Assembly: GCF_000802235.1 (NCBI RefSeq)
Contig: NZ_JTDL01000144.1
Coordinates: 1-64,000, forward strand
Direction of reading: 5' to 3'
DNA: 64,000 nt
Origin: Sinomonas humi
GTDB taxonomy: Bacteria > Actinomycetota > Actinomycetes > Actinomycetales > Micrococcaceae
Below are positions 1 through 64,000 of the stretch, in pieces. The notes under the pieces were generated by a model. That model had not been told where the DNA came from. It saw only the letters and a program-made list of their open reading frames with translations, and made no database searches. The position numbers and the translations under genes are program-made. Numbering within the stretch: position 1 is the first letter of the stretch; every line of letters starts with the position of its first letter.

Positions 1-1
1 C

Positions 2-655
2 GACTGGGACACCGGGGCCGCGCTCGGGGTCGGGCGCACCGCCTACCGCCCGCCCAAGGCACTGCGCCGCTACCTCGCCCACCGCGACGGCGGATGCAGG
101 TTCCCCGGCTGCACCCGCCCCGCCCACGCCTGCGAACCCGACCACACCACCGAATGGCAGGACGGCGGCACCACCGACCCCCGCAACCTCGCCCTCCTGT
201 GCCGGAAACACCACGCCCTCAAATCCATCGGCGCCTGGACCTACCACCACCCACCAGACAGCCACCACCAACCAGACAGCCACCTGCCTCCAGACGGCCA
301 CCGCCAACCCGAGGCCGAGGAATCGAGCGGGGGCGCTACGCCGCCGGGACACCTGAACCCGTCGGGCCGCTCGAAAGCGCCGGGAAGTCTGGAATGGACA
401 TCACCGCTCGGGCGCACCTACATCAGCGAGCCCGCAGACCGGCCTGCAGACGCGAAGGACCCCGGCGCACACACGTGCGTGCCTGAATCGCCCGGCACCG
501 AAGCCGGCTCGTCCGCTTGCGACGACTTTCGGCCTGCCTGGGACGGCTTTCGGTCGGCCCCTCCCGACAACCGGTCCATCGCGCCGAGCGAGTCACCATC
601 GGGAAGCGAGCCTGCTACCCAACGGCCACGCCAAGGAGAACCGCCGCCGTTCTAA
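2..655 (+). CDS. HNH endonuclease (DUF222 family), C-terminal part
   Basis: The gene enters from the left edge already in frame and ends at TAA 653-655, leaving 217 residues. The HNH nuclease core is clear near the start: CRFPGC, then a DHTTEWQDGG segment, then LALLCRKHHALKS, which together give the zinc cysteines and the catalytic histidines of the family. The rest (about residues 80-217) is low-complexity, rich in Pro, His, Ser and Gln, with short PDSH/PDGH repeats. DUF222-HNH proteins are abundant in Micrococcaceae and their biological role is poorly understood. The DUF222 part lies outside the window. No ATG start is visible because the 5' end is missing. Confidence 0.88.
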   Translation, partial: DWDTGAALGVGRTAYRPPKALRRYLAHRDGGCRFPGCTRPAHACEPDHTTEWQDGGTTDPRNLALLCRKHHALKSIGAWTYHHPPDSHHQPDSHLPPDGHRQPEAEESSGGATPPGHLNPSGRSKAPGSLEWTSPLGRTYISEPADRPADAKDPGAHTCVPESPGTEAGSSACDDFRPAWDGFRSAPPDNRSIAPSESPSGSEPATQRPRQGEPPPF

Positions 656-657
656 GA

Positions 658-693
658 GCACTCAGCGTTCAAAGCGCACTCAGCGTTCAAGCC
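658..693. repeat. Two tandem 18-bp copies after the HNH gene
   Basis: The unit GCACTCAGCGTTCAA plus three bases occurs at 658-675 and 676-693, a few bases past the HNH stop. The 110-bp gap between the HNH stop and the converging lyase gene holds nothing else recognisable. Confidence 0.6.
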
Positions 694-765
694 CACTCGG
701 AAACGTCGGACGGGATCCTCCTCGCTTAACGTCCCCCCGCTTGACTCCCACCTGCGAAGTCCACG

Positions 766-1587
766 CTAGACACCCGCGCGCCGCAGCACGGATTCGGCGT
801 GCCTCAGGATCGGTCCGTCGATCATTCGCCCCTGATGTTGAAAAACTCCGGTGCCAGCGGTCTCGGCCGCGGCGAGCAGCTCGCGGGCGGCAACAACAGC
901 CTCTTCGCTAGGCGCGTATGCCTCTCGCACAACCGCCACCTGACTGGGGTGAATGCATGCCTTGGCGGTAAATCCAGAGGCTGCGGCGTCGACCGACTCG
1001 GTGGCAAGACCAGCAAGATCAGGTATCGCGGTGTAGACGGCATCTATTGCCGCCTTGCCGAACGCCCCCGCCGAGAGCAGCACGGTCGAACGGGCGTGGA
1101 GAGCCACGGCGCGATAACCGCCGTCGTCCGCCCTGCTCGACGTGCCGCCCAAGGAAGCGATCAGATCCTCTGCACCCCACATGAGGCCGACGACGTTCGG
1201 CTCAGCAGCAATCCCACCGCAGTTGAGTACGCCAAGCGCCGTCTCGCAGAGTGCAACAACGTCAAGATCAGGGAGCTGGCGCACCTGTTCGACGCTCTCG
1301 GCCTTGGCGAGCATGACAGTGCGATATGGCGTTGTCGCGAGGGCCGCCAGGTCCGCTTCAAAATCGGCCGTCGAGGCGGCGTTGATGCGCACGATTGTCC
1401 GCGCAGGGTCGAGGGGGTGCGCGGCGAGGTTCTCTCTGGCGCTCTGCTTGGCATCCGGTGCGACTGCGTCTTCCAGATCGAGGATGACGGCGTCGGCACG
1501 GTCGGCTGCCTTGGCGAAGCGCTCGGGGCGGTCAGCCGGGCAGAAAAGGAGAGCGGGGCCCATAGAGAAGGGCACTGCGAAGGTCAT
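766..1587 (-). CDS. citE: HpcH/HpaI aldolase / citrate lyase beta-like (CitE) CoA lyase
   Basis: A 273-residue lyase of the CitE-like family. Family signs are the N-terminal [15 protein letters not shown], the metal-binding ILDLEDAV segment, TIVRINA, and GLMWGAEDL further on. I start it at ATG 1587, which overlaps the MaoC stop as ATGA; the longer reading adds 10 unlikely residues. It is the last gene of the minus-strand operon. In the matching M. tuberculosis locus the CitE homologue (Rv2498c) has been reported to cleave HMG-CoA and citramalyl-CoA. A leucine/itaconate CoA-lyase role is therefore more likely than citrate cleavage, but this is inference from gene order. Confidence 0.87.
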
Positions 1588-2126
1588 CGATGAGCATCCT
1601 TGGTCCACATCAGGCACGTGCGCTTGGCACGGGCGACGACGACGCCGTCCTGATTGCGGCCGATGTGCTCCATCGTCACGATCCCCTGACCGGGACGGGA
1701 CGATGACAGCCGCTTCTCGAGGACGACAGTTTCCGTGTAGAGCGTATCGCCGTGGAACAGGGGGTGCGGGAACGAGACGTCGGTGAGGCCGAGCTGCGCA
1801 ACGATAGTGCCTTGGGTGAGCTGGGCGACCGATTGCCCGACCAGCGTCGCCAGCGTGAACATCGAATTGACGAGCCGTTGGCCGAAGGGCTGGCTAGCGC
1901 TCCACGCGGCGTCGAGGTGGAGGGCCTGAGTATTCATCGTCAACGCGGTAAAGAAGACATTGTCGGCCTCAGTGACGGTGCGCCCGGGGCGGTGAGCGTA
2001 GACAACGCCCTGCTCGATCTCGTCGTAGTACAGCCCTCGTTGCTCGACAATGCGAGGCTGATCCCCGTTCGGCTGATCCCCGTTCACCTGGTTCCCGTTC
2101 GGCTGTTCCCTCGCCTCAGGGCTCAT
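1584..2126 (-). CDS. MaoC-family (hot-dog fold) acyl-CoA dehydratase
   Basis: A 180-residue single hot-dog MaoC-like hydratase. The family pattern is visible: an acidic-aromatic entry segment ([20 protein letters not shown]), a hydratase stretch around [14 protein letters not shown], and a C-terminal strand with [12 protein letters not shown]. The chosen ATG at 2126 overlaps the end of the CoA-transferase B gene by 11 bases; the longer reading has an atypical N-terminus. The first 25 residues carry NGDQP-type repeats not expected in the family. Between a CoA transferase and a CitE lyase it probably hydrates an unsaturated branched CoA ester (methylglutaconyl-CoA- or itaconyl-CoA-like); the substrate is inferred. 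Confidence 0.85.
2050..2115 (-). repeat. Degenerate 15-bp tandem repeat in the MaoC N-terminus
   Basis: On the plus strand, four adjacent units of roughly 15 bases (cores GTTCGGCTGATCCCC, GTTCACCTGGTTCCC, GTTCGGCTGTTCCC) encode the NGDQP/NGNQV run of the MaoC protein. The unit is a multiple of three, so copy changes keep frame. Confidence 0.6.
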
Positions 2127-2778
2127 TGTCGTGGATCTCCACATCGAGTTCGGCATCGGTCTTTGCGGCGACCTCGTCCTCCGTTACGCCCGGGGCAAGC
2201 TCCCGGAGCACGAAGACGGAGCGCTCCCCATCGTGGACGACGTCGATCACTCCGAGGTCGGTGATAATGCGATCCACGCAGCCAGTCCCGGTGAGCGGGA
2301 GCGTGCATTCGCGCAGCAGCTTCGGCTTCCCCGTCTTGTCCGTGTGATCCATCATCACGATGAGCTTCTTTGCGCCAAAGACGAGGTCCATCGCGCCGCC
2401 CATGCCTTTGACCATCTTGCCGGGGATCATCCAGTTCGCCAGATCGCCGCTCTGAGACACCTCCATTGCGCCCAATACCGCTACGTCGACGTGACCGCCA
2501 CGGACCATTCCGAAAGAGGTGGCGGAATCGAAGAAGGCCGCACCCTTATTGACCGTCACCGTCTCTTTGCCGGCGTTGATGAGGTCCGGATCGATTTGAT
2601 CCTCGGCAGGATAGGGGCCGGTTCCGAGGATGCCGTTCTCCGAGTGCAGCACAACTTCGACACCGTCGGGGATGTAGTTCGGAATGAGGGTCGGCATTCC
2701 GATGCCGAGATTCACGTATTGACCGTTCTTGAGTTCGCGGGCCACTCGCGCAGCCAGCTCGTTCCGCGACCAGGGCAT
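2116..2778 (-). CDS. scoB: 3-oxoacid CoA-transferase subunit B
   Basis: A 220-residue B subunit of a family I CoA transferase. The catalytic glutamate sits in the HSENGILG motif near residue 47, preceded by the GIGMPTL loop; [16 protein letters not shown] is a typical later stretch. The start ATG overlaps the stop of subunit A by one base (TGATG), so the two are translationally coupled. With subunit A it would move CoA between succinyl-CoA and a 3-oxoacid such as acetoacetate, which leucine breakdown releases. An adipate-type (PcaIJ) substrate is possible but less likely in this operon. Confidence 0.92.
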
Positions 2779-3569
2779 CAGGAAGCCTCCCCTCTCGACT
2801 GGCCGGCACCCGTCGCGGCCGTCCTCTTCTCGATTCTCTTCTCCCCCAACGGGCTATCGGAGGGCACGTGCACAATGCGCTGGACAAAGATCCCGGGGGT
2901 ATGGATGTGCTCCGGGTTGAGTTCGCCCGGCTCGACGAGCTCCTCGACCTCGGCGATGGTGACCCTTCCCGCCATGGCACAGAGCGGGTTGAAGTTCATT
3001 GCGGTCTCGTGGAAGACGAGGTTCCCGTGCCGGTCTCCCTTGAGGGCGTGCACAAGACCGAAGTCGGGGGTCAACGACTCCTCGAGGACGTACTCGGCGC
3101 CGTGAAACGTGCGCACCTCCTTTGGTGAGGAAGCCTTCGCGACGTTCCCTTCGGCGTCGTACTTCTGCGGCAGGCCGCCTTCGGCGACCTGCGTTCCGAC
3201 TCCCGCCGAGGTATAGAACGCCGGGATGCCAGCTCCTCCGGCTCTCAGCTTCTCCGCGAGCGTCCCTTGCGGCGTGAGGACGACCTCGAGCTCCCCTGCC
3301 AAGAACTGCCGCGCGAACTCCTTGTTCTCGCCTACGTAGGAGCTCACTGTGCGCCGTATTCGGCCTGAGGAGAGGAGGACGCCGAGGCCCCAGTCGTCGA
3401 CGCCGCAGTTGTTGCTGATCGTCTCGAGGTCCTTCGTGCCTCGGCGGAACAACGCGTCGATGAGGCCAACGGGAATTCCGCACAGCCCGAAGCCACCGAC
3501 GGCGAGGGAAGCCCCGTCCGGGATGTCAGCCACGGCCTCCTCGACAGTGGCCACCACTTTGTCGATCAC
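2778..3569 (-). CDS. scoA: 3-oxoacid CoA-transferase subunit A
   Basis: A 263-residue A subunit of a family I CoA transferase. It carries the glycine-rich CoA/oxyanion loop GGFGLCGIP (about residues 24-32) and the conserved SNNCG segment. The start is GTG 3569, preceded by a strong GGAGGAGGGG ribosome site. It lies 49 bases downstream of the acyl-CoA dehydrogenase and is coupled to subunit B. Its job is taken to be the succinyl-CoA:acetoacetate step after HMG-CoA cleavage. Confidence 0.92.
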
Positions 3570-3618
3570 AGCCCCTCCTCCAGAATCCGACTCCTAGATT
3601 TACGCCCTGGCACCCAAG

Positions 3619-4794
3619 CTACAGCCCCAGCTCCCGCGCAATCAGCATGAGCTGCACCTCGGTTGTCCCCTCCCCCACCTCGAGGATCTTCGAATCGCGG
3701 TAGTGGCGCGCCACAGTGAATTCGTTGATGAACCCGTAACCGCCGAACACTTGGGTCGCATCGCGGGCGTTGTCCATCGCCGCCTCTCCGGCAACCATCT
3801 TCGCGATCGCCGCCTCGGTCTTGAACGGCTTGCCTGCGAGCATCCGGGCGGCAGCGTCGTAATAGGCGAGCCGTGCGGTGTGAGCGCGGGCCTTCATCCG
3901 GGCGATCTTGAACTGGATGGCCTGGTACTTGCCGATAGCCGTTCCGAACGCACTGCGCTCCTTCGCATACTTGACCGACAGGTCAACACACCCTTGAGCC
4001 GCGCCGGTCGCGAGCGCGGCGATGGCGATGCGGCCCTCGTCGAGGATCGAGAGGAAGTTGGCGTACCCGCGGCCTCGCACCCCGAGCAAGTTCTCCTCAG
4101 GCACTCGAGCGTCTTTGAAGGAGAGCGGGTGGGTGTCCGAGGCGTTCCAGCCGACCTTGTTGTAGGGCCGTTCCGCCCGGAACCCGGGGGTACCGGACGG
4201 AACGATGATCGTGGAGATCTCTTTGCGGGCAGTTCCGTCGTCCCGTTGCTCGGTGCCGGTCACCGCCGTCACGGTCACGAACTTGGTGATGTCCGTTCCG
4301 GAGTTCGTGATGAACTCCTTCGCACCGTTGATCACCCATTCGCGCCCCTCGGCACTATCCTGTAGGCGCGCGTAGGTCTTCGTCCCGCCCGCGTCCGAGC
4401 CAGCTTCGGGCTCCGTGAGCCCGAAGCCTGCGAGCGAGCGCCCGGCAGCGAGATCCGGCAGCCAAGTCTCCTTCTGTTTCTTGGTTCCGAACCGGTAGAC
4501 GGGCATCGCACCAAGCGAAACTCCGGCCTCGAGGGTGATGGCGACCGACTGGTCGACGCGCCCGAGCTGTTCGAGCGCGAGGGCCAGGGCGAAGTAGTCG
4601 CCGCCCATGCCGCCGTACTCCTCGGGGAAGGGCAGGCCGAAGAGGCCGAGATCACCCATCTGCGCCACGATCTCGTAGGGGAAGCTGTGCTCCTCGTCGT
4701 GCCGTTGCGATACGGGCGCGACGACCTCGTCCGCGAACTCGCGCACGGTATCGCTGAGCTCCTGGTATTCGTCGTCGAGTTGGAAGTCGACCAT
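3619..4794 (-). CDS. Acyl-CoA dehydrogenase (isovaleryl-CoA-type candidate)
   Basis: A 391-residue flavin acyl-CoA dehydrogenase of standard length. FGLTEPEAGSDAGG is the FAD/substrate signature, and the C-terminal VGEGTTEVQ holds the glutamate expected to abstract the alpha proton; QVFGGYGF precedes it. Start ATG 4794 follows a GAGGAG site and lies 10 bases after the carboxylase alpha stop. Between carboxylase and CoA-transferase genes it matches the position of FadE19 in the M. tuberculosis leucine locus. Oxidation of isovaleryl-CoA or another branched acyl-CoA is likely; the exact chain is not determinable here. Confidence 0.9.
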   Translation of the reverse strand: MVDFQLDDEYQELSDTVREFADEVVAPVSQRHDEEHSFPYEIVAQMGDLGLFGLPFPEEYGGMGGDYFALALALEQLGRVDQSVAITLEAGVSLGAMPVYRFGTKKQKETWLPDLAAGRSLAGFGLTEPEAGSDAGGTKTYARLQDSAEGREWVINGAKEFITNSGTDITKFVTVTAVTGTEQRDDGTARKEISTIIVPSGTPGFRAERPYNKVGWNASDTHPLSFKDARVPEENLLGVRGRGYANFLSILDEGRIAIAALATGAAQGCVDLSVKYAKERSAFGTAIGKYQAIQFKIARMKARAHTARLAYYDAAARMLAGKPFKTEAAIAKMVAGEAAMDNARDATQVFGGYGFINEFTVARHYRDSKILEVGEGTTEVQLMLIARELGL

Positions 4795-4804
4795 GAGCAG
4801 CTCC

Positions 4805-6906
4805 TCAGGATTGGGGGGAAGGTTCGGGGGCGGCGTGAGTTGATGCGGGCGTTACGGTGGCCACGACCTGATCTGCCTTGACGAGCGCGCCGATGCCGAC
4901 ATGGAGCTGGACGGTCCCAGCGACGCCGGCGACGAGCTGGTGCTCCATCTTCATCGCCTCGACGCTCACGAGCGGCTGCCCGGCTCAACGCTCTGGCCCG
5001 GCGCGACGGCGACCGAAACGACGGTACCCGGCATGGGAGAGCGCACCTCGGGTGAGGCCTCGCCCTCGTTCCGGTGGATCGCGGCGAGAACTCGCTCGAG
5101 TCGCTCCGCGCGGCCGAGCACCGGGAACGCGATCGACCATCCGCCGTCGCCCAAGAAGATCCGCTGGCCCTCGCCAGCCCGGCCCACGGCCCACGAGTAC
5201 GTGTGCGGCTCGCCATCGAGCTCAAGCTGCACTGAATGGCCGACGACGGCGAAGCTCACCTTGCGCTCGCTGCCCGCCTCGACGGCGACGCGCCAGAGGT
5301 CGGGTGGAGTACCGCGATCGCCCTGAGGCGCGGAAACGCGCACGGTGACGACGCCGCCGTCCGGCGTTCCGAGCGTCACGCGTCTCGCAGCCGCGGCGCC
5401 GGAGCGCCACCCGTCCAGACGCCAAGCGCCGGCGCCGTCGTGCCGTTCCCGTGTGTGCTCGGCGAGGAGGGCTGCGGCGACCATTTCGGCCTCTTCCGGG
5501 GCCCGGAACTCGAGATGCTCAAGCCTCCGCTCGATGAGTGTCGTGTCGAGCTTGCCTGCCTGCACATCCGGGTCCTCGAGGAGCAGCCGCAGGTACTCGA
5601 TGTTGGTCGCGACGCCCAGAACGGCGTAGTCCGCGAGCGCAGCATCGAGCCGGGTGAGGGCTTCGTTCCGATCGCGGCCCCAGGCGATGGTCTTGGCGAG
5701 CATCGGGTCGTAGTCGGCGCTGATGTTCAGGCCCTCGAGGAGCGAACTGTCGACGCGGATCCCGCTCCCTACGGGCTCTCGCAGGAACTCGATGGTTCCC
5801 GTCGCGGGGAGGAATTCCCGCCGTCCGGCTCCGGTCTCGACCAGCGCCTCGGAGTAGACGCGCGCTTCGATGGCGTGGCCATCGAGGTGGAGATCGTCTT
5901 GGACGAGCCCAAGCGGTTCCCCAGCGGCGATGCGGAGCTGCTGCTCGACGAGGTCCACCCCCGTGACCATCTCGGTGACGGGGTGCTCAACCTGCAGGCG
6001 CGTGTTCATCTCCATGAAGAAGAATTCGTCGGGTGCCTCGTCGCTCACGAGGAATTCCACCGTCCCGGCGCCGGTGTAGCCGACGCTGCGCGCGGCGTCG
6101 CACGCCGCCTGGCCGATCTTGGCCCGCGTCTGCGCGCCCAGCGCCGTGTCGAACAGGGGCGAAGGTGCCTCCTCGATGACCTTCTGGTGGCGCCGCTGCA
6201 GGGAGCACTCACGCTCGCCCAGGTGGATGGTGTTGCCGTGCTGGTCGGCGAGGACCTGGACCTCGATGTGCCGCGGCGCACGGATGAGCCGCTCGAGGAA
6301 CAGCGTGTCGTCCCCGAACGCGGCGGCGGCGACCCGGCGGGCCGTCGCGAGCGCTCGAGGAAGCTCGTCGGCCGACTCGACGACGTGCATTCCCTTCCCG
6401 CCGCCCCCGGCGGAGGGCTTGATCAGCAGCGGGTACCCCACGCCGTCGGCCGCCTCCACTAGCTCAGCGTCGGTGAGCCCCGGGCGGGCGATGCCGGGCA
6501 CCACCGGCACACCGAAGCCCGCCACGTGGTTCTTGGCCCGGATCTTGTCCCCCATGACCGCGAGGGCCTCGACCCCCGGGCCCACGAACGTGATCCCCGC
6601 CTCGCCCAGCGCCCGGGCGAAGGCCTCGTTCTCGCTGAGGAAGCCATAGCCGGGATGGACAGCGTCGGCCCCAGTGGCACGGCAGGCCTCAACGATCGCG
6701 GCGATGTTGAGGTAGCTTTCCGGAGCGGCCGCAGGGCCGATACGCACGGCCTCGTCCGCCTCACGGACGTGCCGCGCGCCACCATCGGCGTCGCTGTAGA
6801 CGGCAACGGACGCAATGCCGAGTCTGCGCAGGGTACGGATGACGCGGCACGCGATCTCCCCGCGGTTGGCGACGAGGACCTTGGTGAAGAGTGGGGCTTC
6901 CTTCAA
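4805..6906 (-). pseudogene. accA1: Methylcrotonyl/acyl-CoA carboxylase alpha subunit (biotin carboxylase + BCCP), frameshifted
   Basis: Biotin carboxylase begins with [16 protein letters not shown] and carries the ATP loop [13 protein letters not shown], then [17 protein letters not shown] and [17 protein letters not shown]. This frame runs into TGA at 4966-4968 just after PGQSVEPG. In the next frame, to TGA 4805-4807, the missing C-terminus continues with [12 protein letters not shown], the biotinylation motif. One extra G in the GGG run at 4979-4981 restores one standard acyl-CoA carboxylase alpha chain. As written, the product lacks its biotin-carrier domain. I prefer TTG 6906 as start: AGGAAGG lies about 8 bases before it, while GTG 6913-6915 sits too close. 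Sequencing error and true mutation cannot be told apart here. Confidence 0.88.
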
Positions 6907-6920
6907 ATGGCTCACCTTCC

Positions 6921-8528
6921 TCACATCCTGAAGACGCCGAACGAGGTGTCCGGCAGCGGCGCCTGGGCGACGACGTCGAGCGCCATGCCGAGCACGCGCC
7001 GGGTGTCCGACGGGTCGATGATGCCGTCGTCCCAGAGCCTGGCCGTCGAATAGTAGGGGCTCCCCTGCTCCTCGTACTGCGCCTTGATCGGGGCTTTGAA
7101 GGCCTCCTCGTCCTCGGCGCTCCACTCCTCGCCGCGGGCTTCGAGCTGCTCGCGCTTGACCGTCGCAAGGACGCTGGCCGCCTGGTTCCCGCCCATGACC
7201 GAGACCCGGCTCGCCGGCCACATCCACAGGAAGCGCGGCGAGTACGCGCGCCCGCACATCGAGTAGTTCCCCGCGCCGAACGATCCCCCGATCACCACGG
7301 TCAGCTTGGGGACGCGCGTCGTCGCGACGGCGGCGACCATCTTCGCACCGTGCTTGGCGATCCCGCCTCGCTCGTAGTCCCGGCCGACCATGAAGCCGGA
7401 GATGTTCTGCAGGAACACGAGCGGGGTGCCGCGCTGGTCGCACAGCTCGATGAAGTGCGCGCCCTTCATCGCGGACTCGGAGAACAGCACCCCGTTGTTC
7501 GCCACGATCCCCACAGGATGGCCGTGGATCCGCGCGAACCCCGTGACGAGCGTCTGCCCGTAGTCCTTCTTGAACTCGTGGAACTCGCTTCCGTCGACGA
7601 TCCGCGCGAGCACCTCGTGCACGTCGTACCTGGCGTTGACGTCCGTGGGCACGACGCCGTACAGCTCGCCCTGGTCCGCCTTGGGCTCGACGGCGGCGAG
7701 GACCTCCCAAGGCGGGGAGGACGGCGGCGGGAGCGTCGCGACGATGCCGCGGACGATGTCCAGGGCGTGCTCGTCGTTCTCCGCGAGGTGGTCCGCGACG
7801 CCGGAGATCTTGGCATGGACCTCGCCGCCGCCCAGTTCCTCGGCGCTCACGATCTCCCCGATCGCGGCCTTCACCAGCGGCGGGCCGCCGAGGAAGATCG
7901 TCCCCTGGTTCCGCACGATGACCGTCTCATCGCTCATCGCCGGCACATACGCACCCCCGGCGGTGCACGAGCCCAGCACGGCGGCGATCTGCGGGATCTT
8001 CGCCGCCGACATCCGCGCCTGGTTGTAGAAGATCCGCCCAAAGTGCTCCCGGTCCGGGAACACCTCGTCCTGCCGCGGCAGGAACGCCCCGCCCGAATCC
8101 ACGAGGTAGACACACGGAAGCCGGTTCTCGAGCGCGATCTCCTGCGCCCGCAGATGCTTCTTCACCGTCATCGGGTAGTACGTCCCGCCCTTGACTGTCG
8201 CATCGTTCGAGATCACGAGAACCTGCCGTCCGTGCACCAGCCCGATCCCCGCGATCACCCCGGCACCGGGGCTCTCGTCCCCATACATCCCGTTGGCGGC
8301 CAGGGGCGCGATCTCCAGGAACGGCGATCCCTCGTCCAGGAGCATCTCGATCCGCTCCCGCGGGAGCAGCTTCCCACGGGCGACATGCCGCTCCCGCGAT
8401 CGCTGCGGGCCGCCGAGCGCCGCAGCAGCAAGACGCTCGGCGAGCTCGGCGGCAAGCGCCCGCTGGGCGGCCTCGTTCTCCGCGAATTCCGCACTCGCAG
8501 GGTCGGCCCGGGTGAGCAGAGTCTCCAT
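6921..8528 (-). CDS. accD1: Acyl-CoA carboxylase beta subunit (methylcrotonyl-CoA carboxylase type)
   Basis: A 535-residue carboxyltransferase. [12 protein letters not shown] followed by [14 protein letters not shown] is typical of 3-methylcrotonyl-CoA carboxylase beta chains rather than propionyl-CoA ones. [16 protein letters not shown] forms the CoA/oxyanion region. Start ATG 8528 has GGAGG five bases upstream. It is the first gene of the minus-strand operon and faces the TetR gene across two operator-like repeats. Partner of the alpha subunit directly downstream, it would carboxylate methylcrotonyl-CoA in leucine breakdown. Confidence 0.92.
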
Positions 8529-8545
8529 CGAACCTCCGGCCTGAT

Positions 8546-8591
8546 CAGTTAGTGACGATTAACTGAAAACCAAGTTAGTCTGGATTAACTG
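8546..8591. promoter_or_regulatory. Two 20-bp TetR-type operator candidates
   Basis: CAGTTAGTGACGATTAACTG (8546-8565) and AAGTTAGTCTGGATTAACTG (8572-8591) are near-identical imperfect palindromes with arms of the type AGTTAgT/ATTAACT, 26 bases apart. They fill the divergent gap between the carboxylase beta gene and the TetR gene. On the minus strand a possible -35 TTGGTT (8568-8573) and -10 TAACTG (8546-8551), 16 bases apart, overlap them, so a bound repressor would block the operon promoter. Confidence 0.7.
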
Positions 8592-8633
8592 TGATGTCCA
8601 CCACTCCCCTGCCGCCACTCTTTCGGAGATCAT

Positions 8634-9275
8634 GTGAACGAGACCGCCAGCCCCCGCAGTGAGGCAAAGGCCGTACGGCGTCAAGCCCTTCTGGACGCGG
8701 CCGCGGCCCTGTTCGCTGCTCAAGGCTTCGCAGGAGTCTCCCTCGACGACCTGGGGGCCGCTGTCGGCGTCAGCGGACCTGCCATCTACCGCCACTTCAG
8801 TGGAAAGCAGGCTGTGCTCGGGGCCCTGCTCGTGGGAGTGAGCGAGGAGCTCCTCACCGGCGGCAGCCGTGCGGCAGGGCTCGCCCCAGGCGGGGAGGCC
8901 GACGACGGCGGAACCTCGCTCCGCGCGCTTGTGGCCTTCCATGTGGACTTCGCGCTCTCCAAACCTGACGTCATCCGCGTGCAGGACAGGGACTTCACGA
9001 GCCTCTCGCCGGAAGACCAGAACGCCGTGCGGACCCTCCAGCTCGCGTACGTCGACGTGTGGGTTGAGGCGCTCCGCCGCTTGCAGCCCGAGGCCTCCCG
9101 AGCCGAGTTGAGGCTCCGGGCCCAGGCGGTGTTCGGGCTCATCAACTCGACGCCGCACTCAGTAGGACGCACTCGGCGCGACGGGGGAAGGGTCCCCGCC
9201 GCGCCCGCCCGTAAGCTGCTCGAGTCAATGGCGCTGGCGGCGCTCACGGCGCCTTCAGCTACACCATCGTCATGA
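8634..9275 (+). CDS. TetR/AcrR family transcriptional regulator of the leucine-catabolic operon
   Basis: A 213-residue TetR protein. The N-terminal helix-turn-helix is clear (ALLDAAAALFAAQGF, then LDDLGAAVGVSGPAIYRHFSGK), followed by a helical ligand-binding domain. The start is GTG 8634 with GGAG ten bases upstream. It is divergent from the MCC operon, with twin operators between, and so probably represses that operon and itself. A TetR gene holds the same position (Rv2506) in M. tuberculosis. Its 3' end overlaps the convergent E2 gene by 17 bases. The effector is unknown; an acyl-CoA intermediate is the usual guess. Confidence 0.88.
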   Translation: MNETASPRSEAKAVRRQALLDAAAALFAAQGFAGVSLDDLGAAVGVSGPAIYRHFSGKQAVLGALLVGVSEELLTGGSRAAGLAPGGEADDGGTSLRALVAFHVDFALSKPDVIRVQDRDFTSLSPEDQNAVRTLQLAYVDVWVEALRRLQPEASRAELRLRAQAVFGLINSTPHSVGRTRRDGGRVPAAPARKLLESMALAALTAPSATPSS

Positions 9276-10614
9276 CCATGCCCGGGTCCCCGAGGATCGC
9301 CCCGACGTCCGCGAGGAACCGGGACCCCTGCTCGCCGTCAACAATCCGGTGGTCGAACGAGAGCGAGAGCGTGAGCACCTCGCGCAGCGCGATCTCCCCG
9401 CGATACTCCCACGGCATGCGCCGGACCTGGCCCAAGGCCAGAATGGCAGCTTCGCCCGGGTTGAGGATCGGCGTCCCCGCGTCCACCCCGAAGACGCCAA
9501 TGTTCGTGATGGTTATCGTTCCGCCGGTCAGGTCACTCGGCCCGATGCGTCCATCTCGGGCAGCATCCACGAGGCCTGCGATCGCATCGGCGAGTTCGCG
9601 CAGGTCGAGCATCTCGGCATCCTTGACGTTCGGCACGAGGAGCCCGCGGGGCGTCGCTGCCGCGAAGCCGAGGTTCACGTAGTGATACTGGACGATCTCC
9701 TGGGCCTTCTCGTCCCACTTGGCGTTGAGGGACGGGTGCCGGCGCAGCGCTACGAGGACGGCCTTCGCGGCCAGCGTCATGGGCGTGAGCCTCACGTCGG
9801 AGAACGCCTTCGACGCCTTGAGCCTGGCCAACAGCTCCATTGTCGGAGTGACATCGACCGTGAGGAACTCGCTCGCGTGCGGCGCCGTGAAGGCGCTCGC
9901 CACCATCGCCGCTGCAGTCTGCTTGCGCACCCCTTGGACAGGGATGCGGGTCTCGCGTTCGCTGGCGCCAGACGAGGTCGCCGGTGGGGCACCCGGAGTT
10001 GAGGGCTCCACCGTACCCACCTCGGCGAGTACGTCGTCGCGCGTCACCAGGCCCTTCGGCCCGGTTCCATGAACGACGGCGAGGTCCACCCCGAGATCCT
10101 TCGCGAGCTTTCGGACGGGCGGGGTCGAGCGAGGACGCTCCGGGCGAGGTTCGGCAGCTGGACTCGTGGCCGCGCTCGCAGCCGGACCCGTGGCCGGCAC
10201 CGTAGCGGCGGCGGCAGCCGGACCGGCGGCTGATCCGGCGCTTGGCACCGCTGTCGCCCAGCTCCTGGCCTTGCGAGCAGGGCGGCCGGCTGCTTCAGGC
10301 ATCGCCCCGTATCCGACCAGGTTGGGCTCTCGCCTCGGCGCGGCGGTTCCTGTCACCTCGAACTCCGCGATCGGGGCCCCAACGGCGACGACCTGCCCCG
10401 GCTCAGCCAGCAGCGCGGTGACCCTGCCCGCGAAGGGGCTGGGGAGCTCGACAACGGCTTTGGCCGTCTCCACCTCGCCGATCACCTGATTGAGCTCGAC
10501 CGAGTCTCCGACGCCGACGCGCCACGCTACGATCTCCGACTCCGTGAGCCCCTCGCCGAGGTCCGGCAGCCGGAACTCGCGCGTCTGGGTCTGAGCATCT
10601 GCTGTTGCAGTCAT
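9259..10614 (-). CDS. bkdC: Branched-chain 2-oxoacid dehydrogenase E2 (dihydrolipoyl acyltransferase)
   Basis: 451 residues with the E2 layout: an N-terminal lipoyl domain (LPDLGEGLTESEIVAW; lipoyl lysine in GEVETAKAVVELP), a linker rich in Ala/Pro/Thr, a peripheral subunit-binding domain (PPVRKLAKDLGVDL to GLVTRDDVL), and a catalytic acyltransferase domain ending with SFDHRIVDGEQGSRFL, which holds the active-site His and Asp. The start overlaps the E1 beta stop as ATGA. It takes the acyl group from E1 and passes it to CoA. No E3 (lipoamide dehydrogenase) gene is in the window. Confidence 0.93.
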   Translation of the reverse strand: MTATADAQTQTREFRLPDLGEGLTESEIVAWRVGVGDSVELNQVIGEVETAKAVVELPSPFAGRVTALLAEPGQVVAVGAPIAEFEVTGTAAPRREPNLVGYGAMPEAAGRPARKARSWATAVPSAGSAAGPAAAAATVPATGPAASAATSPAAEPRPERPRSTPPVRKLAKDLGVDLAVVHGTGPKGLVTRDDVLAEVGTVEPSTPGAPPATSSGASERETRIPVQGVRKQTAAAMVASAFTAPHASEFLTVDVTPTMELLARLKASKAFSDVRLTPMTLAAKAVLVALRRHPSLNAKWDEKAQEIVQYHYVNLGFAAATPRGLLVPNVKDAEMLDLRELADAIAGLVDAARDGRIGPSDLTGGTITITNIGVFGVDAGTPILNPGEAAILALGQVRRMPWEYRGEIALREVLTLSLSFDHRIVDGEQGSRFLADVGAILGDPGMVMTMV

Positions 10615-11633
10615 TCGCCCTCCTCAGTCCCGCTGAGGGAATTCGGCCGCCCCATTGCTCGGTCGACGCCGTCGAGGATCCTGTCGAGATCGGGCAGGTG
10701 GAAGAACTCGAGCTTTGAGTGCGGGTATGGCACGTCGAATCCCGTGACACGCACAGGGGCGTGCTCGAGGAAGTAGAAACAGCGTTCGGTAATGCTGGCC
10801 GCGATTTCGGCGCCGAGCCCGGCTGTCTGCGAGGCCTCGTGTGCGATGACGAGGCGGCCTGTCTTCCTGACGGACGCCTCGAGCGTCGCGTAGTCAATCG
10901 GCGAGAGGGAACGGAGATCAATGGCCTCGACCGAGATTCCTTCGTCCGAAGCCGCGGTCGCGGCATCCGCACAGGTCTTGGCGAGGGGGCCGTACCCCAC
11001 GAGCGTCACGTCCGTGCCCTCAGTGAGCACGCGCGCAGCGCCCAGATCGAGACCGCCCGGCCCCTCGAGACCCGCCGTTTCGTCGACTTCGCCCTTGTCG
11101 TGATACCGCCGCTTGGGCTCGAAGAAGACCACTGGATCGTCGCACGCGATGGCCTGCTGAATCATCGAGTAGGCGTCCTGTGGATTCGAGACGGCGACGA
11201 CACGGAGCCCAGCCGTGTGCACGAAATACGCCTCGGGCGATTCCGAGTGATGCTCGGGAGAGCCAATCCCCCCTCCGAAGGGGATGCGGATCGTCAAGGG
11301 AACCTTGATCCGCCCCAGGCTGCGGAAGTGGAGCTTGGCCACTTGGGAGACGATCTGGTCGAACGCCGGGTAGACGAAACCGTCGAACTGGATCTCGATC
11401 ACCGGCCGATACCCTCGATAGGCCATGCCAATCGCGGTCCCCATGATCCCGGACTCCGCGAGAGGAGTGTCGATGACACGGTGAGCGCCGAAGTCCTTCT
11501 GCAATCCGTCGGTGATGCGGAAGACGCCGCCCAGCTTGCCGATGTCCTCGCCCATGAGGACGACCTTGCTGTCACGCTCCATTGATTTGCGAAGACCCGC
11601 GTTGAGAGCCTTGGCGAAAGTCATCTCGGACAT
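10611..11633 (-). CDS. bkdB: Branched-chain 2-oxoacid dehydrogenase E1 beta subunit
   Basis: 340 residues matching the transketolase-like E1 beta fold: VVLMGEDIGKLGGVFRIT near the start, DTPLAESGIMGTAIGMA, and the C-terminal GLGAEIAASITERCF region. It forms the thiamine-diphosphate site together with E1 alpha. Start ATG 11633 shares its first base with the alpha stop, and its own stop overlaps E2, so the three genes are coupled. The branched-chain assignment rather than pyruvate rests on the neighbouring leucine operon and the Lrp regulator. Confidence 0.92.
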   Translation of the reverse strand: MSEMTFAKALNAGLRKSMERDSKVVLMGEDIGKLGGVFRITDGLQKDFGAHRVIDTPLAESGIMGTAIGMAYRGYRPVIEIQFDGFVYPAFDQIVSQVAKLHFRSLGRIKVPLTIRIPFGGGIGSPEHHSESPEAYFVHTAGLRVVAVSNPQDAYSMIQQAIACDDPVVFFEPKRRYHDKGEVDETAGLEGPGGLDLGAARVLTEGTDVTLVGYGPLAKTCADAATAASDEGISVEAIDLRSLSPIDYATLEASVRKTGRLVIAHEASQTAGLGAEIAASITERCFYFLEHAPVRVTGFDVPYPHSKLEFFHLPDLDRILDGVDRAMGRPNSLSGTEEGE

Positions 11634-12796
11634 CAGCGTCCTCCCTCTGCTGTCGTCTCAGCGCCAGCACCAAGGCCACCCTCGATGCCGTGGCGGTAAC
11701 GGGCGAAGTGGTCCCGTTGCCGCTCGAGCACGGGCTGCGGGCCGGCGTACACATGCTCGAAGAGGGACTCCGGTTCCGGATCGGGCATATGGATCGTCGC
11801 CTCGCGCAGGGCTGCGGCGACGGCGTCGGCCTTCTCCGCGGCCCGCGCACGCACGGCGTCGTCGACGACGCCGATCGAGGCAAGGTATGCCTCGAACCGT
11901 GCGATGGGGTCCTTTTCCTTCCAGTCCTCTAGCTCGTTGGCGTCCCGATAACGAGTGGGATCGTCCGCCGTCGTATGCGGCCCCATACGGTAGGTGACCG
12001 CCTCGATGAAAGAGGGACCATTCCCCGAGCGCGCCCTTTCGAGCGCCTCGCGGGTTGCCGCGAGGCACGCAAGGACGTCGTTGCCGTCGATGCGGACGCT
12101 CGAGATGCCGAACCCCGGAGCGCGCCGCGCTATTGGCACGTGGGCCTGGATACCGACGGGCTCGGAAATGGCCCACTGGTTGTTCTGGCAGAAGAAGACC
12201 ACGGGCGCTTGGAAGCTCGCGGCGAAGACCATGGACTCGTTGACGTCGCCCTGGCTCGTAGCGCCGTCGCCGAAGTACGTGACGACGGCGGTCTCGGCGC
12301 CGTCGAACAGGACGCCCATCGCGTAGCCGACGGCATGCAAGGTCTGGGCACCGATCACGACTTGCGAGGGTGCCATGTTCATCACGAACGGGTCCCAGCC
12401 GGAGTGCGCATTGCCACGCCACTGCCTGACCAGATCAGGGAGCTCGGCTCCCCGGGCGTAGGCGACACCGATCTCGCGATAGCTCGGGAAGATGAAGTCG
12501 TCTGCACCAATAGCATGCGCTGACCCGATCTGGGCGGCCTCCTGGCCCACAAAGGGCGGCCACAGGCCAAGCTGGCCCTGCCTCTGCAGGGCCGTCCCCT
12601 CGGCGTCGACGCGGCGGGCGACGACCATGTCCTCGTAGATGGAGACAAGGAGCGCGGCCCTGTCGACGCCTTCGACGTTGCCGTCGACGTCGGCGAGAAA
12701 GCGGTCATAGCGCTCGTGCGGATGGCGAACGCCGTCCGGCGAGAGCAGCTGAATGGGAGAGCCGCCGTGTCCGGCGGTCATTTGATATGTGGACAC
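11633..12796 (-). CDS. bkdA: Branched-chain 2-oxoacid dehydrogenase E1 alpha subunit
   Basis: 387 residues with the thiamine-diphosphate motif GDGATSQGDVNE running into FFCQNNQWAISEP, the classic E1 alpha block. EAVTYRMGPHTTADDPTRYR is the conserved later loop. It is the first gene of the bkd operon, behind a sigma70-like promoter at 12850-12878, and divergent from the Lrp/AsnC gene. The complex would decarboxylate the keto acids of Leu, Ile and Val to acyl-CoAs that feed the neighbouring operon. Confidence 0.92.
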   Translation of the reverse strand: MSTYQMTAGHGGSPIQLLSPDGVRHPHERYDRFLADVDGNVEGVDRAALLVSIYEDMVVARRVDAEGTALQRQGQLGLWPPFVGQEAAQIGSAHAIGADDFIFPSYREIGVAYARGAELPDLVRQWRGNAHSGWDPFVMNMAPSQVVIGAQTLHAVGYAMGVLFDGAETAVVTYFGDGATSQGDVNESMVFAASFQAPVVFFCQNNQWAISEPVGIQAHVPIARRAPGFGISSVRIDGNDVLACLAATREALERARSGNGPSFIEAVTYRMGPHTTADDPTRYRDANELEDWKEKDPIARFEAYLASIGVVDDAVRARAAEKADAVAAALREATIHMPDPEPESLFEHVYAGPQPVLERQRDHFARYRHGIEGGLGAGAETTAEGGR

Positions 12797-12849
12797 CGGG
12801 TACGCATCCTTTTCGCTCGCGGGAGGCCTGTAGGCCCCCGTTATTTGTG

Positions 12850-12878
12850 ACCATACTCACATCGAACAAGGCGTACAA
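12850..12878 (-). promoter_or_regulatory. Promoter candidate for the bkd operon
   Basis: On the minus strand a -35 TTGTAC (12873-12878) and a -10 TATGGT (12850-12855) are separated by 17 bases, about 55 bases before the bkdA start. Binding of the divergent Lrp/AsnC protein in this 148-bp gap would be expected, but I see no clear Lrp site. Confidence 0.55.
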
Positions 12879-12944
12879 CCAATCGCACTGAAATTGAGCA
12901 CAATGCCCTATCTGAGGCTTCGGCGTCGTGCTAGCCTGCGCAGC

Positions 12945-13418
12945 ATGCACTCCGTGGATGCAACCGATGCCCGCATCCTCCGGGCGCTCGCCGTCGATCC
13001 GCGCCGGACCGTCGTCGCCTTGGCGCAGGAGCTCGGCTTGTCTCGAAACACGGTGCAGGCACGCCTCGCGCGCCTCGAACAGCACGCCTTCCTTCCGTTT
13101 GACCGCCGGATCAACCCGGCCTCCCTCGGCTACCCGCTCCTGGCGTTCATCACGGTCCACGTTCAGCAGCGGCAGCTCGCCGAGATCACCGAGGAGATCG
13201 CCCGCATCCCCGAAGTGCTCGAAGGCCACGGCTTGACGGGTACAGCCGACCTCCTCTTGCGGGTCGTCGCAGTCGATGCCGAAGACCTCTTCCGCATTCA
13301 CGGAAAGATCCTCGCGATCGAGGGAGTCGACCGCACCGACACGGCGCTCGCGATGGGAGAACTCATCCCGTTCCGCATGGATCCGTTGCTCGAAAGGGGC
13401 CCGAGAACGCCCAACTGA
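12945..13418 (+). CDS. Lrp/AsnC family regulator (BkdR-like)
   Basis: 157 residues. The N-terminal helix-turn-helix is evident (DATDARILRALAVDP, then VVALAQELGLSRNTVQARLARLE), followed by the RAM/effector domain (FITVHVQ, VLEGHGLTGTADLLLRVVA). I start it at ATG 12945, which puts the HTH at the usual distance; a start at 12894 would add a basic, atypical extension. The Shine-Dalgarno match is weak. Lrp-type proteins next to bkd operons usually activate them in response to branched-chain amino acids, and the divergent layout fits. Confidence 0.88.
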   Translation: MHSVDATDARILRALAVDPRRTVVALAQELGLSRNTVQARLARLEQHAFLPFDRRINPASLGYPLLAFITVHVQQRQLAEITEEIARIPEVLEGHGLTGTADLLLRVVAVDAEDLFRIHGKILAIEGVDRTDTALAMGELIPFRMDPLLERGPRTPN

Positions 13419-13493
13419 CGCAGCGCTCTCGCCCAAGCGACCATACTTGTCACAGAATTGACCAAGCCGCATCGCTTAGGGGGAAGGCCGCCC

Positions 13494-15128
13494 TTGGAAC
13501 AGCTCTTGGACATCCTGCTGGGGCACGTCCGCTTCCACGAACTCACTCTCCGCACACGCGTAGTGCTGAATCAGCTGCCGCTCAACCTCACGATGCTCTT
13601 GGTGATGGTCATTGCCGGGGTGGTGCGCTCCGATGAATTCTCAGAGCCGGGCTTCCTCGTAAGCCAAGCCGGCGCCCTCCTGCTTCTCGCATCCTGCGCA
13701 GCCGTTCCCTGGAGCCGTCTCCCCCGGTGGTCGCATCTCGTCATTCCCGTGCTCGACTTCTACGTGATCGGGCTCCTTCGCTTCACATCCCAAGACGTTC
13801 TCCAAGGGCTCGCGCTGCTAGCGGCCTTCCCCATCATCTGGCTCGCAGGCTCGGGCTATCGGCCTCGCCTCATGGTGGCATTCGGAGGCGTCGCGAGCCT
13901 CCTCATGGTGTGGGTTCCGCATTTCATGAACGGGACGGCGGGCCCATCGACTCTCGCGGCCGAATTCCTCACGCCGTTCATGATGCTTGCCATCGGCATG
14001 GTCACCGCCGTCATGGCCCAGAGCGCGAAAGCCCAGCAGCGGCGCGTCCAAGAGCTCCTCGACCGCAGCGAGATACGAGGGCATCTGCTCGACACGATCC
14101 TTGACACCGTCGACGTCGGGGTCGGCGTATTCGACACCGAGGGCCAACTCCTGCTCATGAATTCTCAGCAGCGGGAGCTCCACGCGGTGGCCCTTCCCCC
14201 CGGGGTAGAGGACGCCCGTGAGCCCGATCTCCTCATTTTCCGCGACAGTTCCCAGCAGCCGGTTCCGACTGCTGATCGTCCTCGGCACAGGGCCATGAAC
14301 GGTGAGACCTTCTCACACGAGGTGTACCGGCTGGGGCGCGGACCGAAGTCGCGCATCGTCTCGGTTTCGGCACGTGCGTACCTCGATGCCAACGGGTGCA
14401 GGGGCGGATCGGTCCTCGCCTTCTCGGACGTGACCGAGGTCGTCGCTGCCGTGCGCGCGCGGGAGACGTTCGTAGCAGCGATGTCCCACGAATTCCGAAC
14501 TCCGCTCACGAGCCTCATCGGCTACGCGGAACTCCTCCAGGACGATCCGTCGCTGAGCCCCGCCGCCCGCTCGGACACCCAGGTCATGGCGCGCAACGCC
14601 CGGCACCTCAACAAAATGGTCGACGACATCCTCGCCGCCGCGACCTCCGGTGCCACAGAGGACTACCGGATGCCCTTGGACTTGGCCCGGCTCGTGCGGG
14701 AGCAGGCGGTCGCCTCCGCGCCCGAGGCAGCAAGCCGGAATATCTCCTTGGAGGTCGACGCCGACGCCGACCTTCCCATCCTGGGCGACCGAACCGGCGT
14801 CGTCCGCGTGATCGACAACCTCGTCTCGAACGCCCTCAAGTATTCCGACGACGGCGGAAAGGTGAGGCTCCGCGCCCGGCAGGACGGCACGTGGGCGGTC
14901 CTCTCGGTCGAGGACGAAGGGATCGGGATTGGCGCAGAGGATCTGGATCGGGTGTTCATGCGGTTCCAGCGGAGCTCAGCGGCATTGCGCTCAGGGATCC
15001 CGGGCACTGGCCTTGGGCTCGCTCTCGCACAGGAGGTCGCCGAGCAGCATGGCGGCGAGTTGGCGGTCACGAGCGAACTCGGCGTCGGAAGCGTCTTCAC
15101 ACTCCGCTTGCCACTCTGGCAGGCCTAG
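13494..15128 (+). CDS. Sensor histidine kinase, membrane-bound, PAS-containing (orphan)
   Basis: 544 residues from TTG 13494, chosen because AGGGGGAAGG ends six bases before it; TTG 13458 in the same frame lacks a site. Several membrane spans fill about residues 25-180, a PAS-like segment follows (about 200-313, LDTVDVGVGVFDTEG), then the dimerisation box MSHEFRTPLTSL with the phospho-accepting His near residue 332. The ATPase has an N-box (DNLVSNALKYS), a G1 box (EDEGIGIG) and a G2 box (GTGLGLAL). No response regulator is adjacent, so its partner is elsewhere. The signal sensed is unknown. Confidence 0.87.
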   Translation: MEQLLDILLGHVRFHELTLRTRVVLNQLPLNLTMLLVMVIAGVVRSDEFSEPGFLVSQAGALLLLASCAAVPWSRLPRWSHLVIPVLDFYVIGLLRFTSQDVLQGLALLAAFPIIWLAGSGYRPRLMVAFGGVASLLMVWVPHFMNGTAGPSTLAAEFLTPFMMLAIGMVTAVMAQSAKAQQRRVQELLDRSEIRGHLLDTILDTVDVGVGVFDTEGQLLLMNSQQRELHAVALPPGVEDAREPDLLIFRDSSQQPVPTADRPRHRAMNGETFSHEVYRLGRGPKSRIVSVSARAYLDANGCRGGSVLAFSDVTEVVAAVRARETFVAAMSHEFRTPLTSLIGYAELLQDDPSLSPAARSDTQVMARNARHLNKMVDDILAAATSGATEDYRMPLDLARLVREQAVASAPEAASRNISLEVDADADLPILGDRTGVVRVIDNLVSNALKYSDDGGKVRLRARQDGTWAVLSVEDEGIGIGAEDLDRVFMRFQRSSAALRSGIPGTGLGLALAQEVAEQHGGELAVTSELGVGSVFTLRLPLWQA

Positions 15129-15137
15129 CCTTCCCGC

Positions 15138-15716
15138 TCAGGCGATCTTGGCGATGAGCTCCACGCAGCGGTCCAGGAACGCGTCAACCTGCGTCTCCTC
15201 GTAGCCGTCAGCACCGGTGACGGTGCGGAATACGGCGGTGCGCACATCGTCGGCGCTCATCGTCGCGTCGTGCTCAAGGTAGTCGAGGAGACGGTGGCAG
15301 AGATCGTCGACATCCTTCACGCTGTAGCTTGGCGAACCGCTTCTGGAAGGGCGCCGGAAACGGTCCCCGTCCGGGCGGAGGAGGCGGTTCCGGAGGATCC
15401 CCGCGAGATAGCCGACCTCATGCAGCCACGCGTCCTCTCCCTCGCTGTCGATGAGTTCATCGCGCTCACGGCGGGCAAGAGCATCCTCGAGGCGATCCAA
15501 GGCGGCATCGACCTGACTGGCGTCGTACCCTCCCCGGACTGCGTCGAATGCGACGGTACGCACCTCGTGGCTCGTTACGACCTCCGACGAGCGGGAACCG
15601 CGCAGGTAGGCACGGGCAGCCTCCATGAACTTCTCGACCTGCTTGGGGCTGTACCCCAGCTCCCCGCGGGCTACCCTCTTGAATCCCGCCGCGGCTCCCG
15701 AATCAGTGCGCGCCAC
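15138..15716 (-). CDS. DivIVA-domain protein
   Basis: 192 residues with three copies of the short DivIVA-domain pattern (GYSPKQVEKFMEAA; GYDASQVDAALDRLEDAL; GYEETQVDAFLDRCVELI), each preceded by a V-F/R-RG or T-TG-type turn. In this architecture each copy resembles the N-terminal membrane-curvature element of DivIVA/Wag31. There is no long coiled-coil tail, so it is not a full DivIVA. It lies tail-to-tail with the histidine kinase (9-base gap) and upstream of nothing in its own direction. A polar or septal adaptor role is possible; the function is not known. Confidence 0.8.
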   Translation of the reverse strand: MARTDSGAAAGFKRVARGELGYSPKQVEKFMEAARAYLRGSRSSEVVTSHEVRTVAFDAVRGGYDASQVDAALDRLEDALARRERDELIDSEGEDAWLHEVGYLAGILRNRLLRPDGDRFRRPSRSGSPSYSVKDVDDLCHRLLDYLEHDATMSADDVRTAVFRTVTGADGYEETQVDAFLDRCVELIAKIA

Positions 15717-15770
15717 CGTGCCTCCGTCCTGTTGTTTGCCAAGAATAACCTGCCGTCCCGCTGCCGCTGT

Positions 15771-16751
15771 CTAGGCCGACGGCAGCAGGCTGAACAGGAT
15801 GTACGCGACGGGCACGCCGAACAGAAGCGAGTCGAGCCTGTCCATCATGCCGCCATGGCCGGGCAGGATGCTGCTCATGTCCTTGATGCCGAGTTCGCGT
15901 TTGACCATCGACTCGGCGAGATCACCCGAAGTCGCAGCCCCGACCATCGCCACTGCGAGGATGACCCCGACCCACCAGGGGCGGCCGAGGAGGAAGACCG
16001 TCCCGAGAACGCCGATGACGACGGCTCCGGCGACGGACCCTGCGAACCCCTCCCACGACTTCTTGGGGCTGATCTTCGGGGCCATGGGGTGCTTGCCTAG
16101 GCTTGCGCCGACGATGTAGCCGAAGGTGTCGTTCGCGACGACAAGCAGAAGTGTGACAACGAGCTGCAGAACGCTGCGAGGCACTGTGAGGCCGGGCCAG
16201 AGGCCGAGTGGTGGAGCAGGGAGCCCGGTGTCATGCAGGGGAAGGACCGCGAAGCCCACGAGGAACGGGATCCAGAGCAGTACGAAGACGCCTCCGACGA
16301 CGTTCGTCACAGCTCCCTCGGCTCGCTCGAGGCTCTGCCACAGGAGGACCGCAGCCGCCGCCGCGATGAGCACGAACAGCTGGGCCTCTTGGCCGCCGAA
16401 GAAAGCCGAGATCGGGATGGCCACTGCGCCCACGAGGACAGGCACGATCGGGATGTTCGTCCTGCGGGTCTGGAGCGCACGGAAGACTTCCCAGACGCCG
16501 AGGACTCCCGCCGCGGTTCCTACGAGCACAAAACCGAGCGGCCAGACGAAAAGACCCGCGAGGACTGCCGCGAGCAGGGCGAGGCCGACGACGATGGCGG
16601 CAGGAAGGTTGCGGCCGGTCTTCGACGACGACGCAGCCTGGGCCGCCGCGTTGGCATGAGCCACCGCAGCCTCCCGCCGGGCACGTCTGGAAGCCGGCGC
16701 CCCGGGCGCATCAGGGGGCGGGCCGGCGGCCTCGGACTGAGGATCGGCCAT
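15771..16751 (-). CDS. cdsA: Phosphatidate cytidylyltransferase
   Basis: 326 residues, with a cytoplasmic N-terminus of about 45 residues followed by roughly eight membrane spans. The C-terminal CDP-diglyceride synthetase signature is intact: KKSWEGFAGS, then GDLAESMVKRELGIKDMS and PGHGGMMDRLDS, which contains the metal-binding aspartate. It makes CDP-diacylglycerol for phospholipid synthesis at the membrane. The start overlaps the frr stop by one base (TGATG), the usual actinobacterial order. Confidence 0.94.
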   Translation of the reverse strand: MADPQSEAAGPPPDAPGAPASRRARREAAVAHANAAAQAASSSKTGRNLPAAIVVGLALLAAVLAGLFVWPLGFVLVGTAAGVLGVWEVFRALQTRRTNIPIVPVLVGAVAIPISAFFGGQEAQLFVLIAAAAAVLLWQSLERAEGAVTNVVGGVFVLLWIPFLVGFAVLPLHDTGLPAPPLGLWPGLTVPRSVLQLVVTLLLVVANDTFGYIVGASLGKHPMAPKISPKKSWEGFAGSVAGAVVIGVLGTVFLLGRPWWVGVILAVAMVGAATSGDLAESMVKRELGIKDMSSILPGHGGMMDRLDSLLFGVPVAYILFSLLPSA

Positions 16752-17308
16752 CAGACCTCGAGCAGCTCGGCTTCCTTGCGCTTGACGAGCTCGTCCACGC
16801 TGTCCGTGTGCTGCTTGGTCAGGCCGTCGAGCTCCTTCTCACCGCGGGCGCCGTCGTCCTCGCCCACCTCGCCGTCCTTGACGAGGCGGTCGAGCGACTC
16901 CTTTGCCTTCCGCCGGATGCTGCGGATGGACACCTTCGCGTCCTCACCCTTGCCCTTGACGATCTTGACGTACTCCTTGCGGCGCTCTTGGGTGAGCTCG
17001 GGAAGGACGACGCGGATCACGCTGCCGTCGTTGGAAGGGTTCGCGCCAACCTCGGAATCGCTCAGCGCGCGCTCAATGTCGCGAAGTGCCGTCTTGTCGA
17101 ACGGCGTGATGAGGATGGTGCGCGCGTCGGAGACCTGGAAGGAAGCGAGCTGCTGAAGCGGCGTCGGGGAGCCGTAGTACTCGACCATGACCTTGGCGTA
17201 CAGCGCAGGATTGGCCCGGCCGGTACGGATCGAGGCGAAGTCCTCCTTGGCCACCTCGACGGCCTTCTCCATCTTTTCGGCGGCCTCGAGAAGAGTCTCT
17301 TCGATCAC
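16751..17308 (-). CDS. frr: Ribosome recycling factor
   Basis: 185 residues from GTG 17308, the normal length of the family; it begins with [12 protein letters not shown] and has CAGGAG ten bases upstream. An in-frame ATG at 17374 would add 22 residues that no family member has. [12 protein letters not shown] and the C-terminal helical region are typical. With EF-G it splits post-termination ribosomes. It lies between pyrH and cdsA in the conserved order. Confidence 0.95.
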
Positions 17309-17384
17309 GGTTGCTTGGCTCCTGACTGGCTGGGCTGCTGAATGCTGGCCTGTTGCTTGTTGAACTGTTGCCATCCTAGCGGGA

Positions 17385-18152
17385 CTACGGGGTCACCACG
17401 GTTCCAAGCTCGCCGCCCAGAATGGCCTTCGTGACGTTACCCGCGCCCTCCATTCCGAAGACGACCATTGTCACGCCGTTGTCCTTGCACATCGTCATCG
17501 CGGTCTGGTCCATGACCCTGATGTCACGGCGAAGGGCCTCGTCATAGGTGAGCCGTTCGAGCTTGCGCGCCTCGGGGTCCTTCTTCGGGTCGGCCGTGTA
17601 GACACCGTCAACGCCGCTCTTGGCCATGAGGACGACGTCGGCATGCACCTCGAGCGCGCGCTGCACGGCCACCGTGTCGGTCGAGAAGTACGGAAGGCCG
17701 GCCCCAGCACCGAAGATCACCACGCGGCCCTTCTCCATGTGCCGGATCGCGCGCCGCGGAATGTAGGCCTCCGCCACCTGCCCCATGGTGATGGCGCTCT
17801 GAACCCGAGTCTCCACGCCGGCCTGCTCAAGGAAATCCTGGAGTGCGAGGCAGTTCATGACGGTGCCCAGCATCCCCATGTAGTCAGCTCGCGAGCGATC
17901 CATCCCGCTCTGTGAGAGCTCCGCGCCTCGGAAGAAATTGCCGCCGCCCACGACGATGGCGACCTCGACGTCGTCGACCGCTGCTGCGATCTGCTCGGCA
18001 ACTCCGCGCACGGTACCCGGGTCCACCCCAAGCTTGCCGCCGCCGAACACCTCTCCCGAGAGCTTGAGCAGCACGCGCCGGCGATGTTCCGGAATAGGGT
18101 CGCCAGTCACGGGGAGCGTCGCGGTCTGCACGTCGGTCTCTACGGTTTCCAT
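17385..18152 (-). CDS. pyrH: UMP kinase
   Basis: 255 residues of the bacterial amino-acid-kinase-type UMP kinase. The [13 protein letters not shown] phosphate loop, [10 protein letters not shown], and the [24 protein letters not shown] stretch (shown here in parts) are diagnostic. Start ATG 18152 follows GAGGGGACAG by about eight bases; the 32-residue longer reading is rejected. It phosphorylates UMP to UDP. A strong hairpin upstream separates it from tsf, so it may have its own promoter or depend on read-through. Confidence 0.95.
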
Positions 18153-18254
18153 GTGTGAATCTGTCCCCTCGAACCGGTGGGTAGGGCGGTGGCTGTGTTG
18201 GCCTTGGTCTAGATTATCGGCATTGCCATCACACGAAATTGCTGGCACACGAAA

Positions 18255-18279
18255 GGGCGGCCACCGGCGGTGGCCGCCC
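18255..18279 (-). terminator. Hairpin between tsf and pyrH
   Basis: GGGCGGCCACC (18255-18265) and GGTGGCCGCCC (18269-18279) pair perfectly over 11 bases with a 3-base loop. Read on the minus strand the stem is followed by TTTC. It fits an intrinsic terminator or attenuator after rpsB-tsf. Confidence 0.7.
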
Positions 18280-18318
18280 CTTCATGCAAGCGGGATGGCG
18301 GGCCCGGAATGAGCCTGC

Positions 18319-19155
18319 TTAGGCGCCGACGCGGAACCGCGCGAAGGCAGAACCCTCGACGCCAGCCTCTTTGAGGACCTGGCCGACGCTCTTCTTGGCA
18401 TCCTTCGCGAATGCCTGATCGAGCAGGACCTCGCCCTTGAAGAAGCCGGTCACGCGACCGTCGACGATCTTCGTGAGCGCAGCCTCCGGCTTGCCCTCGG
18501 CACGGGCCGTCTCCTCCGCAATGCGGCGCTCGGACTCGACGAGGTCGGCCGGAACGTCCTCACGGCTGAGGTAATTCGGCGCCATTGCGGCGATGTGGAC
18601 GGCGACGTCGTGGGCGGCAGCCTCAGCGGCTTCGCCTTCGCCGTCTACCGCGAAAAGAACGCCCACCTGGGCCGGGAGGTCCTTGGACGTCTTGTGAAGG
18701 TACGCATCGACCGTCTTGCCCTCGATGCGGGCAACGCGGCGGATGGCAACCTTCTCGCCAAGCACGGCGCCCTCCTCGACGACGAACTCGCTCACCGGCT
18801 TGCCGTCGATCTGAGCGGCGAGGAGGGAATCGAGTTCGGCAGCGCCGGAAGCAACCGCAGCACCGAGGACCTTGTCGGCCAGCTCGATGAACTTGGCGGA
18901 CTTGGCGACGAAGTCGGTCTCGCAGTTGACCTCGACCATGACGCCGACGCCGTTCTCCACCTTGGCAGCCACGAGGCCCTCGGCGGTCGAGCGGCCCTCG
19001 CGCTTGGTCGCGCCCTTCAAGCCCTTGATACGGATGATCTCGACGGCCTTCTCGGCGTCGCCGTTGGCCTCGTCGAGAGCCTTCTTGACGTCCATCATGC
19101 CCGCGCCCGTGCGCTCGCGCAGGGCCTTGATGTCAGCAGCGGTGTAGTTCGCCAT
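18319..19155 (-). CDS. tsf: Elongation factor Ts
   Basis: 278 residues beginning [20 protein letters not shown], with the EF-Tu-contacting MDVKKAL segment and the [11 protein letters not shown] motif intact. It exchanges GDP for GTP on EF-Tu. It follows rpsB after a 123-base gap containing a long stem-loop, and is followed by the hairpin at 18255-18279. Confidence 0.96.
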
Positions 19156-19194
19156 GTGAACCCCTCTGTCTCGTTCTTAGCACTTCTCACACAT

Positions 19195-19232
19195 CGGCAG
19201 GATGGCCCCGTTTGGGCGGCGCCATCCTGCCG
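19195..19232 (-). promoter_or_regulatory. Perfect 12-bp stem-loop in the rpsB-tsf spacer
   Basis: CGGCAGGATGGC (19195-19206) and GCCATCCTGCCG (19221-19232) are exact reverse complements with a 14-base loop. No U-run follows on the minus strand, so it is more likely an attenuator, a processing site or a stability element than a complete terminator. Confidence 0.6.
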
Positions 19233-19278
19233 TCGTCCCCTGACCGGGTATCCCGGCTGGGTTCATGTCTCTGACTGA

Positions 19279-20160
19279 CTAGGCCTGAGCCTGCTCGCCC
19301 TCGGCGGGCGCAGCCTGCTCGGCCGGAGCCGCCTGCTCAGCCGGGGCCTGCTCGGCCGGAGCCGCCTGCTCAGCCGGGGCCTGCTCAGCGTTCTGGCCCT
19401 CGAGAAGCTCGCGCTCCCACTCTGCCAGCGGCTCGGCAGAGGATGAGCCCTCGGAGCCAGCGGCACGGTTGGTGCGCGCGATGAGGCCCTCGGCAACGGC
19501 GTCAGCAACCACGCGGGTGAGCAGATTGACGGAGCGGATTGCGTCGTCATTGCCCGGAATCGGGTAGTTGACCTCGTCGGGGTCGCAGTTCGTGTCGAGG
19601 ATCGCGACAACCGGGATGCCGAGCTTCTTGGCCTCGTCGACGGCGAGGTGCTCCTTCTTCGTGTCGACGACCCAGAGCAGGGACGGCGTACGCGAGAGGT
19701 TGCGGATACCGCCGAGGGTCTTCTCGAGCTTGTCCTTCTCGCGCTCGAGGATGAGGAGCTCCTTCTTGGTGCGGCCCGAACCGGCCACATCCTCGAAGTC
19801 GATCTCCTCGAGCTCCTTGAGGCGCTGGATGCGCTTGGCAACGGTCGAGAAGTTGGTGAGCATGCCACCGAGCCAGCGCTGGTTCACGTACGGCTGGCCG
19901 ACGCGGGTCGCCTGCTCCGCGATGGCCTCCTGGGCCTGCTTCTTGGTACCGACGAAGAGCACCGTGCCGCCCTTGGCGACCGTGTTCTTGACGTGCTCGT
20001 ATGCGCGGTCGATGTACGAGAGCGACTGCTGAAGATCGATGATGTAGATGCCGTTGCGCTCGGTGAAGATGAAGCGCTTCATCTTCGGGTTCCAACGGCG
20101 GGTCTGGTGACCGAAGTGGACGCCGCTGTCGAGCAGCTGGCGCATGGTGACGACGGGCAT
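19279..20160 (-). CDS. rpsB: 30S ribosomal protein S2 with Ala/Pro/Gln/Glu-rich tail
   Basis: 293 residues from ATG 20160, beginning [20 protein letters not shown]; the 49-residue longer reading is not family-like. The S2 core is complete ([22 protein letters not shown], and [20 protein letters not shown]). After residue about 235 the protein has a low-complexity tail of [11 protein letters not shown] repeats ending GEQAQA. Tails of this sort occur in actinobacterial S2, but the exact 11-residue duplication here is striking. It is divergent from the M23 peptidase gene. Confidence 0.95.
19314..19379 (-). repeat. 33-bp perfect tandem duplication in rpsB
   Basis: Copies 19314-19346 and 19347-19379 are identical, followed by a partial third copy. 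They encode [11 protein letters not shown] twice in the S2 tail. The unit is a multiple of three and keeps frame. Confidence 0.8.
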
Positions 20161-20586
20161 GCCGACGCTCCTTCCGGCAGGTCCTTCACGAGGGAGCCGT
20201 TCTGGCTGCCCTTGCCCCTGCCCTTGATGTTGACGGTTGTTCGACGAAGACCGGACGGCCAACGTCCCTGGCATCCCCTGCGAACCCGAGCCGTCCGGTT
20301 GAAGCAACCGAGCGGACCGTCAGGAACGCAGTGCCCATCGCAGGACGACGAGCTCTGAATGCGCGGAGTCGGCTTCCATGCCCTTCGATGCCTGCCGCAA
20401 ACCGTACGAGGCACGTGAGCGTGACTCAGGCATATGGCATGACAAGAGAGCGCGGAAAGCCGCAGTTGCCAGTGTACTACAGCGTTCCTGCAGTCATTGG
20501 GCCTCCACAGAACAGGCGACGGCGCGTCATCCACATCGGGCTGCAGTCGTCCGGGGACTGGCGCCCACGAGGGCGATGTTCGAAGC
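20161..20586. other. Divergent intergenic region rpsB / M23 peptidase
   Basis: This 426-base gap must carry promoters for both genes and a long rpsB leader. The only core element I can pick out is a -10-like TACACT on the minus strand (20471-20476) without a good -35. Small open frames here lack ribosome sites and I do not call them genes. Confidence 0.4.
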
Positions 20587-21198
20587 ATGGTCCGAATGCT
20601 CAGCCTGGTGCGGCTCTCAGTCGCCCTCCTCTTCGCAGTCCCCCTCTCAGGGGCTGCTGCGCAGCATCCTGCAGTCTCGGGCGGCGCGACGGAGCCAGCA
20701 ACAGTCAACGCAGTCGCAGCCTATGCGGGCGCGGTCAGCGCCGCCGCGGTCAACGGCGCCAGGAGCCAGCCGGCACCAGCGCGGGGCTGGCTTTGGCCGC
20801 TTGAGCCCCGGCCCGCCGTCGTGCGTGCCTTCGACCCTCCCGCGCGCCCTTGGCTCAGCGGACATCGGGGTGTGGACCTCGCCGCCCAGCCTGGGCAGGG
20901 TCTTTTGGCACCGGACGACGGCGTGATTGCGTTCGCAGGTTGGGTCGTCGACCGCCCTGTGCTCACCATTGACCATGGGGACGGCCTCCGAAGCAGTTTC
21001 GAACCCGTGGAGACAGACCTAGATGCCGGCAGCCTAGTGACCCCGGGCCAGCCGATAGGGCGGATCGCGGCGGCCCCGCTGCACTGCGAAGGGGCATGCC
21101 TCCACTGGGGCGTCCGAAAGGACGACGACTACGTCAGTCCGCTGCGCTTCCTCGTCGACACCAGGCCGTCGATCCTTCTGCCATGGCAAGACCCGTAG
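20587..21198 (+). CDS. Secreted M23 (LytM-type) peptidase-like protein
   Basis: 203 residues. An N-terminal signal peptide is visible (MVRMLSLVRLSVALLFAVPL, cleavage likely after SGAAA). The LytM domain follows: GHRGVDLAAQPGQGLLAPDDG contributes the first zinc His and Asp, and CLHWGV the last His. The first His of the usual HxH is Cys here, as I recall for many actinobacterial relatives, so full endopeptidase activity is uncertain. ATG 20587 is chosen; ATG 20596 is possible. It likely acts on, or binds, peptidoglycan outside the membrane. Confidence 0.83.
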   Translation: MVRMLSLVRLSVALLFAVPLSGAAAQHPAVSGGATEPATVNAVAAYAGAVSAAAVNGARSQPAPARGWLWPLEPRPAVVRAFDPPARPWLSGHRGVDLAAQPGQGLLAPDDGVIAFAGWVVDRPVLTIDHGDGLRSSFEPVETDLDAGSLVTPGQPIGRIAAAPLHCEGACLHWGVRKDDDYVSPLRFLVDTRPSILLPWQDP

Positions 21199-21219
21199 GG
21201 TTCAGGACGACCGAGCGCC

Positions 21220-22398
21220 TCACACGATGGCGGAGATGCCCGTTATGGCTCGTCCCGTCACGAGGGTGTTGATCTCGTGGGTCCCCTCGTAGGAGAAAAC
21301 TGCCTCCGCATCAGCGAAGACCTTGGCCATCCCGTAGTCGGTGACGATGCCGTTGCCCCCGAGAATGGCCCGGCCAAGGGCGACCGACTCACGCATGCGA
21401 GCAGTCGTAACAGCCTTCGCGAGGGCCGATTGCTCGTCTCGCGCCTGCCCCTCCTCCGCGAGCTGGGACACGCGGACCATGAGGCCCAGAGAGCTGACCG
21501 TGTTCCCGAGCATCGTGACGAGATGGTCCTGGACGAGCTGGAAGGAAGCTATCGGACGGCCAAATTGGAGGCGCTCGACAGCGTATCGGCGCGCGACGTC
21601 GAATGCAGCCATCATGAGCCCGACGGCTTGCCAGGCAACTGAGAGCCGCGTGGCCCTGAGCACCTTGTTCGTGTCGCGGAAGCTGTTTCCGTGGGCAAGT
21701 TTGAACTCGTCCGGAACGACGACGTCTTCGAGGGTGATGTCCGCGTTCTGGACCGCTCGGAGCGAGATCTTGTTCTCGATCTTTGTCGCCTTATAGCCCT
21801 CGAGGCGCGTGTCGACGAGGAAGGCCTTGACCTGGTTGTCCTCGACATCTCGGGCGTAGACGACGACCCAATCCGAGAACGTCGCATTGCCGATCCACCG
21901 CTTGGCGCCGTTGAGGATCCAAGACGACCCATCCCTCTGTGCCGTCGTCCGAGTGCCACCCGCGACGTCGCTCCCGCCCAGAGGTTCAGTGAGGGCGAAG
22001 GCCCCGATCTTCTTGAGCGCGTAGACGTCAGGAAGCCACTCCTCCTGTTGCTCACGCGAGGCCAGTAGTTCGAGCGAACCGGTGAAGAGTCCGTCGTGTA
22101 CGCCCATGAAGGTCGCAATCGAGGCATCAGCGCGCGTGAACTCCGCGTGGAGCAGGCCTGCGAGAAGGTTCGAACGGCCTTGGCGCCGGACAGGGCTCAC
22201 GATGTCGAGTTCGGCGAGCCGGGGAATCAGCTCGTGCGGAAACTCTCCTCTGTTCCAGAAGTCCACTGCGATCGGTTGGACGTTGGCCTCAAGCCACTCC
22301 CGCACCTCGTGAAGTCGGTCACGTTCCTTCTCAGAAAGAAGCGCTTCGAACGCGAAGAAATCGCCATCCGCATAGGGCAGCTCGGTTGCTTCGGGCAT
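21220..22398 (-). CDS. Acyl-CoA dehydrogenase (glutaryl-CoA dehydrogenase-like)
   Basis: 392 residues from ATG 22398, which has an ideal AGGAGG eight bases upstream. FALTEPLGGSDVAGGTRT is the FAD signature, and AVFSYEGTHEINTLVTGRAI holds the catalytic Glu in the YEGT form seen in glutaryl-CoA dehydrogenases. No operon partners are adjacent. A perfect 18-base palindrome lies 24-41 bases upstream of the start. Substrate not determinable from sequence; glutaryl-CoA or a related short acyl-CoA is the best guess. Confidence 0.88.
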   Translation of the reverse strand: MPEATELPYADGDFFAFEALLSEKERDRLHEVREWLEANVQPIAVDFWNRGEFPHELIPRLAELDIVSPVRRQGRSNLLAGLLHAEFTRADASIATFMGVHDGLFTGSLELLASREQQEEWLPDVYALKKIGAFALTEPLGGSDVAGGTRTTAQRDGSSWILNGAKRWIGNATFSDWVVVYARDVEDNQVKAFLVDTRLEGYKATKIENKISLRAVQNADITLEDVVVPDEFKLAHGNSFRDTNKVLRATRLSVAWQAVGLMMAAFDVARRYAVERLQFGRPIASFQLVQDHLVTMLGNTVSSLGLMVRVSQLAEEGQARDEQSALAKAVTTARMRESVALGRAILGGNGIVTDYGMAKVFADAEAVFSYEGTHEINTLVTGRAITGISAIV

Positions 22399-22421
22399 CT
22401 CTCTATCCTCCTGGGCACCTT

Positions 22422-22439
22422 TGTTACTCGCTAGTAACA
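22422..22439. promoter_or_regulatory. Perfect palindrome upstream of the acyl-CoA dehydrogenase
   Basis: TGTTACTCGCTAGTAACA has 7-base arms (TGTTACT/AGTAACA) around CGCT. Its size, symmetry and place just before a strong ribosome site suggest a TetR/FadR-like operator. The regulator is not in the immediate neighbourhood, and the motif differs from the 8546-8591 sites. Confidence 0.65.
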
Positions 22440-22510
22440 TACAGGGGATCTGTCCACGAAACAAGGGAGGCCCCTTGTGAGCAGACTGGCCGACTCCGAC
22501 AATCGGGCGA

Positions 22511-22816
22511 GTGGAGAGGACACCCGAAACCCACGAAGTACGAGCAGTCGATGCTGGCGCAGAGCTCGAGGTCGCACTGTCGTCGCCCGGCGGGTCCGGC
22601 TACCGGTGGGAGCTCGCCGAGTTGGGCAGGGGAACGGAGCTCGTCACCGAGCGACCGGTAGAACCTTCATCAAGCGCCACTCCGGGTTCAGGCCGCCTCC
22701 AACGATTCGTCCTCAGAGCGGGAGCCGAGTCTGGGGTCGTCACCTTCCAACTCCGGCGCCCGTGGGAACCGCATCCCGTGAGAACTCACGCGGTGGATAT
22801 CAGGGTTCACCCCTGA
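22511..22816 (+). CDS. Chagasin-like cysteine peptidase inhibitor (I42 family)
   Basis: 101 residues that cover almost exactly one I42 domain. The three chagasin loops can be matched: SSPGGSGYRWEL (the NPTTGY-type loop), TPGSGRLQRFVL (the GxG loop), and LRRPWEP (the RPW loop). I42 proteins block papain-like cysteine peptidases. No signal peptide is present, so it would be cytoplasmic. The only in-frame start is GTG 22511, without a good ribosome site. A strong GGGAGG site instead serves GTG 22477 in another frame, so the true N-terminus may be shifted by an indel. Tail-to-tail with the M50 gene (2-base gap). Confidence 0.7.
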   Translation: MERTPETHEVRAVDAGAELEVALSSPGGSGYRWELAELGRGTELVTERPVEPSSSATPGSGRLQRFVLRAGAESGVVTFQLRRPWEPHPVRTHAVDIRVHP

Positions 22817-22818
22817 AC

Positions 22819-23556
22819 CTAGGTGGTGGAGGACCGCTGCCGGGTGGATCGTTCGGCCCGCGCGAGGCTCCAACTCTCTCTAATAGTCGTGCCATCGCCG
22901 AACGGCAGTGCCGCGCAAAGCGCATGGCTGAGGGCCAGTGCGAGCCAGGCGAAGCAGACCAGAGGCAGCCAGGGTGCGACGCGGTCAGCGAACAGCAGCG
23001 GCACAAAGAAGATAGCCATGGCAGCCGGGGCCAACGGCCCAGCAAGGGCAACCGCGCCGTCAGACACCGGCACGAGCCTCATCCGGACGAGATGGCACCG
23101 CATCCCCCGCACGACGAAGATCGCCGGGGCGTCCAGAGGGGCGAGAGCACGGTATGCGACTACATGGCCCGCCTCGTGCACCAGCACCGCGAGCGCAAAG
23201 AGCAGGCCACCCGTGGCAACGGCTACGAGCGAGTGGAGCCCGGTGACGACTCCGATGACGAGGCTCATCGATACAACAGCTGCCCAGCGGGCCTGGCCCT
23301 TCGCCCAGTGGGAAGACACCACCCATACCGAGCGCCTTACACCTCGCGGAAGCACTCGCGCCCGAAACGGTGACGGACCTATCAGCGATCGCCAAGCAGG
23401 GATGTCCTCTTCACTGGCCAGCCCGAGCTCAAGCGTGTCCTGAACGAATCGATCTGAGGAACGAACTGTTTCAATCCCTAGGGAACGGTGCACGAGTCCT
23501 TCTTCTCGAACGGTCACCCCCTCTGTGATGGTGAAACGACTGAGGCCGTCAGACAT
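22819..23556 (-). CDS. M50-family intramembrane zinc metalloprotease
   Basis: 245 residues. HEAGH at 127-131 within a membrane span is the zinc motif; Asp221 in LPFGDGTT is a candidate third ligand and LAGPLAP resembles the conserved loop. The first 75 residues look like the PqqD-like or winged-helix lead seen in M50 proteins of peptide clusters. ATG 23556 overlaps the permease stop by 8 bases, so they are coupled. It is the last gene of the cassette that begins with the 86-residue peptide. By analogy with YydH-type systems it may cleave that peptide in the membrane; this is inference. Confidence 0.8.
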   Translation of the reverse strand: MSDGLSRFTITEGVTVREEGLVHRSLGIETVRSSDRFVQDTLELGLASEEDIPAWRSLIGPSPFRARVLPRGVRRSVWVVSSHWAKGQARWAAVVSMSLVIGVVTGLHSLVAVATGGLLFALAVLVHEAGHVVAYRALAPLDAPAIFVVRGMRCHLVRMRLVPVSDGAVALAGPLAPAAMAIFFVPLLFADRVAPWLPLVCFAWLALALSHALCAALPFGDGTTIRESWSLARAERSTRQRSSTT

Positions 23557-25042
23557 ATCGCGCCGCATTAGGGATCTGCACGGACGCGATCAGGGCATAC
23601 AGTGCGAAGAAAAGCCCCGCCAAGGAGAGCTCCGCAAGCACACCCATCGTGGCTGATGCCGCCGAACCTGCCCAGGCTACGAACATCGAAGAACCGACCA
23701 CCAGCAGGCCAGTCAAGAATCCGGACGCGGCGACGGACAGTCCCTGCTCGTCTGAGTAGGGAGCCAGCGTTCCTCCGAGCAGCGCTGCCCCCAGAACCAA
23801 CGCGGCGCGGATGGAAACGGAGAGCACATCGCTTGCACTCACCATTCCGAGAGCTAGCTCGAAGATCCAGAGGAGTATCGCAACCGAAGCCCCGACGACG
23901 AAGTACGCGACAGCTTTCGGGGCGATCCACCACGACCATGATCCGTGGACCACGGCCCCGAGCCATCGGTACTTCAACGTCCTGCCCACGGCGTACATCG
24001 ACAGTGCAAACGGCACCGCGGGAAGTCCCGACGCAAGCTGCTCCGCAGTAGGCCCCATTCCGCTGAGTGTCCCGAGCCAACGAACGCCGACGACGAGAAG
24101 CACCGCCATGAGCGAGGTGACGATGAACTGGGGCGTGCGGACTGCGATCAAGGCCTCGAACCAAATCGAGGAGAGGAACGCTCCCTGCGGTGGACGTGTA
24201 CCGGTCAGGAGCCTGATCCCACCCGTGGACCCGCTGGAATGACGGAGGCGACCGGCGGTGAGCAGTGCCACAAGCCCGGCCGCCCACCACAGTCCGACTC
24301 CTAGGAGTTGAAAAGGGCCCCCGTGAAGTATGGCCGCGACAGCCAGACGTGTCACGAGAAGGTCTGCGACGCCCCATGGTTGGGCTGTGCCAAGCGGAAG
24401 ATCGCTGCTGAGGGTGAAGACATCCCGGGAGAAGACGCCGAGGCCCACCGCCATCACGAGTGCAGCGGCAGTGGTGACAGCGTACTGATGAGGAATCCTC
24501 AGACGCCGGCTGAGCAAGGAAGACAGGGCCAGGAAGGCCCCGAGCGCGACCATCTGCAACGCCAACATGTTCCCCGCGATGGCGAATAGCGCAGCCACGA
24601 ACGCCAAGGGCTCTAGAACTTGGCGCGCTACGGCAACCACCACCCCTGAGAGCGCGAGGCCAAAGGTGGCGGCGAGGCCAAGAACAGGTACGAGCTGGCC
24701 GACCTGAGACGCCAGCTGCCGCACTGGAAGGAGGTCGACAAGCGACTGGAAGGATGTTCTCGGCGGCAATGAGACGGCCAGGGCAAGGATAGTCAGGAGG
24801 CCGATGACTGAGCTCGACGAGAACGCCGTCCGCAACAACAGCTCCTTCAATTCCGGCGGGTAGACGCCGATCGATGATTGAGTCGCCGCGGCAGCAAGAA
24901 CCAGGCCGAGCGCAACAGCGCTCAGAAACGCCCCCAGCACACCTACAATCACTGCTTTGCTCGATAAATGGAAAAGGGCGGCAAGATCTCGCAGCCACAG
25001 CAGCGTCGAAACGCGCGCGACGGCGCCAAGGGTGGGAAGCAT
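23549..25042 (-). CDS. Multi-span membrane protein, ABC-exporter permease candidate
   Basis: 497 residues from ATG 25042, with some twelve hydrophobic spans and almost no long soluble parts. I recognise no signature beyond the general look of ABC-2-type permeases. It lies 11 bases after the two-span protein and overlaps the M50 gene, in one minus-strand unit with an ABC ATPase, so permease is the natural reading. The ORF could start 28 codons earlier, but that stretch is basic and Cys-rich, without a site. Its codon use is more A/T-rich than that of the flanking core genes. Confidence 0.65.
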   Translation of the reverse strand: MLPTLGAVARVSTLLWLRDLAALFHLSSKAVIVGVLGAFLSAVALGLVLAAAATQSSIGVYPPELKELLLRTAFSSSSVIGLLTILALAVSLPPRTSFQSLVDLLPVRQLASQVGQLVPVLGLAATFGLALSGVVVAVARQVLEPLAFVAALFAIAGNMLALQMVALGAFLALSSLLSRRLRIPHQYAVTTAAALVMAVGLGVFSRDVFTLSSDLPLGTAQPWGVADLLVTRLAVAAILHGGPFQLLGVGLWWAAGLVALLTAGRLRHSSGSTGGIRLLTGTRPPQGAFLSSIWFEALIAVRTPQFIVTSLMAVLLVVGVRWLGTLSGMGPTAEQLASGLPAVPFALSMYAVGRTLKYRWLGAVVHGSWSWWIAPKAVAYFVVGASVAILLWIFELALGMVSASDVLSVSIRAALVLGAALLGGTLAPYSDEQGLSVAASGFLTGLLVVGSSMFVAWAGSAASATMGVLAELSLAGLFFALYALIASVQIPNAARYV

Positions 25043-25053
25043 TTTATCGCACC

Positions 25054-25311
25054 CTATCGACGGCTCCTGGAGGAAGCCCAGACAAAGCAACAGGAAACGA
25101 TCAAAACGACGGCAAGCATTCCCCAAGGACTGGGCGTGAAATTGACTGCTGGCATCCCGTTCTCCTCAGTGATCCAAGCGTCGAAGATGCCGGGCAGATA
25201 GACCCGAACGCCAGTTGCCAACGCGACTGCCAGTGACCCGATCAACATTATTGTGAGCACGGAAAATCCGATCAGCATTCCGCCTAATGCGGAAAGGACA
25301 ATTCGGGTCAT
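25054..25311 (-). CDS. Small two-span membrane protein of the peptide cassette
   Basis: 85 residues with hydrophobic segments at about 4-33 and 63-80, a short outside-facing loop with VYLPGIFDAWITEENG, and a basic end (SSRSRR). Its ATG shares a base with the ATPase stop (TAATG) and it ends 11 bases before the permease, so it is part of the transcription unit. The surrounding DNA is clearly A/T-richer than the rest: 29 of the 60 bases at 25261-25320 are G or C. No family recognised. An exporter accessory or immunity protein would fit the setting. Confidence 0.65.
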   Translation of the reverse strand: MTRIVLSALGGMLIGFSVLTIMLIGSLAVALATGVRVYLPGIFDAWITEENGMPAVNFTPSPWGMLAVVLIVSCCFVWASSRSRR

Positions 25312-26102
25312 TATGACAGCACTCCTCCTGGCAGAACATCCGATGAAAAGAGGGATGAGATGCGCACTTCACGCCGACCGCCCGCCGCACCGAGCCCGGT
25401 GACGGCCAAGAATAGCTCTTCCAAATTTGAGCACCCCTCGCGGCCCTCGATCAGCGCCTGAGGCGCACCTGCTGCGACAATCCGGCCCCGACTGAGGATA
25501 GTTACCTCGTCACACTCGCGTTCCGCTCGCAACAAATCATGGGTTGCAATCAAAACGGTGCGTCCACTCCTCCTGAAGCCGGCGAGGACGCTCCTGAGGA
25601 CAGCAGCGGCATCCGGATCTAAGCCTCTGAACGGTTCATCGAGGATGGCGATCCGCGGTTCGTGGCTCAATGCCGCGATCACCTGAAGTTTCCGCCTCAT
25701 CCCATGTGAGTACTGTCCCACTTGCTTGTCGAGGTCGCCCGTCAAATCGAAGATGTCAGCGAGTTCACGCGCCCGCGCGCGGTCCTCGCGCCTCCTCATG
25801 GCGTGGTGGAAATCCAGGTATTCCTGGCCTGTCAGCGCAACAGGCAAGGGGAGGTCATCGGGGGCGAATCCGAACAATTCGCGGGAACGCTTCTCGGCGA
25901 TCGGAACTCCGGCGATACGAACGGAGCCTTCCGTCGGGGTCACGAGCCCGGTAATGACGTGGAGGCCGGTCGTTTTTCCCGACCCATTCGGTCCCAGAAG
26001 GCCATAGGCCATGCCCGACTCAAGCCGTAGGGTGAAATCGGAAATCGCAAGCCGCTTCCCATACCGCTTAAGGACGCCATCTACCTCCAGAGCGAAAGTC
26101 AT
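25311..26102 (-). CDS. ABC transporter ATP-binding protein
   Basis: 263 residues. Walker A is GPNGSGKTT (about 37-45), the signature is YSHGMRRKLQ, Walker B is IAILDEPFRGLDP, and the switch His is in LIATHD. All elements for ATP hydrolysis are present. ATG 26102 is chosen because the domain starts there (FALEVDGVLKRYG); the longer reading adds a 37-residue unrelated lead. It lies 22 bases downstream of the 86-residue peptide gene and upstream of two membrane proteins, its likely partners. Export of the peptide or of a toxic analogue is inferred. Confidence 0.88.
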   Translation of the reverse strand: MTFALEVDGVLKRYGKRLAISDFTLRLESGMAYGLLGPNGSGKTTGLHVITGLVTPTEGSVRIAGVPIAEKRSRELFGFAPDDLPLPVALTGQEYLDFHHAMRRREDRARARELADIFDLTGDLDKQVGQYSHGMRRKLQVIAALSHEPRIAILDEPFRGLDPDAAAVLRSVLAGFRRSGRTVLIATHDLLRAERECDEVTILSRGRIVAAGAPQALIEGREGCSNLEELFLAVTGLGAAGGRREVRISSLFSSDVLPGGVLS

Positions 26103-26124
26103 TCCAGCCCCCACGTCATTGCCG

Positions 26125-26385
26125 TCAGGCCTTGCAGTAGGCCTTGAACGTCCCGCCGGTGTTCCAGTTCGGGAAATCAAAGGCCGGATACATTCCCCTC
26201 TGCTGGCAAGCAATCCACCACGCGGTCAGGACCCCGAATACCACAATGAGCGCGAGTGGGACGACGATAAAAATCGCCCAGCGATCAGTGCGGTATTGAG
26301 AGGATGCAGCGACTTCCGCCCGCTCGCGAAGGGTCGTCGACAGCGCAGCGCCCGCAGCGGCGCCTTTTGTTATAAGCAGGTTCAT
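26125..26385 (-). CDS. 86-residue single-span peptide, possible precursor of an exported peptide
   Basis: A charged N-terminus (residues 15-36, with RERAEVAASSQYR), one strong membrane span (about 36-59), then a 27-residue tail with Cys60 and Cys84, aromatic and Gly-rich (MYPAFDFPNWNTGG). The positive-inside rule puts the tail outside the cell, where the two Cys could form a disulfide. First gene of the ATPase-permease-M50 unit, with GGGGGAG just before ATG 26385. I recognise no family. It could be a bacteriocin-like or signalling peptide freed by the M50 protease, or simply a membrane subunit. Confidence 0.6.
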   Translation of the reverse strand: MNLLITKGAAAGAALSTTLRERAEVAASSQYRTDRWAIFIVVPLALIVVFGVLTAWWIACQQRGMYPAFDFPNWNTGGTFKAYCKA

Positions 26386-26400
26386 GGCTCCCCCATTCTT

Positions 26401-26424
26401 GGGTTACTTGGTTATGGGTTACTT
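26401..26424 (-). repeat. Repeated AAGTAACCC upstream of the 86-residue peptide
   Basis: On the minus strand AAGTAACCC occurs at 26416-26424 and 26401-26409, spaced 15 bases, just before the peptide's ribosome site. It may be an operator for one of the nearby XRE-like proteins. Confidence 0.45.
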
Positions 26425-26468
26425 CTTGGTTTTCCTGGGGTCGGCTTTTCTAAGACTGTGGGGCAAGC

Positions 26469-26765
26469 TCACTCGGCTCTCTTGCGGTGGGCGACACCTC
26501 CTCCATCTGATGGGGACTCACTCTTCCCGTCCCGCGTAGCACTGCTAGATAAAACGGGGACGAAGAAGACTTCAACGGGCAGGCCTAGAGCCTCGCTGAT
26601 AAGCTGCGCGGTGCGCCGGCTGTTGAGAGACTGCGTCCTCCCAGCGACGAGGTTGTCGATTGTCCCTGGCGCACAGCCGGCGAACTCCGCCAAGGCGCGA
26701 TTCGACCAGCCCTTGCGCGCCATCTGATGGAGCAGGATGTCGCGTGCGACAAGCTTCATGCGCAT
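26469..26765 (-). CDS. XRE-family helix-turn-helix regulator
   Basis: 98 residues with one HTH domain: MARKGWSNRALAEFAGCAPGTIDNLVAGRTQSL gives helices 2 and 3 and the recognition helix (CAPGTIDNLV). The C-terminus is short and polar. ATG 26765 is preferred, since AAGGGGGGTGG lies some eight bases upstream. It is 83 bases upstream of the peptide gene on the same strand and divergent from another XRE-like gene across GTTAGGC repeats. It probably controls the peptide cassette. Confidence 0.75.
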   Translation of the reverse strand: MRMKLVARDILLHQMARKGWSNRALAEFAGCAPGTIDNLVAGRTQSLNSRRTAQLISEALGLPVEVFFVPVLSSSATRDGKSESPSDGGGVAHRKRAE

Positions 26766-26870
26766 CCGACGCGCCACCCCCCTTCGGTACGTCCGAGGCC
26801 CGCCTGCGTTTCCCATTCAATCGGGAGGGTCCAGCGGCGTCAAGGCAAGGGTAATGCTACAAGAAGCAAA

Positions 26871-26953
26871 GATAGGCAAAAGTTAGGCGCGAACTCGGCC
26901 ACTCCTTCTGATAGCAGGTCTTGGGCCGAACGAAAGTTAGGCGGTTGTTAGGC
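26871..26953. promoter_or_regulatory. GTTAGGC repeats between two divergent XRE-like genes
   Basis: GTTAGGC occurs in the same direction at 26882-26888, 26936-26942 and 26947-26953, with a variant GATAGGC at 26871-26877, in the 282-base divergent gap. Flanks are A-rich (AAAGTTAGGC). Direct repeats of this kind often serve as operators for small HTH proteins. Confidence 0.55.
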
Positions 26954-27047
26954 AAACGCAGGGCACATGGGAGCAAACGAGGCCCTGAGCCGCCTAAGAT
27001 TCAGGGGTTGGCAGGACGGCCTTGCAGGACAAATGGAGGGAGCGTGG

Positions 27048-27545
27048 ATGAGCCAGCAGGACCTTGGGTCGCTGCTCGCCGACGTGAAGGCGAACCGCCA
27101 CTGGTCGTATGAGGCTATGTCGCGGGCGTGCGGCGGTGTCCCGACGGGCAAACGACTGTTTCAGCTCATCAACTCGCCGCTCAAGAACTTCCCTGACCCA
27201 GACACGATCAGGGGCCTCCAACGCGCCACGGGAGTAGGCGCCACGGAAATCGTCATGGCAGCCGCGCGCTCGTTGGGCCTGGACGTAGCCGATTCCGACC
27301 CCGATGCCCTGCACATCCCCGGCATTTCGAGCATTCCTGATTCGACGAGAGAAGCCCTGCTCGCCCTCGGGCGAGAAGTCTCGGCCCTCGTCGGCGGGAA
27401 TCTCGGTGAAGTGAGCGAAGTCAGCGAGGCCAGCGACGAGGCGCTTCCCCGAAACTGGAACTCGCTTGCTGCGTATGAGGGCCCCAAAGAGCATCTCGAC
27501 CGCGAACGCGCCTGGGCGAAGCGCGGCGAAGAGCCGCAGGTCTAA
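27048..27545 (+). CDS. XRE-like DNA-binding protein (phage-repressor-like)
   Basis: 165 residues from ATG 27048, with GGAGGG about seven bases upstream. The first 75 residues look like a divergent HTH: LLADVKANRHWSYEAMSRAC, then PTGKRLFQLINSPLKNFPD and DTIRGLQRATGV. The rest is acidic and polar, with SEVSEAS repeats. This arrangement resembles actinobacterial immunity or accessory regulators. It faces the other XRE gene and ends base-to-base against the convergent membrane protein. Target unknown; the GTTAGGC repeats upstream are candidates. Confidence 0.65.
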   Translation: MSQQDLGSLLADVKANRHWSYEAMSRACGGVPTGKRLFQLINSPLKNFPDPDTIRGLQRATGVGATEIVMAAARSLGLDVADSDPDALHIPGISSIPDSTREALLALGREVSALVGGNLGEVSEVSEASDEALPRNWNSLAAYEGPKEHLDRERAWAKRGEEPQV

Positions 27546-27848
27546 CTAACGAGACCCACTCCTCCGACTGAAAAAGCGCAGGAGAAGGCCCAAGGCTACG
27601 AGCCCCAGCCCCAGAAGGACGAAGCCCCCGTACAGGTGGGACTCGTCCTGCGCTGCGGATCGGCACTCGGCCACCCAATCGGTCCCGGGGGGAGCGACGG
27701 CGCTGGCTGGCACCGGGCTGTAGGCAGTGGGGAAGGCTGCACCGCAGTGGGGGCCCACCGGCAGCACAAACCCGAGAACCAAGCCGCACAGTGCGAGGGC
27801 GGCACCGATCCAAAGGTGCCACCGAGGAAAACCCCTCTGGTCAGCCAC
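27546..27848 (-). CDS. Small two-span membrane protein
   Basis: 100 residues from GTG 27848, preceded by GGGAGGG; GTG 27866 is an alternative. There are hydrophobic spans near the N-terminus (LWIGAALALCGLVLGFVLPV) and the C-terminus (GGFVLLGLGLVALGLLLRFF), with a loop between that has two Cys and several Pro. Family not recognised. It starts just upstream of the CAU tRNA's 3' side. Confidence 0.6.
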   Translation of the reverse strand: MADQRGFPRWHLWIGAALALCGLVLGFVLPVGPHCGAAFPTAYSPVPASAVAPPGTDWVAECRSAAQDESHLYGGFVLLGLGLVALGLLLRFFSRRSGSR

Positions 27849-27946
27849 CGGCCCTCCCGGTCTCACGCCCCGAGTGCGAACTGCCGCCCGATTCGGTTAT
27901 TGGTTGCCCACCTGCGGCAACCCTAGACAGGTCCACCTGCAATGTG

Positions 27947-28020
<74 letters not shown>

Positions 28021-28074
28021 TCGCCGCACGGCCGGAGCCGTGCGGGCCCCTCCATCCTAGCGTGAAAGCGGAGG

Positions 28075-29283
28075 TCAGACGTTCTGCGGAACCCCGTCGG
28101 CTCCGCGATAGAAGGCCTCGAAAGTGTCCAGCGTGTACTGGATGCTGTGCTTCTGCACCATCTCGTGGCTAACCTTCCCCATGGCGATCCGCTCCGACTC
28201 GGGAAGCCTGAGGATCCCGACGAGCTTGCCCGCGAGGTCGTCACTATCGTTGGGTCGGAAGAGGAAGCCGTTCTCGCCGTCGCGTACCAGGTGCGGGAGC
28301 GCCATCGCGTCGGCAAGCACGACCGGCGTCGACGCGCTCATTGCCTCAAGCGTCACGAGCGACTGGAGCTCGGCCGTTCCCGGCATGCAGAAGACATCGG
28401 CGCGGAGGTAGGCCTCGCGAAGCTCATCATCGGGGACCAGACCGAGGAAACGGACCCGGTCGCCGAGCCCGAGCCGAGCGACTTGGGCATCAAGGCGAGG
28501 ACGGATCTCGCCGTCGCCCACGATCTCCAAATGGGCGTCGAGCTCTTGGGGAAGCTTCGCTACGGCGTCAATGAGCACATCGATGTTCTTCTCCTCGGCC
28601 AGGCGCCCTGCGAAGAGCACCGTCGGCCACGGGTTCTTCGTGAGCTGCTCCTCAGGCCGCAGCTCGTATGCGGGCGAGTCGATGCCGTTCGAGAGTGGGA
28701 TCACTTCGTGCAGGAAGGCATGATCGCGCATCGCCTTCGCCGCGAGCGGAGTGGGCGTGGTGACTACGTTCGCCTGGCCCATGATCTTCCCCATGTCCTT
28801 CCAGGACACACGGCCGATGATGTCCTTGAGCCACTGCGGGAACGGAAGGAACGGGTTGAGGTTCTCCGGCATGAAATGGTTGGTCGCCACGACCCGGATC
28901 CCACGCCTGACCGCCTCGTACAGAACATGCTCGCCGATCATGTAGTGGCTCTGGATATGCACCACATCCGGCTGCACCCGATCGAAGAGAAGCGAGATCT
29001 CTTTCTTGATCTCCCAGGGGAACACCACCCGGAAATACGGATGGGTCGGCACTGAATGGGAGCGGAGGCGGTGAACTGTCGCCTCCGGCCGGAACTCGCT
29101 GAAGCTCTTGCCCTTCTCCGAACGGCTCGACAGCACGTGCACATTGTGGCCCCGCGCGCTCATGCCTTTTGCCAAGCGGTAGCCGAACTGCGCTGCTCCG
29201 TTGACATCGGGCGGGTAGGTATCGGCGCCGATCAGGATCGTCAGCGGCTTCTGGCTCTGTGCCTCGAGGTCGGGCAGGGTCAC
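28075..29283 (-). CDS. GT4-family glycosyltransferase
   Basis: 402 residues with the GT-B layout. The N-terminal acceptor domain has GADTYPPDVNGAAQF and DVVHIQSHYMIGE. The C-terminal nucleotide-sugar domain has VLFAGRLAEEKNIDVLI and AELQSLVTLEAMSASTPVV, with the conserved glutamates. GTG 29283 is chosen for its AGGAG site; GTG 29310 overlaps the upstream stop. It follows a DMT transporter and a CDP-alcohol phosphatidyltransferase on the same strand, which suggests lipid-linked sugar work (for example phosphatidylinositol mannosylation or a glycolipid); the acceptor is not shown by sequence. Confidence 0.85.
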   Translation of the reverse strand: MTLPDLEAQSQKPLTILIGADTYPPDVNGAAQFGYRLAKGMSARGHNVHVLSSRSEKGKSFSEFRPEATVHRLRSHSVPTHPYFRVVFPWEIKKEISLLFDRVQPDVVHIQSHYMIGEHVLYEAVRRGIRVVATNHFMPENLNPFLPFPQWLKDIIGRVSWKDMGKIMGQANVVTTPTPLAAKAMRDHAFLHEVIPLSNGIDSPAYELRPEEQLTKNPWPTVLFAGRLAEEKNIDVLIDAVAKLPQELDAHLEIVGDGEIRPRLDAQVARLGLGDRVRFLGLVPDDELREAYLRADVFCMPGTAELQSLVTLEAMSASTPVVLADAMALPHLVRDGENGFLFRPNDSDDLAGKLVGILRLPESERIAMGKVSHEMVQKHSIQYTLDTFEAFYRGADGVPQNV

Positions 29284-29306
29284 GGATCTCTCTCCTGGTC
29301 GGCCGG

Positions 29307-30224
29307 TCACTGCCCCGGCTCGGCGGAGCCTCGGAGCTCACGGGCCGCTTCGTTCCGTCGGCTCGTGACCTCAGGGTGATGCCGGGACAGGGCAACGACA
29401 CCCACGATAGCAATGAGAGCGGCAGCAGCCATGGCAATCGACACGACAGGCGGTACATGCGGCCGCAGTTCGTGCAGGATCGTGATGCCGATTGCCACTC
29501 CAACCATTGGGTCGATGACGGTAAGCCCTGCGATCACCAGATCGGGTGGTCCGGACGAGTAGGCGTTCTGCACGAACCAGGACCCCAAGCCTCCCGCGGC
29601 GGCAATCGCAATGATCGAGTACCACTGCACGTTCAGCAGGAACAAGCCATTCGGGTCAAGGATCTGGCGGCCGATGATCCGTGTGAGCACGGCGACGAAC
29701 CCGAACAGGACGCCGGCGCCCAGGATGAACACGAAGGCGTTGAGCCGGTGCCGGAAGGCCGCCGCGAGGCCTCCGAATACGCAGATGGCCAAAGCGAGAA
29801 GCAGCACGATCGTTAGCTCCTCCCCCGCGGTCACATTGTTGTTCTCCTCGGTGGCGTTCACGGCCAGAAGCACGAAGAGAGCCGAGCCGGTGACGCAGGA
29901 CGAGATGGCGACGACAGTTGGCCGATTGAGGGTGATGCCCTGGTCCTTCGAGTTCACGACGGTCGTGATGACCAGGGCGATCGCTCCGATCGGCTGCACG
30001 ACCGTGAGGGGTGCCGTGACGAGGGCCATCATGTTCGAGACCATGCCGAGGCCCAGCAGAAGCAGCCCGAAGAGCCATCGTGGATTGCGCAGGAGCCGCA
30101 GGAATCCGTTGGAGCTGAGGCCCAGTCCGCCGGTGTCGAACTTGACGGCGCTTCCCTGCCGCTGGGCACCGAGGGCGAGGAAGAGGGCTCCTAAGAGCGC
30201 GAGGACGACGGCGAACCACACCAT
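29307..30224 (-). CDS. DMT/EamA-like membrane transporter
   Basis: 305 residues with nine to ten hydrophobic spans in two related halves, ending in a basic tail. LTVVQPIGAIALVIT and LTVIDPMVGVAIGITIL are typical of the DMT transporters found in actinobacteria (NIPA/EamA-like). The start shares a base with the stop of the CDP-alcohol enzyme (TGATG), so the two are co-translated. Substrate unknown. Confidence 0.8.
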   Translation of the reverse strand: MVWFAVVLALLGALFLALGAQRQGSAVKFDTGGLGLSSNGFLRLLRNPRWLFGLLLLGLGMVSNMMALVTAPLTVVQPIGAIALVITTVVNSKDQGITLNRPTVVAISSCVTGSALFVLLAVNATEENNNVTAGEELTIVLLLALAICVFGGLAAAFRHRLNAFVFILGAGVLFGFVAVLTRIIGRQILDPNGLFLLNVQWYSIIAIAAAGGLGSWFVQNAYSSGPPDLVIAGLTVIDPMVGVAIGITILHELRPHVPPVVSIAMAAAALIAIVGVVALSRHHPEVTSRRNEAARELRGSAEPGQ

Positions 30225-30883
30225 CAGGGGTGCACCTCGCCCGAGTCGCGTGCATCGCCGTCGTCCTCAGCCCTCCGCACGCTGCGCACGCCTTGGCCCT
30301 TTCGCACGATGGCCCAGAAGTAGTTGTAAGCGGCGATCCAATGGCCGACGAGTCCAAACGCCAGGAAGACCCAGGCCAGGACGAGGTAGCCGGTGGCCCC
30401 GGCAATCGGCAGCCTTGAGAGGACCAGCAGCGGAGTCCCGAGAAGCAGGAGGGCTGTGCGCACCTTCCCTACGCGGCTCACAGGAAGATCCGGATGATTG
30501 CGGAAATAGAACACCGAAGCTGTGCCGAGCACGAGGTCCGGCACCACGAGGGCCAGCAGATACCACCACAGGACCACACCGGCAAGCACTAGCGTCAAGG
30601 CGACAGCGAGGAGAGCGAGCCGGTCCGCCGCCGGATCCAGGACCCGGCCCAGCTCGGACATCTGGTTGAAGCGGCGGGCGACGTAGCCGTCTACCCAGTC
30701 GGTGCAACCCATGATCGCGAGCACCAGCACCGCCCAGCCGTACTCGCGCGCTCCGAGTACGAGCCACATGAAGAGGGGGACGCCCATGAATCGGACGACC
30801 GTCAGGACATTGGGGACAGTGAGTACGCGGTCATGGTGAACCGACGGCCGTCCGGGCCGGGAACCAGCGCCGAACATCCTCAT
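30224..30883 (-). CDS. CDP-alcohol phosphatidyltransferase family protein
   Basis: 219 residues with about five spans. The CAP motif is complete: DWVDGYVAR, then G in SELGRVL, then DPAADR, giving the DG-AR-G-D-D pattern that binds CDP and metal. It would swap CMP of CDP-diacylglycerol for an alcohol such as glycerol phosphate or inositol phosphate. PgsA-like synthases are the closest guess, but the motif does not fix the alcohol. ATG 30883 gives a basic lead; an ATG two codons later is also possible. Confidence 0.85.
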   Translation of the reverse strand: MRMFGAGSRPGRPSVHHDRVLTVPNVLTVVRFMGVPLFMWLVLGAREYGWAVLVLAIMGCTDWVDGYVARRFNQMSELGRVLDPAADRLALLAVALTLVLAGVVLWWYLLALVVPDLVLGTASVFYFRNHPDLPVSRVGKVRTALLLLGTPLLVLSRLPIAGATGYLVLAWVFLAFGLVGHWIAAYNYFWAIVRKGQGVRSVRRAEDDGDARDSGEVHP

Positions 30884-30914
30884 CAGCAGCCCCGTATTGC
30901 GGTCTTGGACCGCC

Positions 30915-31844
30915 TCAGCTCTTCACCAGCTTGCGCAGGAAGACGACGAAGGCCGTGCTCGACACAGCGAACGCAGCGATCGGCGCCCACCGGTCCTTGA
31001 CGGCATCGCCCATCCGATTCGAGGCCGCGGCATCCTGGGCCCGTTCCTCAGCCGACGGGAGGGCCCGCTGGCCTTGGGACGTCCGAGTCTCGGCCGTCCG
31101 AGTCTGAGCCGTCCGGGCAGCATCACGCGCCCTTGCGAAGGCGGCCGCACGAACGCGGAAGAAGGCTGCTCGCGCGTCCTCGGCGAGTCCCTCAGCCTGG
31201 CGCTTGACGTCGAGCTCTTCAACGAGCCCATCACGCACATCGAGCATGTGGTCGCGGCGCTTCGCGATACGGTCTCGCAGTTCCGCCTCGCTGGGAGTCG
31301 GAGGCTTGACGCGCCCGTGGGCACGGTCCTCGGCTGCCTTCTCCATCTTCGCGCGCGCCGCTGCTGCTTCTTTTTCCGCCTGCGCGCGCTTGTACTGAAT
31401 AGTCGACGGGTCGAGGACGCGGGGGTCGAAGTCGCGACCGTCCTTGATGATGGCGAGATCGTACCGCAGTCCCCGCACGGCGTCGGCGGGGTAGAGCGGC
31501 ATCGCCTTCTTGATGCGTCCCATGCCGATGAGCGAGGCGACGAGCAGGATCAGAAGACATGCCGCACCGACGATAAGGGCGGCGAGCCAGCCGGGCATGA
31601 TCGTTGCGAGGCCGAGGATGGCGGCGACCACGAGCGCGATAACGAGCAGGCCGAGGAAGACCAGGGCAACCGCGAAGAGCGCGGCGCCGATGCCTGCTTG
31701 GACGCCCCGGTCCTTGAGCTCGTACTTCGCGAGCGCAATCTCGTCATTGAGCTGGCGGGGTGCCAGCCGCGCTGCCTGGCCCATCAGGTCCGGCAGTGCT
31801 GCGAGGCGCGGTCGCCTCCCGGCAACCGTGTGGCGTCCACTCAT
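30915..31844 (-). CDS. Holin-X/DUF1469-like membrane protein with long charged tail
   Basis: 309 residues. The N-terminal part with two spans (ALFAVALVFLGLLVIALVVA; then ALIVGAACLLILLVASLIGM) and NDEIALAKYELKDRGVQAG before them matches the putative actinobacterial Holin-X family. A charged, Ala/Arg/Glu-rich region of 150 residues follows (AEKEAAAARAKMEKAAEDRA), then one more span at the C-terminus. Such proteins are chromosomal in many actinobacteria and there is no phage context here. The function is not established. Confidence 0.75.
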   Translation of the reverse strand: MSGRHTVAGRRPRLAALPDLMGQAARLAPRQLNDEIALAKYELKDRGVQAGIGAALFAVALVFLGLLVIALVVAAILGLATIMPGWLAALIVGAACLLILLVASLIGMGRIKKAMPLYPADAVRGLRYDLAIIKDGRDFDPRVLDPSTIQYKRAQAEKEAAAARAKMEKAAEDRAHGRVKPPTPSEAELRDRIAKRRDHMLDVRDGLVEELDVKRQAEGLAEDARAAFFRVRAAAFARARDAARTAQTRTAETRTSQGQRALPSAEERAQDAAASNRMGDAVKDRWAPIAAFAVSSTAFVVFLRKLVKS

Positions 31845-31993
31845 CGCTGGGCCCCTTCCCCTTCAGCCGTATCTCGGCAGCCAGTTTCTCCGGCGTGACC
31901 GCATGGCGGTCCGTCACCAAAGCTACCATTGCCCCCGACCGTCACGGGCCAAGCAAGGAAGGCGTCCGTCAGCGAAGTCGGTGGAGCGATGTT

Positions 31994-32404
31994 TCAGCCG
32001 ATGGCGCCGAACGCCGTCTCTGCTACGAGGAACTGCTCCGCAGCCTCGACGGCGGCCGCGAAGGCGTCCACGTCCGTTGCCGAACCTCGAGGACCACGCG
32101 GCTGCCACTCGTGCCTAGCGGTCAGCACGGGCTCAAGACCGTCGCCAGGTGGGGCGTAGTAGATGGCGAATCGCTGGACCGGCCAGCCTGCCGGGGTCTC
32201 TGGAGCGACGAGAACCGCCGATTTGGCTGCGTAGTTGATCCATTGGGCGATCGGGCGACGATGGTCGCGGACAAACATTCCGTCAGCGTAGTGCTCGGCG
32301 GATCCGTCGCCGTAGATCCGCTCGTAACGGACTCGCCAGATCGTCAGCAGAGGCCCTTCGTAGCGGGTCCATCCGGCGGGCAAGTCGACCTTCCGCGCGG
32401 CCAT
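31994..32404 (-). CDS. Hypothetical protein
   Basis: 136 residues, soluble, rich in aromatic residues (LPAGWTRYEGPLLTIWRVRYERIYGDGSAE in pieces), without signal or membrane span. The composition and codon use look like a real gene. It is alone between the Holin-X-like gene and the tRNA-Asn pair. I recognise no domain. Confidence 0.65.
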   Translation of the reverse strand: MAARKVDLPAGWTRYEGPLLTIWRVRYERIYGDGSAEHYADGMFVRDHRRPIAQWINYAAKSAVLVAPETPAGWPVQRFAIYYAPPGDGLEPVLTARHEWQPRGPRGSATDVDAFAAAVEAAEQFLVAETAFGAIG

Positions 32405-32429
32405 GGATCAATGATATTCCGCGGGATGG

Positions 32430-32502
32430 CTCCCCCGACTGGACTCGAACCAGTAACCCTTCGATTAACAGTCGAATGCTCTGCCAATTGAGCTACGGGG
32501 GA
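32430..32502 (-). tRNA. tRNA-Asn (GUU), copy 1
   Basis: 73-base cloverleaf: acceptor TCCCCCG/CGGGGGA, anticodon loop CTGTTAA (GUU), T arm TGGTTCGAGTCCA, discriminator G. The next three bases read CCA (32427-32429), so the 3' end is encoded here, unlike in copy 2. Confidence 0.95.
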
Positions 32503-32540
32503 ATGGGCCGGCCGCCCATTTCGGGCAGCACGGCTCCAAG

Positions 32541-32613
32541 CTCCCCCGACTGGACTCGAACCAGTAACCCTTCGATTAACAGTCGAATGCTCTGCCAATT
32601 GAGCTACGGGGGA
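32541..32613 (-). tRNA. tRNA-Asn (GUU), copy 2
   Basis: Identical over all 73 bases to copy 1, with 38 bases between them. The discriminator is followed by CTT, so CCA is not encoded. It lies upstream of copy 1 on the same strand, likely in one transcript. Confidence 0.95.
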
Positions 32614-32678
32614 AGGCGCAACGCGGTCCAGATTAGCAGGCAGCCGGGGCTGATCGGAAATCGGGTGGGCGGGTCAGG

Positions 32679-34556
32679 TCAGTCCCGCTGGCGAAGCCTG
32701 CGACGCCGCAACTCCAGTTCCATGAGCTCGCGATTGAGACGTTGATGCTCCTCGATGGGGGCGCCCGAGTCCATCCGCTGAAGCTGCCCCATCAGCTCGG
32801 CCTTCCGAGCGGTGATCTGGAGCTCGAAAAGCCCAGCGAGGATGTCCCGGCAGTAGCGTTCGAGCGATTCGGGGGTCGATGCCGGCAGCGGTGTCACAGC
32901 GAGTTCGGCCAGCAACGGCCACAATGGCTCGGGCGCTTCCCCACGGATCCGTTCGATCCATTGCGCGGCGCTCTCTTTCCCTTCGGGCGAGCGCCCCGCG
33001 GCGGCCATGGCAGCATGGACCGCCTGATACGCCGGCGCCGTGAAGCGGGCCTGGCCAAAGTGGTGCCAGGCCTCCTCGTCGAGCGTCTCCGGATACTGGA
33101 GAGCCACCTCGAGCGCCTGCCGCTCCATCGTCGCGACCGGGTCCCGAGGATCGGGCCGAAGCGTTCGGGCTGCGGGGAGGCCCGCGCTGGGAGCCCCACC
33201 CGAAGCCGGTCCAGCCGACACGGGCGACGGCGCGTGGCGGGCTGCGGCGCCCACCGCACGGGAGACGTCGTCGGGCGCCATGCCCAGCCATTTGGCGAGT
33301 TCCCGAGCGTAGGCAGGGCGGATCGCGTGGTCCCGGATCTGGGCGACGACGGGAGCCGCCTCGCGCAAGGCCGAAACGCGTCCCTCGACGGTGTTGAGGT
33401 CGTGCTTTCGCAACGTCGCCTGGATTGCGAACTCGAAGAGCGGCCGACGTGACTCGATGAGGGCCTGTACTGCGGCGTCACCCCGATGCTGCCGCAACTC
33501 GCACGGGTCCATCCCGCTCGGCTCCACCGCCACGAACGTCTGCGCCACGAACCTCTGGTCCTCTTCGAAGGCCTTGAGCGCTGCCTTCTGCCCAGCGGCG
33601 TCACCGTCGAACGTGAAGACCACCTCTCCCCCGGTCCCGTCGTCCGAAAGGAGGCGGCGGGCGATCTTGATGTGCTCGCTTCCGAACGCAGTGCCGCAGC
33701 TGGCGACAGCGGTGTCGATTCCGGCGAGGTGGCAGGCCATGACGTCGGTGTAGCCCTCGACCACAACGAGCTGGCGCTTCTTCGCGATGCTGCGCTTCGC
33801 GAGGTCGATGCCGTAGAGGACCTGCGATTTCTTGTAGAGCGTCGTCTCGGGGGTGTTCAGGTACTTCGGCCCCTGATCGTCGTCGAACAGGCGCCGCGCA
33901 CCGAAGCCGATGACGTCCCCCGCAATGTCTTTGATGGGCCAGACGAGACGCCCCCGGAAGCGGTCGTAGATGCCTCTATTGCCCTCCGAAAACATTCCCG
34001 TGAGCTTGAGCTCATCGTCTCGGAAGCCCTTGCCGCGCAGATGCTTGAGCAATCCGTCCCAGCCCCGGGGCGCGAAGCCAACGCCGAACTGTTCAGCCAC
34101 GGTGCGGTCAAAGCCGCGCTCGAAGAGGAACTCGCGACCAGCGGCAGCGGCCGGGGTCAACAGCTGGTCCCGGAAGAATTCGGCGGCGATCTTGTGCGCA
34201 TCGAGCAGCCGCTGCCGGCGGCCCACTTCTTCGCGACGCGGCCCGGCGCCCTCTTCGTAATGGAGCTCGTAGCCGATCCGGGCTGCGAGCTTCTCAACCG
34301 TCTCCGCGAAGCCCGTATGGTCCAGCTTCATGACGAAGCTGATGACGTCCCCGCTCTCGCCACAGCCGAAGCAGTGATACGTGCCCACCTGCGGCCGCAC
34401 ATGGAACGACGGAGTGCGCTCATCGTGAAACGGGCATAATCCCTTCCACGAGCCGATACCGGCGCCCTTGAGCGTGACGTAGCCCTCCACAACCTCGCGG
34501 ATATCAGTCCGCGAGCGCACCTCTGCGATGTCGTCGGGTTTGATCAGGCCTGCCAC
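32679..34556 (-). CDS. dnaG: DNA primase
   Basis: 625 residues. The CHC2-type zinc finger is complete (LCPFHDERTPSFHVRP, then YHCFGCGESGD). The TOPRIM core has VVVEGYTDVMACHLAG and FTFDGDAAGQKAALKA. The C-terminal domain expected to bind the DnaB helicase follows, ending in a helical QHQRLNRELMELELRRRR segment. It makes RNA primers at the replication fork. It follows dgt by 26 bases on the same strand, a usual actinobacterial pairing. Confidence 0.96.
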   Translation of the reverse strand: MAGLIKPDDIAEVRSRTDIREVVEGYVTLKGAGIGSWKGLCPFHDERTPSFHVRPQVGTYHCFGCGESGDVISFVMKLDHTGFAETVEKLAARIGYELHYEEGAGPRREEVGRRQRLLDAHKIAAEFFRDQLLTPAAAAGREFLFERGFDRTVAEQFGVGFAPRGWDGLLKHLRGKGFRDDELKLTGMFSEGNRGIYDRFRGRLVWPIKDIAGDVIGFGARRLFDDDQGPKYLNTPETTLYKKSQVLYGIDLAKRSIAKKRQLVVVEGYTDVMACHLAGIDTAVASCGTAFGSEHIKIARRLLSDDGTGGEVVFTFDGDAAGQKAALKAFEEDQRFVAQTFVAVEPSGMDPCELRQHRGDAAVQALIESRRPLFEFAIQATLRKHDLNTVEGRVSALREAAPVVAQIRDHAIRPAYARELAKWLGMAPDDVSRAVGAAARHAPSPVSAGPASGGAPSAGLPAARTLRPDPRDPVATMERQALEVALQYPETLDEEAWHHFGQARFTAPAYQAVHAAMAAAGRSPEGKESAAQWIERIRGEAPEPLWPLLAELAVTPLPASTPESLERYCRDILAGLFELQITARKAELMGQLQRMDSGAPIEEHQRLNRELMELELRRRRLRQRD

Positions 34557-34582
34557 TCCACCACCTTAGTTGCTTCTCGCCC

Positions 34583-35884
34583 CTACCAAAGGCTGGGGAG
34601 GCTGCCAACGAGGCGCTCATACCAGGCAAGCGCGGACGCATCGGTCAGCGACGCCACTTGGTCGATGACGACCCGGAGGCGAGCCGAATCATCGGAGGCA
34701 GCTCGCCAGTCGGCGGCGAACATTGGCTCAAGATGCCTGTCGTCCGTAGCGCTCAGCGCGGAGACGAGGGAGTGAAGCACCTCCCGCTGGCGCTCGTAGA
34801 TCGGCTGTCGGTGATCCGTCGTCATGACGAACGTCGTCGCAAGCCCCTTCATGACTGCGATCTCGATGACCGTCTCCTGGGGCACGACGACCTCGCCCGC
34901 GTAGCGCGTGAGCGGAGAGTCACCGTACGCTGCGCGCGTGAGCTTGAGCGCGCTGTCGCAGAACCGACCGATGAGCTGGCTCGTCATGTTCTTGAGAGCG
35001 GCCATCGCTTTGCGCGAACCGTCCGCCTCGAGAACCCACACGGGCGTCGACTCGAGACGTGCTAGGGCGGCATCGATCTCGCCAGCGTCGCTGTGCGGGA
35101 GATACCACTGCTGCGTGTAGCCGATGACCCGAGCCCTGTGATCCGGGTTCGCCATCCAGCGGAGCTGAAACTTTCCCGCCACTATGGCGTCTTCCACGTC
35201 ATGGACCGAATAGGCGATGTCGTCCGAGAGGTCCATGACCTGAGCCTCGATGCAGCTCCGGCCCGCGGGAGCGCCTTCGCGGATCCACTCGAAGATCTCC
35301 AGATCATCCTCGTAGGCCCCGAACTTGCTCGTCCGCTGGCCGTGGACGAGCGGGGCGTCCCGCACGGTCCAGGGGTACTTGCAGGCGGCGTCGAGACTAG
35401 CCCTCGTGAGGTTGAGCCCGGCCGGACGTCCATTCGCGTCGAGCACTTTGGGCTCGAGCCGGGTGAGGAGCCGCAACGTCTGAGCGTTGCCCTCGAAGCC
35501 GCCGATTCGATGCGCGATCTCGTTGAGGGCGCTTTCGCCGTTGTGCCCGAAAGGCGGGTGCCCTAGGTCGTGGCTGAGGCATGCCGCATCGACGACGTCG
35601 GGATCGCACCCGAGGACACGCCCGAGCTCACGTCCCACCTGTGCGACCTCGAGCGAGTGTGTCAGCCGGGTCCGGACGAAGTCGTCGGTGTCCGGCGCGA
35701 CGACTTGGGTCTTGGCGCCAAGGCGGCGGAGTGCGGAGGAGTGGAGTACCCGCGCGCGATCCCGTTCGAAGTCGCTGCGATAGCTCGTCTTAGGCGGTTC
35801 GCTCACCCAGCGACTGCTGTCGTCCTCGGTATAGACGCCCAGCAAGTTCCGCCCGTCCTTGAGGGCCTCAGCCACCGGACACAT
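34583..35884 (-). CDS. dgt: Deoxyguanosinetriphosphate triphosphohydrolase-like protein
   Basis: 433 residues from ATG 35884. GTG 35875 is also possible; ATG 35920 would overlap dus by 53 bases. The HD-domain metal site is clear: TRLTHSLEVAQVGREL and CLSHDLGHPPFGHNGE, with a later Asp in MDLSDDIAYSVHD. It would split dNTPs into nucleosides and triphosphate. It sits between dus and dnaG on one strand with overlaps, probably one transcript. Confidence 0.9.
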   Translation of the reverse strand: MCPVAEALKDGRNLLGVYTEDDSSRWVSEPPKTSYRSDFERDRARVLHSSALRRLGAKTQVVAPDTDDFVRTRLTHSLEVAQVGRELGRVLGCDPDVVDAACLSHDLGHPPFGHNGESALNEIAHRIGGFEGNAQTLRLLTRLEPKVLDANGRPAGLNLTRASLDAACKYPWTVRDAPLVHGQRTSKFGAYEDDLEIFEWIREGAPAGRSCIEAQVMDLSDDIAYSVHDVEDAIVAGKFQLRWMANPDHRARVIGYTQQWYLPHSDAGEIDAALARLESTPVWVLEADGSRKAMAALKNMTSQLIGRFCDSALKLTRAAYGDSPLTRYAGEVVVPQETVIEIAVMKGLATTFVMTTDHRQPIYERQREVLHSLVSALSATDDRHLEPMFAADWRAASDDSARLRVVIDQVASLTDASALAWYERLVGSLPSLW

Positions 35885-37061
35885 CCAGCTCGGCGGCGGC
35901 GATGTCCCGCGTCTGGTCATTGTTCATCGACCGGCTTTCCAGCCATCGGTCGGGAAGCGCAGGGCGCTTCGGCGAACCTGCCCGGCCGCGTGGTCCTTCA
36001 GCGTCGATGCCCGGGTACGGGGCGTCCTCATCGAGCTCGTCGAGGAGACCGCGAAGGACGGCGAGGGTGGGCACCTGAGCGAGCTTGGCCCGAAGCTCGC
36101 CGCCCACCGTGTAACCCTTGAAGTACCAGGCGACGTGCTTCCTGATGTCTCGCAGGGCCTTGTCCTCGTCCTCGAAATAGTCCACGAGAAGCTCTGCGTG
36201 ACGGTAGAAGGCTGCGGCCACTTCCCCAAGTCCGGGCCGGATGCGTTCGGCCCTGCCCTCGAATGCCGCCTGCAGGTCCCCGAAGAGCCACGGGCGCCCT
36301 TGGCAACCGCGCCCGACGACGACCCCGTCCACGCCCGTCTCCCGCACCATCCGGATCGCGTCCTCGGCGCTCCAGATGTCGCCGTTGCCGAGGACGGGGA
36401 TGTCGGGGAGCGCCTCCCGAAGCCGGGCGATGGCGCCCCAGTCTGCCGTGCCGGAGTAGAACTGTGCGCAGGTGCGGCCGTGAAGGGCAACCGCCGCCAC
36501 TCCCGAATCACGCGCGATGCGGCCCGCCTCGAGGTACGTCAGATGGTCGTCGTCGATGCCCTTGCGCATCTTGATGGTCAAGGGGACATCGCCGCGCTGG
36601 GCCTCGCGAACAGCTGTTGTGACGATTGACGTGAAGAGGTCGGTCTTCCATGGAAGAGCTGACCCTCCTCCCCGTTTGGTCACTTTCGGCACCGGACACC
36701 CGAAGTTGAGGTCGATGTGGTCGGCCCTGTCCTCCTCGACGATCATCCGGACCGCACGGCCGACGGTCACGGGATCGACACCGTAGAGCTGGACCGAGCG
36801 GACCTTCTCGTCGTCGTCGTGCGAAATGATCCGGAGCGACTCCGGGTGCCTCTCGACGAGAGCGCGGGAAGTAACCATCTCCGACACGTAGAGTCCGCCG
36901 CCGAACTCCCTGCACAGCCGACGGAAGGCCGTGTTCGTGATGCCTGCCATCGGCGCGAGGACCACGGGCGTCGTGATCGAGAGGCGGCCAAGCCGGAGCG
37001 GTGGAAGCTCGAGGCGGGCAGGCGCTGGGGCTTCGGGAAGAGCGGTGGGCACGGCATTCAC
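35868..37061 (-). CDS. dusB: tRNA dihydrouridine synthase (DusB-like)
   Basis: 397 residues with a TIM-barrel FMN enzyme: VVLAPMAGITNTAFR, then the active-site Cys in DLNFGCPVPKV and VALHGRTCAQFYSGTADW. GTG 37061 overlaps the upstream stop as GTGA. The C-terminus is about 40 residues longer than usual and polar. It reduces uridines in tRNA D-loops. Confidence 0.92.
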   Translation of the reverse strand: MNAVPTALPEAPAPARLELPPLRLGRLSITTPVVLAPMAGITNTAFRRLCREFGGGLYVSEMVTSRALVERHPESLRIISHDDDEKVRSVQLYGVDPVTVGRAVRMIVEEDRADHIDLNFGCPVPKVTKRGGGSALPWKTDLFTSIVTTAVREAQRGDVPLTIKMRKGIDDDHLTYLEAGRIARDSGVAAVALHGRTCAQFYSGTADWGAIARLREALPDIPVLGNGDIWSAEDAIRMVRETGVDGVVVGRGCQGRPWLFGDLQAAFEGRAERIRPGLGEVAAAFYRHAELLVDYFEDEDKALRDIRKHVAWYFKGYTVGGELRAKLAQVPTLAVLRGLLDELDEDAPYPGIDAEGPRGRAGSPKRPALPDRWLESRSMNNDQTRDIAAAELDVSGG

Positions 37062-37993
37062 CCGTCTATTGTGTCAAACGCGGAGATCCCCTCGATGACT
37101 CCCTCGGGTGAGACAGGGAGCACCGGGTGGCCGGGACGCCACCAGAACAGCTCCTGAGTGAGCGGAGCGATCTCGTCCTCGCCGAGGATTCCTGCGAGGT
37201 TGATGACGCTTCGTGCGTCCTCTACGCTCGCCCCCGGACCGAGGACGTGGATGCCGAGGATCCGATGGGCTGGAGCGCAGAACAGCACTCCTCTGGGGCC
37301 GATCTCAAGACCGAGCACGTCCATGAGGCGTTCCGGGTACGCGAGCCATGCAGCCTGTCGCGGATGCTCGGACTCGCACACAAGGACGTTGGCTCCGGAG
37401 GGCGAGGTGTAAACAGTGAGCTCGCCGAGCCCGGCTTCGAAGAGGTTGGCTTCGGCGACCTTCCACGCCCTCTCTGCTCCCCCGGCCTTCGAGAGGTGGA
37501 TGTCAGCGAGGAACGCTGAAGCGTGACTGTGCCGGACGGCGAGAAGGAGCGGCATGTCGCCGAGCCAGCGGGCATAGCTGTAGTCATCCACGAGCCGTGC
37601 CTCGGGGATGCGTCCCGGTGCGGAGAAGCGAGGGAAGATCCCCTTGCGCAATTCCTCGCGGCCGAGATGGGGCGGAGCAGCGAGGGCACTTTCGATGAGG
37701 TGCCCGACGATGTCCGCCACGAGTCCCGGCCATGCTTCCTCGCCCACGCGACTTGCCTCTCGGGCAATGGTCGCGAATCCAAGAGTCGCCCCCGGGGGCC
37801 GGAAAGGACCCCCAGTGATGACGATGTGGCTCTCTCGGTCCCATGCGCGGTAGCCAAGGCCCCGAATTGCGTCGACGCAGTGACTCCTCAGCCGATCGGC
37901 GCGCCCGACCGTGAATCCCTCGATGTAGCGGTCCGCGGAATCCGTGTCCGTCTCGTTCGCCCGCGCACTTCTCAGCCTCGCCGCCTTGCCCAT
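37058..37993 (-). CDS. Hypothetical protein
   Basis: 311 residues from ATG 37993, with GGGGGAG close upstream; ATG 38005 is possible and the ORF is open further, without family-like sequence. It reads as one soluble alpha/beta protein with no signal peptide. The stretch YIEGFTVGRADRLRSHCVDA leads into two similar-sized halves (VVITGGPFR region and VLVCESEHPRQ region), loosely like YbjN or DUF1444 folds, but I cannot support either. It is coupled to dus by GTGA. Confidence 0.6.
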   Translation of the reverse strand: MGKAARLRSARANETDTDSADRYIEGFTVGRADRLRSHCVDAIRGLGYRAWDRESHIVITGGPFRPPGATLGFATIAREASRVGEEAWPGLVADIVGHLIESALAAPPHLGREELRKGIFPRFSAPGRIPEARLVDDYSYARWLGDMPLLLAVRHSHASAFLADIHLSKAGGAERAWKVAEANLFEAGLGELTVYTSPSGANVLVCESEHPRQAAWLAYPERLMDVLGLEIGPRGVLFCAPAHRILGIHVLGPGASVEDARSVINLAGILGEDEIAPLTQELFWWRPGHPVLPVSPEGVIEGISAFDTIDG

Positions 37994-38156
37994 GGTCTCC
38001 CCCATTTCCCCAGTCCCGGATAGCTCGTCCCCGACATCTCGGCAGTCAGCGGGAGCGTCCCAAGTCACCGTCAGCGGGGGCGTCTCCCCCGCTGCTTCGA
38101 CGCTAAGGGAACGCCGGGCCCTCCGGCTGTCCAGCGGCGTCGTATGTGGATAACTC

Positions 38157-39014
38157 CTACAGAAGGCACTCCCGGACGAGGGCGGCGAAATGCTGGGCAT
38201 TCGAAGGCTCTACGTCGAGGTAGAGGCTCGGCTCGATGAGTTCGAGTTCGCTGACGCACCAGCGGCCTTGCCAGTTCAGAAGGTCCACTCGCGCATAGTC
38301 GGGCAAGCGGCCGATGCTCCACGCGGCCGCCTGCACCGCGGCGGCGGCGACGCCAGCCCGGTCCGCATCGAGGGCTACCGCACGTCTCCGGGCGGTCTTG
38401 TCCACTTGCGTGACCGGAACACCGCCAAAGACGAATACAGAGGATTCGCCCAGCGTGTGAACAGAAGGGACATGTGGCTGTGCAAGCCATGTCCCGTCGT
38501 CGTACGTCCGGCAGCCGCTCTCGTGACATCCGGCGCGCGTCGCGTTCAGGCTCGGGGGAGCATCGAGGACCGTCACGCCGCTCCCGCCTGCGCCAACCCT
38601 CGGCTTGACGACGACCGAACCCCAGCGCGCGAAAGATTCGGCGAGACCGGCGCTCACTCGCTCAGGCTGCATCGTCGGCACGATGGGCACGCCAACGCGA
38701 GCAAGGTCCAGGAGATACGCCTTGTCCGAGCTCCAAGCCACGGCATCGGCCCCGTTCAGCAGGTGTGTCACGCCTGCGATGCCGCGGGCCCAGCGAAGGA
38801 ACTCGGGGAGTCGCTCGTGGTAGTCCCATGCGGATCGAATGGCCACGGCGTCCGCCTGCGCCCAGTCAACAGAGGGGTCGTCCCATACGACCCACCGGGC
38901 GTCGATGCACTGGGCTTGGAGGGCTTCGACGAGCTTCCCTCCCCCGTTCTCCCCGTCCGGCCTTCCCCGCCACGACGCGAGCAGGAGCGTGGGCCATTCA
39001 CTATTGAGATTCAT
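38157..39014 (-). CDS. ATP-grasp domain protein
   Basis: 285 residues. The ATP-grasp fold shows in WSSDKAYLLDLARVGVPIVP, VVVKPRVGAGGSGV (glycine loop) and the C-terminal YARVDLLNWQGRWCVSELELIEPS, where Asp and Glu would bind magnesium. Relatives include glutathione-synthetase-like ligases and cycloserine- or RimK-like enzymes; the acid and amine substrates cannot be told. A -10-like TAAAAT ends seven bases before ATG 39014, with no good ribosome site, which suggests a leaderless transcript. Confidence 0.8.
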   Translation of the reverse strand: MNLNSEWPTLLLASWRGRPDGENGGGKLVEALQAQCIDARWVVWDDPSVDWAQADAVAIRSAWDYHERLPEFLRWARGIAGVTHLLNGADAVAWSSDKAYLLDLARVGVPIVPTMQPERVSAGLAESFARWGSVVVKPRVGAGGSGVTVLDAPPSLNATRAGCHESGCRTYDDGTWLAQPHVPSVHTLGESSVFVFGGVPVTQVDKTARRRAVALDADRAGVAAAAVQAAAWSIGRLPDYARVDLLNWQGRWCVSELELIEPSLYLDVEPSNAQHFAALVRECLL

Positions 39015-39021
39015 TCTCAAA

Positions 39022-39027
39022 ATTTTA
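39022..39027 (-). promoter_or_regulatory. -10 element for a leaderless ATP-grasp transcript
   Basis: TAAAAT on the minus strand, seven bases before ATG 39014. This is the spacing at which transcription would begin at the A of the start codon. No convincing -35 is present. Confidence 0.45.
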
Positions 39028-39082
39028 CTGCCCGAAGCCTGTCCAACGGGAATACTTCGGGTCCTTGGCGGTTGCACCCGTC

Positions 39083-39730
39083 ATGACAACGATTGGATTC
39101 ATCGGCAGCGGACACATCGGCTCCCAGCTCGCGCGCCTTGCCGTGCGCTCGGGCTATGACGTGGTCGTGAGCAACTCGCGCGGCCCCGAGACCCTCTCCG
39201 GGCTCGTGGCCGAGCTCGGATCCCACGCTCGGGCAGCGAGCGCCAGCGAGGCCGCCCGCGCGGCGGACATCGCCGTCGTGACGATCCCGCTCAAGAACCT
39301 CGCCAAGGTGCCGGTCGAAGAGCTGGCTGGCAAGATCGTCATCGACACGAACAACTACTACCCGCAACGTGACGGCTCGATCCCTGAGCTGGACTCCGAG
39401 CAGACGACGACCGCGGAGCTGCTCCAAGCGCATCTGCCAACGTCGCACGTCGTGAAGGCCTTCAACCACATCTACGCTCGCGATCTCACGGCGGACTCGC
39501 TTCCGGCGGGATCGCCCGACCGCCGCGCCCTCTCGATATCGGGCGACGACGAGGGGGCAAAGGCCCAAGTCGCTCGCCTCATCGACGAATTCGGCTTCGA
39601 CGTGGTCGACGCCGGTCCGCTAGCTGAGGGCTGGCGAATCCAGAGGGACACGCCCGGGTACGGCCCACGGCTCGACAAGGCCGGCCTCGAGAAGGCGCTC
39701 GCGTCGGCAAAGCGCTACCGCGACATGTAG
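39083..39730 (+). CDS. NADP-binding F420-oxidoreductase-like protein
   Basis: 215 residues from ATG 39083. The Rossmann start TIGFIGSGHIGSQLARLAV is followed by VVVSNSRGPETL, with Ser/Arg after strand 2, the pattern that prefers NADP. VVTIPLKNLAKVP and VIDTNNYYPQRDG are family-like. Related proteins reduce NADP with F420 or act on small ligands; no second substrate domain is present. It stands alone, divergent from the ATP-grasp gene. Confidence 0.82.
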   Translation: MTTIGFIGSGHIGSQLARLAVRSGYDVVVSNSRGPETLSGLVAELGSHARAASASEAARAADIAVVTIPLKNLAKVPVEELAGKIVIDTNNYYPQRDGSIPELDSEQTTTAELLQAHLPTSHVVKAFNHIYARDLTADSLPAGSPDRRALSISGDDEGAKAQVARLIDEFGFDVVDAGPLAEGWRIQRDTPGYGPRLDKAGLEKALASAKRYRDM

Positions 39731-39736
39731 CCCACG

Positions 39737-41065
39737 TCACCTCACGGTTACGGGGGCGGCCGCGGGCGCGAGCCGGGCCGCCCCCGTGGCCTTGACAACC
39801 GCCACCGCGACGGCAGTTGTCAGTGGGATCGCGAGGACGAGCCCGATCGAGCCGACAAGCGTCCGGACGACCTCCTCTACGAGTTCCGGCCCGGTGAGCG
39901 CCTCAAGCAGCGGGCGGTCGTACAGCATGACGAGCAGGAGCGCCGGGAGGGCTGCACCAACGTAAGCGAACGCGATCGTGTAGACGGTCGAGGCGATGTG
40001 GTCGCGGCCGATCCTCAGGGCCGACGAGAACAGGCTGCGCGCGGGCGTGCACGGGGCGAGTTCGTACAGCTCCCAGACCGCGGAGGCCTGGGTGATGGTG
40101 ACGTCGTTGAGCGCGCCGAGACTGGCTATGACGAGACCGGTCAGGATGATCCCCGAAATCGAGAGCCTGCCTCCGAGGCTCACGAGGGACGCGGCGTCGT
40201 GCGAGCCGACGCCGGTCAAGTCGCCGACGTCGACCGCCCATGAGGCAAGGACGGCTGTGACCCCGAGCCCGAAGATCGTCCCGAGCAGCGCGGTGGAAGT
40301 CCTGGCCGAGATGCCGTGTGCGAAGTAGAGCACGCCCATCATGATCGCGGTCGAACCCACCAGGGCGAGCAGGAGCGGCGGCCTTCCTTCGACCAGGCCG
40401 GGGAGGACGAAGAGGGCCAGCACCGCGTAGGCCCCGGCAAGCCCGACGAGGGCCCGCAGGCCCCGCCACCGGGCCACCGCAATGACGACGACGGCGTACA
40501 GTCCAGCGAGCAGCAGGACGGGAACCGTGCGCACGAAGTCGACGAAGACGTACGACGGCGCGGCTGGTGCGCCCGCTGCAGGCGTAGCCGAGGGCGGCTG
40601 GAACCGGGAGAGGTTGAGGTACCGGATCCGATCTCCCGCTTTCACGCCATGGGAGACCATGACGTCCGGATTCATCGCGACGTGCACGGGGGCGCCCCCG
40701 GCTTCCGGCTGCGTCACGGCGACAGTGCATTGGGAGGCCGGCTGCCCGTTGGCGCACCCCGACTGCCCGACCGTCTGGACGGTACCGATGTCGACCGATA
40801 CCCCCTCCGCGACGGCATACGGGTTTGAGAGCTTGAGGTCGCCCCGATCGCCCGAGGGCCAAAGGACGATCATCGCCGCAATGGTCGTAAGCCCCAGTGG
40901 GACGAGGATCGCTGCGAGGATCCACGTCGCCCGCCGTCGTGCGACCGCCGCGGCGGGCGTGAGCGCATCCTCGCCATGCCCCGCGCCGCCGTGTCCAGCG
41001 CTGCCGTGTCCAGCGCTGCCGTGTCCAGCGCTGCCGTGTCCAGCGCTGCCGTGTACAGCGCCCAT
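39737..41065 (-). CDS. YibE/F-family membrane protein with GHGSA-repeat N-terminus
   Basis: 442 residues. After a cytoplasmic lead there is one span (ILAAILVPLGLTTIAAMIVL), a 100-residue outside domain and then some eight spans of the YibE/F domain (GLRALVGLAGAYAVLALFVL; LGALNDVTITQASAVWEL). The lead contains GHGSA repeats with a His every five residues, which could bind metal. It follows the GNAT gene by three bases. YibE/F proteins have no settled function; transport is commonly assumed. Confidence 0.85.
   Translation of the reverse strand: MGAVHGSAGHGSAGHGSAGHGSAGHGGAGHGEDALTPAAAVARRRATWILAAILVPLGLTTIAAMIVLWPSGDRGDLKLSNPYAVAEGVSVDIGTVQTVGQSGCANGQPASQCTVAVTQPEAGGAPVHVAMNPDVMVSHGVKAGDRIRYLNLSRFQPPSATPAAGAPAAPSYVFVDFVRTVPVLLLAGLYAVVVIAVARWRGLRALVGLAGAYAVLALFVLPGLVEGRPPLLLALVGSTAIMMGVLYFAHGISARTSTALLGTIFGLGVTAVLASWAVDVGDLTGVGSHDAASLVSLGGRLSISGIILTGLVIASLGALNDVTITQASAVWELYELAPCTPARSLFSSALRIGRDHIASTVYTIAFAYVGAALPALLLVMLYDRPLLEALTGPELVEEVVRTLVGSIGLVLAIPLTTAVAVAVVKATGAARLAPAAAPVTVR
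40991..41050 (-). repeat. 15-bp tandem repeat, four perfect units
   Basis: GTGTCCAGCGCTGCC on the plus strand at 40991-41005, 41006-41020, 41021-41035 and 41036-41050, with degenerate flanks on both sides. It encodes the GHGSA run of the YibE/F protein and is expandable in frame. Confidence 0.9.
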
Positions 41066-41068
41066 GCG

Positions 41069-42070
41069 TCAGTCGCCGAGCACGAGCGTGTCGGGGCCGA
41101 GCTGAACTGCTGCCCCTGTTTCCAGAAGGGGATCGACGGAGGCTCGGACCGCCTCCATGGAGTCGTCCACCTCGAGCAGCACCGGGTGCTGGTAGGCGAT
41201 CAGCGCAAGCAAGCCTCGCACCGCGTCACGTGCATCCCCCGGATCGAGCTCCGCGTTGTGCCCAAGGAAGACCTCGGTGGGTTCTTCGCCGTCGTCGGCC
41301 TCGCCAGCGGAGGCTGCCGGGATCGGCGAGGCGTAGCTGACCGCGAAGGCGCGCAGCCTTCCCTTCTTCGTGGCGGGTACGCCTGCGCCGAACGCACTCT
41401 GAACCGGAGCGCGCAGCACGACGGCCCCGTGCGCACCAGAGGCATCTGAGAGGAAGAGCTGCTGCGCCTTCCCAACGCTCAGAGGCGCTGGCGGGTCCCA
41501 CCCGTGCACGGCGGTGTAGTAGCGTGCGACGGCGTCGCTCAGCTCGACCGATCCGGTCGCCAGATCCTGAATGAGCTGAGAGCTCTGCTCCTCAGAGCCA
41601 TCCCCGAACACGGGGAGCTTGAGGGTGCCGGGGCGGACGACAACGTGGCGCGAGCGTTGCAGCGGGGCGAAACCGCGCGCGACCGCGAATGCCTCCCCCG
41701 TCCCGCCGGAGGCCAGTTTGGTCCGAAGCGGCCTTGCGCCCTCTGGGGCCAGCAGCGCGGCCTCTCGGACGCGCCGGAGCAGCTCCGTGCCCACGCCGCG
41801 CCCGCGGTGATCCCGCGCGACCTCGACGTAGGCCCACAACCGTTCCGGGTGAAGGGTGCTCTCATAGACCACACCCGCGGCAACGGGGATTCCCTGGTCC
41901 TCAGCCACGAGAGAACGGCGCCACACGGTACCCGTCGCCTCGTCACGATCCGCATCCGGAACGAGCTGGCCACGGAACTGCTCCGCAGCCGGCCCTTCGG
42001 CATCGCCCCACACCTGTAGGAGCGTCTGGTCGTCGCCCGCGCGCCACGGACGGTAGGTCAGCTCAGCCAC
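41069..42070 (-). CDS. GNAT-family N-acetyltransferase
   Basis: 333 residues. The first 150 contain the GNAT acetyl-CoA site (AYVEVARDHRGRGVGTELLRRV). The second half (about 160-333) is a degenerate second acetyltransferase-like domain without a clear CoA loop, with an acidic DDGEEPTEVF segment. It follows glyS by 52 bases on the same strand. Substrate unknown. Confidence 0.83.
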   Translation of the reverse strand: MAELTYRPWRAGDDQTLLQVWGDAEGPAAEQFRGQLVPDADRDEATGTVWRRSLVAEDQGIPVAAGVVYESTLHPERLWAYVEVARDHRGRGVGTELLRRVREAALLAPEGARPLRTKLASGGTGEAFAVARGFAPLQRSRHVVVRPGTLKLPVFGDGSEEQSSQLIQDLATGSVELSDAVARYYTAVHGWDPPAPLSVGKAQQLFLSDASGAHGAVVLRAPVQSAFGAGVPATKKGRLRAFAVSYASPIPAASAGEADDGEEPTEVFLGHNAELDPGDARDAVRGLLALIAYQHPVLLEVDDSMEAVRASVDPLLETGAAVQLGPDTLVLGD

Positions 42071-42122
42071 GCAGTTCGCCTCGCTCCTCGCCGTTTCGGT
42101 TCTTCGCGATCAGTTCGTGGTC

Positions 42123-43508
42123 TCAGTTCTTCGCAAGACGCTCGAACAGGTAGCCCTGGACCTTGTCGAGGGACACCCGATCCTGGGACATCGTGTCGCG
42201 CTCGCGAATGGTCACGGCCTGGTCCTCGAGAGTGTCGAAGTCTACCGTGATGCAGAATGGGGTGCCGACCTCGTCCTGACGGCGGTACCGCCGGCCGATC
42301 GCGCCGGCGTCGTCGAAGTCGATATTCCAGTGCTTCCGAAGCTCCGCCGCGAGACCACGGGCCTTCGGGGAAAGGTCCTCGTTGCGGCTGAGTGGCAGGA
42401 CCGCTGCCTTTACGGGGGCCAGACGGGGGTCGAGGCGCAGCACCGTGCGCTTGTCGACGCCGCCCTTGGTGTTGGGGGCCTCGTCCTCCGAGTAGGCGTC
42501 GACAAGGAACGCCATCATCGAGCGCGTGAGGCCGAACGACGGCTCGATCACGTACGGGGTGTAGCGCTCGTTCGTGGTCTGATCGAAGTAGCTCAGCTCG
42601 TGGCCAGAGGCCTTCGAGTGGCTGCCGAGGTCGAAGTCCGTCCGGTTGGCGACACCCATGAGCTCGCCCCACTCGTTGCCTTGGAACCCGAAACGGTACT
42701 CGATGTCGATCGTGCCCGCAGAGTAGTGGGCGCGCTCGTCCTCGGGCACGTCGAACTTCCGCATGTTGTCCGGGTTGATCCCAAGGTCAACGAACCAGCT
42801 CCAGCACGCGTCGACCCAGTGCTTGAACCACTCGTCGGCCTCGGCAGGCGCTGTGAAGTACTCGATCTCCATCTGCTCGAACTCGCGGGTGCGGAAGATG
42901 AAGTTGCCCGGGGTGATCTCGTTGCGGAATGCCTTGCCGATCTGGCCGATGCCGAACGGTGGCTTCTTCCGAGAGGCCGTGACGACGTTGTTGAAGTTCA
43001 CGAAGATGCCCTGCGCCGTCTCGGGCCGCATGTAGTGGAGGCCCTCAGCGTTGTCGACGGGGCCGAGGAAGGTCTTCATGAGGCCTGAGAACATCTGGGG
43101 CTCGGTCCATTTGCCCGTGACGCCGCAGTCGGGGCAGGTGATCGATTCCATGCCGTTCTCCGGGTCGCGCCCCTTCTTGGCGACGTACGCCTCGATGAGG
43201 TGATCCTGACGGTGGCGCTTGTGGCAGTTGAGGCACTCGACGAGAGGGTCGGTGAACGTCGCCACGTGGCCTGACGCCTCCCACACCTGCTTGGGGAGGA
43301 TGACGGAGGAGTCGAGGCCCACCATGTCCTCACGGCCGCGGACAAAGGTCTGCCACCACTGCTCCTTGATGTTCTCCTTCAGCTCGACGCCGAGCGGACC
43401 GTAGTCCCACGCTGAGCGGGAGCCTCCGTAGATCTCACCCGCCTGGAATACGAATCCGCGGCGCTTGGCCAGGGAGACGATCGCGTCCAGTTGGGATTTG
43501 GGTGCCAA
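42123..43508 (-). CDS. glyS: Glycyl-tRNA synthetase (alpha2 type)
   Basis: 461 residues from TTG 43508, with GGAGG seven bases upstream; ATG 43724 is far outside the family start ([20 protein letters not shown]). Class II motifs are clear: [34 protein letters not shown], and the motif 3 region [14 protein letters not shown]. Cysteine pairs in CLNCHKRH and CPDCGVTG would bind zinc. It charges tRNA-Gly. Confidence 0.95.
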
Positions 43509-43593
43509 AGGAAGTCCTCCGTAGTGATCAGGCCGCTGGGTGCGGTCCGGCAATGTCCTCCAGTCAAGCCTACCGGCGGTTAAAGTGAGTGCC

Positions 43594-43809
43594 ATGCACG
43601 ATGTCGAAATCCGCGAAGGCACCATCCGTCTGGGACAGCTCCTCAAGCTGGCCTCGCTCGTGGAGGACGGCGTCGAAGCCGCCGAGCTCATTCGCAACGG
43701 CCTCGTCAAGGTCAACGGCGACATCGAGGAGCGCCGCGGGCGTCAGCTCGCAGAGGGCGATGTCGTCGAGGTCAACGGCGAGAAGGTCCGCCTGGTAGCC
43801 CAGACCTGA
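43594..43809 (+). CDS. Small S4-domain RNA-binding protein (YaaA/RlbA type)
   Basis: 71 residues that are almost only an S4 domain: [38 protein letters not shown] and [20 protein letters not shown] 43594 is preceded by only a weak site but by TAAAGT seven bases upstream, the leaderless spacing. Single-S4 proteins of this size bind structured RNA and are often linked to ribosome assembly. Divergent from glyS. Confidence 0.85.
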
Positions 43810-43831
43810 CGCCCAGACCTGACGCCCGGGC

Positions 43832-44521
43832 TCAGGCAAGCACCTTGAGCCGCAGGAATTCGGCGACGTGGCCCATTTCGGGGCCGCTGATGCTGTGCCG
43901 GATTCCCTCGTAGACGACCTTTGTGAGGTCGACGTGGTCCCGGACCCAGCCGAGGGTGTACGCGACCTTGTCCGGAGTGATGACCGGGTCCGCTTGATCA
44001 CGGCCCCAGAAGAACGGCACCGTCCCCTTGAGCTCGTCGTCACGAACATAGCCCCATGAACCGGAGCCGTTCTGGGCTGCTGGATCGATCGCGAATCCTG
44101 AGAGACCCACGACGGCGGCGAATTCGTCGGGGCGGCGGCGCAGGAGAGTCGTCGCCATCGCCATGCCCATCGAGAATCCGAGGAGCGTGACCGACGGGTG
44201 GTCTGAGCGGATTTCGTCGAGCCACCTGAGGACATACTCGCTCGTCGCCTCGACCTGGGCGAGGTCGAAGTCGGCAGCCGCGACGAGCGGGAACCACTGG
44301 TAGGCGCCCGGGGCGAGGACCTGCGGCGCACGCAGCGAGACGAGCGTGAATTCCTCGGGAAGAAGCGGGGCCAGGCCCATCAGATCTGCCTCGTTGGCGC
44401 CGTACCCGTGCAGGAGCACGACGAGCGGCGTCCCCGCGCGCTCCCCCTCTGGGCGGCTCCAGACGGCATAGGGCTCGGGGTAGCTTTCGATGTAGCGGGA
44501 AACAGTCGAGGCCTCAGTCAT
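43832..44521 (-). CDS. Phospholipase/carboxylesterase-family alpha/beta hydrolase
   Basis: 229 residues. LVVLLHGYGANEADL is the oxyanion region and LLGFSMGMAMA holds the nucleophile Ser. An Asp in QADPVITPD and a His in YEGIRHSISG complete the triad. This is the carboxylesterase type without signal peptide. ATG 44521 is favoured over 44530 by length. It shares with the SGNH gene a divergent gap holding two inverted repeats. Confidence 0.85.
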   Translation of the reverse strand: MTEASTVSRYIESYPEPYAVWSRPEGERAGTPLVVLLHGYGANEADLMGLAPLLPEEFTLVSLRAPQVLAPGAYQWFPLVAAADFDLAQVEATSEYVLRWLDEIRSDHPSVTLLGFSMGMAMATTLLRRRPDEFAAVVGLSGFAIDPAAQNGSGSWGYVRDDELKGTVPFFWGRDQADPVITPDKVAYTLGWVRDHVDLTKVVYEGIRHSISGPEMGHVAEFLRLKVLA

Positions 44522-44542
44522 GACGACCATTCTCGCATGTTA

Positions 44543-44576
44543 TTGAAGCTTCAAGCGTTGACGTTAAAGAGTCAAC
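44543..44576. promoter_or_regulatory. Two inverted repeats between divergent hydrolase genes
   Basis: TTGAAGCTTCAA (44543-44554) is a perfect 12-base palindrome. GTTGAC and GTCAAC (44557-44562, 44571-44576) form a second inverted repeat with eight bases between. Candidate operator(s), for example for a MarR-like protein; no regulator gene is adjacent. Confidence 0.5.
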
Positions 44577-44653
44577 TATTGCGGGAGGGCACAGACTGCG
44601 GTTTATTCGCGTTAACTTCCAAAAGAGGGATCAGCAGCGAAACGAGAAGCGAG

Positions 44654-45538
44654 ATGACTCAGACCAGTCAACGCGAACTTGAACTCATGGACGCCGAGCC
44701 GCACCCCTGGCATCGGTATGTCGCTTTGGGCGACTCCTTCACCGAAGGTATCGGCGACCCCAACCCTGACTCGCCAGGCGGGTACCGTGGTTGGGCCGAC
44801 CGGCTCGCGGAGGAGCTCTCGCGCAGCCAGGAAGACTTTGCCTACGCCAACCTCGCGATTCGCGGCCGACTCCTGCAGCAGATCATCGACGAACAGCTCG
44901 AGCCTGCGCTCGCCCTCGCACCCGACCTTGTGACCATCTCGGCAGGCGGAAACGACCTGCTCCGTCCCGGGGCCGATCCCGACCACCTCGCCGTGAAGCT
45001 CGACACCGCCGTCGGGCGCCTCGCCGAAAGCGGTGCGACCGTGCTCCTCTTCAACGGCCCCGACGTCGGCTCGACCCCCGTGCTCAGCGCCATCCGTAGC
45101 AAGGTTGCCGTCTACAACGAGCATCTCCGGACGATCGCCGCCCGCCACGACGCGATCATCGCGGACATGTGGAGTCTGCGCCAGCTCTCCGACCCGCGCA
45201 TGTGGGCGAGCGACCGGCTCCATTTCTCGCCCCTTGGACATCACACGATCGCCATCATGGCGCTCGAGGCGCTCAACGTCCCGCACGAACTTTCCCCGAT
45301 GGAGCCTGCTCCGCTGCCCAACCGTTCGTGGCGATCCGCACGGGCGGAGGACCTCGTGTGGGCGCGTGAGTACTTTGTCCCGTGGGTGATCAGAAGGATC
45401 CGTCACAAGTCGAGCGGCGACGGCGTCTCGGCGAAGCGCCCGACGGCGGCACCTGTGTTCGGGATAGGCGTACCCTTGGGCTCGGGCGACGCATTGACGG
45501 GCGGCGCGATTCTGAACCACCAAAGTCAGGGAAAGTAG
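44654..45538 (+). CDS. SGNH/GDSL hydrolase
   Basis: 294 residues from ATG 44654. The SGNH blocks are all present: VALGDSFTEG (catalytic Ser), the Gly in NLAIRGRLL, SAGGNDLL (Asn) and DRLHFSPLGH (catalytic His with Asp). The last 60 residues are basic and disordered-looking. No signal peptide is visible, so it is likely an intracellular esterase. Ten bases before the SHOCT-like gene. Confidence 0.88.
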   Translation: MTQTSQRELELMDAEPHPWHRYVALGDSFTEGIGDPNPDSPGGYRGWADRLAEELSRSQEDFAYANLAIRGRLLQQIIDEQLEPALALAPDLVTISAGGNDLLRPGADPDHLAVKLDTAVGRLAESGATVLLFNGPDVGSTPVLSAIRSKVAVYNEHLRTIAARHDAIIADMWSLRQLSDPRMWASDRLHFSPLGHHTIAIMALEALNVPHELSPMEPAPLPNRSWRSARAEDLVWAREYFVPWVIRRIRHKSSGDGVSAKRPTAAPVFGIGVPLGSGDALTGGAILNHQSQGK

Positions 45539-45547
45539 GAGGCGGCC

Positions 45548-46129
45548 GTGAGCTTCTTCTGGCTGGTCGTCGTCTTCGGCTGGGTGATCCCCATTGTCAT
45601 CCGGCGAATGAGCCAAGATCCGCGCCGCAGGCAGATTCCACCGCGCGACCGCGGCTACAACCGCTACGGCGGTTATCCCGGAAACCCATACCCACGGGGC
45701 TTCCCCGGCATGCAGCCGCCGCCTCAGCAGGGACCGAATCAGCAGGGCAGCCCTCAACAGCCGGAGGGCCCGCCCGTGGGTCCACCACCCGGCGAGAGCG
45801 TCCCGCCGCCTCTCGGCGAGGGCGCTTGGTGGCAGCAGCCCATTCCGCCCGGGAGCTTCCCTGGGCAGACGATCCCGGAGCCCTCGCCCGCGGAGGGACA
45901 GCCGGCACCGGGACAAAGCGTCCCGGTTCCTCCGCGGCTGCCCGACCAGACCATGTCTGGGCAGACCATGCCCGGGCAGGCCTTCCCCGAACCGCCACCG
46001 ATGCCGGAGAGTTCGGAACCCCAGGGCTACCGCGCCCGGAAGCTCGCAGAGCTGGACCGGAAGTTCACTGATCAGAAGATTTCGCTCGAGGAGTACATGA
46101 AGGCCCGGAACGAGGTCATGCGCGGCTGA
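45548..46129 (+). CDS. Membrane-anchored Pro/Gln-rich protein with SHOCT-like end
   Basis: 193 residues from GTG 45548, with AGGAGG right upstream. A single N-terminal span (FFWLVVVFGWVIPIVI) is followed by about 120 residues rich in Pro, Gln and Gly, and a short C-terminal helix pair (LAELDRKFTDQKISLEEYMK) that resembles a SHOCT domain. The function is unknown; such tails often mediate oligomerisation. Confidence 0.72.
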   Translation: MSFFWLVVVFGWVIPIVIRRMSQDPRRRQIPPRDRGYNRYGGYPGNPYPRGFPGMQPPPQQGPNQQGSPQQPEGPPVGPPPGESVPPPLGEGAWWQQPIPPGSFPGQTIPEPSPAEGQPAPGQSVPVPPRLPDQTMSGQTMPGQAFPEPPPMPESSEPQGYRARKLAELDRKFTDQKISLEEYMKARNEVMRG

Positions 46130-46135
46130 GTTGCA

Positions 46136-47041
46136 TCACTCGGCGGGCCAGCCGTTGATCTCCAGCACGCGGCCGTCATCCCGGACGAGCCAAGCGGGGT
46201 AGCCCAGAGCGCGGAGCCAGGGCAGAGCGCCCTCACCGCGCACGATTGCAGCCGTGCTCGCCATGTTCGCGCTCACACAGTCCGGGGCCGCGACGGACAC
46301 GCTACGCCATACGGGTGAAGCCGGAAGAGAGGTCCTCGGGTCGAGGATGTGGTGGAGTTCGAGGGAGCCTGAGCGCCAGCGCCTCTTCTGAGTGCTCGAC
46401 GTCGCCATGGCCCACCCGCCGGTCAGTCGAACCTGCGTGTGTGGGTCGTCGGGGAGATCCTGGACGAAGACTTCCCAGGCTTCCGGTCCTGCCGTTGCAA
46501 GGTCGCCTCCGAGGGAGACCATCACCGATGTGCCGAATCGTTCGTGGAGTTCCCTCGCCGCGAGATCGGCGGCTGCGGCTTTCGCCGTCGCACCCAGATC
46601 AAGGGAGACTCCCGGCGGGAGGATGAGCACGCCGTCGTCGATCCGCACGCCTCGCCAGCTTTCGCTCGGCAGGACGCGCTCGGCGATGAGCGGAGCTGAT
46701 GTGCCGGGCGACAATTGCCTGCATCCGGATGCAGGGCCATATCCGAGGTCAGAAAGTTCGTTCCCCAGCGTGGGCGTGACGTCGCCGTCGCTGCGCTGCG
46801 CGACATCGAGCGCCGTTCGGACGAGACCCGCCAGAAGGGGCCCTGCTTGACCTCCCCCGCTGCGCTGGAGGCGGCTCAGCTCCGAGTCCGGGCGGAACCT
46901 GCTGCAGGCCTCGTCCACTCGGTCCAGGAACGCCTTGAGGTCTGCCAAGGCTGGCCCCAGCACGCCCTTGTCGGCGACCGCGAGACGGCAAGCACAGGTA
47001 AAGGCCTCGAAATCAGCTGAGACCGGCATGTCACGAGCCAT
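46136..47041 (-). CDS. ApbE-like FAD:protein FMN transferase
   Basis: 301 residues from ATG 47041, with GGGAGG seven bases upstream. The ApbE pattern appears: FRPDSELSRLQ, SLDLGATAKAAAAD and MVSLGGDLATAGP, with HHILDPRTSLPAS late. The family flavinylates proteins with FMN through threonine. The usual DLGGIAKGYA is DLGATAKAAA here, so activity is likely but not certain. No partner flavoprotein is nearby. Confidence 0.82.
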   Translation of the reverse strand: MARDMPVSADFEAFTCACRLAVADKGVLGPALADLKAFLDRVDEACSRFRPDSELSRLQRSGGGQAGPLLAGLVRTALDVAQRSDGDVTPTLGNELSDLGYGPASGCRQLSPGTSAPLIAERVLPSESWRGVRIDDGVLILPPGVSLDLGATAKAAAADLAARELHERFGTSVMVSLGGDLATAGPEAWEVFVQDLPDDPHTQVRLTGGWAMATSSTQKRRWRSGSLELHHILDPRTSLPASPVWRSVSVAAPDCVSANMASTAAIVRGEGALPWLRALGYPAWLVRDDGRVLEINGWPAE

Positions 47042-47069
47042 TGTTGGCCTCCCTCTCACCGGCCTCCGG

Positions 47070-48227
47070 TCACGGGAAGACGCGCCGCCTGAGTTCGGGC
47101 CCGAGCTGTCCGATCTCCGTGAGGAACCCGTCGTGGCCGATCTTCGCGTCGATCATATGCACGGGCACTTCGCCCGGGAGCGCTTTCGCGAGTTCTTCGC
47201 TCTGCTCCGGGAAGTAGAGGCGATCCGAGTTCACGGCCGCGAGGAAGAACTCGGCGGTCGCCGAGGACAGCGCGCGCTGGACCCCTCCGCGTCCGCGTCC
47301 GACATCGTGGCTCATGAGAGCCTCGGTCAGGATGACATAGCTGTTCGCGTCGAACCGGCCGACGAGCTTTTCAGCCTGATGGTCGAGATAGCTCTCCACT
47401 TGATACCGCCCACGCGAAGCCGCTCCGTCTGCAGCCTCGAACGGATTCTCGGCACCTTGGCCGCGGCGCCCGAAGCGGAAGCCCAACTCAGCCTCGGAGC
47501 GGTAGCTGATGTGGGCAATCCGCCGAGCGAGACCGAGCCCGGCCTCCGGTTGGGGGCCGTCGTAGTAGTCGCCGTCCCGGTAGTTCGGGTCCTGCCGGAT
47601 CGCGAGGACCTGCGCCTGCGCGAGCGCAATCTGCTCGGCCGTGCTGTACGCGCCGATTGCGACGACGACGCAGTGCCGCACCCGGTCCGGATAGGTCGCG
47701 GCCCACTCGAGCGCGCGTGCCCCTCCCATAGAACCGCCGAGGACTGCGTGCCACCGGCGGATCCCGAGACGGTCCGCGAGACGTGCCTCGGCACGGACCG
47801 AATCACGGATGGTGACGAATGGGAAGCGCGATCCCCACGGTCGGCCCTCGGGATCCGGTGAGGCGGGGCCCGTGCTCCCGTAGCAGCCGCCAAGGATGTT
47901 GGCCGAAACGACGAAGTACTTGTCCGTATCGACCGGCTTGCCAGGGCCGACGAGCGGATCCCACCAGCCGGGCTCAGCGCCCGAACCCTGAGCCACGTGG
48001 GTGTCGCCGGTGAGGGCGTGCTGGATCAGCACAGCGTTCGAGGCATCCGCGTTGAGCTTGCCCCAGGTCTCGTACGCGAGCTCGACCTCGGGCAGAGCGC
48101 CTCCCGCCTCAAGCTGGAGCGCGCCGACTGCGACCGTGCGGAGCACCCCGTCAAGCGCCTCCTCGGCGGCCGGGGCCGCCACGGGAAAGTCGGCCGGGGC
48201 GGCTCCGAAACGATCCACCAGCGTCAT
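47070..48227 (-). CDS. metX: Homoserine O-acetyltransferase
   Basis: 385 residues of the alpha/beta-hydrolase type MetX. The nucleophile is in VLGGSMGGARALEW; AYETWGKLNADASNAVLI and NILGGCYGSTGPAS are characteristic; the C-terminal KIGHDGFL holds the catalytic His. It forms O-acetylhomoserine (O-succinyl use cannot be excluded) for the next enzyme. ATGA overlap with metY; both lie behind the riboswitch. Confidence 0.93.
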   Translation of the reverse strand: MTLVDRFGAAPADFPVAAPAAEEALDGVLRTVAVGALQLEAGGALPEVELAYETWGKLNADASNAVLIQHALTGDTHVAQGSGAEPGWWDPLVGPGKPVDTDKYFVVSANILGGCYGSTGPASPDPEGRPWGSRFPFVTIRDSVRAEARLADRLGIRRWHAVLGGSMGGARALEWAATYPDRVRHCVVVAIGAYSTAEQIALAQAQVLAIRQDPNYRDGDYYDGPQPEAGLGLARRIAHISYRSEAELGFRFGRRGQGAENPFEAADGAASRGRYQVESYLDHQAEKLVGRFDANSYVILTEALMSHDVGRGRGGVQRALSSATAEFFLAAVNSDRLYFPEQSEELAKALPGEVPVHMIDAKIGHDGFLTEIGQLGPELRRRVFP

Positions 48228-49594
48228 GCGACCGGCTCGACGGCGGCTGGAGCACCCTGCGCGGCAGCGACGCCGGCGAAGCCTTCCTCGAGGTCACCCA
48301 GGATGTCTGCGATGTTCTCGATGCCCACGGCAAGACGCACGAGGCCAGGAGTCACACCGGCGGCGCGCTGCTGCTCGGGAGAGAGCTGGGCGTGCGTGGT
48401 CGACGCCGGGTGAATCACGAGTGATCGCACGTCGCCGATGTTGGCCACGTGCGAGTGGAGTGACAGCGCGTCGACGAAGGCCTTTCCCGCTTCGGCCCGA
48501 GACACCCCGTCTCGCTCAGCGAGCTCGAACGACACGATGGCCCCAACCCCCTTCGGTGCGTACTTCTGCCCGAGGCCGTACCACGGGCTCGAGGGGAGCC
48601 CGGCGTACGCGACCGATTCGACGTCGTCGCGCGCTTCAAGCCACTCGGCGACCTTGAGCGCATTCTCGACGTGCCGCTCGATCCGCAGGCTCAGCGTCTC
48701 GAGGCCCTGCGCGATGAGGAACGCGTTGAACGGTGACACTGCCGAGCCGAGGTCGCGGAGCAGCTGGACGCGCGCCTTGAGGATGTAGGCGAGGTTCGCC
48801 CCGAGGAGGCCGTTCACGCCCAGGTCGCGGGCGAAGACGAGGCCGTTGTAGCTCTCGTCGGGAGTGTTGAAGCCGGGGAAGCGCTCGGGGTCCTTCGCGT
48901 AGTCGAACGTGCCGCCGTCGACCACGACGCCGGCAATAGCCGTCCCGTGGCCGCCGAGGTACTTGGTGGCGGAATGCACGACGACATCGGCGCCGTGCTC
49001 GAGCGGCCGCAGGAGGTACGGCGTCGCGACCGTGTTGTCCACGATGAACGGCACACCGGCCTCGTGCGCGACCGCCGCAACGGCCTCGAGGTCCAGGATG
49101 TTCTGGCGCGGATTCGAAATGGACTCCGCGAAGAACGCCTTCGTGTTCGGCCGGACCGCGGCCTTCCATTCTTCGAGGTTGTCCGGGTCTTCCACGAAGG
49201 TCGTCTCGATGCCGAACTTCCGCAGCGTCAGCTTGAGGAGGTTGTACGTGCCGCCATACAGCGCGGCACTCGCGACAACGTGATCTCCCGATTCGGCGAC
49301 GGTCAGGATCGAGTACGTCGTTGCGGCCTGCCCCGAGGCGAGCAGAAGCGCTCCGACGCCGCCCTCGAGGCTCGCGATCCGCTGCTCAACCGCATCCTGG
49401 GTCGGATTGCCGATGCGCGTGTAGATCGGGGCGAGCTCCGCGAGCGCGAAGCGGTTGGCCGCGCTCTCGGCGCTCGGGAAGACGAACGACGTGGTCTGGT
49501 AGATCGGCAGCGCCCGGGCGCCGGTCTCGGCGTCGGGGGTTTGGCCGACATGGATCTGACGGGTCTCGAAGGACCACTGAGGGTTGCCGGACAT
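48224..49594 (-). CDS. metY: O-acetylhomoserine sulfhydrylase
   Basis: 456 residues, PLP enzyme of the Cys/Met metabolism family. The PLP lysine is in [25 protein letters not shown] and [18 protein letters not shown] are family blocks. It makes homocysteine directly from O-acetylhomoserine and sulfide. ATG 49594 follows AAAGGAGA and the riboswitch, so it is likely turned off when S-adenosylmethionine is plentiful. Confidence 0.94.
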
Positions 49595-49640
49595 AGCAAT
49601 CTCCTTTGCGCTGCTTTGACCGGCGGCTCTCGCCGGACCA

Positions 49641-49719
49641 GGTCCTCACCCGGGGCACCCCACCGCAGCGGGAGGGTTGCCGGCCAGCAAACCGGGGTTT
49701 GACGCTGGCGCTCATGACC
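49641..49719 (-). promoter_or_regulatory. S-adenosylmethionine riboswitch, SAM-IV type
   Basis: On the minus strand the element starts GGTCATGAGCGCCAGCG, continues with CCCCGGTTTGCTGGCCGGCA and ACCCTCC, then GGTGGGGTGCCCCGGGTG, and closes with GAGGACC, which pairs with the first GGTC. This core arrangement is that of the SAM-I/SAM-IV clan, SAM-IV being the actinobacterial form. A further hairpin, CCGGCG/CGCCGG, follows just before the metY ribosome site and may hide it when ligand binds. Confidence 0.88.
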
Positions 49720-49779
49720 TCTTATGAGTCTAAGAGTCCAGAGATTCGCGTGGACAAGTGTGTGACCGTGTGTGAAGCG

Positions 49780-51000
49780 CTAGCCCTCCATCAACCGCCG
49801 GCGGTGGCGCAGCTCCTTCACCCAAGCCCGCGTCTGGGCAGGAGCAAAAGGCGAGGGACCGCCGTCGTCCGCCTCGAGCGCGGCGACAAGCGGGCCCGCG
49901 GCCCGCAGCGCGGACTCGACCACGGCAACTGCCGCCCTCGGCGGGAGACCAAGCTCGACGGCCCACGCAAGGAAGTGCCGGCGGGAGATCCCAGTACGCT
50001 TTCCGCCGAGCGGCAGGGCGAGCGAGCGATCGCCGTAGGGGACTGTCGAGGGGATGTCGTAGACCGGGGCGACGGTCCACTCTCCCCCGAGCATGGCCCC
50101 GCGAACCACCGAGACGTTCTTCGCGTGCAGGTCACCGTTGCCCACGAGCCAGGCGAAGGCGCCCTGGAGCGCGAGGTTCCGCAGCGCCGGCAGCTCTGCG
50201 GCGCAATGCGCGGCGATCGCGGTGCAGAGCTCCTCGTAGCTGACGTTGTACTTGTCCGCCGGATACAGGCCGAGGAGCTGCGAGCCGTCCTCGACCGCGA
50301 GGCGCGCGTTGCCTCCCCCCGGCAGCACCGGCCGGTCGAAGCGCTCGACGAGAAGCCCCGCCCGGCCTTCGACGTCGTGGACGAGCCGCACGGGGCTCAG
50401 CGGGAGCCGGAGCCGCGAGGCGTACCGATACATGAGGTACTCGTTCTCGACCACGTGCGGAAACTCGGGGGCGTTCAGCTTGAGGATGTAGCGGCGGCCG
50501 GCTTCCGCGGCTGGAAGCGAGATCATGCCTGCGCTCACCTTGTCCTGGACTCCTGCGAGCGCCTTGGGGTCGACGAGCGAAGGATCGTCGATGAGAGCGG
50601 CGAAGTCGGGGGGCTGCCGCGCGTCGAACTCGACTGCGTGGTCCAGGTCGCGTGAATGGCTCGAGAGCGGCTCTCCGTGGGGGACGATCTGGACGTCCCC
50701 CACCGGATCGCCGCCGGCAGCCATGAGGAGGCCGAGCTCATCGTCAGCGCTCGTCTTGACGGCGCGGCGGAGGGAGGCGAGCCGCCTCCCTTCGGGGAGG
50801 AGCCCTGTGAAGAACGCCGGGACAGCCCCCGCCGGGGTTTCGACCGGACGGCGGCTCAGCGGCAAGGTGGTGGCAACAGGGTCGCCACCTCGAGCCAGAT
50901 AGGCCGGAATGTAGGAGAAGCGCGTTCCGTGGTCCACCCGTTCGAGTCGTGCGGCGAGAATGCCGGCCTTGTAGACATCCGCAATGCGGTGCCGGCTCAT
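49780..51000 (-). CDS. hipA: HipA-like serine/threonine kinase toxin
   Basis: 406 residues. The HipA-like kinase is visible in ISLPAAEAGRRYILKLNAPE (ATP lysine), GLLVERFDRP and the catalytic GNGDLHAKNVSVV with VAPVYDIPST (metal Asp). The N-terminal half matches the HipA N-lobe. ATG 51000 overlaps the hipB stop as ATGA. The classic HipA phosphorylates glutamyl-tRNA synthetase; the target here is unknown. Toxin-antitoxin pair with hipB. Confidence 0.87.
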   Translation of the reverse strand: MSRHRIADVYKAGILAARLERVDHGTRFSYIPAYLARGGDPVATTLPLSRRPVETPAGAVPAFFTGLLPEGRRLASLRRAVKTSADDELGLLMAAGGDPVGDVQIVPHGEPLSSHSRDLDHAVEFDARQPPDFAALIDDPSLVDPKALAGVQDKVSAGMISLPAAEAGRRYILKLNAPEFPHVVENEYLMYRYASRLRLPLSPVRLVHDVEGRAGLLVERFDRPVLPGGGNARLAVEDGSQLLGLYPADKYNVSYEELCTAIAAHCAAELPALRNLALQGAFAWLVGNGDLHAKNVSVVRGAMLGGEWTVAPVYDIPSTVPYGDRSLALPLGGKRTGISRRHFLAWAVELGLPPRAAVAVVESALRAAGPLVAALEADDGGPSPFAPAQTRAWVKELRHRRRLMEG

Positions 51001-51221
51001 CTCGGGCTGCCTGCTGTCCGGGAGACGACGCCGAGGCCCAGCCCCAGGGCGTCCAGCACCGCGATGAGTGCGTCCAAGCGGACGCTCGGCTTGCCCTGCT
51101 CGACGAAGCGCACGAAGCGTTCGGACACTCCGGCTAGGTCCGCCAGATCCTGTTGGGTGAGGGCCAACGCACGACGGCGGTCGCGCACCTGTGCGGCGAT
51201 CGCCTCCATCGCTTGGCTCAT
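50997..51221 (-). CDS. hipB: HipB-like antitoxin, XRE family
   Basis: 74 residues: one HTH domain (RRALALTQQDLADLAGVSERFVRFVEQGK) and a short tail. ATG 51221 follows GGGAGGACC. As antitoxin it would bind HipA and repress the operon, probably through the palindrome at 51259-51274. Confidence 0.88.
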   Translation of the reverse strand: MSQAMEAIAAQVRDRRRALALTQQDLADLAGVSERFVRFVEQGKPSVRLDALIAVLDALGLGLGVVSRTAGSPR

Positions 51222-51258
51222 CTCGGGTCCTCCCACCCTCAAGTGACGGGATAGGTCT

Positions 51259-51274
51259 CGGTACGATCGTTCCG
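51259..51274. promoter_or_regulatory. Operator candidate for hipBA
   Basis: CGGTACGATCGTTCCG is a 16-base near-palindrome (arms CGGtACGA/TCGTtCCG, central ACGATCGT perfect), 38 bases before hipB, in the region expected to hold its promoter. Confidence 0.55.
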
Positions 51275-51453
51275 ATCTGATCATCCTCAGAAGGATCCCT
51301 GTGCGTCAAGCCACTAACTCACCCCCTGATCGGCACGTTCGTACCGCCGCTCCGCATGGATGCCTCCTCCCACGACGCATGGCCCGAGTTGACCTCGTCA
51401 CCTTCTCGGGGGTTCTTAGAACGGTCTTAGATCTCACAAGGCAGGATAGGACC

Positions 51454-52191
51454 ATGACCTCATACGACTTCGCGGGGCAGAGCGCCCCCGTGAACCGCAC
51501 CCCGCGCAGCCGCCTGGCCACGCTGCCGAGCCTGCGCCATTGGATCCTCGCCCCCGTGGTGCTCAGCGTCATCGTGCTCGTCGGTGGCTTCGTCGCCAAG
51601 ACCTCGACCATCACGGGCGCCGAGCTCGCGATCGACCAGTCGATGAGCACCGAGCACGTCGGCTGGCTCAACACTCTGGCCCTCGCGGTCGAAAAGATCC
51701 TCGGACCATCGGGCGCCGTCGTCATCCTCGTCGTGCTTATCGCGATCCTGTGGTTCGTCCGAAGGACCCCGATCGATGCCCTCGCGGTCGCGTCGATAAC
51801 GGGATTCGGCTGGGTCTTCAGCCTGCTGTTCAAGTACGCCGTCCACCGTCAGCGTCCCGATTCGAGCCTTCTGGCAAACCCGATCTCCCCCGACATGGAC
51901 CCCAACAGCTTCCCGAGCGGCCACGTGTGCTTCGCCGTCTCGCTCACGATCGCGCTCTACTTCCTGTTCCGGGACAAGCGTTGGGGGCAGTGGGTCCTCA
52001 TTGTCGGCATGGTCTTCTCGGGCCTCGTCGCAATCTCACGCGTGTACGTCGGCGTGCACTACCCCATCGACGTCATCGCCTCGTTCCCCGCCTCGATCGC
52101 CGGCATCCTGCTGTGGTGCGGCCTATGGAACCGCTTCGCTCCCCCGGTGCTCGCCCGCGTCCCGCTCGTGACGCGCCTCGAGTACCGCTGA
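51454..52191 (+). CDS. PAP2-family membrane phosphatase
   Basis: 245 residues with six spans. All three phosphatase motifs are present: KYAVHRQRP, PSGH in SFPSGHVCF, and SRVYVGVHYPIDV. It would dephosphorylate a lipid phosphate or undecaprenyl pyrophosphate at the outer face of the membrane. It is 18 bases upstream of a DedA gene, a frequent pair in lipid-carrier recycling. Confidence 0.9.
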   Translation: MTSYDFAGQSAPVNRTPRSRLATLPSLRHWILAPVVLSVIVLVGGFVAKTSTITGAELAIDQSMSTEHVGWLNTLALAVEKILGPSGAVVILVVLIAILWFVRRTPIDALAVASITGFGWVFSLLFKYAVHRQRPDSSLLANPISPDMDPNSFPSGHVCFAVSLTIALYFLFRDKRWGQWVLIVGMVFSGLVAISRVYVGVHYPIDVIASFPASIAGILLWCGLWNRFAPPVLARVPLVTRLEYR

Positions 52192-52209
52192 CCCCGAAGG
52201 ACCCTCCTG

Positions 52210-52866
52210 ATGGACCCCACCTCACTCCTCGTCGGCGCGGGCCCCTGGGTGCTCGGCGTCGTCGCCCTCATCGTCTTCATCGAATCCGGACTCCTGTTCC
52301 CGTTCCTCCCCGGTGACTCGCTGCTCTTCACCGTGGGACTTCTGCACGCTCAGCTCGGCCTCTCACTTCCCGCCCTCATCCTCGTGGTCGCGGTCGCAGC
52401 TGTAGCAGGAGACCAGGCGGGCTATATGCTCGGCAAGGCCGTGGGGAGGCGATGGTTCAAGGAAGACGCGAGGATCCTCAAGCTCAGCCACCTCGAGAGC
52501 GCGGAGTCGTTCTTCGCCCGATACGGCGGGCGGGCGCTCGTGTTGGCCCGCTTCGTGCCGATCGTCCGCACCTACACGCCGCTTGTGGCAGGCGCGGCCC
52601 GATACCCGTACCGGAAGTTCCTCGCTTGGAACGTGCTGGGTGCCATCGCATGGGCGGTTTCGGTGACCCTGCTCGGCGTATGGCTCGGGCACGTCGATTT
52701 CATCAAGAACAACATCGATGTCCTTTCGGTGCTCATCGTGGTCGCATCCGTCGTGCCGATCGGGATCGAGGCGCTGCGCCACCGGCGCGCCTCGAAGAAT
52801 GCCGCGTCCGGGCAGCCCGAGCAGGCAGCAGACGAGGACGCCCAGTACGCGGAGGCAGCGGACTAG
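52210..52866 (+). CDS. DedA-family membrane protein
   Basis: 218 residues with five to six segments. IESGLLFPFLPGDSLLF and FGRYGGRALVLARFVPIVRT-like residues (here FFARYGGRALVLARFVPIVR) are the DedA signature, including the conserved Arg and acidic residues. The C-terminus is polar. Some DedA proteins return undecaprenyl phosphate across the membrane, which would complement the PAP2 enzyme next door. Confidence 0.9.
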   Translation: MDPTSLLVGAGPWVLGVVALIVFIESGLLFPFLPGDSLLFTVGLLHAQLGLSLPALILVVAVAAVAGDQAGYMLGKAVGRRWFKEDARILKLSHLESAESFFARYGGRALVLARFVPIVRTYTPLVAGAARYPYRKFLAWNVLGAIAWAVSVTLLGVWLGHVDFIKNNIDVLSVLIVVASVVPIGIEALRHRRASKNAASGQPEQAADEDAQYAEAAD

Positions 52867-52912
52867 GCGCCGGAGCAGCGCTGACGGGACGGGATCGGAG
52901 GTCCTTGCGAGA

Positions 52913-53590
52913 ATGGCTCCCATGGACCACCGACCCCGCGTACTCCTCGTCGAGGACGACCGCCAGCTAGGCCCTCTCGTCGCCGAGCTCCTCGCCCCGG
53001 ACTTCGAGGTCACCCTCACAGCCGATGGGCGCGAAGGCCTCCGCCTGGCGACCGGCCAGGACTGGGAGGCACTCGTCGTCGACCGCGGCCTGCCGCACAT
53101 CGACGGCGTCGACCTCGTGAAGTCCCTGCGGTCCAGGGGAATCCCAACGCCCGTCCTGATGCTGACGGCCCTTGGCAGCGTGCCGGACAAGGTCGAAGGC
53201 CTTGACGCCGGCGCCGACGACTATCTCGTCAAGCCGTTCGACGCGGAGGAGCTCGCCGCCCGGTTACGGGCGATGACGCGGAGTTACGCGCCACACCGGC
53301 CGGAGCTCCTCGCAGTCGGCTCGTGGGAGCTCGACCCCGCATCCCGCGTTCTCTCCTCACCGTACGGGCATCGCGTCGAGCTCTCGGGCGCCGAGGCGAC
53401 GCTCCTCGCCGTCCTCGCGCGGGACCCCGAGCGCGTGCACTCGCGCGCTGAGCTCCTCGCCGATGCGTTCGACGCCGGGGACACGCCCGGCGTCGTCGAT
53501 ACCTACGTCCACTATCTCCGGAAGAAGACGGACAAGTCAGTGATCAGGACCGTCCACGGCGTCGGCTACCAGCTCGGCGGCCTCGAATGA
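52913..53590 (+). CDS. OmpR-type response regulator
   Basis: 225 residues from ATG 52913; ATG 52922 is possible. The receiver domain has LLVEDD, the phospho-accepting Asp in LVVDRGLPHIDG, and the Lys in LVKPFDAEEL. The winged-helix output follows (LSGAEATLLAVLARDPERVHS, VVDTYVHYLRKK). ATGA overlap with the kinase makes them a pair. Confidence 0.92.
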   Translation: MAPMDHRPRVLLVEDDRQLGPLVAELLAPDFEVTLTADGREGLRLATGQDWEALVVDRGLPHIDGVDLVKSLRSRGIPTPVLMLTALGSVPDKVEGLDAGADDYLVKPFDAEELAARLRAMTRSYAPHRPELLAVGSWELDPASRVLSSPYGHRVELSGAEATLLAVLARDPERVHSRAELLADAFDAGDTPGVVDTYVHYLRKKTDKSVIRTVHGVGYQLGGLE

Positions 53591-54609
53591 GCTGGGGCAA
53601 GCAGCGCCGCGCGCGGAACTCGGATGAGGTGGCGCTCCGCCGTGCCGCGCTCCGGGTCGGGATGCAGATCGCGGGAGCGGTCGCCGTCGTCGTTGTCCTG
53701 CTCCTCGCGGGAGCCGCCGTCTTCCTGTGGGCCAAGTCGCAGCCCGCAGAGGTGCTCTCGCATCTCCAGCGCTCGGAGCCGCAGGTCGTGCTGGACACGG
53801 TCGATGTGCTCGGGATCCTCGTCGTCGGCGGAATTGCGGGCATTGTGCTCGGCGGCATCGTCGGGGTCCTGAGCGCCCGCCGGGCGGTTCGCCCTCTCGG
53901 CGAGGCCCTGGCGCTCCAGCGACGGTTCGTCCAGGATGCGAGCCACGAACTCCGGACCCCGCTCGCGGTGCTCGACACGCGCATCCAGCTAGCGCAGAAG
54001 CGACTCGGGCCTGACAGCGAGGCCGCCCCGGTCCTCGCCCAGCTGCGCAGCGACTCTGCTTCCCTCGCAGCCGTCATCGAAGACCTACTCCACGGCATCG
54101 CCGGCTCCGGCCCGGACCTCACTGAGAGCCCGACCGACCTTGCCGAACTCGCCCGCGCCGTCGTCGCCGACCTGGGGGTCATGGCCGTGGACCGGCGCAT
54201 CGTCCTCGCCGCCGAGACTCCGGCTGAGCCGGTGCCCGTTGCGGTTGCGGCTCCAGCTGTGCGCCGGGTCGTCGTCGCCCTCGCGGACAACGCCCTCAAG
54301 TACACGCCCGAGGGCGGACGCGTGACGGTCGGCGTGCGGACCGCCGCTACGCCCGGGCGCGGTACGACGGCGCTGCTCACGGTCGCCGACACCGGCCCAG
54401 GAATCTCCGGGCCCAGCCCCGAGCGCGTCTTCGAACGGTTCTCTCGCGGCGGTACGACCGCCCGGCTCGATGCCCGCCGGAGCTACGGAATCGGGCTCGC
54501 ACTGGTCCGGGAGATCGCCGTCAGGAACGGCGGATCGGTCCGGATTGCCGAGACCGGGGCCGGAGGAACAACGATGGAAGTGGCACTTCCGCTCGCGGTT
54601 TCCAAGTAA
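53587..54609 (+). CDS. Sensor histidine kinase
   Basis: 340 residues. Two spans (about 25-48 and 75-95) enclose a short 27-residue outside loop. A HAMP-like linker leads to the H-box DASHELRTPLAVL. The ATPase has ADNALKYTPEG, ADTGPGISG and YGIGLALVREI. The small sensing loop suggests that it reads membrane state or a partner protein. Cognate of the regulator just before it; 18 bases lie between DedA and that regulator's site, so all may share a promoter. Confidence 0.9.
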   Translation: MSWGKQRRARNSDEVALRRAALRVGMQIAGAVAVVVVLLLAGAAVFLWAKSQPAEVLSHLQRSEPQVVLDTVDVLGILVVGGIAGIVLGGIVGVLSARRAVRPLGEALALQRRFVQDASHELRTPLAVLDTRIQLAQKRLGPDSEAAPVLAQLRSDSASLAAVIEDLLHGIAGSGPDLTESPTDLAELARAVVADLGVMAVDRRIVLAAETPAEPVPVAVAAPAVRRVVVALADNALKYTPEGGRVTVGVRTAATPGRGTTALLTVADTGPGISGPSPERVFERFSRGGTTARLDARRSYGIGLALVREIAVRNGGSVRIAETGAGGTTMEVALPLAVSK

Positions 54610-54656
54610 GGCAACCCTAAGCTGAGAGCCCTGTCACAAAGTGCCAAGATGACTGC

Positions 54657-55295
54657 ATGCGTATGGACCATGTTTCTTATGCCTGCGAGCCCGACGGCCT
54701 GGCCGCCACAACGGAGAGGATTGCCAGCGCTCTCGGAGTCGAGGCAGTCAAGGGCGGCGTCCACCCTCGGTTCGGCACCCGCAATATGATCATCCCGCTC
54801 ACGCAGCACCACTACCTCGAGGTCGTCGAAGTCCTCGATCACCCCGCTTCGGACAAGGCACCGTTCGGCCAGGCCGTCCGGGCGCGGTCCGCTGCGGGCG
54901 GTGGCTGGATGGGCTGGTGCGTCGAGGTTCAGGACCTCGGCCCCATCGAAACCCGCCTCGGCCGCAAGGCTGTTCCGGGCAACCGCAAGTTCCCCGACGG
55001 GCGGGAACTCGTGTGGAAGCAGATCGGTATCCTCGGGCTCATCGCCGACCCGCAGGTCCCTTACATGCTGAAGTGGGAGGGCGACCCCGAGCTGCACCCC
55101 TCGAACGCCTACCCGGGAACGGTCGGGGTCACGAAGCTCACGATCGCTGGCTCCGCCGAGCGCGTGACCGAGTGGCTCGGCGAGCCTGTCGAGAAGCCGC
55201 TCGAAGACGTCGAGGTCGAGTGGGTCGCCCCGAAGGGCACCCCCGGCATCATGTCCGTGACGTTCGACGCGGGCGGACGGCTCGTCACGATCTGA
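54657..55295 (+). CDS. VOC-superfamily (glyoxalase-like) protein
   Basis: 212 residues. The start MRMDHVSYACEPDGLAAT and HHYLEVVEVLDHP resemble Glyoxalase_3-like VOC domains, with His at residue 5 and Glu in YLEVV as possible metal ligands. The second half has a matching strand set. Isolated gene, followed by a strong terminator hairpin. Reaction unknown. Confidence 0.82.
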   Translation: MRMDHVSYACEPDGLAATTERIASALGVEAVKGGVHPRFGTRNMIIPLTQHHYLEVVEVLDHPASDKAPFGQAVRARSAAGGGWMGWCVEVQDLGPIETRLGRKAVPGNRKFPDGRELVWKQIGILGLIADPQVPYMLKWEGDPELHPSNAYPGTVGVTKLTIAGSAERVTEWLGEPVEKPLEDVEVEWVAPKGTPGIMSVTFDAGGRLVTI

Positions 55296-55312
55296 CCACC
55301 TCGTCTCGGAAG

Positions 55313-55350
55313 ATCTGGCCACTCGTCGAAGCGTCGGCGAGTGGCCAGAT
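55313..55350. terminator. Strong hairpin between convergent genes
   Basis: ATCTGGCCACTCG (55313-55325) and CGAGTGGCCAGAT (55338-55350) pair perfectly over 13 bases. On the plus strand the stem runs into TTCTTT, so it ends the VOC gene transcript; it may also serve the CPBP gene on the other strand. Confidence 0.8.
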
Positions 55351-55360
55351 TTCTTTGGCC

Positions 55361-55405
55361 AGGTCGCTTTCGCCAAGGTCTCTTTCGGGGAGGTCGCTTT
55401 CCGGG
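55361..55405. repeat. Three 15-bp tandem units
   Basis: AGGTCGCTTTCGCCA, AGGTCTCTTTCGGGG and AGGTCGCTTTCCGGG at 55361, 55376 and 55391, between the hairpin and the CPBP stop. Non-coding as far as I can see. Confidence 0.7.
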
Positions 55406-55409
55406 GTCC

Positions 55410-56195
55410 TCAGCCGAGACCGATGGCCTTGCCCAGGAGGCTGAACCCGACGAACGCGAAGGTGTCGAGGAGCGCATGGGCGATGACGAGCGGCATCACC
55501 CGCCCATAGCGGCGATAGACCCAGCAGAACACGAGGCCCATCACGGCATTGCCGAAGAAGGGCCCGATGCCCTGGTAGAGGTGGTAGCTCCCCCGGAGGA
55601 TCGAGCTTGCCGCGAAGGCCGCCCCGGTGCTCCAGCCGAGCTTCCGAAGCCACCCGAGCATGAAGCCGACCACGATCGTCTCCTCGAGCAGCGCCTCCCG
55701 GATTGCCGAGAGGATCAGGACCGGAACGGTCCACCAATACTTGTCGAGGCCACTCGGGATGATCGACGTCGTGATCCCGAGCACCCGCCCGACCCAGTAC
55801 AGCCCGAGCGAGGGGATCCCCATGGCGAGGAACAGCCCGACGCCGTAGAGGACGTCTCGCCCCGGGCGGCGCAGGTCAAGGCCCAAGCGCGCAAAGGGAG
55901 CGCGCCAACTGCGCCGCCCCACCGCCTCCCAGACGAAGTACAGCGCGAGCGCCACGGGAACCAGCGAGAACAGGATGTCGAGCAGCTGGTAGACGAGGTC
56001 GAAGTACTCCCGCGGGCTCAGCGTCGCGTTGAGGGTCGACTTGCCCTGGGCAAGCGGCGCCTGGGTCGCCTTGTCGAGCAGCTGTACCACCGAATACACG
56101 GCCGACTGTCCGAGCGAGAGCCCGAGGACAATGAGGAGCTGGGCTCGCCACCGGGTGCGGTGGGCGGGACGGACGACGGCGGGTGCATCGGGCAT
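55410..56195 (-). CDS. CPBP-family intramembrane metalloprotease
   Basis: 261 residues with about eight spans. The CPBP motifs can be found: EALLEETIVVGFMLG (paired Glu), ILRGSYHLYQG (His) and LVIAHALLDTFAF (His). The Arg usual in the EExxxR motif is not there (EETIVVGF), so the site is slightly atypical. CPBP proteins include prenyl-protein proteases and bacteriocin self-immunity proteins; nothing nearby points to either. Confidence 0.84.
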   Translation of the reverse strand: MPDAPAVVRPAHRTRWRAQLLIVLGLSLGQSAVYSVVQLLDKATQAPLAQGKSTLNATLSPREYFDLVYQLLDILFSLVPVALALYFVWEAVGRRSWRAPFARLGLDLRRPGRDVLYGVGLFLAMGIPSLGLYWVGRVLGITTSIIPSGLDKYWWTVPVLILSAIREALLEETIVVGFMLGWLRKLGWSTGAAFAASSILRGSYHLYQGIGPFFGNAVMGLVFCWVYRRYGRVMPLVIAHALLDTFAFVGFSLLGKAIGLG

Positions 56196-56224
56196 GTCCT
56201 TATCCTGCCCTAGGCTGAGGTTCT

Positions 56225-56905
56225 ATGAGCGCGCCGCGGCAGATCATCATGGTCCGGCACGGCCAGTCGGCCGCCAACGAGGACACGAGCATCTATGAAC
56301 GCGTTCCCGACTACCGGATCCCGCTCACCGACAGCGGGGTGAGCGAGGCCCGGGAAGCGGGCCGAATAGTGCGGGAGCAGCTCGCAGGCGAGCGGGTGAG
56401 CGTCTACATCTCGCCCTACCTGCGGGCCTACCAGACGTTCGATGCCCTCGGCATCCACGATCTCGCCGAACGCGTCATCGAGGAGCCCCGGCTGCGCGAG
56501 CAGGACTGGGCGAACTTCCAGATCGCCCACGACATCGAGCAGCAGAAGAAGCTCCGCGACTCCTACGGCCACTTCTTCTTCCGCTTTCGCGAGGGCGAAT
56601 CAGGCAGCGATGTCTATGATCGGGTTTCGAGCTTCATGGAGACCCTCTACCGCCACTGGGACAAGCCCGACTACACCCCTAACACGCTTCTGGTCACCCA
56701 CGGCCTCACGATGCGCCTCTTCTGCATGCGCTGGTTCCATTGGACCGTCGAGTACTTCGAGTCCCTCAACAATCCCGAGAACGCCGGGGTTCGCACGCTC
56801 ATCCGCCAGCCCGATGGCCGCTATCAGCTGGACCGGCCGTTCACGCAATGGGCGGAGAGGGCCGAGACTGACACCGTCCTCTCGACCCTCTCTGAACGGC
56901 TCTAG
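56225..56905 (+). CDS. Histidine phosphatase (phosphoglycerate-mutase-like)
   Basis: 226 residues. The RHG motif is in IIMVRHGQSAAN; SPYLRAYQTFDAL and LLVTHGLTMRL provide the other active-site Arg and His. The Glu in LREQDWANFQ fits the general acid. Cytoplasmic. Substrate unknown; the closest forms handle small phosphates. Confidence 0.87.
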   Translation: MSAPRQIIMVRHGQSAANEDTSIYERVPDYRIPLTDSGVSEAREAGRIVREQLAGERVSVYISPYLRAYQTFDALGIHDLAERVIEEPRLREQDWANFQIAHDIEQQKKLRDSYGHFFFRFREGESGSDVYDRVSSFMETLYRHWDKPDYTPNTLLVTHGLTMRLFCMRWFHWTVEYFESLNNPENAGVRTLIRQPDGRYQLDRPFTQWAERAETDTVLSTLSERL

Positions 56906-58146
56906 CGCACGCGTTCGCCCGCGCGCCATACGGCGTAAGTGAGCGGCATCCCCGGCCGGTACGCAAGATGCGTGGCCGAGGGCGCATCGAGGAGCTGGAG
57001 GTCGGCCCGGTGGCCCACCGCGACCGAACCGACAGCGCGCTGGCCGTCTTCGTCCAGGCCGACGTGCCTCCCGAGGGCGAGGGCTCCGCCGAAGGTCGCG
57101 GCGCGGATCGCCTCCTGCACGTTCAGCCCCATCTGCAGCACACCGGTCGTGACGCAGAACGAGATCGAACTCGTGTAGCTCGTACCGGGGTTGCAGTTCG
57201 AGGCGATCGCGATTTCGACCCCTGCATCGAGGAGCCGTCGCGCCGGTGCCAACGGGGCGCGGGTCGAGAGGTCACAGGCCGGAAGCACCGTTGCGACAGT
57301 GCCCGTGCCCTCGGAAGAGCCGGGGCCGGACCAGTCGCCCCATGACGAGGCGAGCGCCTCGACATCGGCGTCATCGAGGAAGTTCACGTGGTCGACGCTT
57401 GCGGCCCCGACCTCGACTGCTAGGCGCACGCCTGCTCCCGGTCCCAACTGGTTGCCGTGGACGCGGAGGCCGAGCCCCTCCTCGCGGCACGCGGCGAGAA
57501 CGCGACGTGACTGCTCCTCGGTGAACGCCCCGCGCTCGCAGAAGACATCGGCCCAGCGGACATAGGGGCGGACGGCCTCGAGCATCTCGCCGCAGACGAG
57601 TTCGGTGTACTCGTCCGGATCTGTGCCAGCAGGAACCAGATGCGCCCCGAGATACGTCACCTCGTCAACGGCGCCCGCAGCGAGCTCGGCACTGCGGCGC
57701 TCGTTCGGGACGTCGAGCCCATAACCGGTCTTCGTCTCGAGATACGTCGTGCCCCCGGCGGCAGCCTCCGCGACCCGTGCCTTGAGCAGGAGCCGCAACT
57801 CGTCGTCGGACGCTTCGCGGGTCGCAGCCATCGTGACGCCAATGCCGCCAGCCGCGTACGCCTGACCGGCCATGCGCGCCTCGAACTCGGCGGTGCGGTC
57901 GCCGGCGAAGACGAGGTGGCTATGGGAATCGACCCAGCCCGGCAAGGCGGCGCGGCCCCCGGCGTCGTACCTTTCGTCGGCAGCTGGCGCGGACGACGAC
58001 GGGCCCACCCAGGCGACCCGCTCGCCCTCGAACACCACGGCCGCGTCGTGGAGCACACTTTCTGCCGCGGCGGCTGGAGTCCGATCCTGCCAATGCTGCG
58101 TCGAAAGCTCGCCGATGTTGTCGATCAGGAGGGTCGCACTGCTCAT
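56902..58146 (-). CDS. hutI: Imidazolonepropionase
   Basis: 414 residues from ATG 58146. The amidohydrolase metal site HxH is in WVDSHSHLVFAGDR; LETKTGYGLD, HGNQLGPGAG, and SNCNPGTSYTSSI are typical HutI blocks. It opens the imidazolone ring in histidine breakdown. hutU, hutH and hutG are not in the window, so it is detached from its pathway here. It is 11 bases downstream of the FAD oxidoreductase gene and its stop overlaps the end of the phosphatase gene by four bases. Confidence 0.92.
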   Translation of the reverse strand: MSSATLLIDNIGELSTQHWQDRTPAAAAESVLHDAAVVFEGERVAWVGPSSSAPAADERYDAGGRAALPGWVDSHSHLVFAGDRTAEFEARMAGQAYAAGGIGVTMAATREASDDELRLLLKARVAEAAAGGTTYLETKTGYGLDVPNERRSAELAAGAVDEVTYLGAHLVPAGTDPDEYTELVCGEMLEAVRPYVRWADVFCERGAFTEEQSRRVLAACREEGLGLRVHGNQLGPGAGVRLAVEVGAASVDHVNFLDDADVEALASSWGDWSGPGSSEGTGTVATVLPACDLSTRAPLAPARRLLDAGVEIAIASNCNPGTSYTSSISFCVTTGVLQMGLNVQEAIRAATFGGALALGRHVGLDEDGQRAVGSVAVGHRADLQLLDAPSATHLAYRPGMPLTYAVWRAGERVR

Positions 58147-58157
58147 GCAGCAATCTT

Positions 58158-59282
58158 CTAGCGTCGGACTGACAGCCGGTGCGGGTCGAGGGCCCGCTCC
58201 GTCTCGGATACCGGACGCGCGCCCGTCCGCAGCGCCTCCGGCCCTGCGAGCAACTGCCCCGCAGCGTCCTCGGCCATCGCCGCGGACGTCTGGAAGCCGT
58301 AGCCGCCTTGGCCCGCGAGCCAGAAGAATCCCGGCGCCTCGGGGTCGAAGCCGAGGACTGGAACTCCGTCGGCCGCCGAGGTCCGCAGGCCAGTCCACGC
58401 CCGCACGATTCCCGAGACGGGGAGGTCCGCGACCTCCCGGATGAGGCCAATCGCGCGCTCGACGTCGCCCGGGCGCGGCACGGCATCCTCCGCGCGGCTC
58501 GGCTCGGCCTCGGACGGCGAGACGAGCGCGCCGGCCGGGTCGGGCCGGAAGTACCACGTGTCGTCGGCGGCCGCGACCATCGGCATCTCGGGGTCGAGCG
58601 CTTCGGAGAGCGAGACCAGCGCAGCAGTGCGCCGATAGGGCTGAAGGCCGAGCCGCTCGACGCCGAAGAGGATCGCTAGATCGTCCGCCCAGGCGCCTGC
58701 CGCGTTCACCACGCACGCCGCATGAAACCCCTCCGTTCCCGCCCCCACGAGCCAGCCGTCTCCCACACGCTGGGCCGTGTGGACCGGGCTTCCGGGATAG
58801 ATGGCGACGCCCCCGGCGCGCGCCAGGCCCTCGTGATAGGCGAGCAGTGCGGGCGCGTCCGTCCGGACCGAGTCCGTGTCGAGGGCGGCGGCCTCGAAGG
58901 CTCCGTCGCGGAGCAGGGGCACGAGCGCGCGAGCCTCCTCGGGCGAGAGATGGCGCATTCCTGCATGGGCTTCCGCCGCAACATCTCCCCCAGTGCCCAC
59001 GAGCATGAAGCGGCTCGGCCACGCGAGCCGGCGGCCGTCGTCGTCCACGGCAGCCCGAAGCGCCCCCAGCGTGCGCCGCGTGAGCTCTTGGACCGGTGGC
59101 GGGCCGTAGCTCGGGATGAGCTGCTGGGCCGACCGGCTCGAGGTGTGGTACGCGAGGCTCGGCTCGGCCTCGACGAGCGCGACTCTGCACTCCCCCGCCA
59201 GCCGGGACGCCAGCGAAAGCCCTGCGATCCCGGCGCCCACAATGAGGACGTCGACGTCGTTCGTGTTGCGCTGGATGGCCAT
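58158..59282 (-). CDS. FAD-dependent oxidoreductase (DAO family)
   Basis: 374 residues from ATG 59282. The dinucleotide-binding start VDVLIVGAGIAGLSLASRLA is complete; SSRSAQQLIPSYG and the C-terminal WTGLRTSAADGVPVLG, then LAGQGGYGFQTS are DAO-family blocks as in D-amino-acid dehydrogenases and glycine oxidases. Next to hutI, kbl and tdh, an amino-acid substrate is likely, but the identity is not shown. Confidence 0.87.
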   Translation of the reverse strand: MAIQRNTNDVDVLIVGAGIAGLSLASRLAGECRVALVEAEPSLAYHTSSRSAQQLIPSYGPPPVQELTRRTLGALRAAVDDDGRRLAWPSRFMLVGTGGDVAAEAHAGMRHLSPEEARALVPLLRDGAFEAAALDTDSVRTDAPALLAYHEGLARAGGVAIYPGSPVHTAQRVGDGWLVGAGTEGFHAACVVNAAGAWADDLAILFGVERLGLQPYRRTAALVSLSEALDPEMPMVAAADDTWYFRPDPAGALVSPSEAEPSRAEDAVPRPGDVERAIGLIREVADLPVSGIVRAWTGLRTSAADGVPVLGFDPEAPGFFWLAGQGGYGFQTSAAMAEDAAGQLLAGPEALRTGARPVSETERALDPHRLSVRR

Positions 59283-59411
59283 GCCGACACCATACTCCGG
59301 CGAACAGTGGCGGCACTCCCGCATTCGAAGTTCTGATTCCAGCGGAGGAAAGGGGCGCTTGACGACCGTCGATCCAACCGCAAGGATCACCTCGTGACAA
59401 GGGGGACTGAC

Positions 59412-59702
59412 ATGAAGAACAGCAACACCCGAACTTGGACGTGGTATGGCCTCGCAGCCACCCTCGTGTGGATCGCCGCCCTGACCGTCGGCGCGGTCGC
59501 GTTTGTCGCGGCTAGCGAAGCGGCTCGCGCTCGGGGGCAGGACGCGACATTCCTCCAGGAGTTCCTAGGGGCGCCCCTGTTTGAGGGTTTCCGCCAGGAC
59601 GGAAAGTTCGGCGTTCGACCACAGTGGGGACTCCTGCTCCTCGTCGTGGTGCCGTTGTTCGCGACAGTCCTGTTCACTGCGCTCCGGAGGCGGTCCCCCT
59701 AA
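59412..59702 (+). CDS. Small two-span membrane protein
   Basis: 96 residues from ATG 59412, with GGGGGA upstream; the in-frame GTG 59394 is less well placed. Spans lie at about 10-32 and 70-88. The loop has FLQEFLGAPLFEGFRQ. No family recognised. Tail-to-tail with kbl. Confidence 0.6.
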   Translation: MKNSNTRTWTWYGLAATLVWIAALTVGAVAFVAASEAARARGQDATFLQEFLGAPLFEGFRQDGKFGVRPQWGLLLLVVVPLFATVLFTALRRRSP

Positions 59703-59709
59703 GCCGCGC

Positions 59710-60945
59710 TCAATGCCGCGACGGCTCCTCCCTCTCTCCCACAGTCGAGCGTGCGGCGACAAACGCGGCCACGGCGGTTTCGACGTCGTCCGCAGTGTGG
59801 GCGGCGGAGAGCTGGACCCGGATCCGGGCCTTCCCCTTGGGCACCACGGGGTAGGAGAAAGCGGTGACGTACACGCCGTGGGCGAGCATCTCGGCGGCGA
59901 TGCGGCCTGCAAGGGCGGCGTCGCCGAACATGACCGGGACGATCGCGTGCTCCCCCGGAAGGAGCTCGAAGCCCTCCTCCGCCATGCGCCTGCGGAAGAG
60001 CGCGGCGTTCTCGAACAGCCGCGACCGCAGTTCGGCCGACCCGGCCACGAGATCGAGGGCACGCATCGTCGCGGCCACGATCATCGGGGCGACCGAATTG
60101 GAGAACAGGTATGGGCGGGCCTTCTGGCGGAGGGTCGCGACGATCTCGGCCCTGCCTGAGACGTACCCGCCGGACGCGCCGCCGAGCGCCTTGCCGAAGG
60201 TCCCGGTGTAGATGTCGATCCGATCGGAGACCCCCGCGTGCTCTGGGGTTCCGGCCCCGGTTTCGCCCATGAAACCGACCGCGTGCGAGTCGTCCACCAT
60301 GACCATCGCGCCGTAGCGCTCGGCGAGGTCGCAGATCTCCCGGAGCGGCGCGAGGTAGCCGTCCATCGAGAACACGCCGTCGGTGACGATGAGGGTCCGT
60401 CGGGCGCCGACGCCGTCGTTCAGCGTAGTGGCTTCCCGCAGGCGGGTCTCGAGCTCGCCCATGTCCCGGTTCGCATAGCGGAGCCGGGTCGCCTTGCACA
60501 GGCGGATGCCGTCGATGATCGAGGCGTGGTTGAGGGCGTCCGAAATGACCACGTCCTCGGCGCCGAGGATCGCCTCGAAGACGCCCCCATTTGCGTCGAA
60601 GCAGCTCGAGAACAGGATCGTGTCATCGGTGCCGAGGAATTCGGAGACCCGGCGTTCGAGTTCCAGGTGGGTGTCTTGAGTGCCGCAGATGAAGCGGACG
60701 GAGGCCATGCCGAAGCCGCGCTCGTCGAGAGCCTTCTTGGCCGCTTCGATCAAGTCCGGGTGGTCTGCGAGGCCGAGGTAGTTGTTGGCGCAGAAGTTCA
60801 GCACCTCCCCGGCCGGCGCGCCGAGGGGGCCGGCCTCGATGTGAGCCGACTGCGGCGAATCGATGTGCCGCTCCTCCTTGAAAGTCCCGGCCGCGCGGAT
60901 CTCGGCGAGCTCTGCTGCGAGCTGTTCCTTCACTCCTGCGAACAT
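59710..60945 (-). CDS. kbl: Glycine C-acetyltransferase (2-amino-3-ketobutyrate CoA ligase)
   Basis: 411 residues of the alpha-oxoamine synthase family. [38 protein letters not shown] and the PLP lysine block [14 protein letters not shown] are all Kbl-like. It splits 2-amino-3-oxobutyrate with CoA into glycine and acetyl-CoA. It is 32 bases downstream of tdh and forms the threonine-to-glycine operon. Confidence 0.93.
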
Positions 60946-60977
60946 GTGCTGCCCTCTTCCTCTCTCCCGGCTTCGCC

Positions 60978-62024
60978 CTAGACGCCCGACCAGTCCAACA
61001 CCACTTTGCCGCCGCTGCCAGAGCGGGCGACGTCGAAGCCCTCCTCCCAGCGCGCAGCCGGGAGGACGTCGGTGACGACGGCGGCAACGTTCCTATGGAG
61101 GACTGGATTGGACGAGAGCATCGCGCTCATCGCATACCACGTCTCGAACATCTCGCGGCCGTAGATGCCTTTGAGGGTGAGCATGTGTGTCACGACCTTG
61201 CCCCAGTCGATCTCCGCGGATTGAGCGGGTAGGCCGAGCAGGGCGATCCGGCCGCCGTGGTTCATGTTCTCGATCATCCCCTGCAACGCGGCCGGGCGCC
61301 CGGACATCTCGAAGCCCACGTCGAATCCCTCGACCAGGCCGAGTTCTCGCTGGGCTTGGCCCAGGCTCATCGTGGAGACGTCGACCGCGAGGTCGGCGCC
61401 CATCCCCCGAGCGAGTTCGAGGCGGCGCTGGGAGACGTCGGTGATCGCGATCTTCCGGGCACCCGCGTGCCGGGCGATCGAAATGGCCATGAGGCCGATC
61501 GGGCCGGCCCCGGTGATGAGGACATCCTCGCCGACCACCGGGAAGCTCAACGCAGTGTGGGTGGCGTTGCCGAAGGGGTCGAAGATCGCGCCGAGCTCGG
61601 GGGTGATCGAGGGATCGTGGTGGACCCACACGTTCGTCTCGGGGATCACGACGAACTCGGCGAACGCCCCATCGCGCTGGACTCCCACACTCGAGACGTG
61701 GATGCACATCTGGCGGCGCCCTGCACGGCAGTTTCGGCAGACCCCGCACACGATATGGCCCTCGCCTGACACACGGTCACCGACCCGCACGTCGCGGACG
61801 TCCTCCCCCACCTCGACGACTTCGCCGTAGAACTCGTGCCCCGGGATGAACGGCGGGTTGCTCATGGACTGGGCAGCTTCGTCCCAAGACTGAAGGTGCA
61901 GGTCCGTCCCACAGATGCCTGTCGCGAGCACGCGAATCTTCACATCCGCCGGGCCAGCTTCCGGCTCGGGCCGTTCGACGAACTCGAAGCCCGCCTGCGG
62001 GCCCGGCTTGAACAGGGCTTTCAT
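60978..62024 (-). CDS. tdh: L-threonine 3-dehydrogenase
   Basis: 348 residues from ATG 62024, matching the normal MKAL start; TTG 62036 is possible. Zinc-dependent medium-chain dehydrogenase: catalytic zinc residues in GICGTDLH and PGHEFYGEV, structural Cys in [18 protein letters not shown] loop [17 protein letters not shown]. It oxidises threonine to 2-amino-3-oxobutyrate for Kbl. Confidence 0.93.
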
Positions 62025-62047
62025 GAGGCCATTCAAAAGCAGGCAAA

Positions 62048-62372
62048 GGCTTAGAACAACAGCCGGTGTCTCAAGGGACGGTTTAGGGACGCTTAGCTGT
62101 CAGCCCTTTCGGCACGGCAGTCGTCTGGCGAGGGTCTGCGCAGATGAATTCAGGTACGTCTGGGGTCAATGAGGCCTGTCCCTCGTTGACGTCCGAGCGA
62201 TAGCTGCGACGCTCGCCGGAGTCCGCGCCTTTTCGAGGTCTTGCTTTTCGGCAGGCCGTCCGCACAGCTCTTCGAACTCTGCCCACGTGCGGCAACGGCG
62301 AAACTCACCGCCTACCTACGCCTGCATCGCCATTCACGGGAGCTGATGGCTTAGAACGACAGCCGGTATCTC
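62048..62372. repeat. 25-bp direct repeat, copies exactly 300 bp apart
   Basis: Copies at 62048-62072 and 62348-62372 both begin GGCTTAGAAC and end with CAGCCGGT(A/G)TCTC; they differ at two positions. They bracket the coding remnant, so they may be the scars of an insertion. Confidence 0.65.
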
Positions 62373-62577
62373 GCGAGATGAATTAGCATTCCTTCACCTT
62401 TGCCTCGCAATCAGGTCTTCATCGAGGACTGCCAACGACAAGTGGAGGCCGCCGAGCAGCCTTATGACCGAATGTGACGCTCCTCCGGCCCCGCATCCAT
62501 CGGCCTCGGACACAAACGTTCCTTGCGCACTCGGGACAACTGGATACAAGTAGAGGTCCGCTGCCTACTCTCTGGGC

Positions 62578-62594
62578 GTGACCACGCCGGTCAC
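62578..62594. promoter_or_regulatory. Inverted repeat before the bacteriocin gene
   Basis: GTGACCACGCCGGTCAC, with perfect 6-base arms and a 5-base loop, lies 26 bases before ATG 62621. It could be an operator or a leader hairpin. Confidence 0.5.
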
Positions 62595-62620
62595 AGCGTC
62601 CCTTGAGAGAGGAGCCAGTC

Positions 62621-62890
62621 ATGAATTTTCGCAGTTCTTCCAAACCTCTTGTTGCAGCAGCCGCAGTCAGCGTCATCGGGCTTTCCCTGGGCAGCGTAGG
62701 AGTCATGTACATCGCGGGAATGTTCGGCTTGTCCTCAGCTTTCGCATCCCAGATCGTTGACGCGGTCACAGTCGGCGGCTGGGTCCTAGCCGTCGTCATG
62801 GGGCTCCTTTCGGGTGGCACGGCGGCAGTCATCGTTGCCACGACCCGATGGGCCATCCTCCGATTCGGCCGCGCCGTCGCCATCGCGTAG
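62621..62890 (+). CDS. AS-48-like circular bacteriocin precursor
   Basis: 89 residues from ATG 62621, with GAGAGGAG seven bases upstream. The first 33 residues form a hydrophobic leader (VAAAAVSVIGLSLGSVGVMY). The rest lines up with enterocin AS-48: FGLSSAFASQIVDAVTVGGW against its FGIPAAVAGTVLNVVEAGGW, and the ends RAVAIA against RAVIAW. If cleavage falls before Met34, as AS-48 starts with Met, the ring would be 56 residues, Met34 to Ala89, with three Arg and one Asp, so less basic than AS-48. The following SpoIIM/DUF95 gene supports the call. Ring closure is inferred. Confidence 0.82.
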   Translation: MNFRSSSKPLVAAAAVSVIGLSLGSVGVMYIAGMFGLSSAFASQIVDAVTVGGWVLAVVMGLLSGGTAAVIVATTRWAILRFGRAVAIA

Positions 62891-62905
62891 TCAGCGATCC
62901 ACCTA

Positions 62906-63460
62906 ATGATGGGCAGCGCCAAGGAGATCGCCAGCCAGTCATGGCCGTACGCGCTCGCGCTCTCCTTGGCGTTGCTGGCAGCCGGAGCGGCGATCGGCGC
63001 TCAAGCGGACGTTGGATTAGCACTTGACGCACCTTCGCCTGATCCTCAGGGAACCGAATGGACGGAGGCGTTCGTGAAAGTCCTCCTGAACAACGCGTCG
63101 ACTGGAGCACTACTGTATGCAGGAGCAGCCACGGCCGGGACGGCCACCCTCATCGTGTGGCCCATCGTCGCTGCCTATATAGGAGCGACCTTCCGTGCGA
63201 GCGCGGGAGCCGTCGGAGTCGAGAACGTCGTCGGAACGATCTGGCCGTACGCACCCTTGGAGTTCGTGGGAATGTGCCTCGCGGCAGCCGCAGGGCTCAT
63301 GCCGCTTGTGTCAGGTCTTCGGGCAGCCTTCGAGCCGCAAAGCGTCGGGCCCGCCCGCGCATACGCTCGTGAGATTCCTTCGACGCTCAAAGTCTTCCTT
63401 GCATCCTTGACCCTGATCGCGCTGGCTGCTGCTGTCGAAGCGGCTGTCATCGCATTCTGA
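62906..63460 (+). CDS. SpoIIM/DUF95-family protein of a circular bacteriocin cluster
   Basis: 184 residues, 15 bases after the precursor. Four to five spans. The DUF95 core is visible: FVKVLLNNASTGALLYAGAA, with the conserved NN pair, and WPYAPLEFVGMCLAAAAGL, which matches the PHG-xLE box except that His is Tyr. Proteins of this family (As-48C-like) are found in almost every known circular bacteriocin cluster, where they are needed for maturation or export. ATG 62906 or 62909; no strong site, so coupling to the precursor is likely. Confidence 0.8.
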   Translation: MMGSAKEIASQSWPYALALSLALLAAGAAIGAQADVGLALDAPSPDPQGTEWTEAFVKVLLNNASTGALLYAGAATAGTATLIVWPIVAAYIGATFRASAGAVGVENVVGTIWPYAPLEFVGMCLAAAAGLMPLVSGLRAAFEPQSVGPARAYAREIPSTLKVFLASLTLIALAAAVEAAVIAF

Positions 63461-63484
63461 AATCGAACAAGGGCCCTTTCGATC

Positions 63485-64000
63485 ATGACAGCACCTCCAA
63501 CCCTGCCCGCGAATCCAGATGAAGTTCGCCCATCGCACTCCCGTAGTACCTCCAGTCTTCTCTGGATGCTGGCTCTGGCCATGGTCGGAGTCAGTCTCTG
63601 GACTCGTCTTCAACAACTCCGACCGATGATCTTGGATCGTCTGGAAGCCACGCCCGAATTCGCCTCGATGGAGAAAGGGCCAGCCGTTGAACTCGCCGTC
63701 GGAGTCGGTTCTCTGCTCGGATTCGTCCTCTCCTTAGGCGTGAGCGCCCTCTACTTTTCGCTCGCGTCGATCTTGGAATCGCGGCTCCTCCCATCGCTCC
63801 GGCTGGGTTTCGGCAGGTTGACGCTCGGTCCACTAGCGATCGCATCGATCGGTTCCGTTCTCTACCTCCACCTCCTCGCCATACTCCTAGCCGTTCCCAC
63901 GGCAAAGGGTGAATGGCCGGGCTTCATCGTGGTGGCACTCGTGGGACTGTGCGCTCCGCTCCTCTTCAGGCGGCAATGGATACAGGGGAGCGCTCGCACC
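63485..64000 (+). CDS. Multi-span membrane protein of the bacteriocin cluster, cut by the window end
   Basis: The open frame begins at ATG 63485 and is still open at 64000 (172 residues seen). After a polar lead of about 25 residues come four or so hydrophobic segments (SLLWMLALAMVGVSLW; VGVGSLLGFVLSLGVSALYF; LAIASIGSVLYLHLLAILLA; FIVVALVGLCAPLLF). No family recognised. By its place, 24 bases after the DUF95 gene, it could be a maturation, export or immunity component. Confidence 0.7.
   Translation, partial: MTAPPTLPANPDEVRPSHSRSTSSLLWMLALAMVGVSLWTRLQQLRPMILDRLEATPEFASMEKGPAVELAVGVGSLLGFVLSLGVSALYFSLASILESRLLPSLRLGFGRLTLGPLAIASIGSVLYLHLLAILLAVPTAKGEWPGFIVVALVGLCAPLLFRRQWIQGSART

Follow-up and report, generated by a model that had tools for sequence, protein, structure and literature searches.

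TMcins, which according to the accessible part of the original description were reported only in 2025 from one Staphylococcus aureus plasmid, their gene cluster having escaped genome mining (PMC12328743), are secreted peptides that kill Gram-positive bacteria via beta-barrel pores (PMC12328743, PMC13252029). The cluster of TMcin-G1905, found on the S. aureus plasmid pCT545, encodes the peptide TmcA, the exporter TmcBC, the escort TmcE and the site-2-type protease TmcP, and TMcin precursors have a single transmembrane helix with a highly conserved tryptophan on either side, followed by a C-terminal loop of ~25-28 residues with two universally conserved cysteines (PMC12328743, PMC13252029). In S. 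aureus G1905, leader removal, disulfide formation, export, escort requirement, killing, and pores have all been shown (PMC12328743, PMC13252029). The protease strips the N-terminal leader and the helix is retained in the secreted product; TmcP belongs to PF11667 (DUF3267), and the preprint likens it to the structure 3b4r and states that the DsbA-like tmcD is absent outside staphylococci (PMC13252029). Here we compare with this system a locus of the actinobacterium Sinomonas humi, contained in a stretch of 64,000 nucleotides (contig NZ_JTDL01000144.1, positions 1 to 64,000; hereafter the window). To judge from sequence, its cassette probably belongs to the TMcin class already known, of which it would be a strongly diverged member with a gene order of its own. 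We consider it likely, with a probability of roughly 0.78, that the unit directs the biosynthesis of a TMcin-class bacteriocin, i.e., a pore-forming antibacterial peptide from which the leader is removed and in which the helix is kept. This assignment is supported by the presence of all five core parts, adjacent and on one strand. The first-pass annotation had called the cassette uncharacterised, a label that gives way to the correspondence of its five parts to those of the TMcin cluster, whereas the bacteriocin-like logic without a modification enzyme that it also proposed is borne out. For the window cassette, anatomy and conservation are established, as are its mobility and its profile links; by analogy, the Sinomonas copy would act as the S. 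aureus G1905 TMcin does.

A compact cassette in a mobile unit

All five ORFs of the cassette announced by the first-pass annotation could be confirmed on the minus strand at 22819-26385 (Table 1). They are tightly packed in the order peptide, ABC ATPase, two-span protein, permease, and HExxH membrane protease, the ATPase and two-span ORFs sharing 1 base and the permease and protease ORFs 20, with remaining gaps of 22 and 11 bases. The blastn alignment with Sinomonas G006 ends at window position 22820 and restarts at 27565, with 47 bases between these points in G006, and no cassette genes were found at the G002 locus. The inserted unit is larger than the five-gene set, as two regulator genes travel along with it: a Cro/C1-type HTH gene, which in G010, G007, and G009 is present alongside the cassette or what remains of it and at the loci of G006 and G002 was not found, and a divergent repressor-like gene, which accompanies the cassette in those same three genomes as well. 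The five-gene set and its regulators form a mobile unit. Inspection by eye indicates that the flanking regulators vary by cassette, with a LysR-like ORF upstream in G006 and G007b and, in G049, downstream ORFs of response-regulator and kinase type. A Chagasin-type inhibitor gene (22511-22816) was rejected as a cassette member, since it adjoins an acyl-CoA dehydrogenase gene also in the cassette-less G006 and G002 loci. Intact, decaying, and absent cassette states all occur in Sinomonas.

The orthologous unit in G007 is broken, with a stop after 37 residues of the peptide and a frameshifted permease, and the cassette of G009 is reduced to remnants. Both cases speak for a cassette that in the present strain, too, would be decaying or silent and kept by chance, a situation compatible with the TMcin explanation for the family; we find this quite improbable, given that the cassette ORFs of the window are all intact and that a comparison of six genes with Sinomonas gamaensis (G010; the ATPase gene only in part) gives, for every one of them, a dN much lower than dS.

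Table 1. Coordinates of the cassette, its features and the inserted unit in the window
Feature	Position	Strand	Basis
Inserted unit, ~4.7 kb	22821..27564	.	Comparison with empty site of Sinomonas G006
TmcP-like site-2-type protease, 249 aa	22819..23568	-	Conserved residues and profile matches
HEAGH zinc site, residues 131-135	23164..23178	-	H131-E132-x-x-H135
TmcC-like permease, 497 aa	23549..25042	-	Assigned by position and topology
TmcE-like two-span protein	25054..25311	-	Two spans; 72% profile-profile to TMcin-type two-span group
TmcB-like ABC ATPase	25311..26102	-	PF00005, E 1.2e-23
TmcA-like precursor peptide, 86 aa	26125..26385	-	Profile comparison with TMcin-type group; dN/dS
Predicted mature peptide, residues 35-86, 52 aa	26128..26283	-	Start set by alignment to TMcin-G1905
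Cys84 codon, third residue from C-terminus	26134..26136	-	Second Cys near end in 14/14 intact peptides
Cys60 codon, outer end of span	26206..26208	-	Cys here in 14/14 intact peptides
Cro/C1-type HTH regulator, 96 aa, upstream of peptide gene	26469..26759	-	PF01381, E 1.9e-4, below cut-off
Divergent repressor-like regulator	26967..27545	+	phrog_12831 transcriptional repressor, E 8.7e-12

Recurrence in Micrococcaceae and beyond

A search for the five-gene set in other actinobacteria, as the first-pass annotation had advised, shows that it recurs at 13 further loci, in Sinomonas and five other Micrococcaceae genera, and in three gene orders. The window has order A (peptide-ATPase-two-span-permease-protease); order C (peptide-ATPase-permease-two-span-protease) occurs in G430, G394, G007b, G006, G1115, G1122, and G1135, a subgroup that takes in two Sinomonas genomes. 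An automatic rule run on 13 of the 14 loci, including the window (G010, split over two contigs, was left out), recovered all five parts in 11 of these 13, the two exceptions being G349, where the peptide call was missed, and G1122, whose ATPase is frameshifted and escaped the rule. The idea that homologues of the peptide always come with M50 and ABC partners holds for the Micrococcaceae loci and meets a possible exception on a plasmid of Peribacillus muralis (Bacillota), where peptide, ATPase, and permease are present and no HExxH membrane ORF was found in the 14 kb examined. The ATPase search matched 1683 plasmid records, one of them (E 5e-42) corresponding to the ATPase encoded next to this species' TmcA-like gene. 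The window protease, peptide, and permease and the order-B protease had zero matches in 72,556 plasmid records, and two single-peptide queries had none in viral contigs. Among 394 genomes of the class, the window-type peptide profile yielded a single match, in its own genome. The protease profile matched 46 of 396 genomes of the order (E<=1e-5), and no ABC match was found beside it in 29 loci scanned. Short proteases of the family in G378, G146, G217, G257, G163, and G181 were set aside, a cassette-type ABC gene not being found. Three weak peptide matches (L137, L138, and L147) also have an ABC-like match, 28-50% identical, nearby. A role in anti-phage defence was considered and rejected, as the peptide, two-span protein, permease, and protease matched no PADLOC family at E<=0.01, and PADLOC matches were confined to generic ATPase-domain and HTH families.

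Precursor, exporter and protease

The precursor comprises a probable leader (residues ~1-34), a span (~36-58; 37-55 by hydropathy), and a tail (60-86), that is, the TMcin arrangement of a single helix followed by a C-terminal loop, and as in TMcins two conserved cysteines frame this loop (Cys60 and Cys84, with a predicted disulfide). Tryptophans flank the span on both sides (W36 and W56/W57), a pair absent from the G349 and order-B peptides. The computed average mass of the predicted mature peptide is ~5937 Da, disulfide included. The first-pass annotation had asked whether the small ORF always has a central span and a paired-Cys tail, and this is the case in all 14 intact peptides: the cysteines lie near the C-terminus 22-29 positions apart (24 in the window peptide), and the second one is second to last or stands 1-2 residues before the last. 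Conservation of the tail across subgroups, also at issue in that annotation, extends to the two cysteines and to little else; the window tail contains prolines and lacks the F-T-G-x-W stretch. Between the window and S. gamaensis the peptide gene has a dN of 0.11, lower than in the other five genes of the comparison (of which the ATPase was covered in part), for a dS of ~1.9 (near saturation). Since these values are so far apart and the five-part set recurs, the cassette is more than a chance assemblage.

The order-C peptide profile matches TMcin-G1905 at 64.6 bits, the best of 500 shuffles reaching 18.0, and order-C peptides led us to a TmcA-type cluster of Roseburia. The five-peptide set of order A scores 12.3 bits against TMcin-G1905, equalled by 1 of 500 shuffles, and the three window-type peptides alone miss it (4.8 bits; 39 of 500 shuffles equal or better). 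In profile-profile comparisons, these three peptides match the TMcin-type group at 63.4% in an alignment of the helix and first tail residues (columns 28-65), and order A matches order C at 80.7% for the peptide, 98.2% for the protease, and 100% for the ATPase, four cross-family control pairs giving 0.1-0.8%. None of 120 full column shuffles was as good as the observed peptide A-C comparison, and when the tail columns alone were shuffled, 2 of 120 trials still did as well as the real alignment; much of the peptide signal is thus due to the helix. The peptide link via order B is stronger (A-B 93.7%, B-C 92.3%). At the level of sequence, the window subgroup is tied to the TMcin-type order-C subgroup by profile-profile comparison only. 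It is possible, though in our opinion unlikely, that the window subgroup and order B form a separate branch of helix-anchored Cys-loop peptides with a loop that no longer builds the TMcin beta-barrel, the membrane assembly line of escort, site-2-type protease, and exporter having been kept for a cargo that forms another kind of pore, hits another target, or acts in signalling. We regard it as distinctly unlikely that a cassette derived from TMcin has changed its function, its exported peptide serving not for killing but for signalling or self-regulation, with the regulators or the ABC complex as sensors. The window subgroup does have a tail far from that of TMcin-G1905 and without its F-T-G-x-W pattern, the peptide is the slowest-changing part, as expected if kin must recognise this component, and two regulators travel with the cassette; against this, the unit has no receptor-like protein, the neighbouring regulators differ between cassettes (by eye), and its parts for processing and export belong to the kind of cluster that makes a pore-former.

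The two-span proteins of orders A and C match at 72.1% over 78 columns, and one order-C protein matches the Roseburia two-span protein (E 2e-6). Homology was undetectable between orders B and C (0.4%), and comparison with the Paraclostridium two-span protein gave 0.1% for order A and only 1.3% for order C itself. Hydropathy predicts 11 spans for the permease (11-13 for those relatives in which spans were counted), and profile-profile comparison of the permease detected no homology with TMcin-type (order-C) permeases (0.2%) or with that of Peribacillus (0.4%). The identity of the protease rests on conserved residues and on a nine-copy profile that matches the solved site-2 protease 3b4r (E 2.8e-5); H-E-x-x-H, G-P, P, and D are invariant in all nine aligned copies. 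The window protease, with D225 alongside its HExxH motif and a soluble N-terminal stretch of ~75 residues, fits the TmcP traits (site-2-type, HExxH, distal P and D). It has no Pfam match at E<=1, PF11667 (DUF3267) included, and the matches to this family in G007 (E 0.018), G430 (E 3.1e-4), and Roseburia (E 2.2e-5) are all below cut-off; the M50, M50B, and DUF3267 models overlap for these proteases. Predicted structures of the protease and permease are poor (mean pLDDT 44.7 and 40.0, respectively). A PqqD-like domain at the N-terminus, suspected because a Paraclostridium protease carries one, found no support (score 7.6, against a mean of 8.0 in 60 shuffles).

Site-2-type proteases cleave inside or near membrane spans, a general property that, with the paired cysteines kept in the tail, would suit the mechanism proposed by the first-pass annotation, namely a protease cut within the span that frees a soluble Cys60-Cys84 loop from its anchor. 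We hold this to be very improbable: in the characterised homologue it is the N-terminal leader that is cleaved off, with the helix kept in what is secreted (PMC13252029), and the tail would already be outside, so that an exporter would hardly be needed.

Proposed mode of action and comparison with described systems

As a TMcin-class precursor, the 86-residue peptide would enter the producer's membrane with its N-terminus in and its tail out, where a general oxidase may join Cys60 and Cys84; no oxidase is encoded within the inserted unit, and the genome has a VKOR gene (E 4.0e-38). The two-span protein, for which we infer an escort role, would hold the precursor and present it to the site-2-type protease, which would cleave near residue 34-35, so that the leader comes off and the product keeps the helix. 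Extraction of the ~52-residue helix-plus-loop peptide from the membrane would then fall to the ATPase/permease pair, and the released peptide would reach neighbouring Gram-positive cells by diffusion and oligomerise into pores. Expression would be under the control of the two regulators.

The first-pass annotation also saw a likeness to YydF-type systems. In its general logic of a small peptide, a membrane HExxH protease, and an ABC pair in one operon, the cassette does resemble the epipeptide system YydFGHIJ/EpeXEPAB of Bacillus subtilis as presented in the accessible part of its description, which also reports a radical-SAM epimerase and a 17-residue product, unlike the window, and makes no mention there of a two-span escort such as that of the window cassette (PMC7026026). 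An epipeptide relative without its epimerase is nevertheless extremely improbable. No radical-SAM gene was found in the unit (six of its seven genes compared with Pfam and NCBIfam, the seventh with PHROGs and PADLOC), none of nine proteases reaches the cut-off of the YydH/LiaK family (NCBIfam NF058609), one copy other than that of the window giving the single match (E 0.22), and the peptide family has two conserved cysteines and a span, its order-C branch matching TMcin. A daptide-type cluster was considered as a further candidate, in the literature only, and set aside.

Direct comparison with the TMcin-G1905 peptide misses the window subgroup, although all five parts are kept. Such soil-actinobacterial cassettes are natural variants for testing which parts of the loop, escort, and protease matter, and are useful for the discovery of new antibacterial pores.

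The window unit shares with the TMcin cluster the ATPase, the two-span protein, and the site-2-type HExxH protease, and has a putative counterpart of the permease (12 spans published, 11 predicted in the window). Both peptides have one helix, with cysteines ~25 residues apart in TMcin-G1905 (C25/C50) and 24 apart in the window, and a product of 52 aa, predicted by alignment in the latter. The staphylococcal cluster has an operon of putative regulatory function that includes an HTH protein, and the window unit has an HTH regulator too. By contrast, the published TMcin core operon begins with tmcB, has the protease gene in fourth place, and ends with tmcA, whereas the window order starts with the peptide and ends with the protease; the unit lacks a DsbA-like tmcD, unlike the TMcin-G1905 cluster; the leader has ~34 residues instead of 45; the protease carries an extra soluble N-terminal stretch relative to TmcP; and peptide, permease, and protease are strongly diverged from their TMcin counterparts. 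In the plasmid cluster of Roseburia sp. 831b, the genes for the ATPase and the putative permease are on the far side of an IS110 element, and HTH regulators stand upstream of the peptide gene as in the window. The F-[TS]-G stretch of the order-C and Roseburia tails is missing from the window peptide, but the order-C cassettes, whose peptides are of TMcin type by profile, share the five parts of the window.

The cassette and its Sinomonas setting

The cassette comprises five tightly packed minus-strand genes encoding an 86-aa peptide, an ABC ATPase, an 85-aa two-span protein, a 497-aa permease and a 249-aa HEAGH protein, a packing already described in the first-pass annotation and borne out by the ORFs in the window. 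Four of the five products fail to reach any Pfam cut-off, the exception being the ATPase; for the protease, PF11667 gives no match. Directly upstream lie two regulator genes, one a small HTH gene and the other divergent and repressor-like. The gap in similarity between the window and another Sinomonas genome, G006, implies that the insert consists of the five cassette genes plus these two regulators. Cassette and regulators move as one unit, and the cassette is absent from the matching chromosomal place in two Sinomonas genomes, G006 and G002. The unit contains no oxidase gene; a VKOR gene is present in the window genome.

Six of 15 Sinomonas genomes give a match to a chagasin-family (I42) inhibitor gene (PF09394, E 1e-10, above cut-off), which adjoins an acyl-CoA dehydrogenase gene in genomes with and without the cassette. 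Its product would inhibit proteases. We rejected it as a cassette member because it is a chromosomal gene also found where the cassette is missing.

Coordinates of the features discussed
Feature	Location	Strand
Five-gene cassette, window	22819-26385	minus
Similarity to G006 ends / starts again, window	22820 / 27565	
Chagasin-type inhibitor gene, window	22511-22816	plus
Peribacillus muralis plasmid genes	L168:6965-9455	
Paraclostridium bifermentans plasmid cluster	L169:8511-9685	

Other Sinomonas copies range from apparently intact to remnant. In S. gamaensis (G010) the cassette is split over two contigs, with the break inside the ATPase gene. Between this genome and that of the window, dN is far below dS in all six genes compared (with dS near saturation the ratios are approximate, and only part of the ATPase was compared), and the peptide gene has the lowest dN. 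The G007 copy of this unit is decayed: its peptide is cut short at 37 residues, the ATPase Walker A motif has Arg in place of its first Gly, and the permease is spread over two frames. Only cassette remnants occur in G009.

Relatives, gene orders and conserved core

Used as a query, the window protease matched 6 of 118 genomes, its own included: three Sinomonas, one member of another Micrococcaceae genus with a full cassette (G049), and two with longer proteases and no ABC match in the locus stretches examined. A protease profile matched 265 of 395 family genomes (E<=0.01), most of the matches listed being housekeeping-type proteases of greater length (about 340-650 aa); the cassettes of G135, G266 and G349 emerged when the best matches and some short ones were inspected. 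With a peptide profile, 74 of 385 family genomes matched at E<=0.1; all six below 1e-30 carry cassettes, and of the weak matches with examined loci, four (G411, G430, G394 and a second locus in G007) adjoin the same partner genes. A further profile, built from the G430, G394 and G007 peptides, gave two matches among 15 Sinomonas genomes (G006, besides G007 itself) and four among the 44 genomes searched in the genus of G430 (G1115, G1122 and G1135, besides G430 itself). Since order C is borderline with the mixed peptide profile (E about 0.01), the peptide searches may miss lone peptides and cassettes that have diverged further.

Gene orders of the five-part cassette (G-numbers, comparison genomes; G007b, second locus in G007)
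Order	Genes	Found in
A	peptide-ATPase-two-span-permease-protease	window, G010, G135, G349, G411
B	peptide-two-span-protease-ATPase-permease	G049, G266
C	peptide-ATPase-permease-two-span-protease	G430, G394, G007b, G006, G1115, G1122, G1135

An automatic rule found the five parts complete in 11 of the 13 loci supplied, window included. The permease of G349 is in two frames, and in G1122 (locus L162) the ATPase is broken by a frame change and the permease by an insert of ~1.2 kb. The G135 cassette (locus L081) fills an entire contig of 4220 bases, whose ends are 128-base inverted copies (99%) of a sequence that by eye is transposase-like, reflecting either composite-transposon-like carriage or an assembly edge.

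All 14 intact peptides have the span and paired-Cys tail that had been pointed out in the small window ORF: a single span, one Cys where the span ends on the outer side and, 22-29 positions further on, another among the last three residues. Across groups, little else is invariant. The elements H-E-x-x-H, G-P, P and D are common to the nine proteases aligned, and in the PDB their profile matches 3b4r, a solved site-2 protease (E 2.8e-5), and SpoIVFB 8vjl (E 0.016).

Relation to TMcin

The TMcin discovery paper (PMC12328743) and preprint (PMC13252029) describe the Staphylococcus aureus TMcin-G1905 precursor as one helix with two universally conserved Cys, exported by TmcBC, accompanied by the two-span escort TmcE and freed of its leader by TmcP, the product forming large pores in Gram-positive cells; the former also reports homologues in Bacillota and Actinomycetota in three gene arrangements. 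We also drew on parts of PMC7026026 and PMC10885120. Of 361 papers matching a literature search, none of the 12 listed deals with a Sinomonas bacteriocin, judged by title; among the 7 listed for DUF3267, tmcP and escort protein there was no TMcin paper beyond these two.

The order-C peptide profile, with its Roseburia row excluded, scores 64.6 bits against TMcin-G1905 (500-shuffle maximum, 18.0). From these peptides the search also reached a plasmid cluster in Roseburia with two HTH genes, a peptide, a two-span protein and a protease. An ATPase and a 472-aa protein come further along, after a membrane protein that by eye is thioredoxin-like, a hypothetical protein, a cysteine desulfurase and an IS110 element.

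A Peribacillus muralis plasmid has TmcA-, TmcB- and TmcC-like genes and, over the 14 kb examined, no membrane ORF with HExxH; in Bacillota, therefore, the five parts need not occur together. Its peptide gene is missing from the PLSDB gene table, which is incomplete. On a Paraclostridium bifermentans plasmid, an HExxH protease that carries a fused PqqD domain (E 1.2e-13) precedes a two-span ORF and overlaps it by 4 bases, as expected if both derive from one split six-span protease; this ORF gives no detectable profile match to TmcE (1.3%).

Profile-profile comparison of order A with order C gave 80.7% for the peptide, 72.1% for the two-span protein, 98.2% for the protease and 100% for the ATPase, against 0.1-0.8% in four cross-family control pairs; the permease (0.2%) is not recognisably homologous to TMcin-type permeases. 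The score of the five order-A peptides was reached by none of 120 full column shuffles and by 2 of 120 tail-only shuffles. For the window peptide with only its two nearest relatives the value was 63.4%, the alignment covering only the helix and first tail residues, and window-type peptides alone did not find TMcin-G1905 (39 of 500 shuffles were equally good). Order B is intermediate for the peptide (93.7% to order A, 92.3% to order C), with no match between its two-span protein and that of order C (0.4%).

By analogy with the published homologue, the window peptide would undergo insertion, disulfide formation, escort, leader removal and extraction before forming a pore. The predicted mature form would start at Arg35, judging from the alignment, and have 52 residues (about 5937 Da oxidised). 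The first-pass annotation suggested that the protease could release the Cys60-Cys84 tail from its membrane anchor, which sits poorly with the homologue, where TmcP removes the leader. Anatomy, gene content and chained profiles, rather than direct similarity, place the window's cassette in the TMcin class, and on these sequence grounds we file it as a putative divergent TMcin variant.
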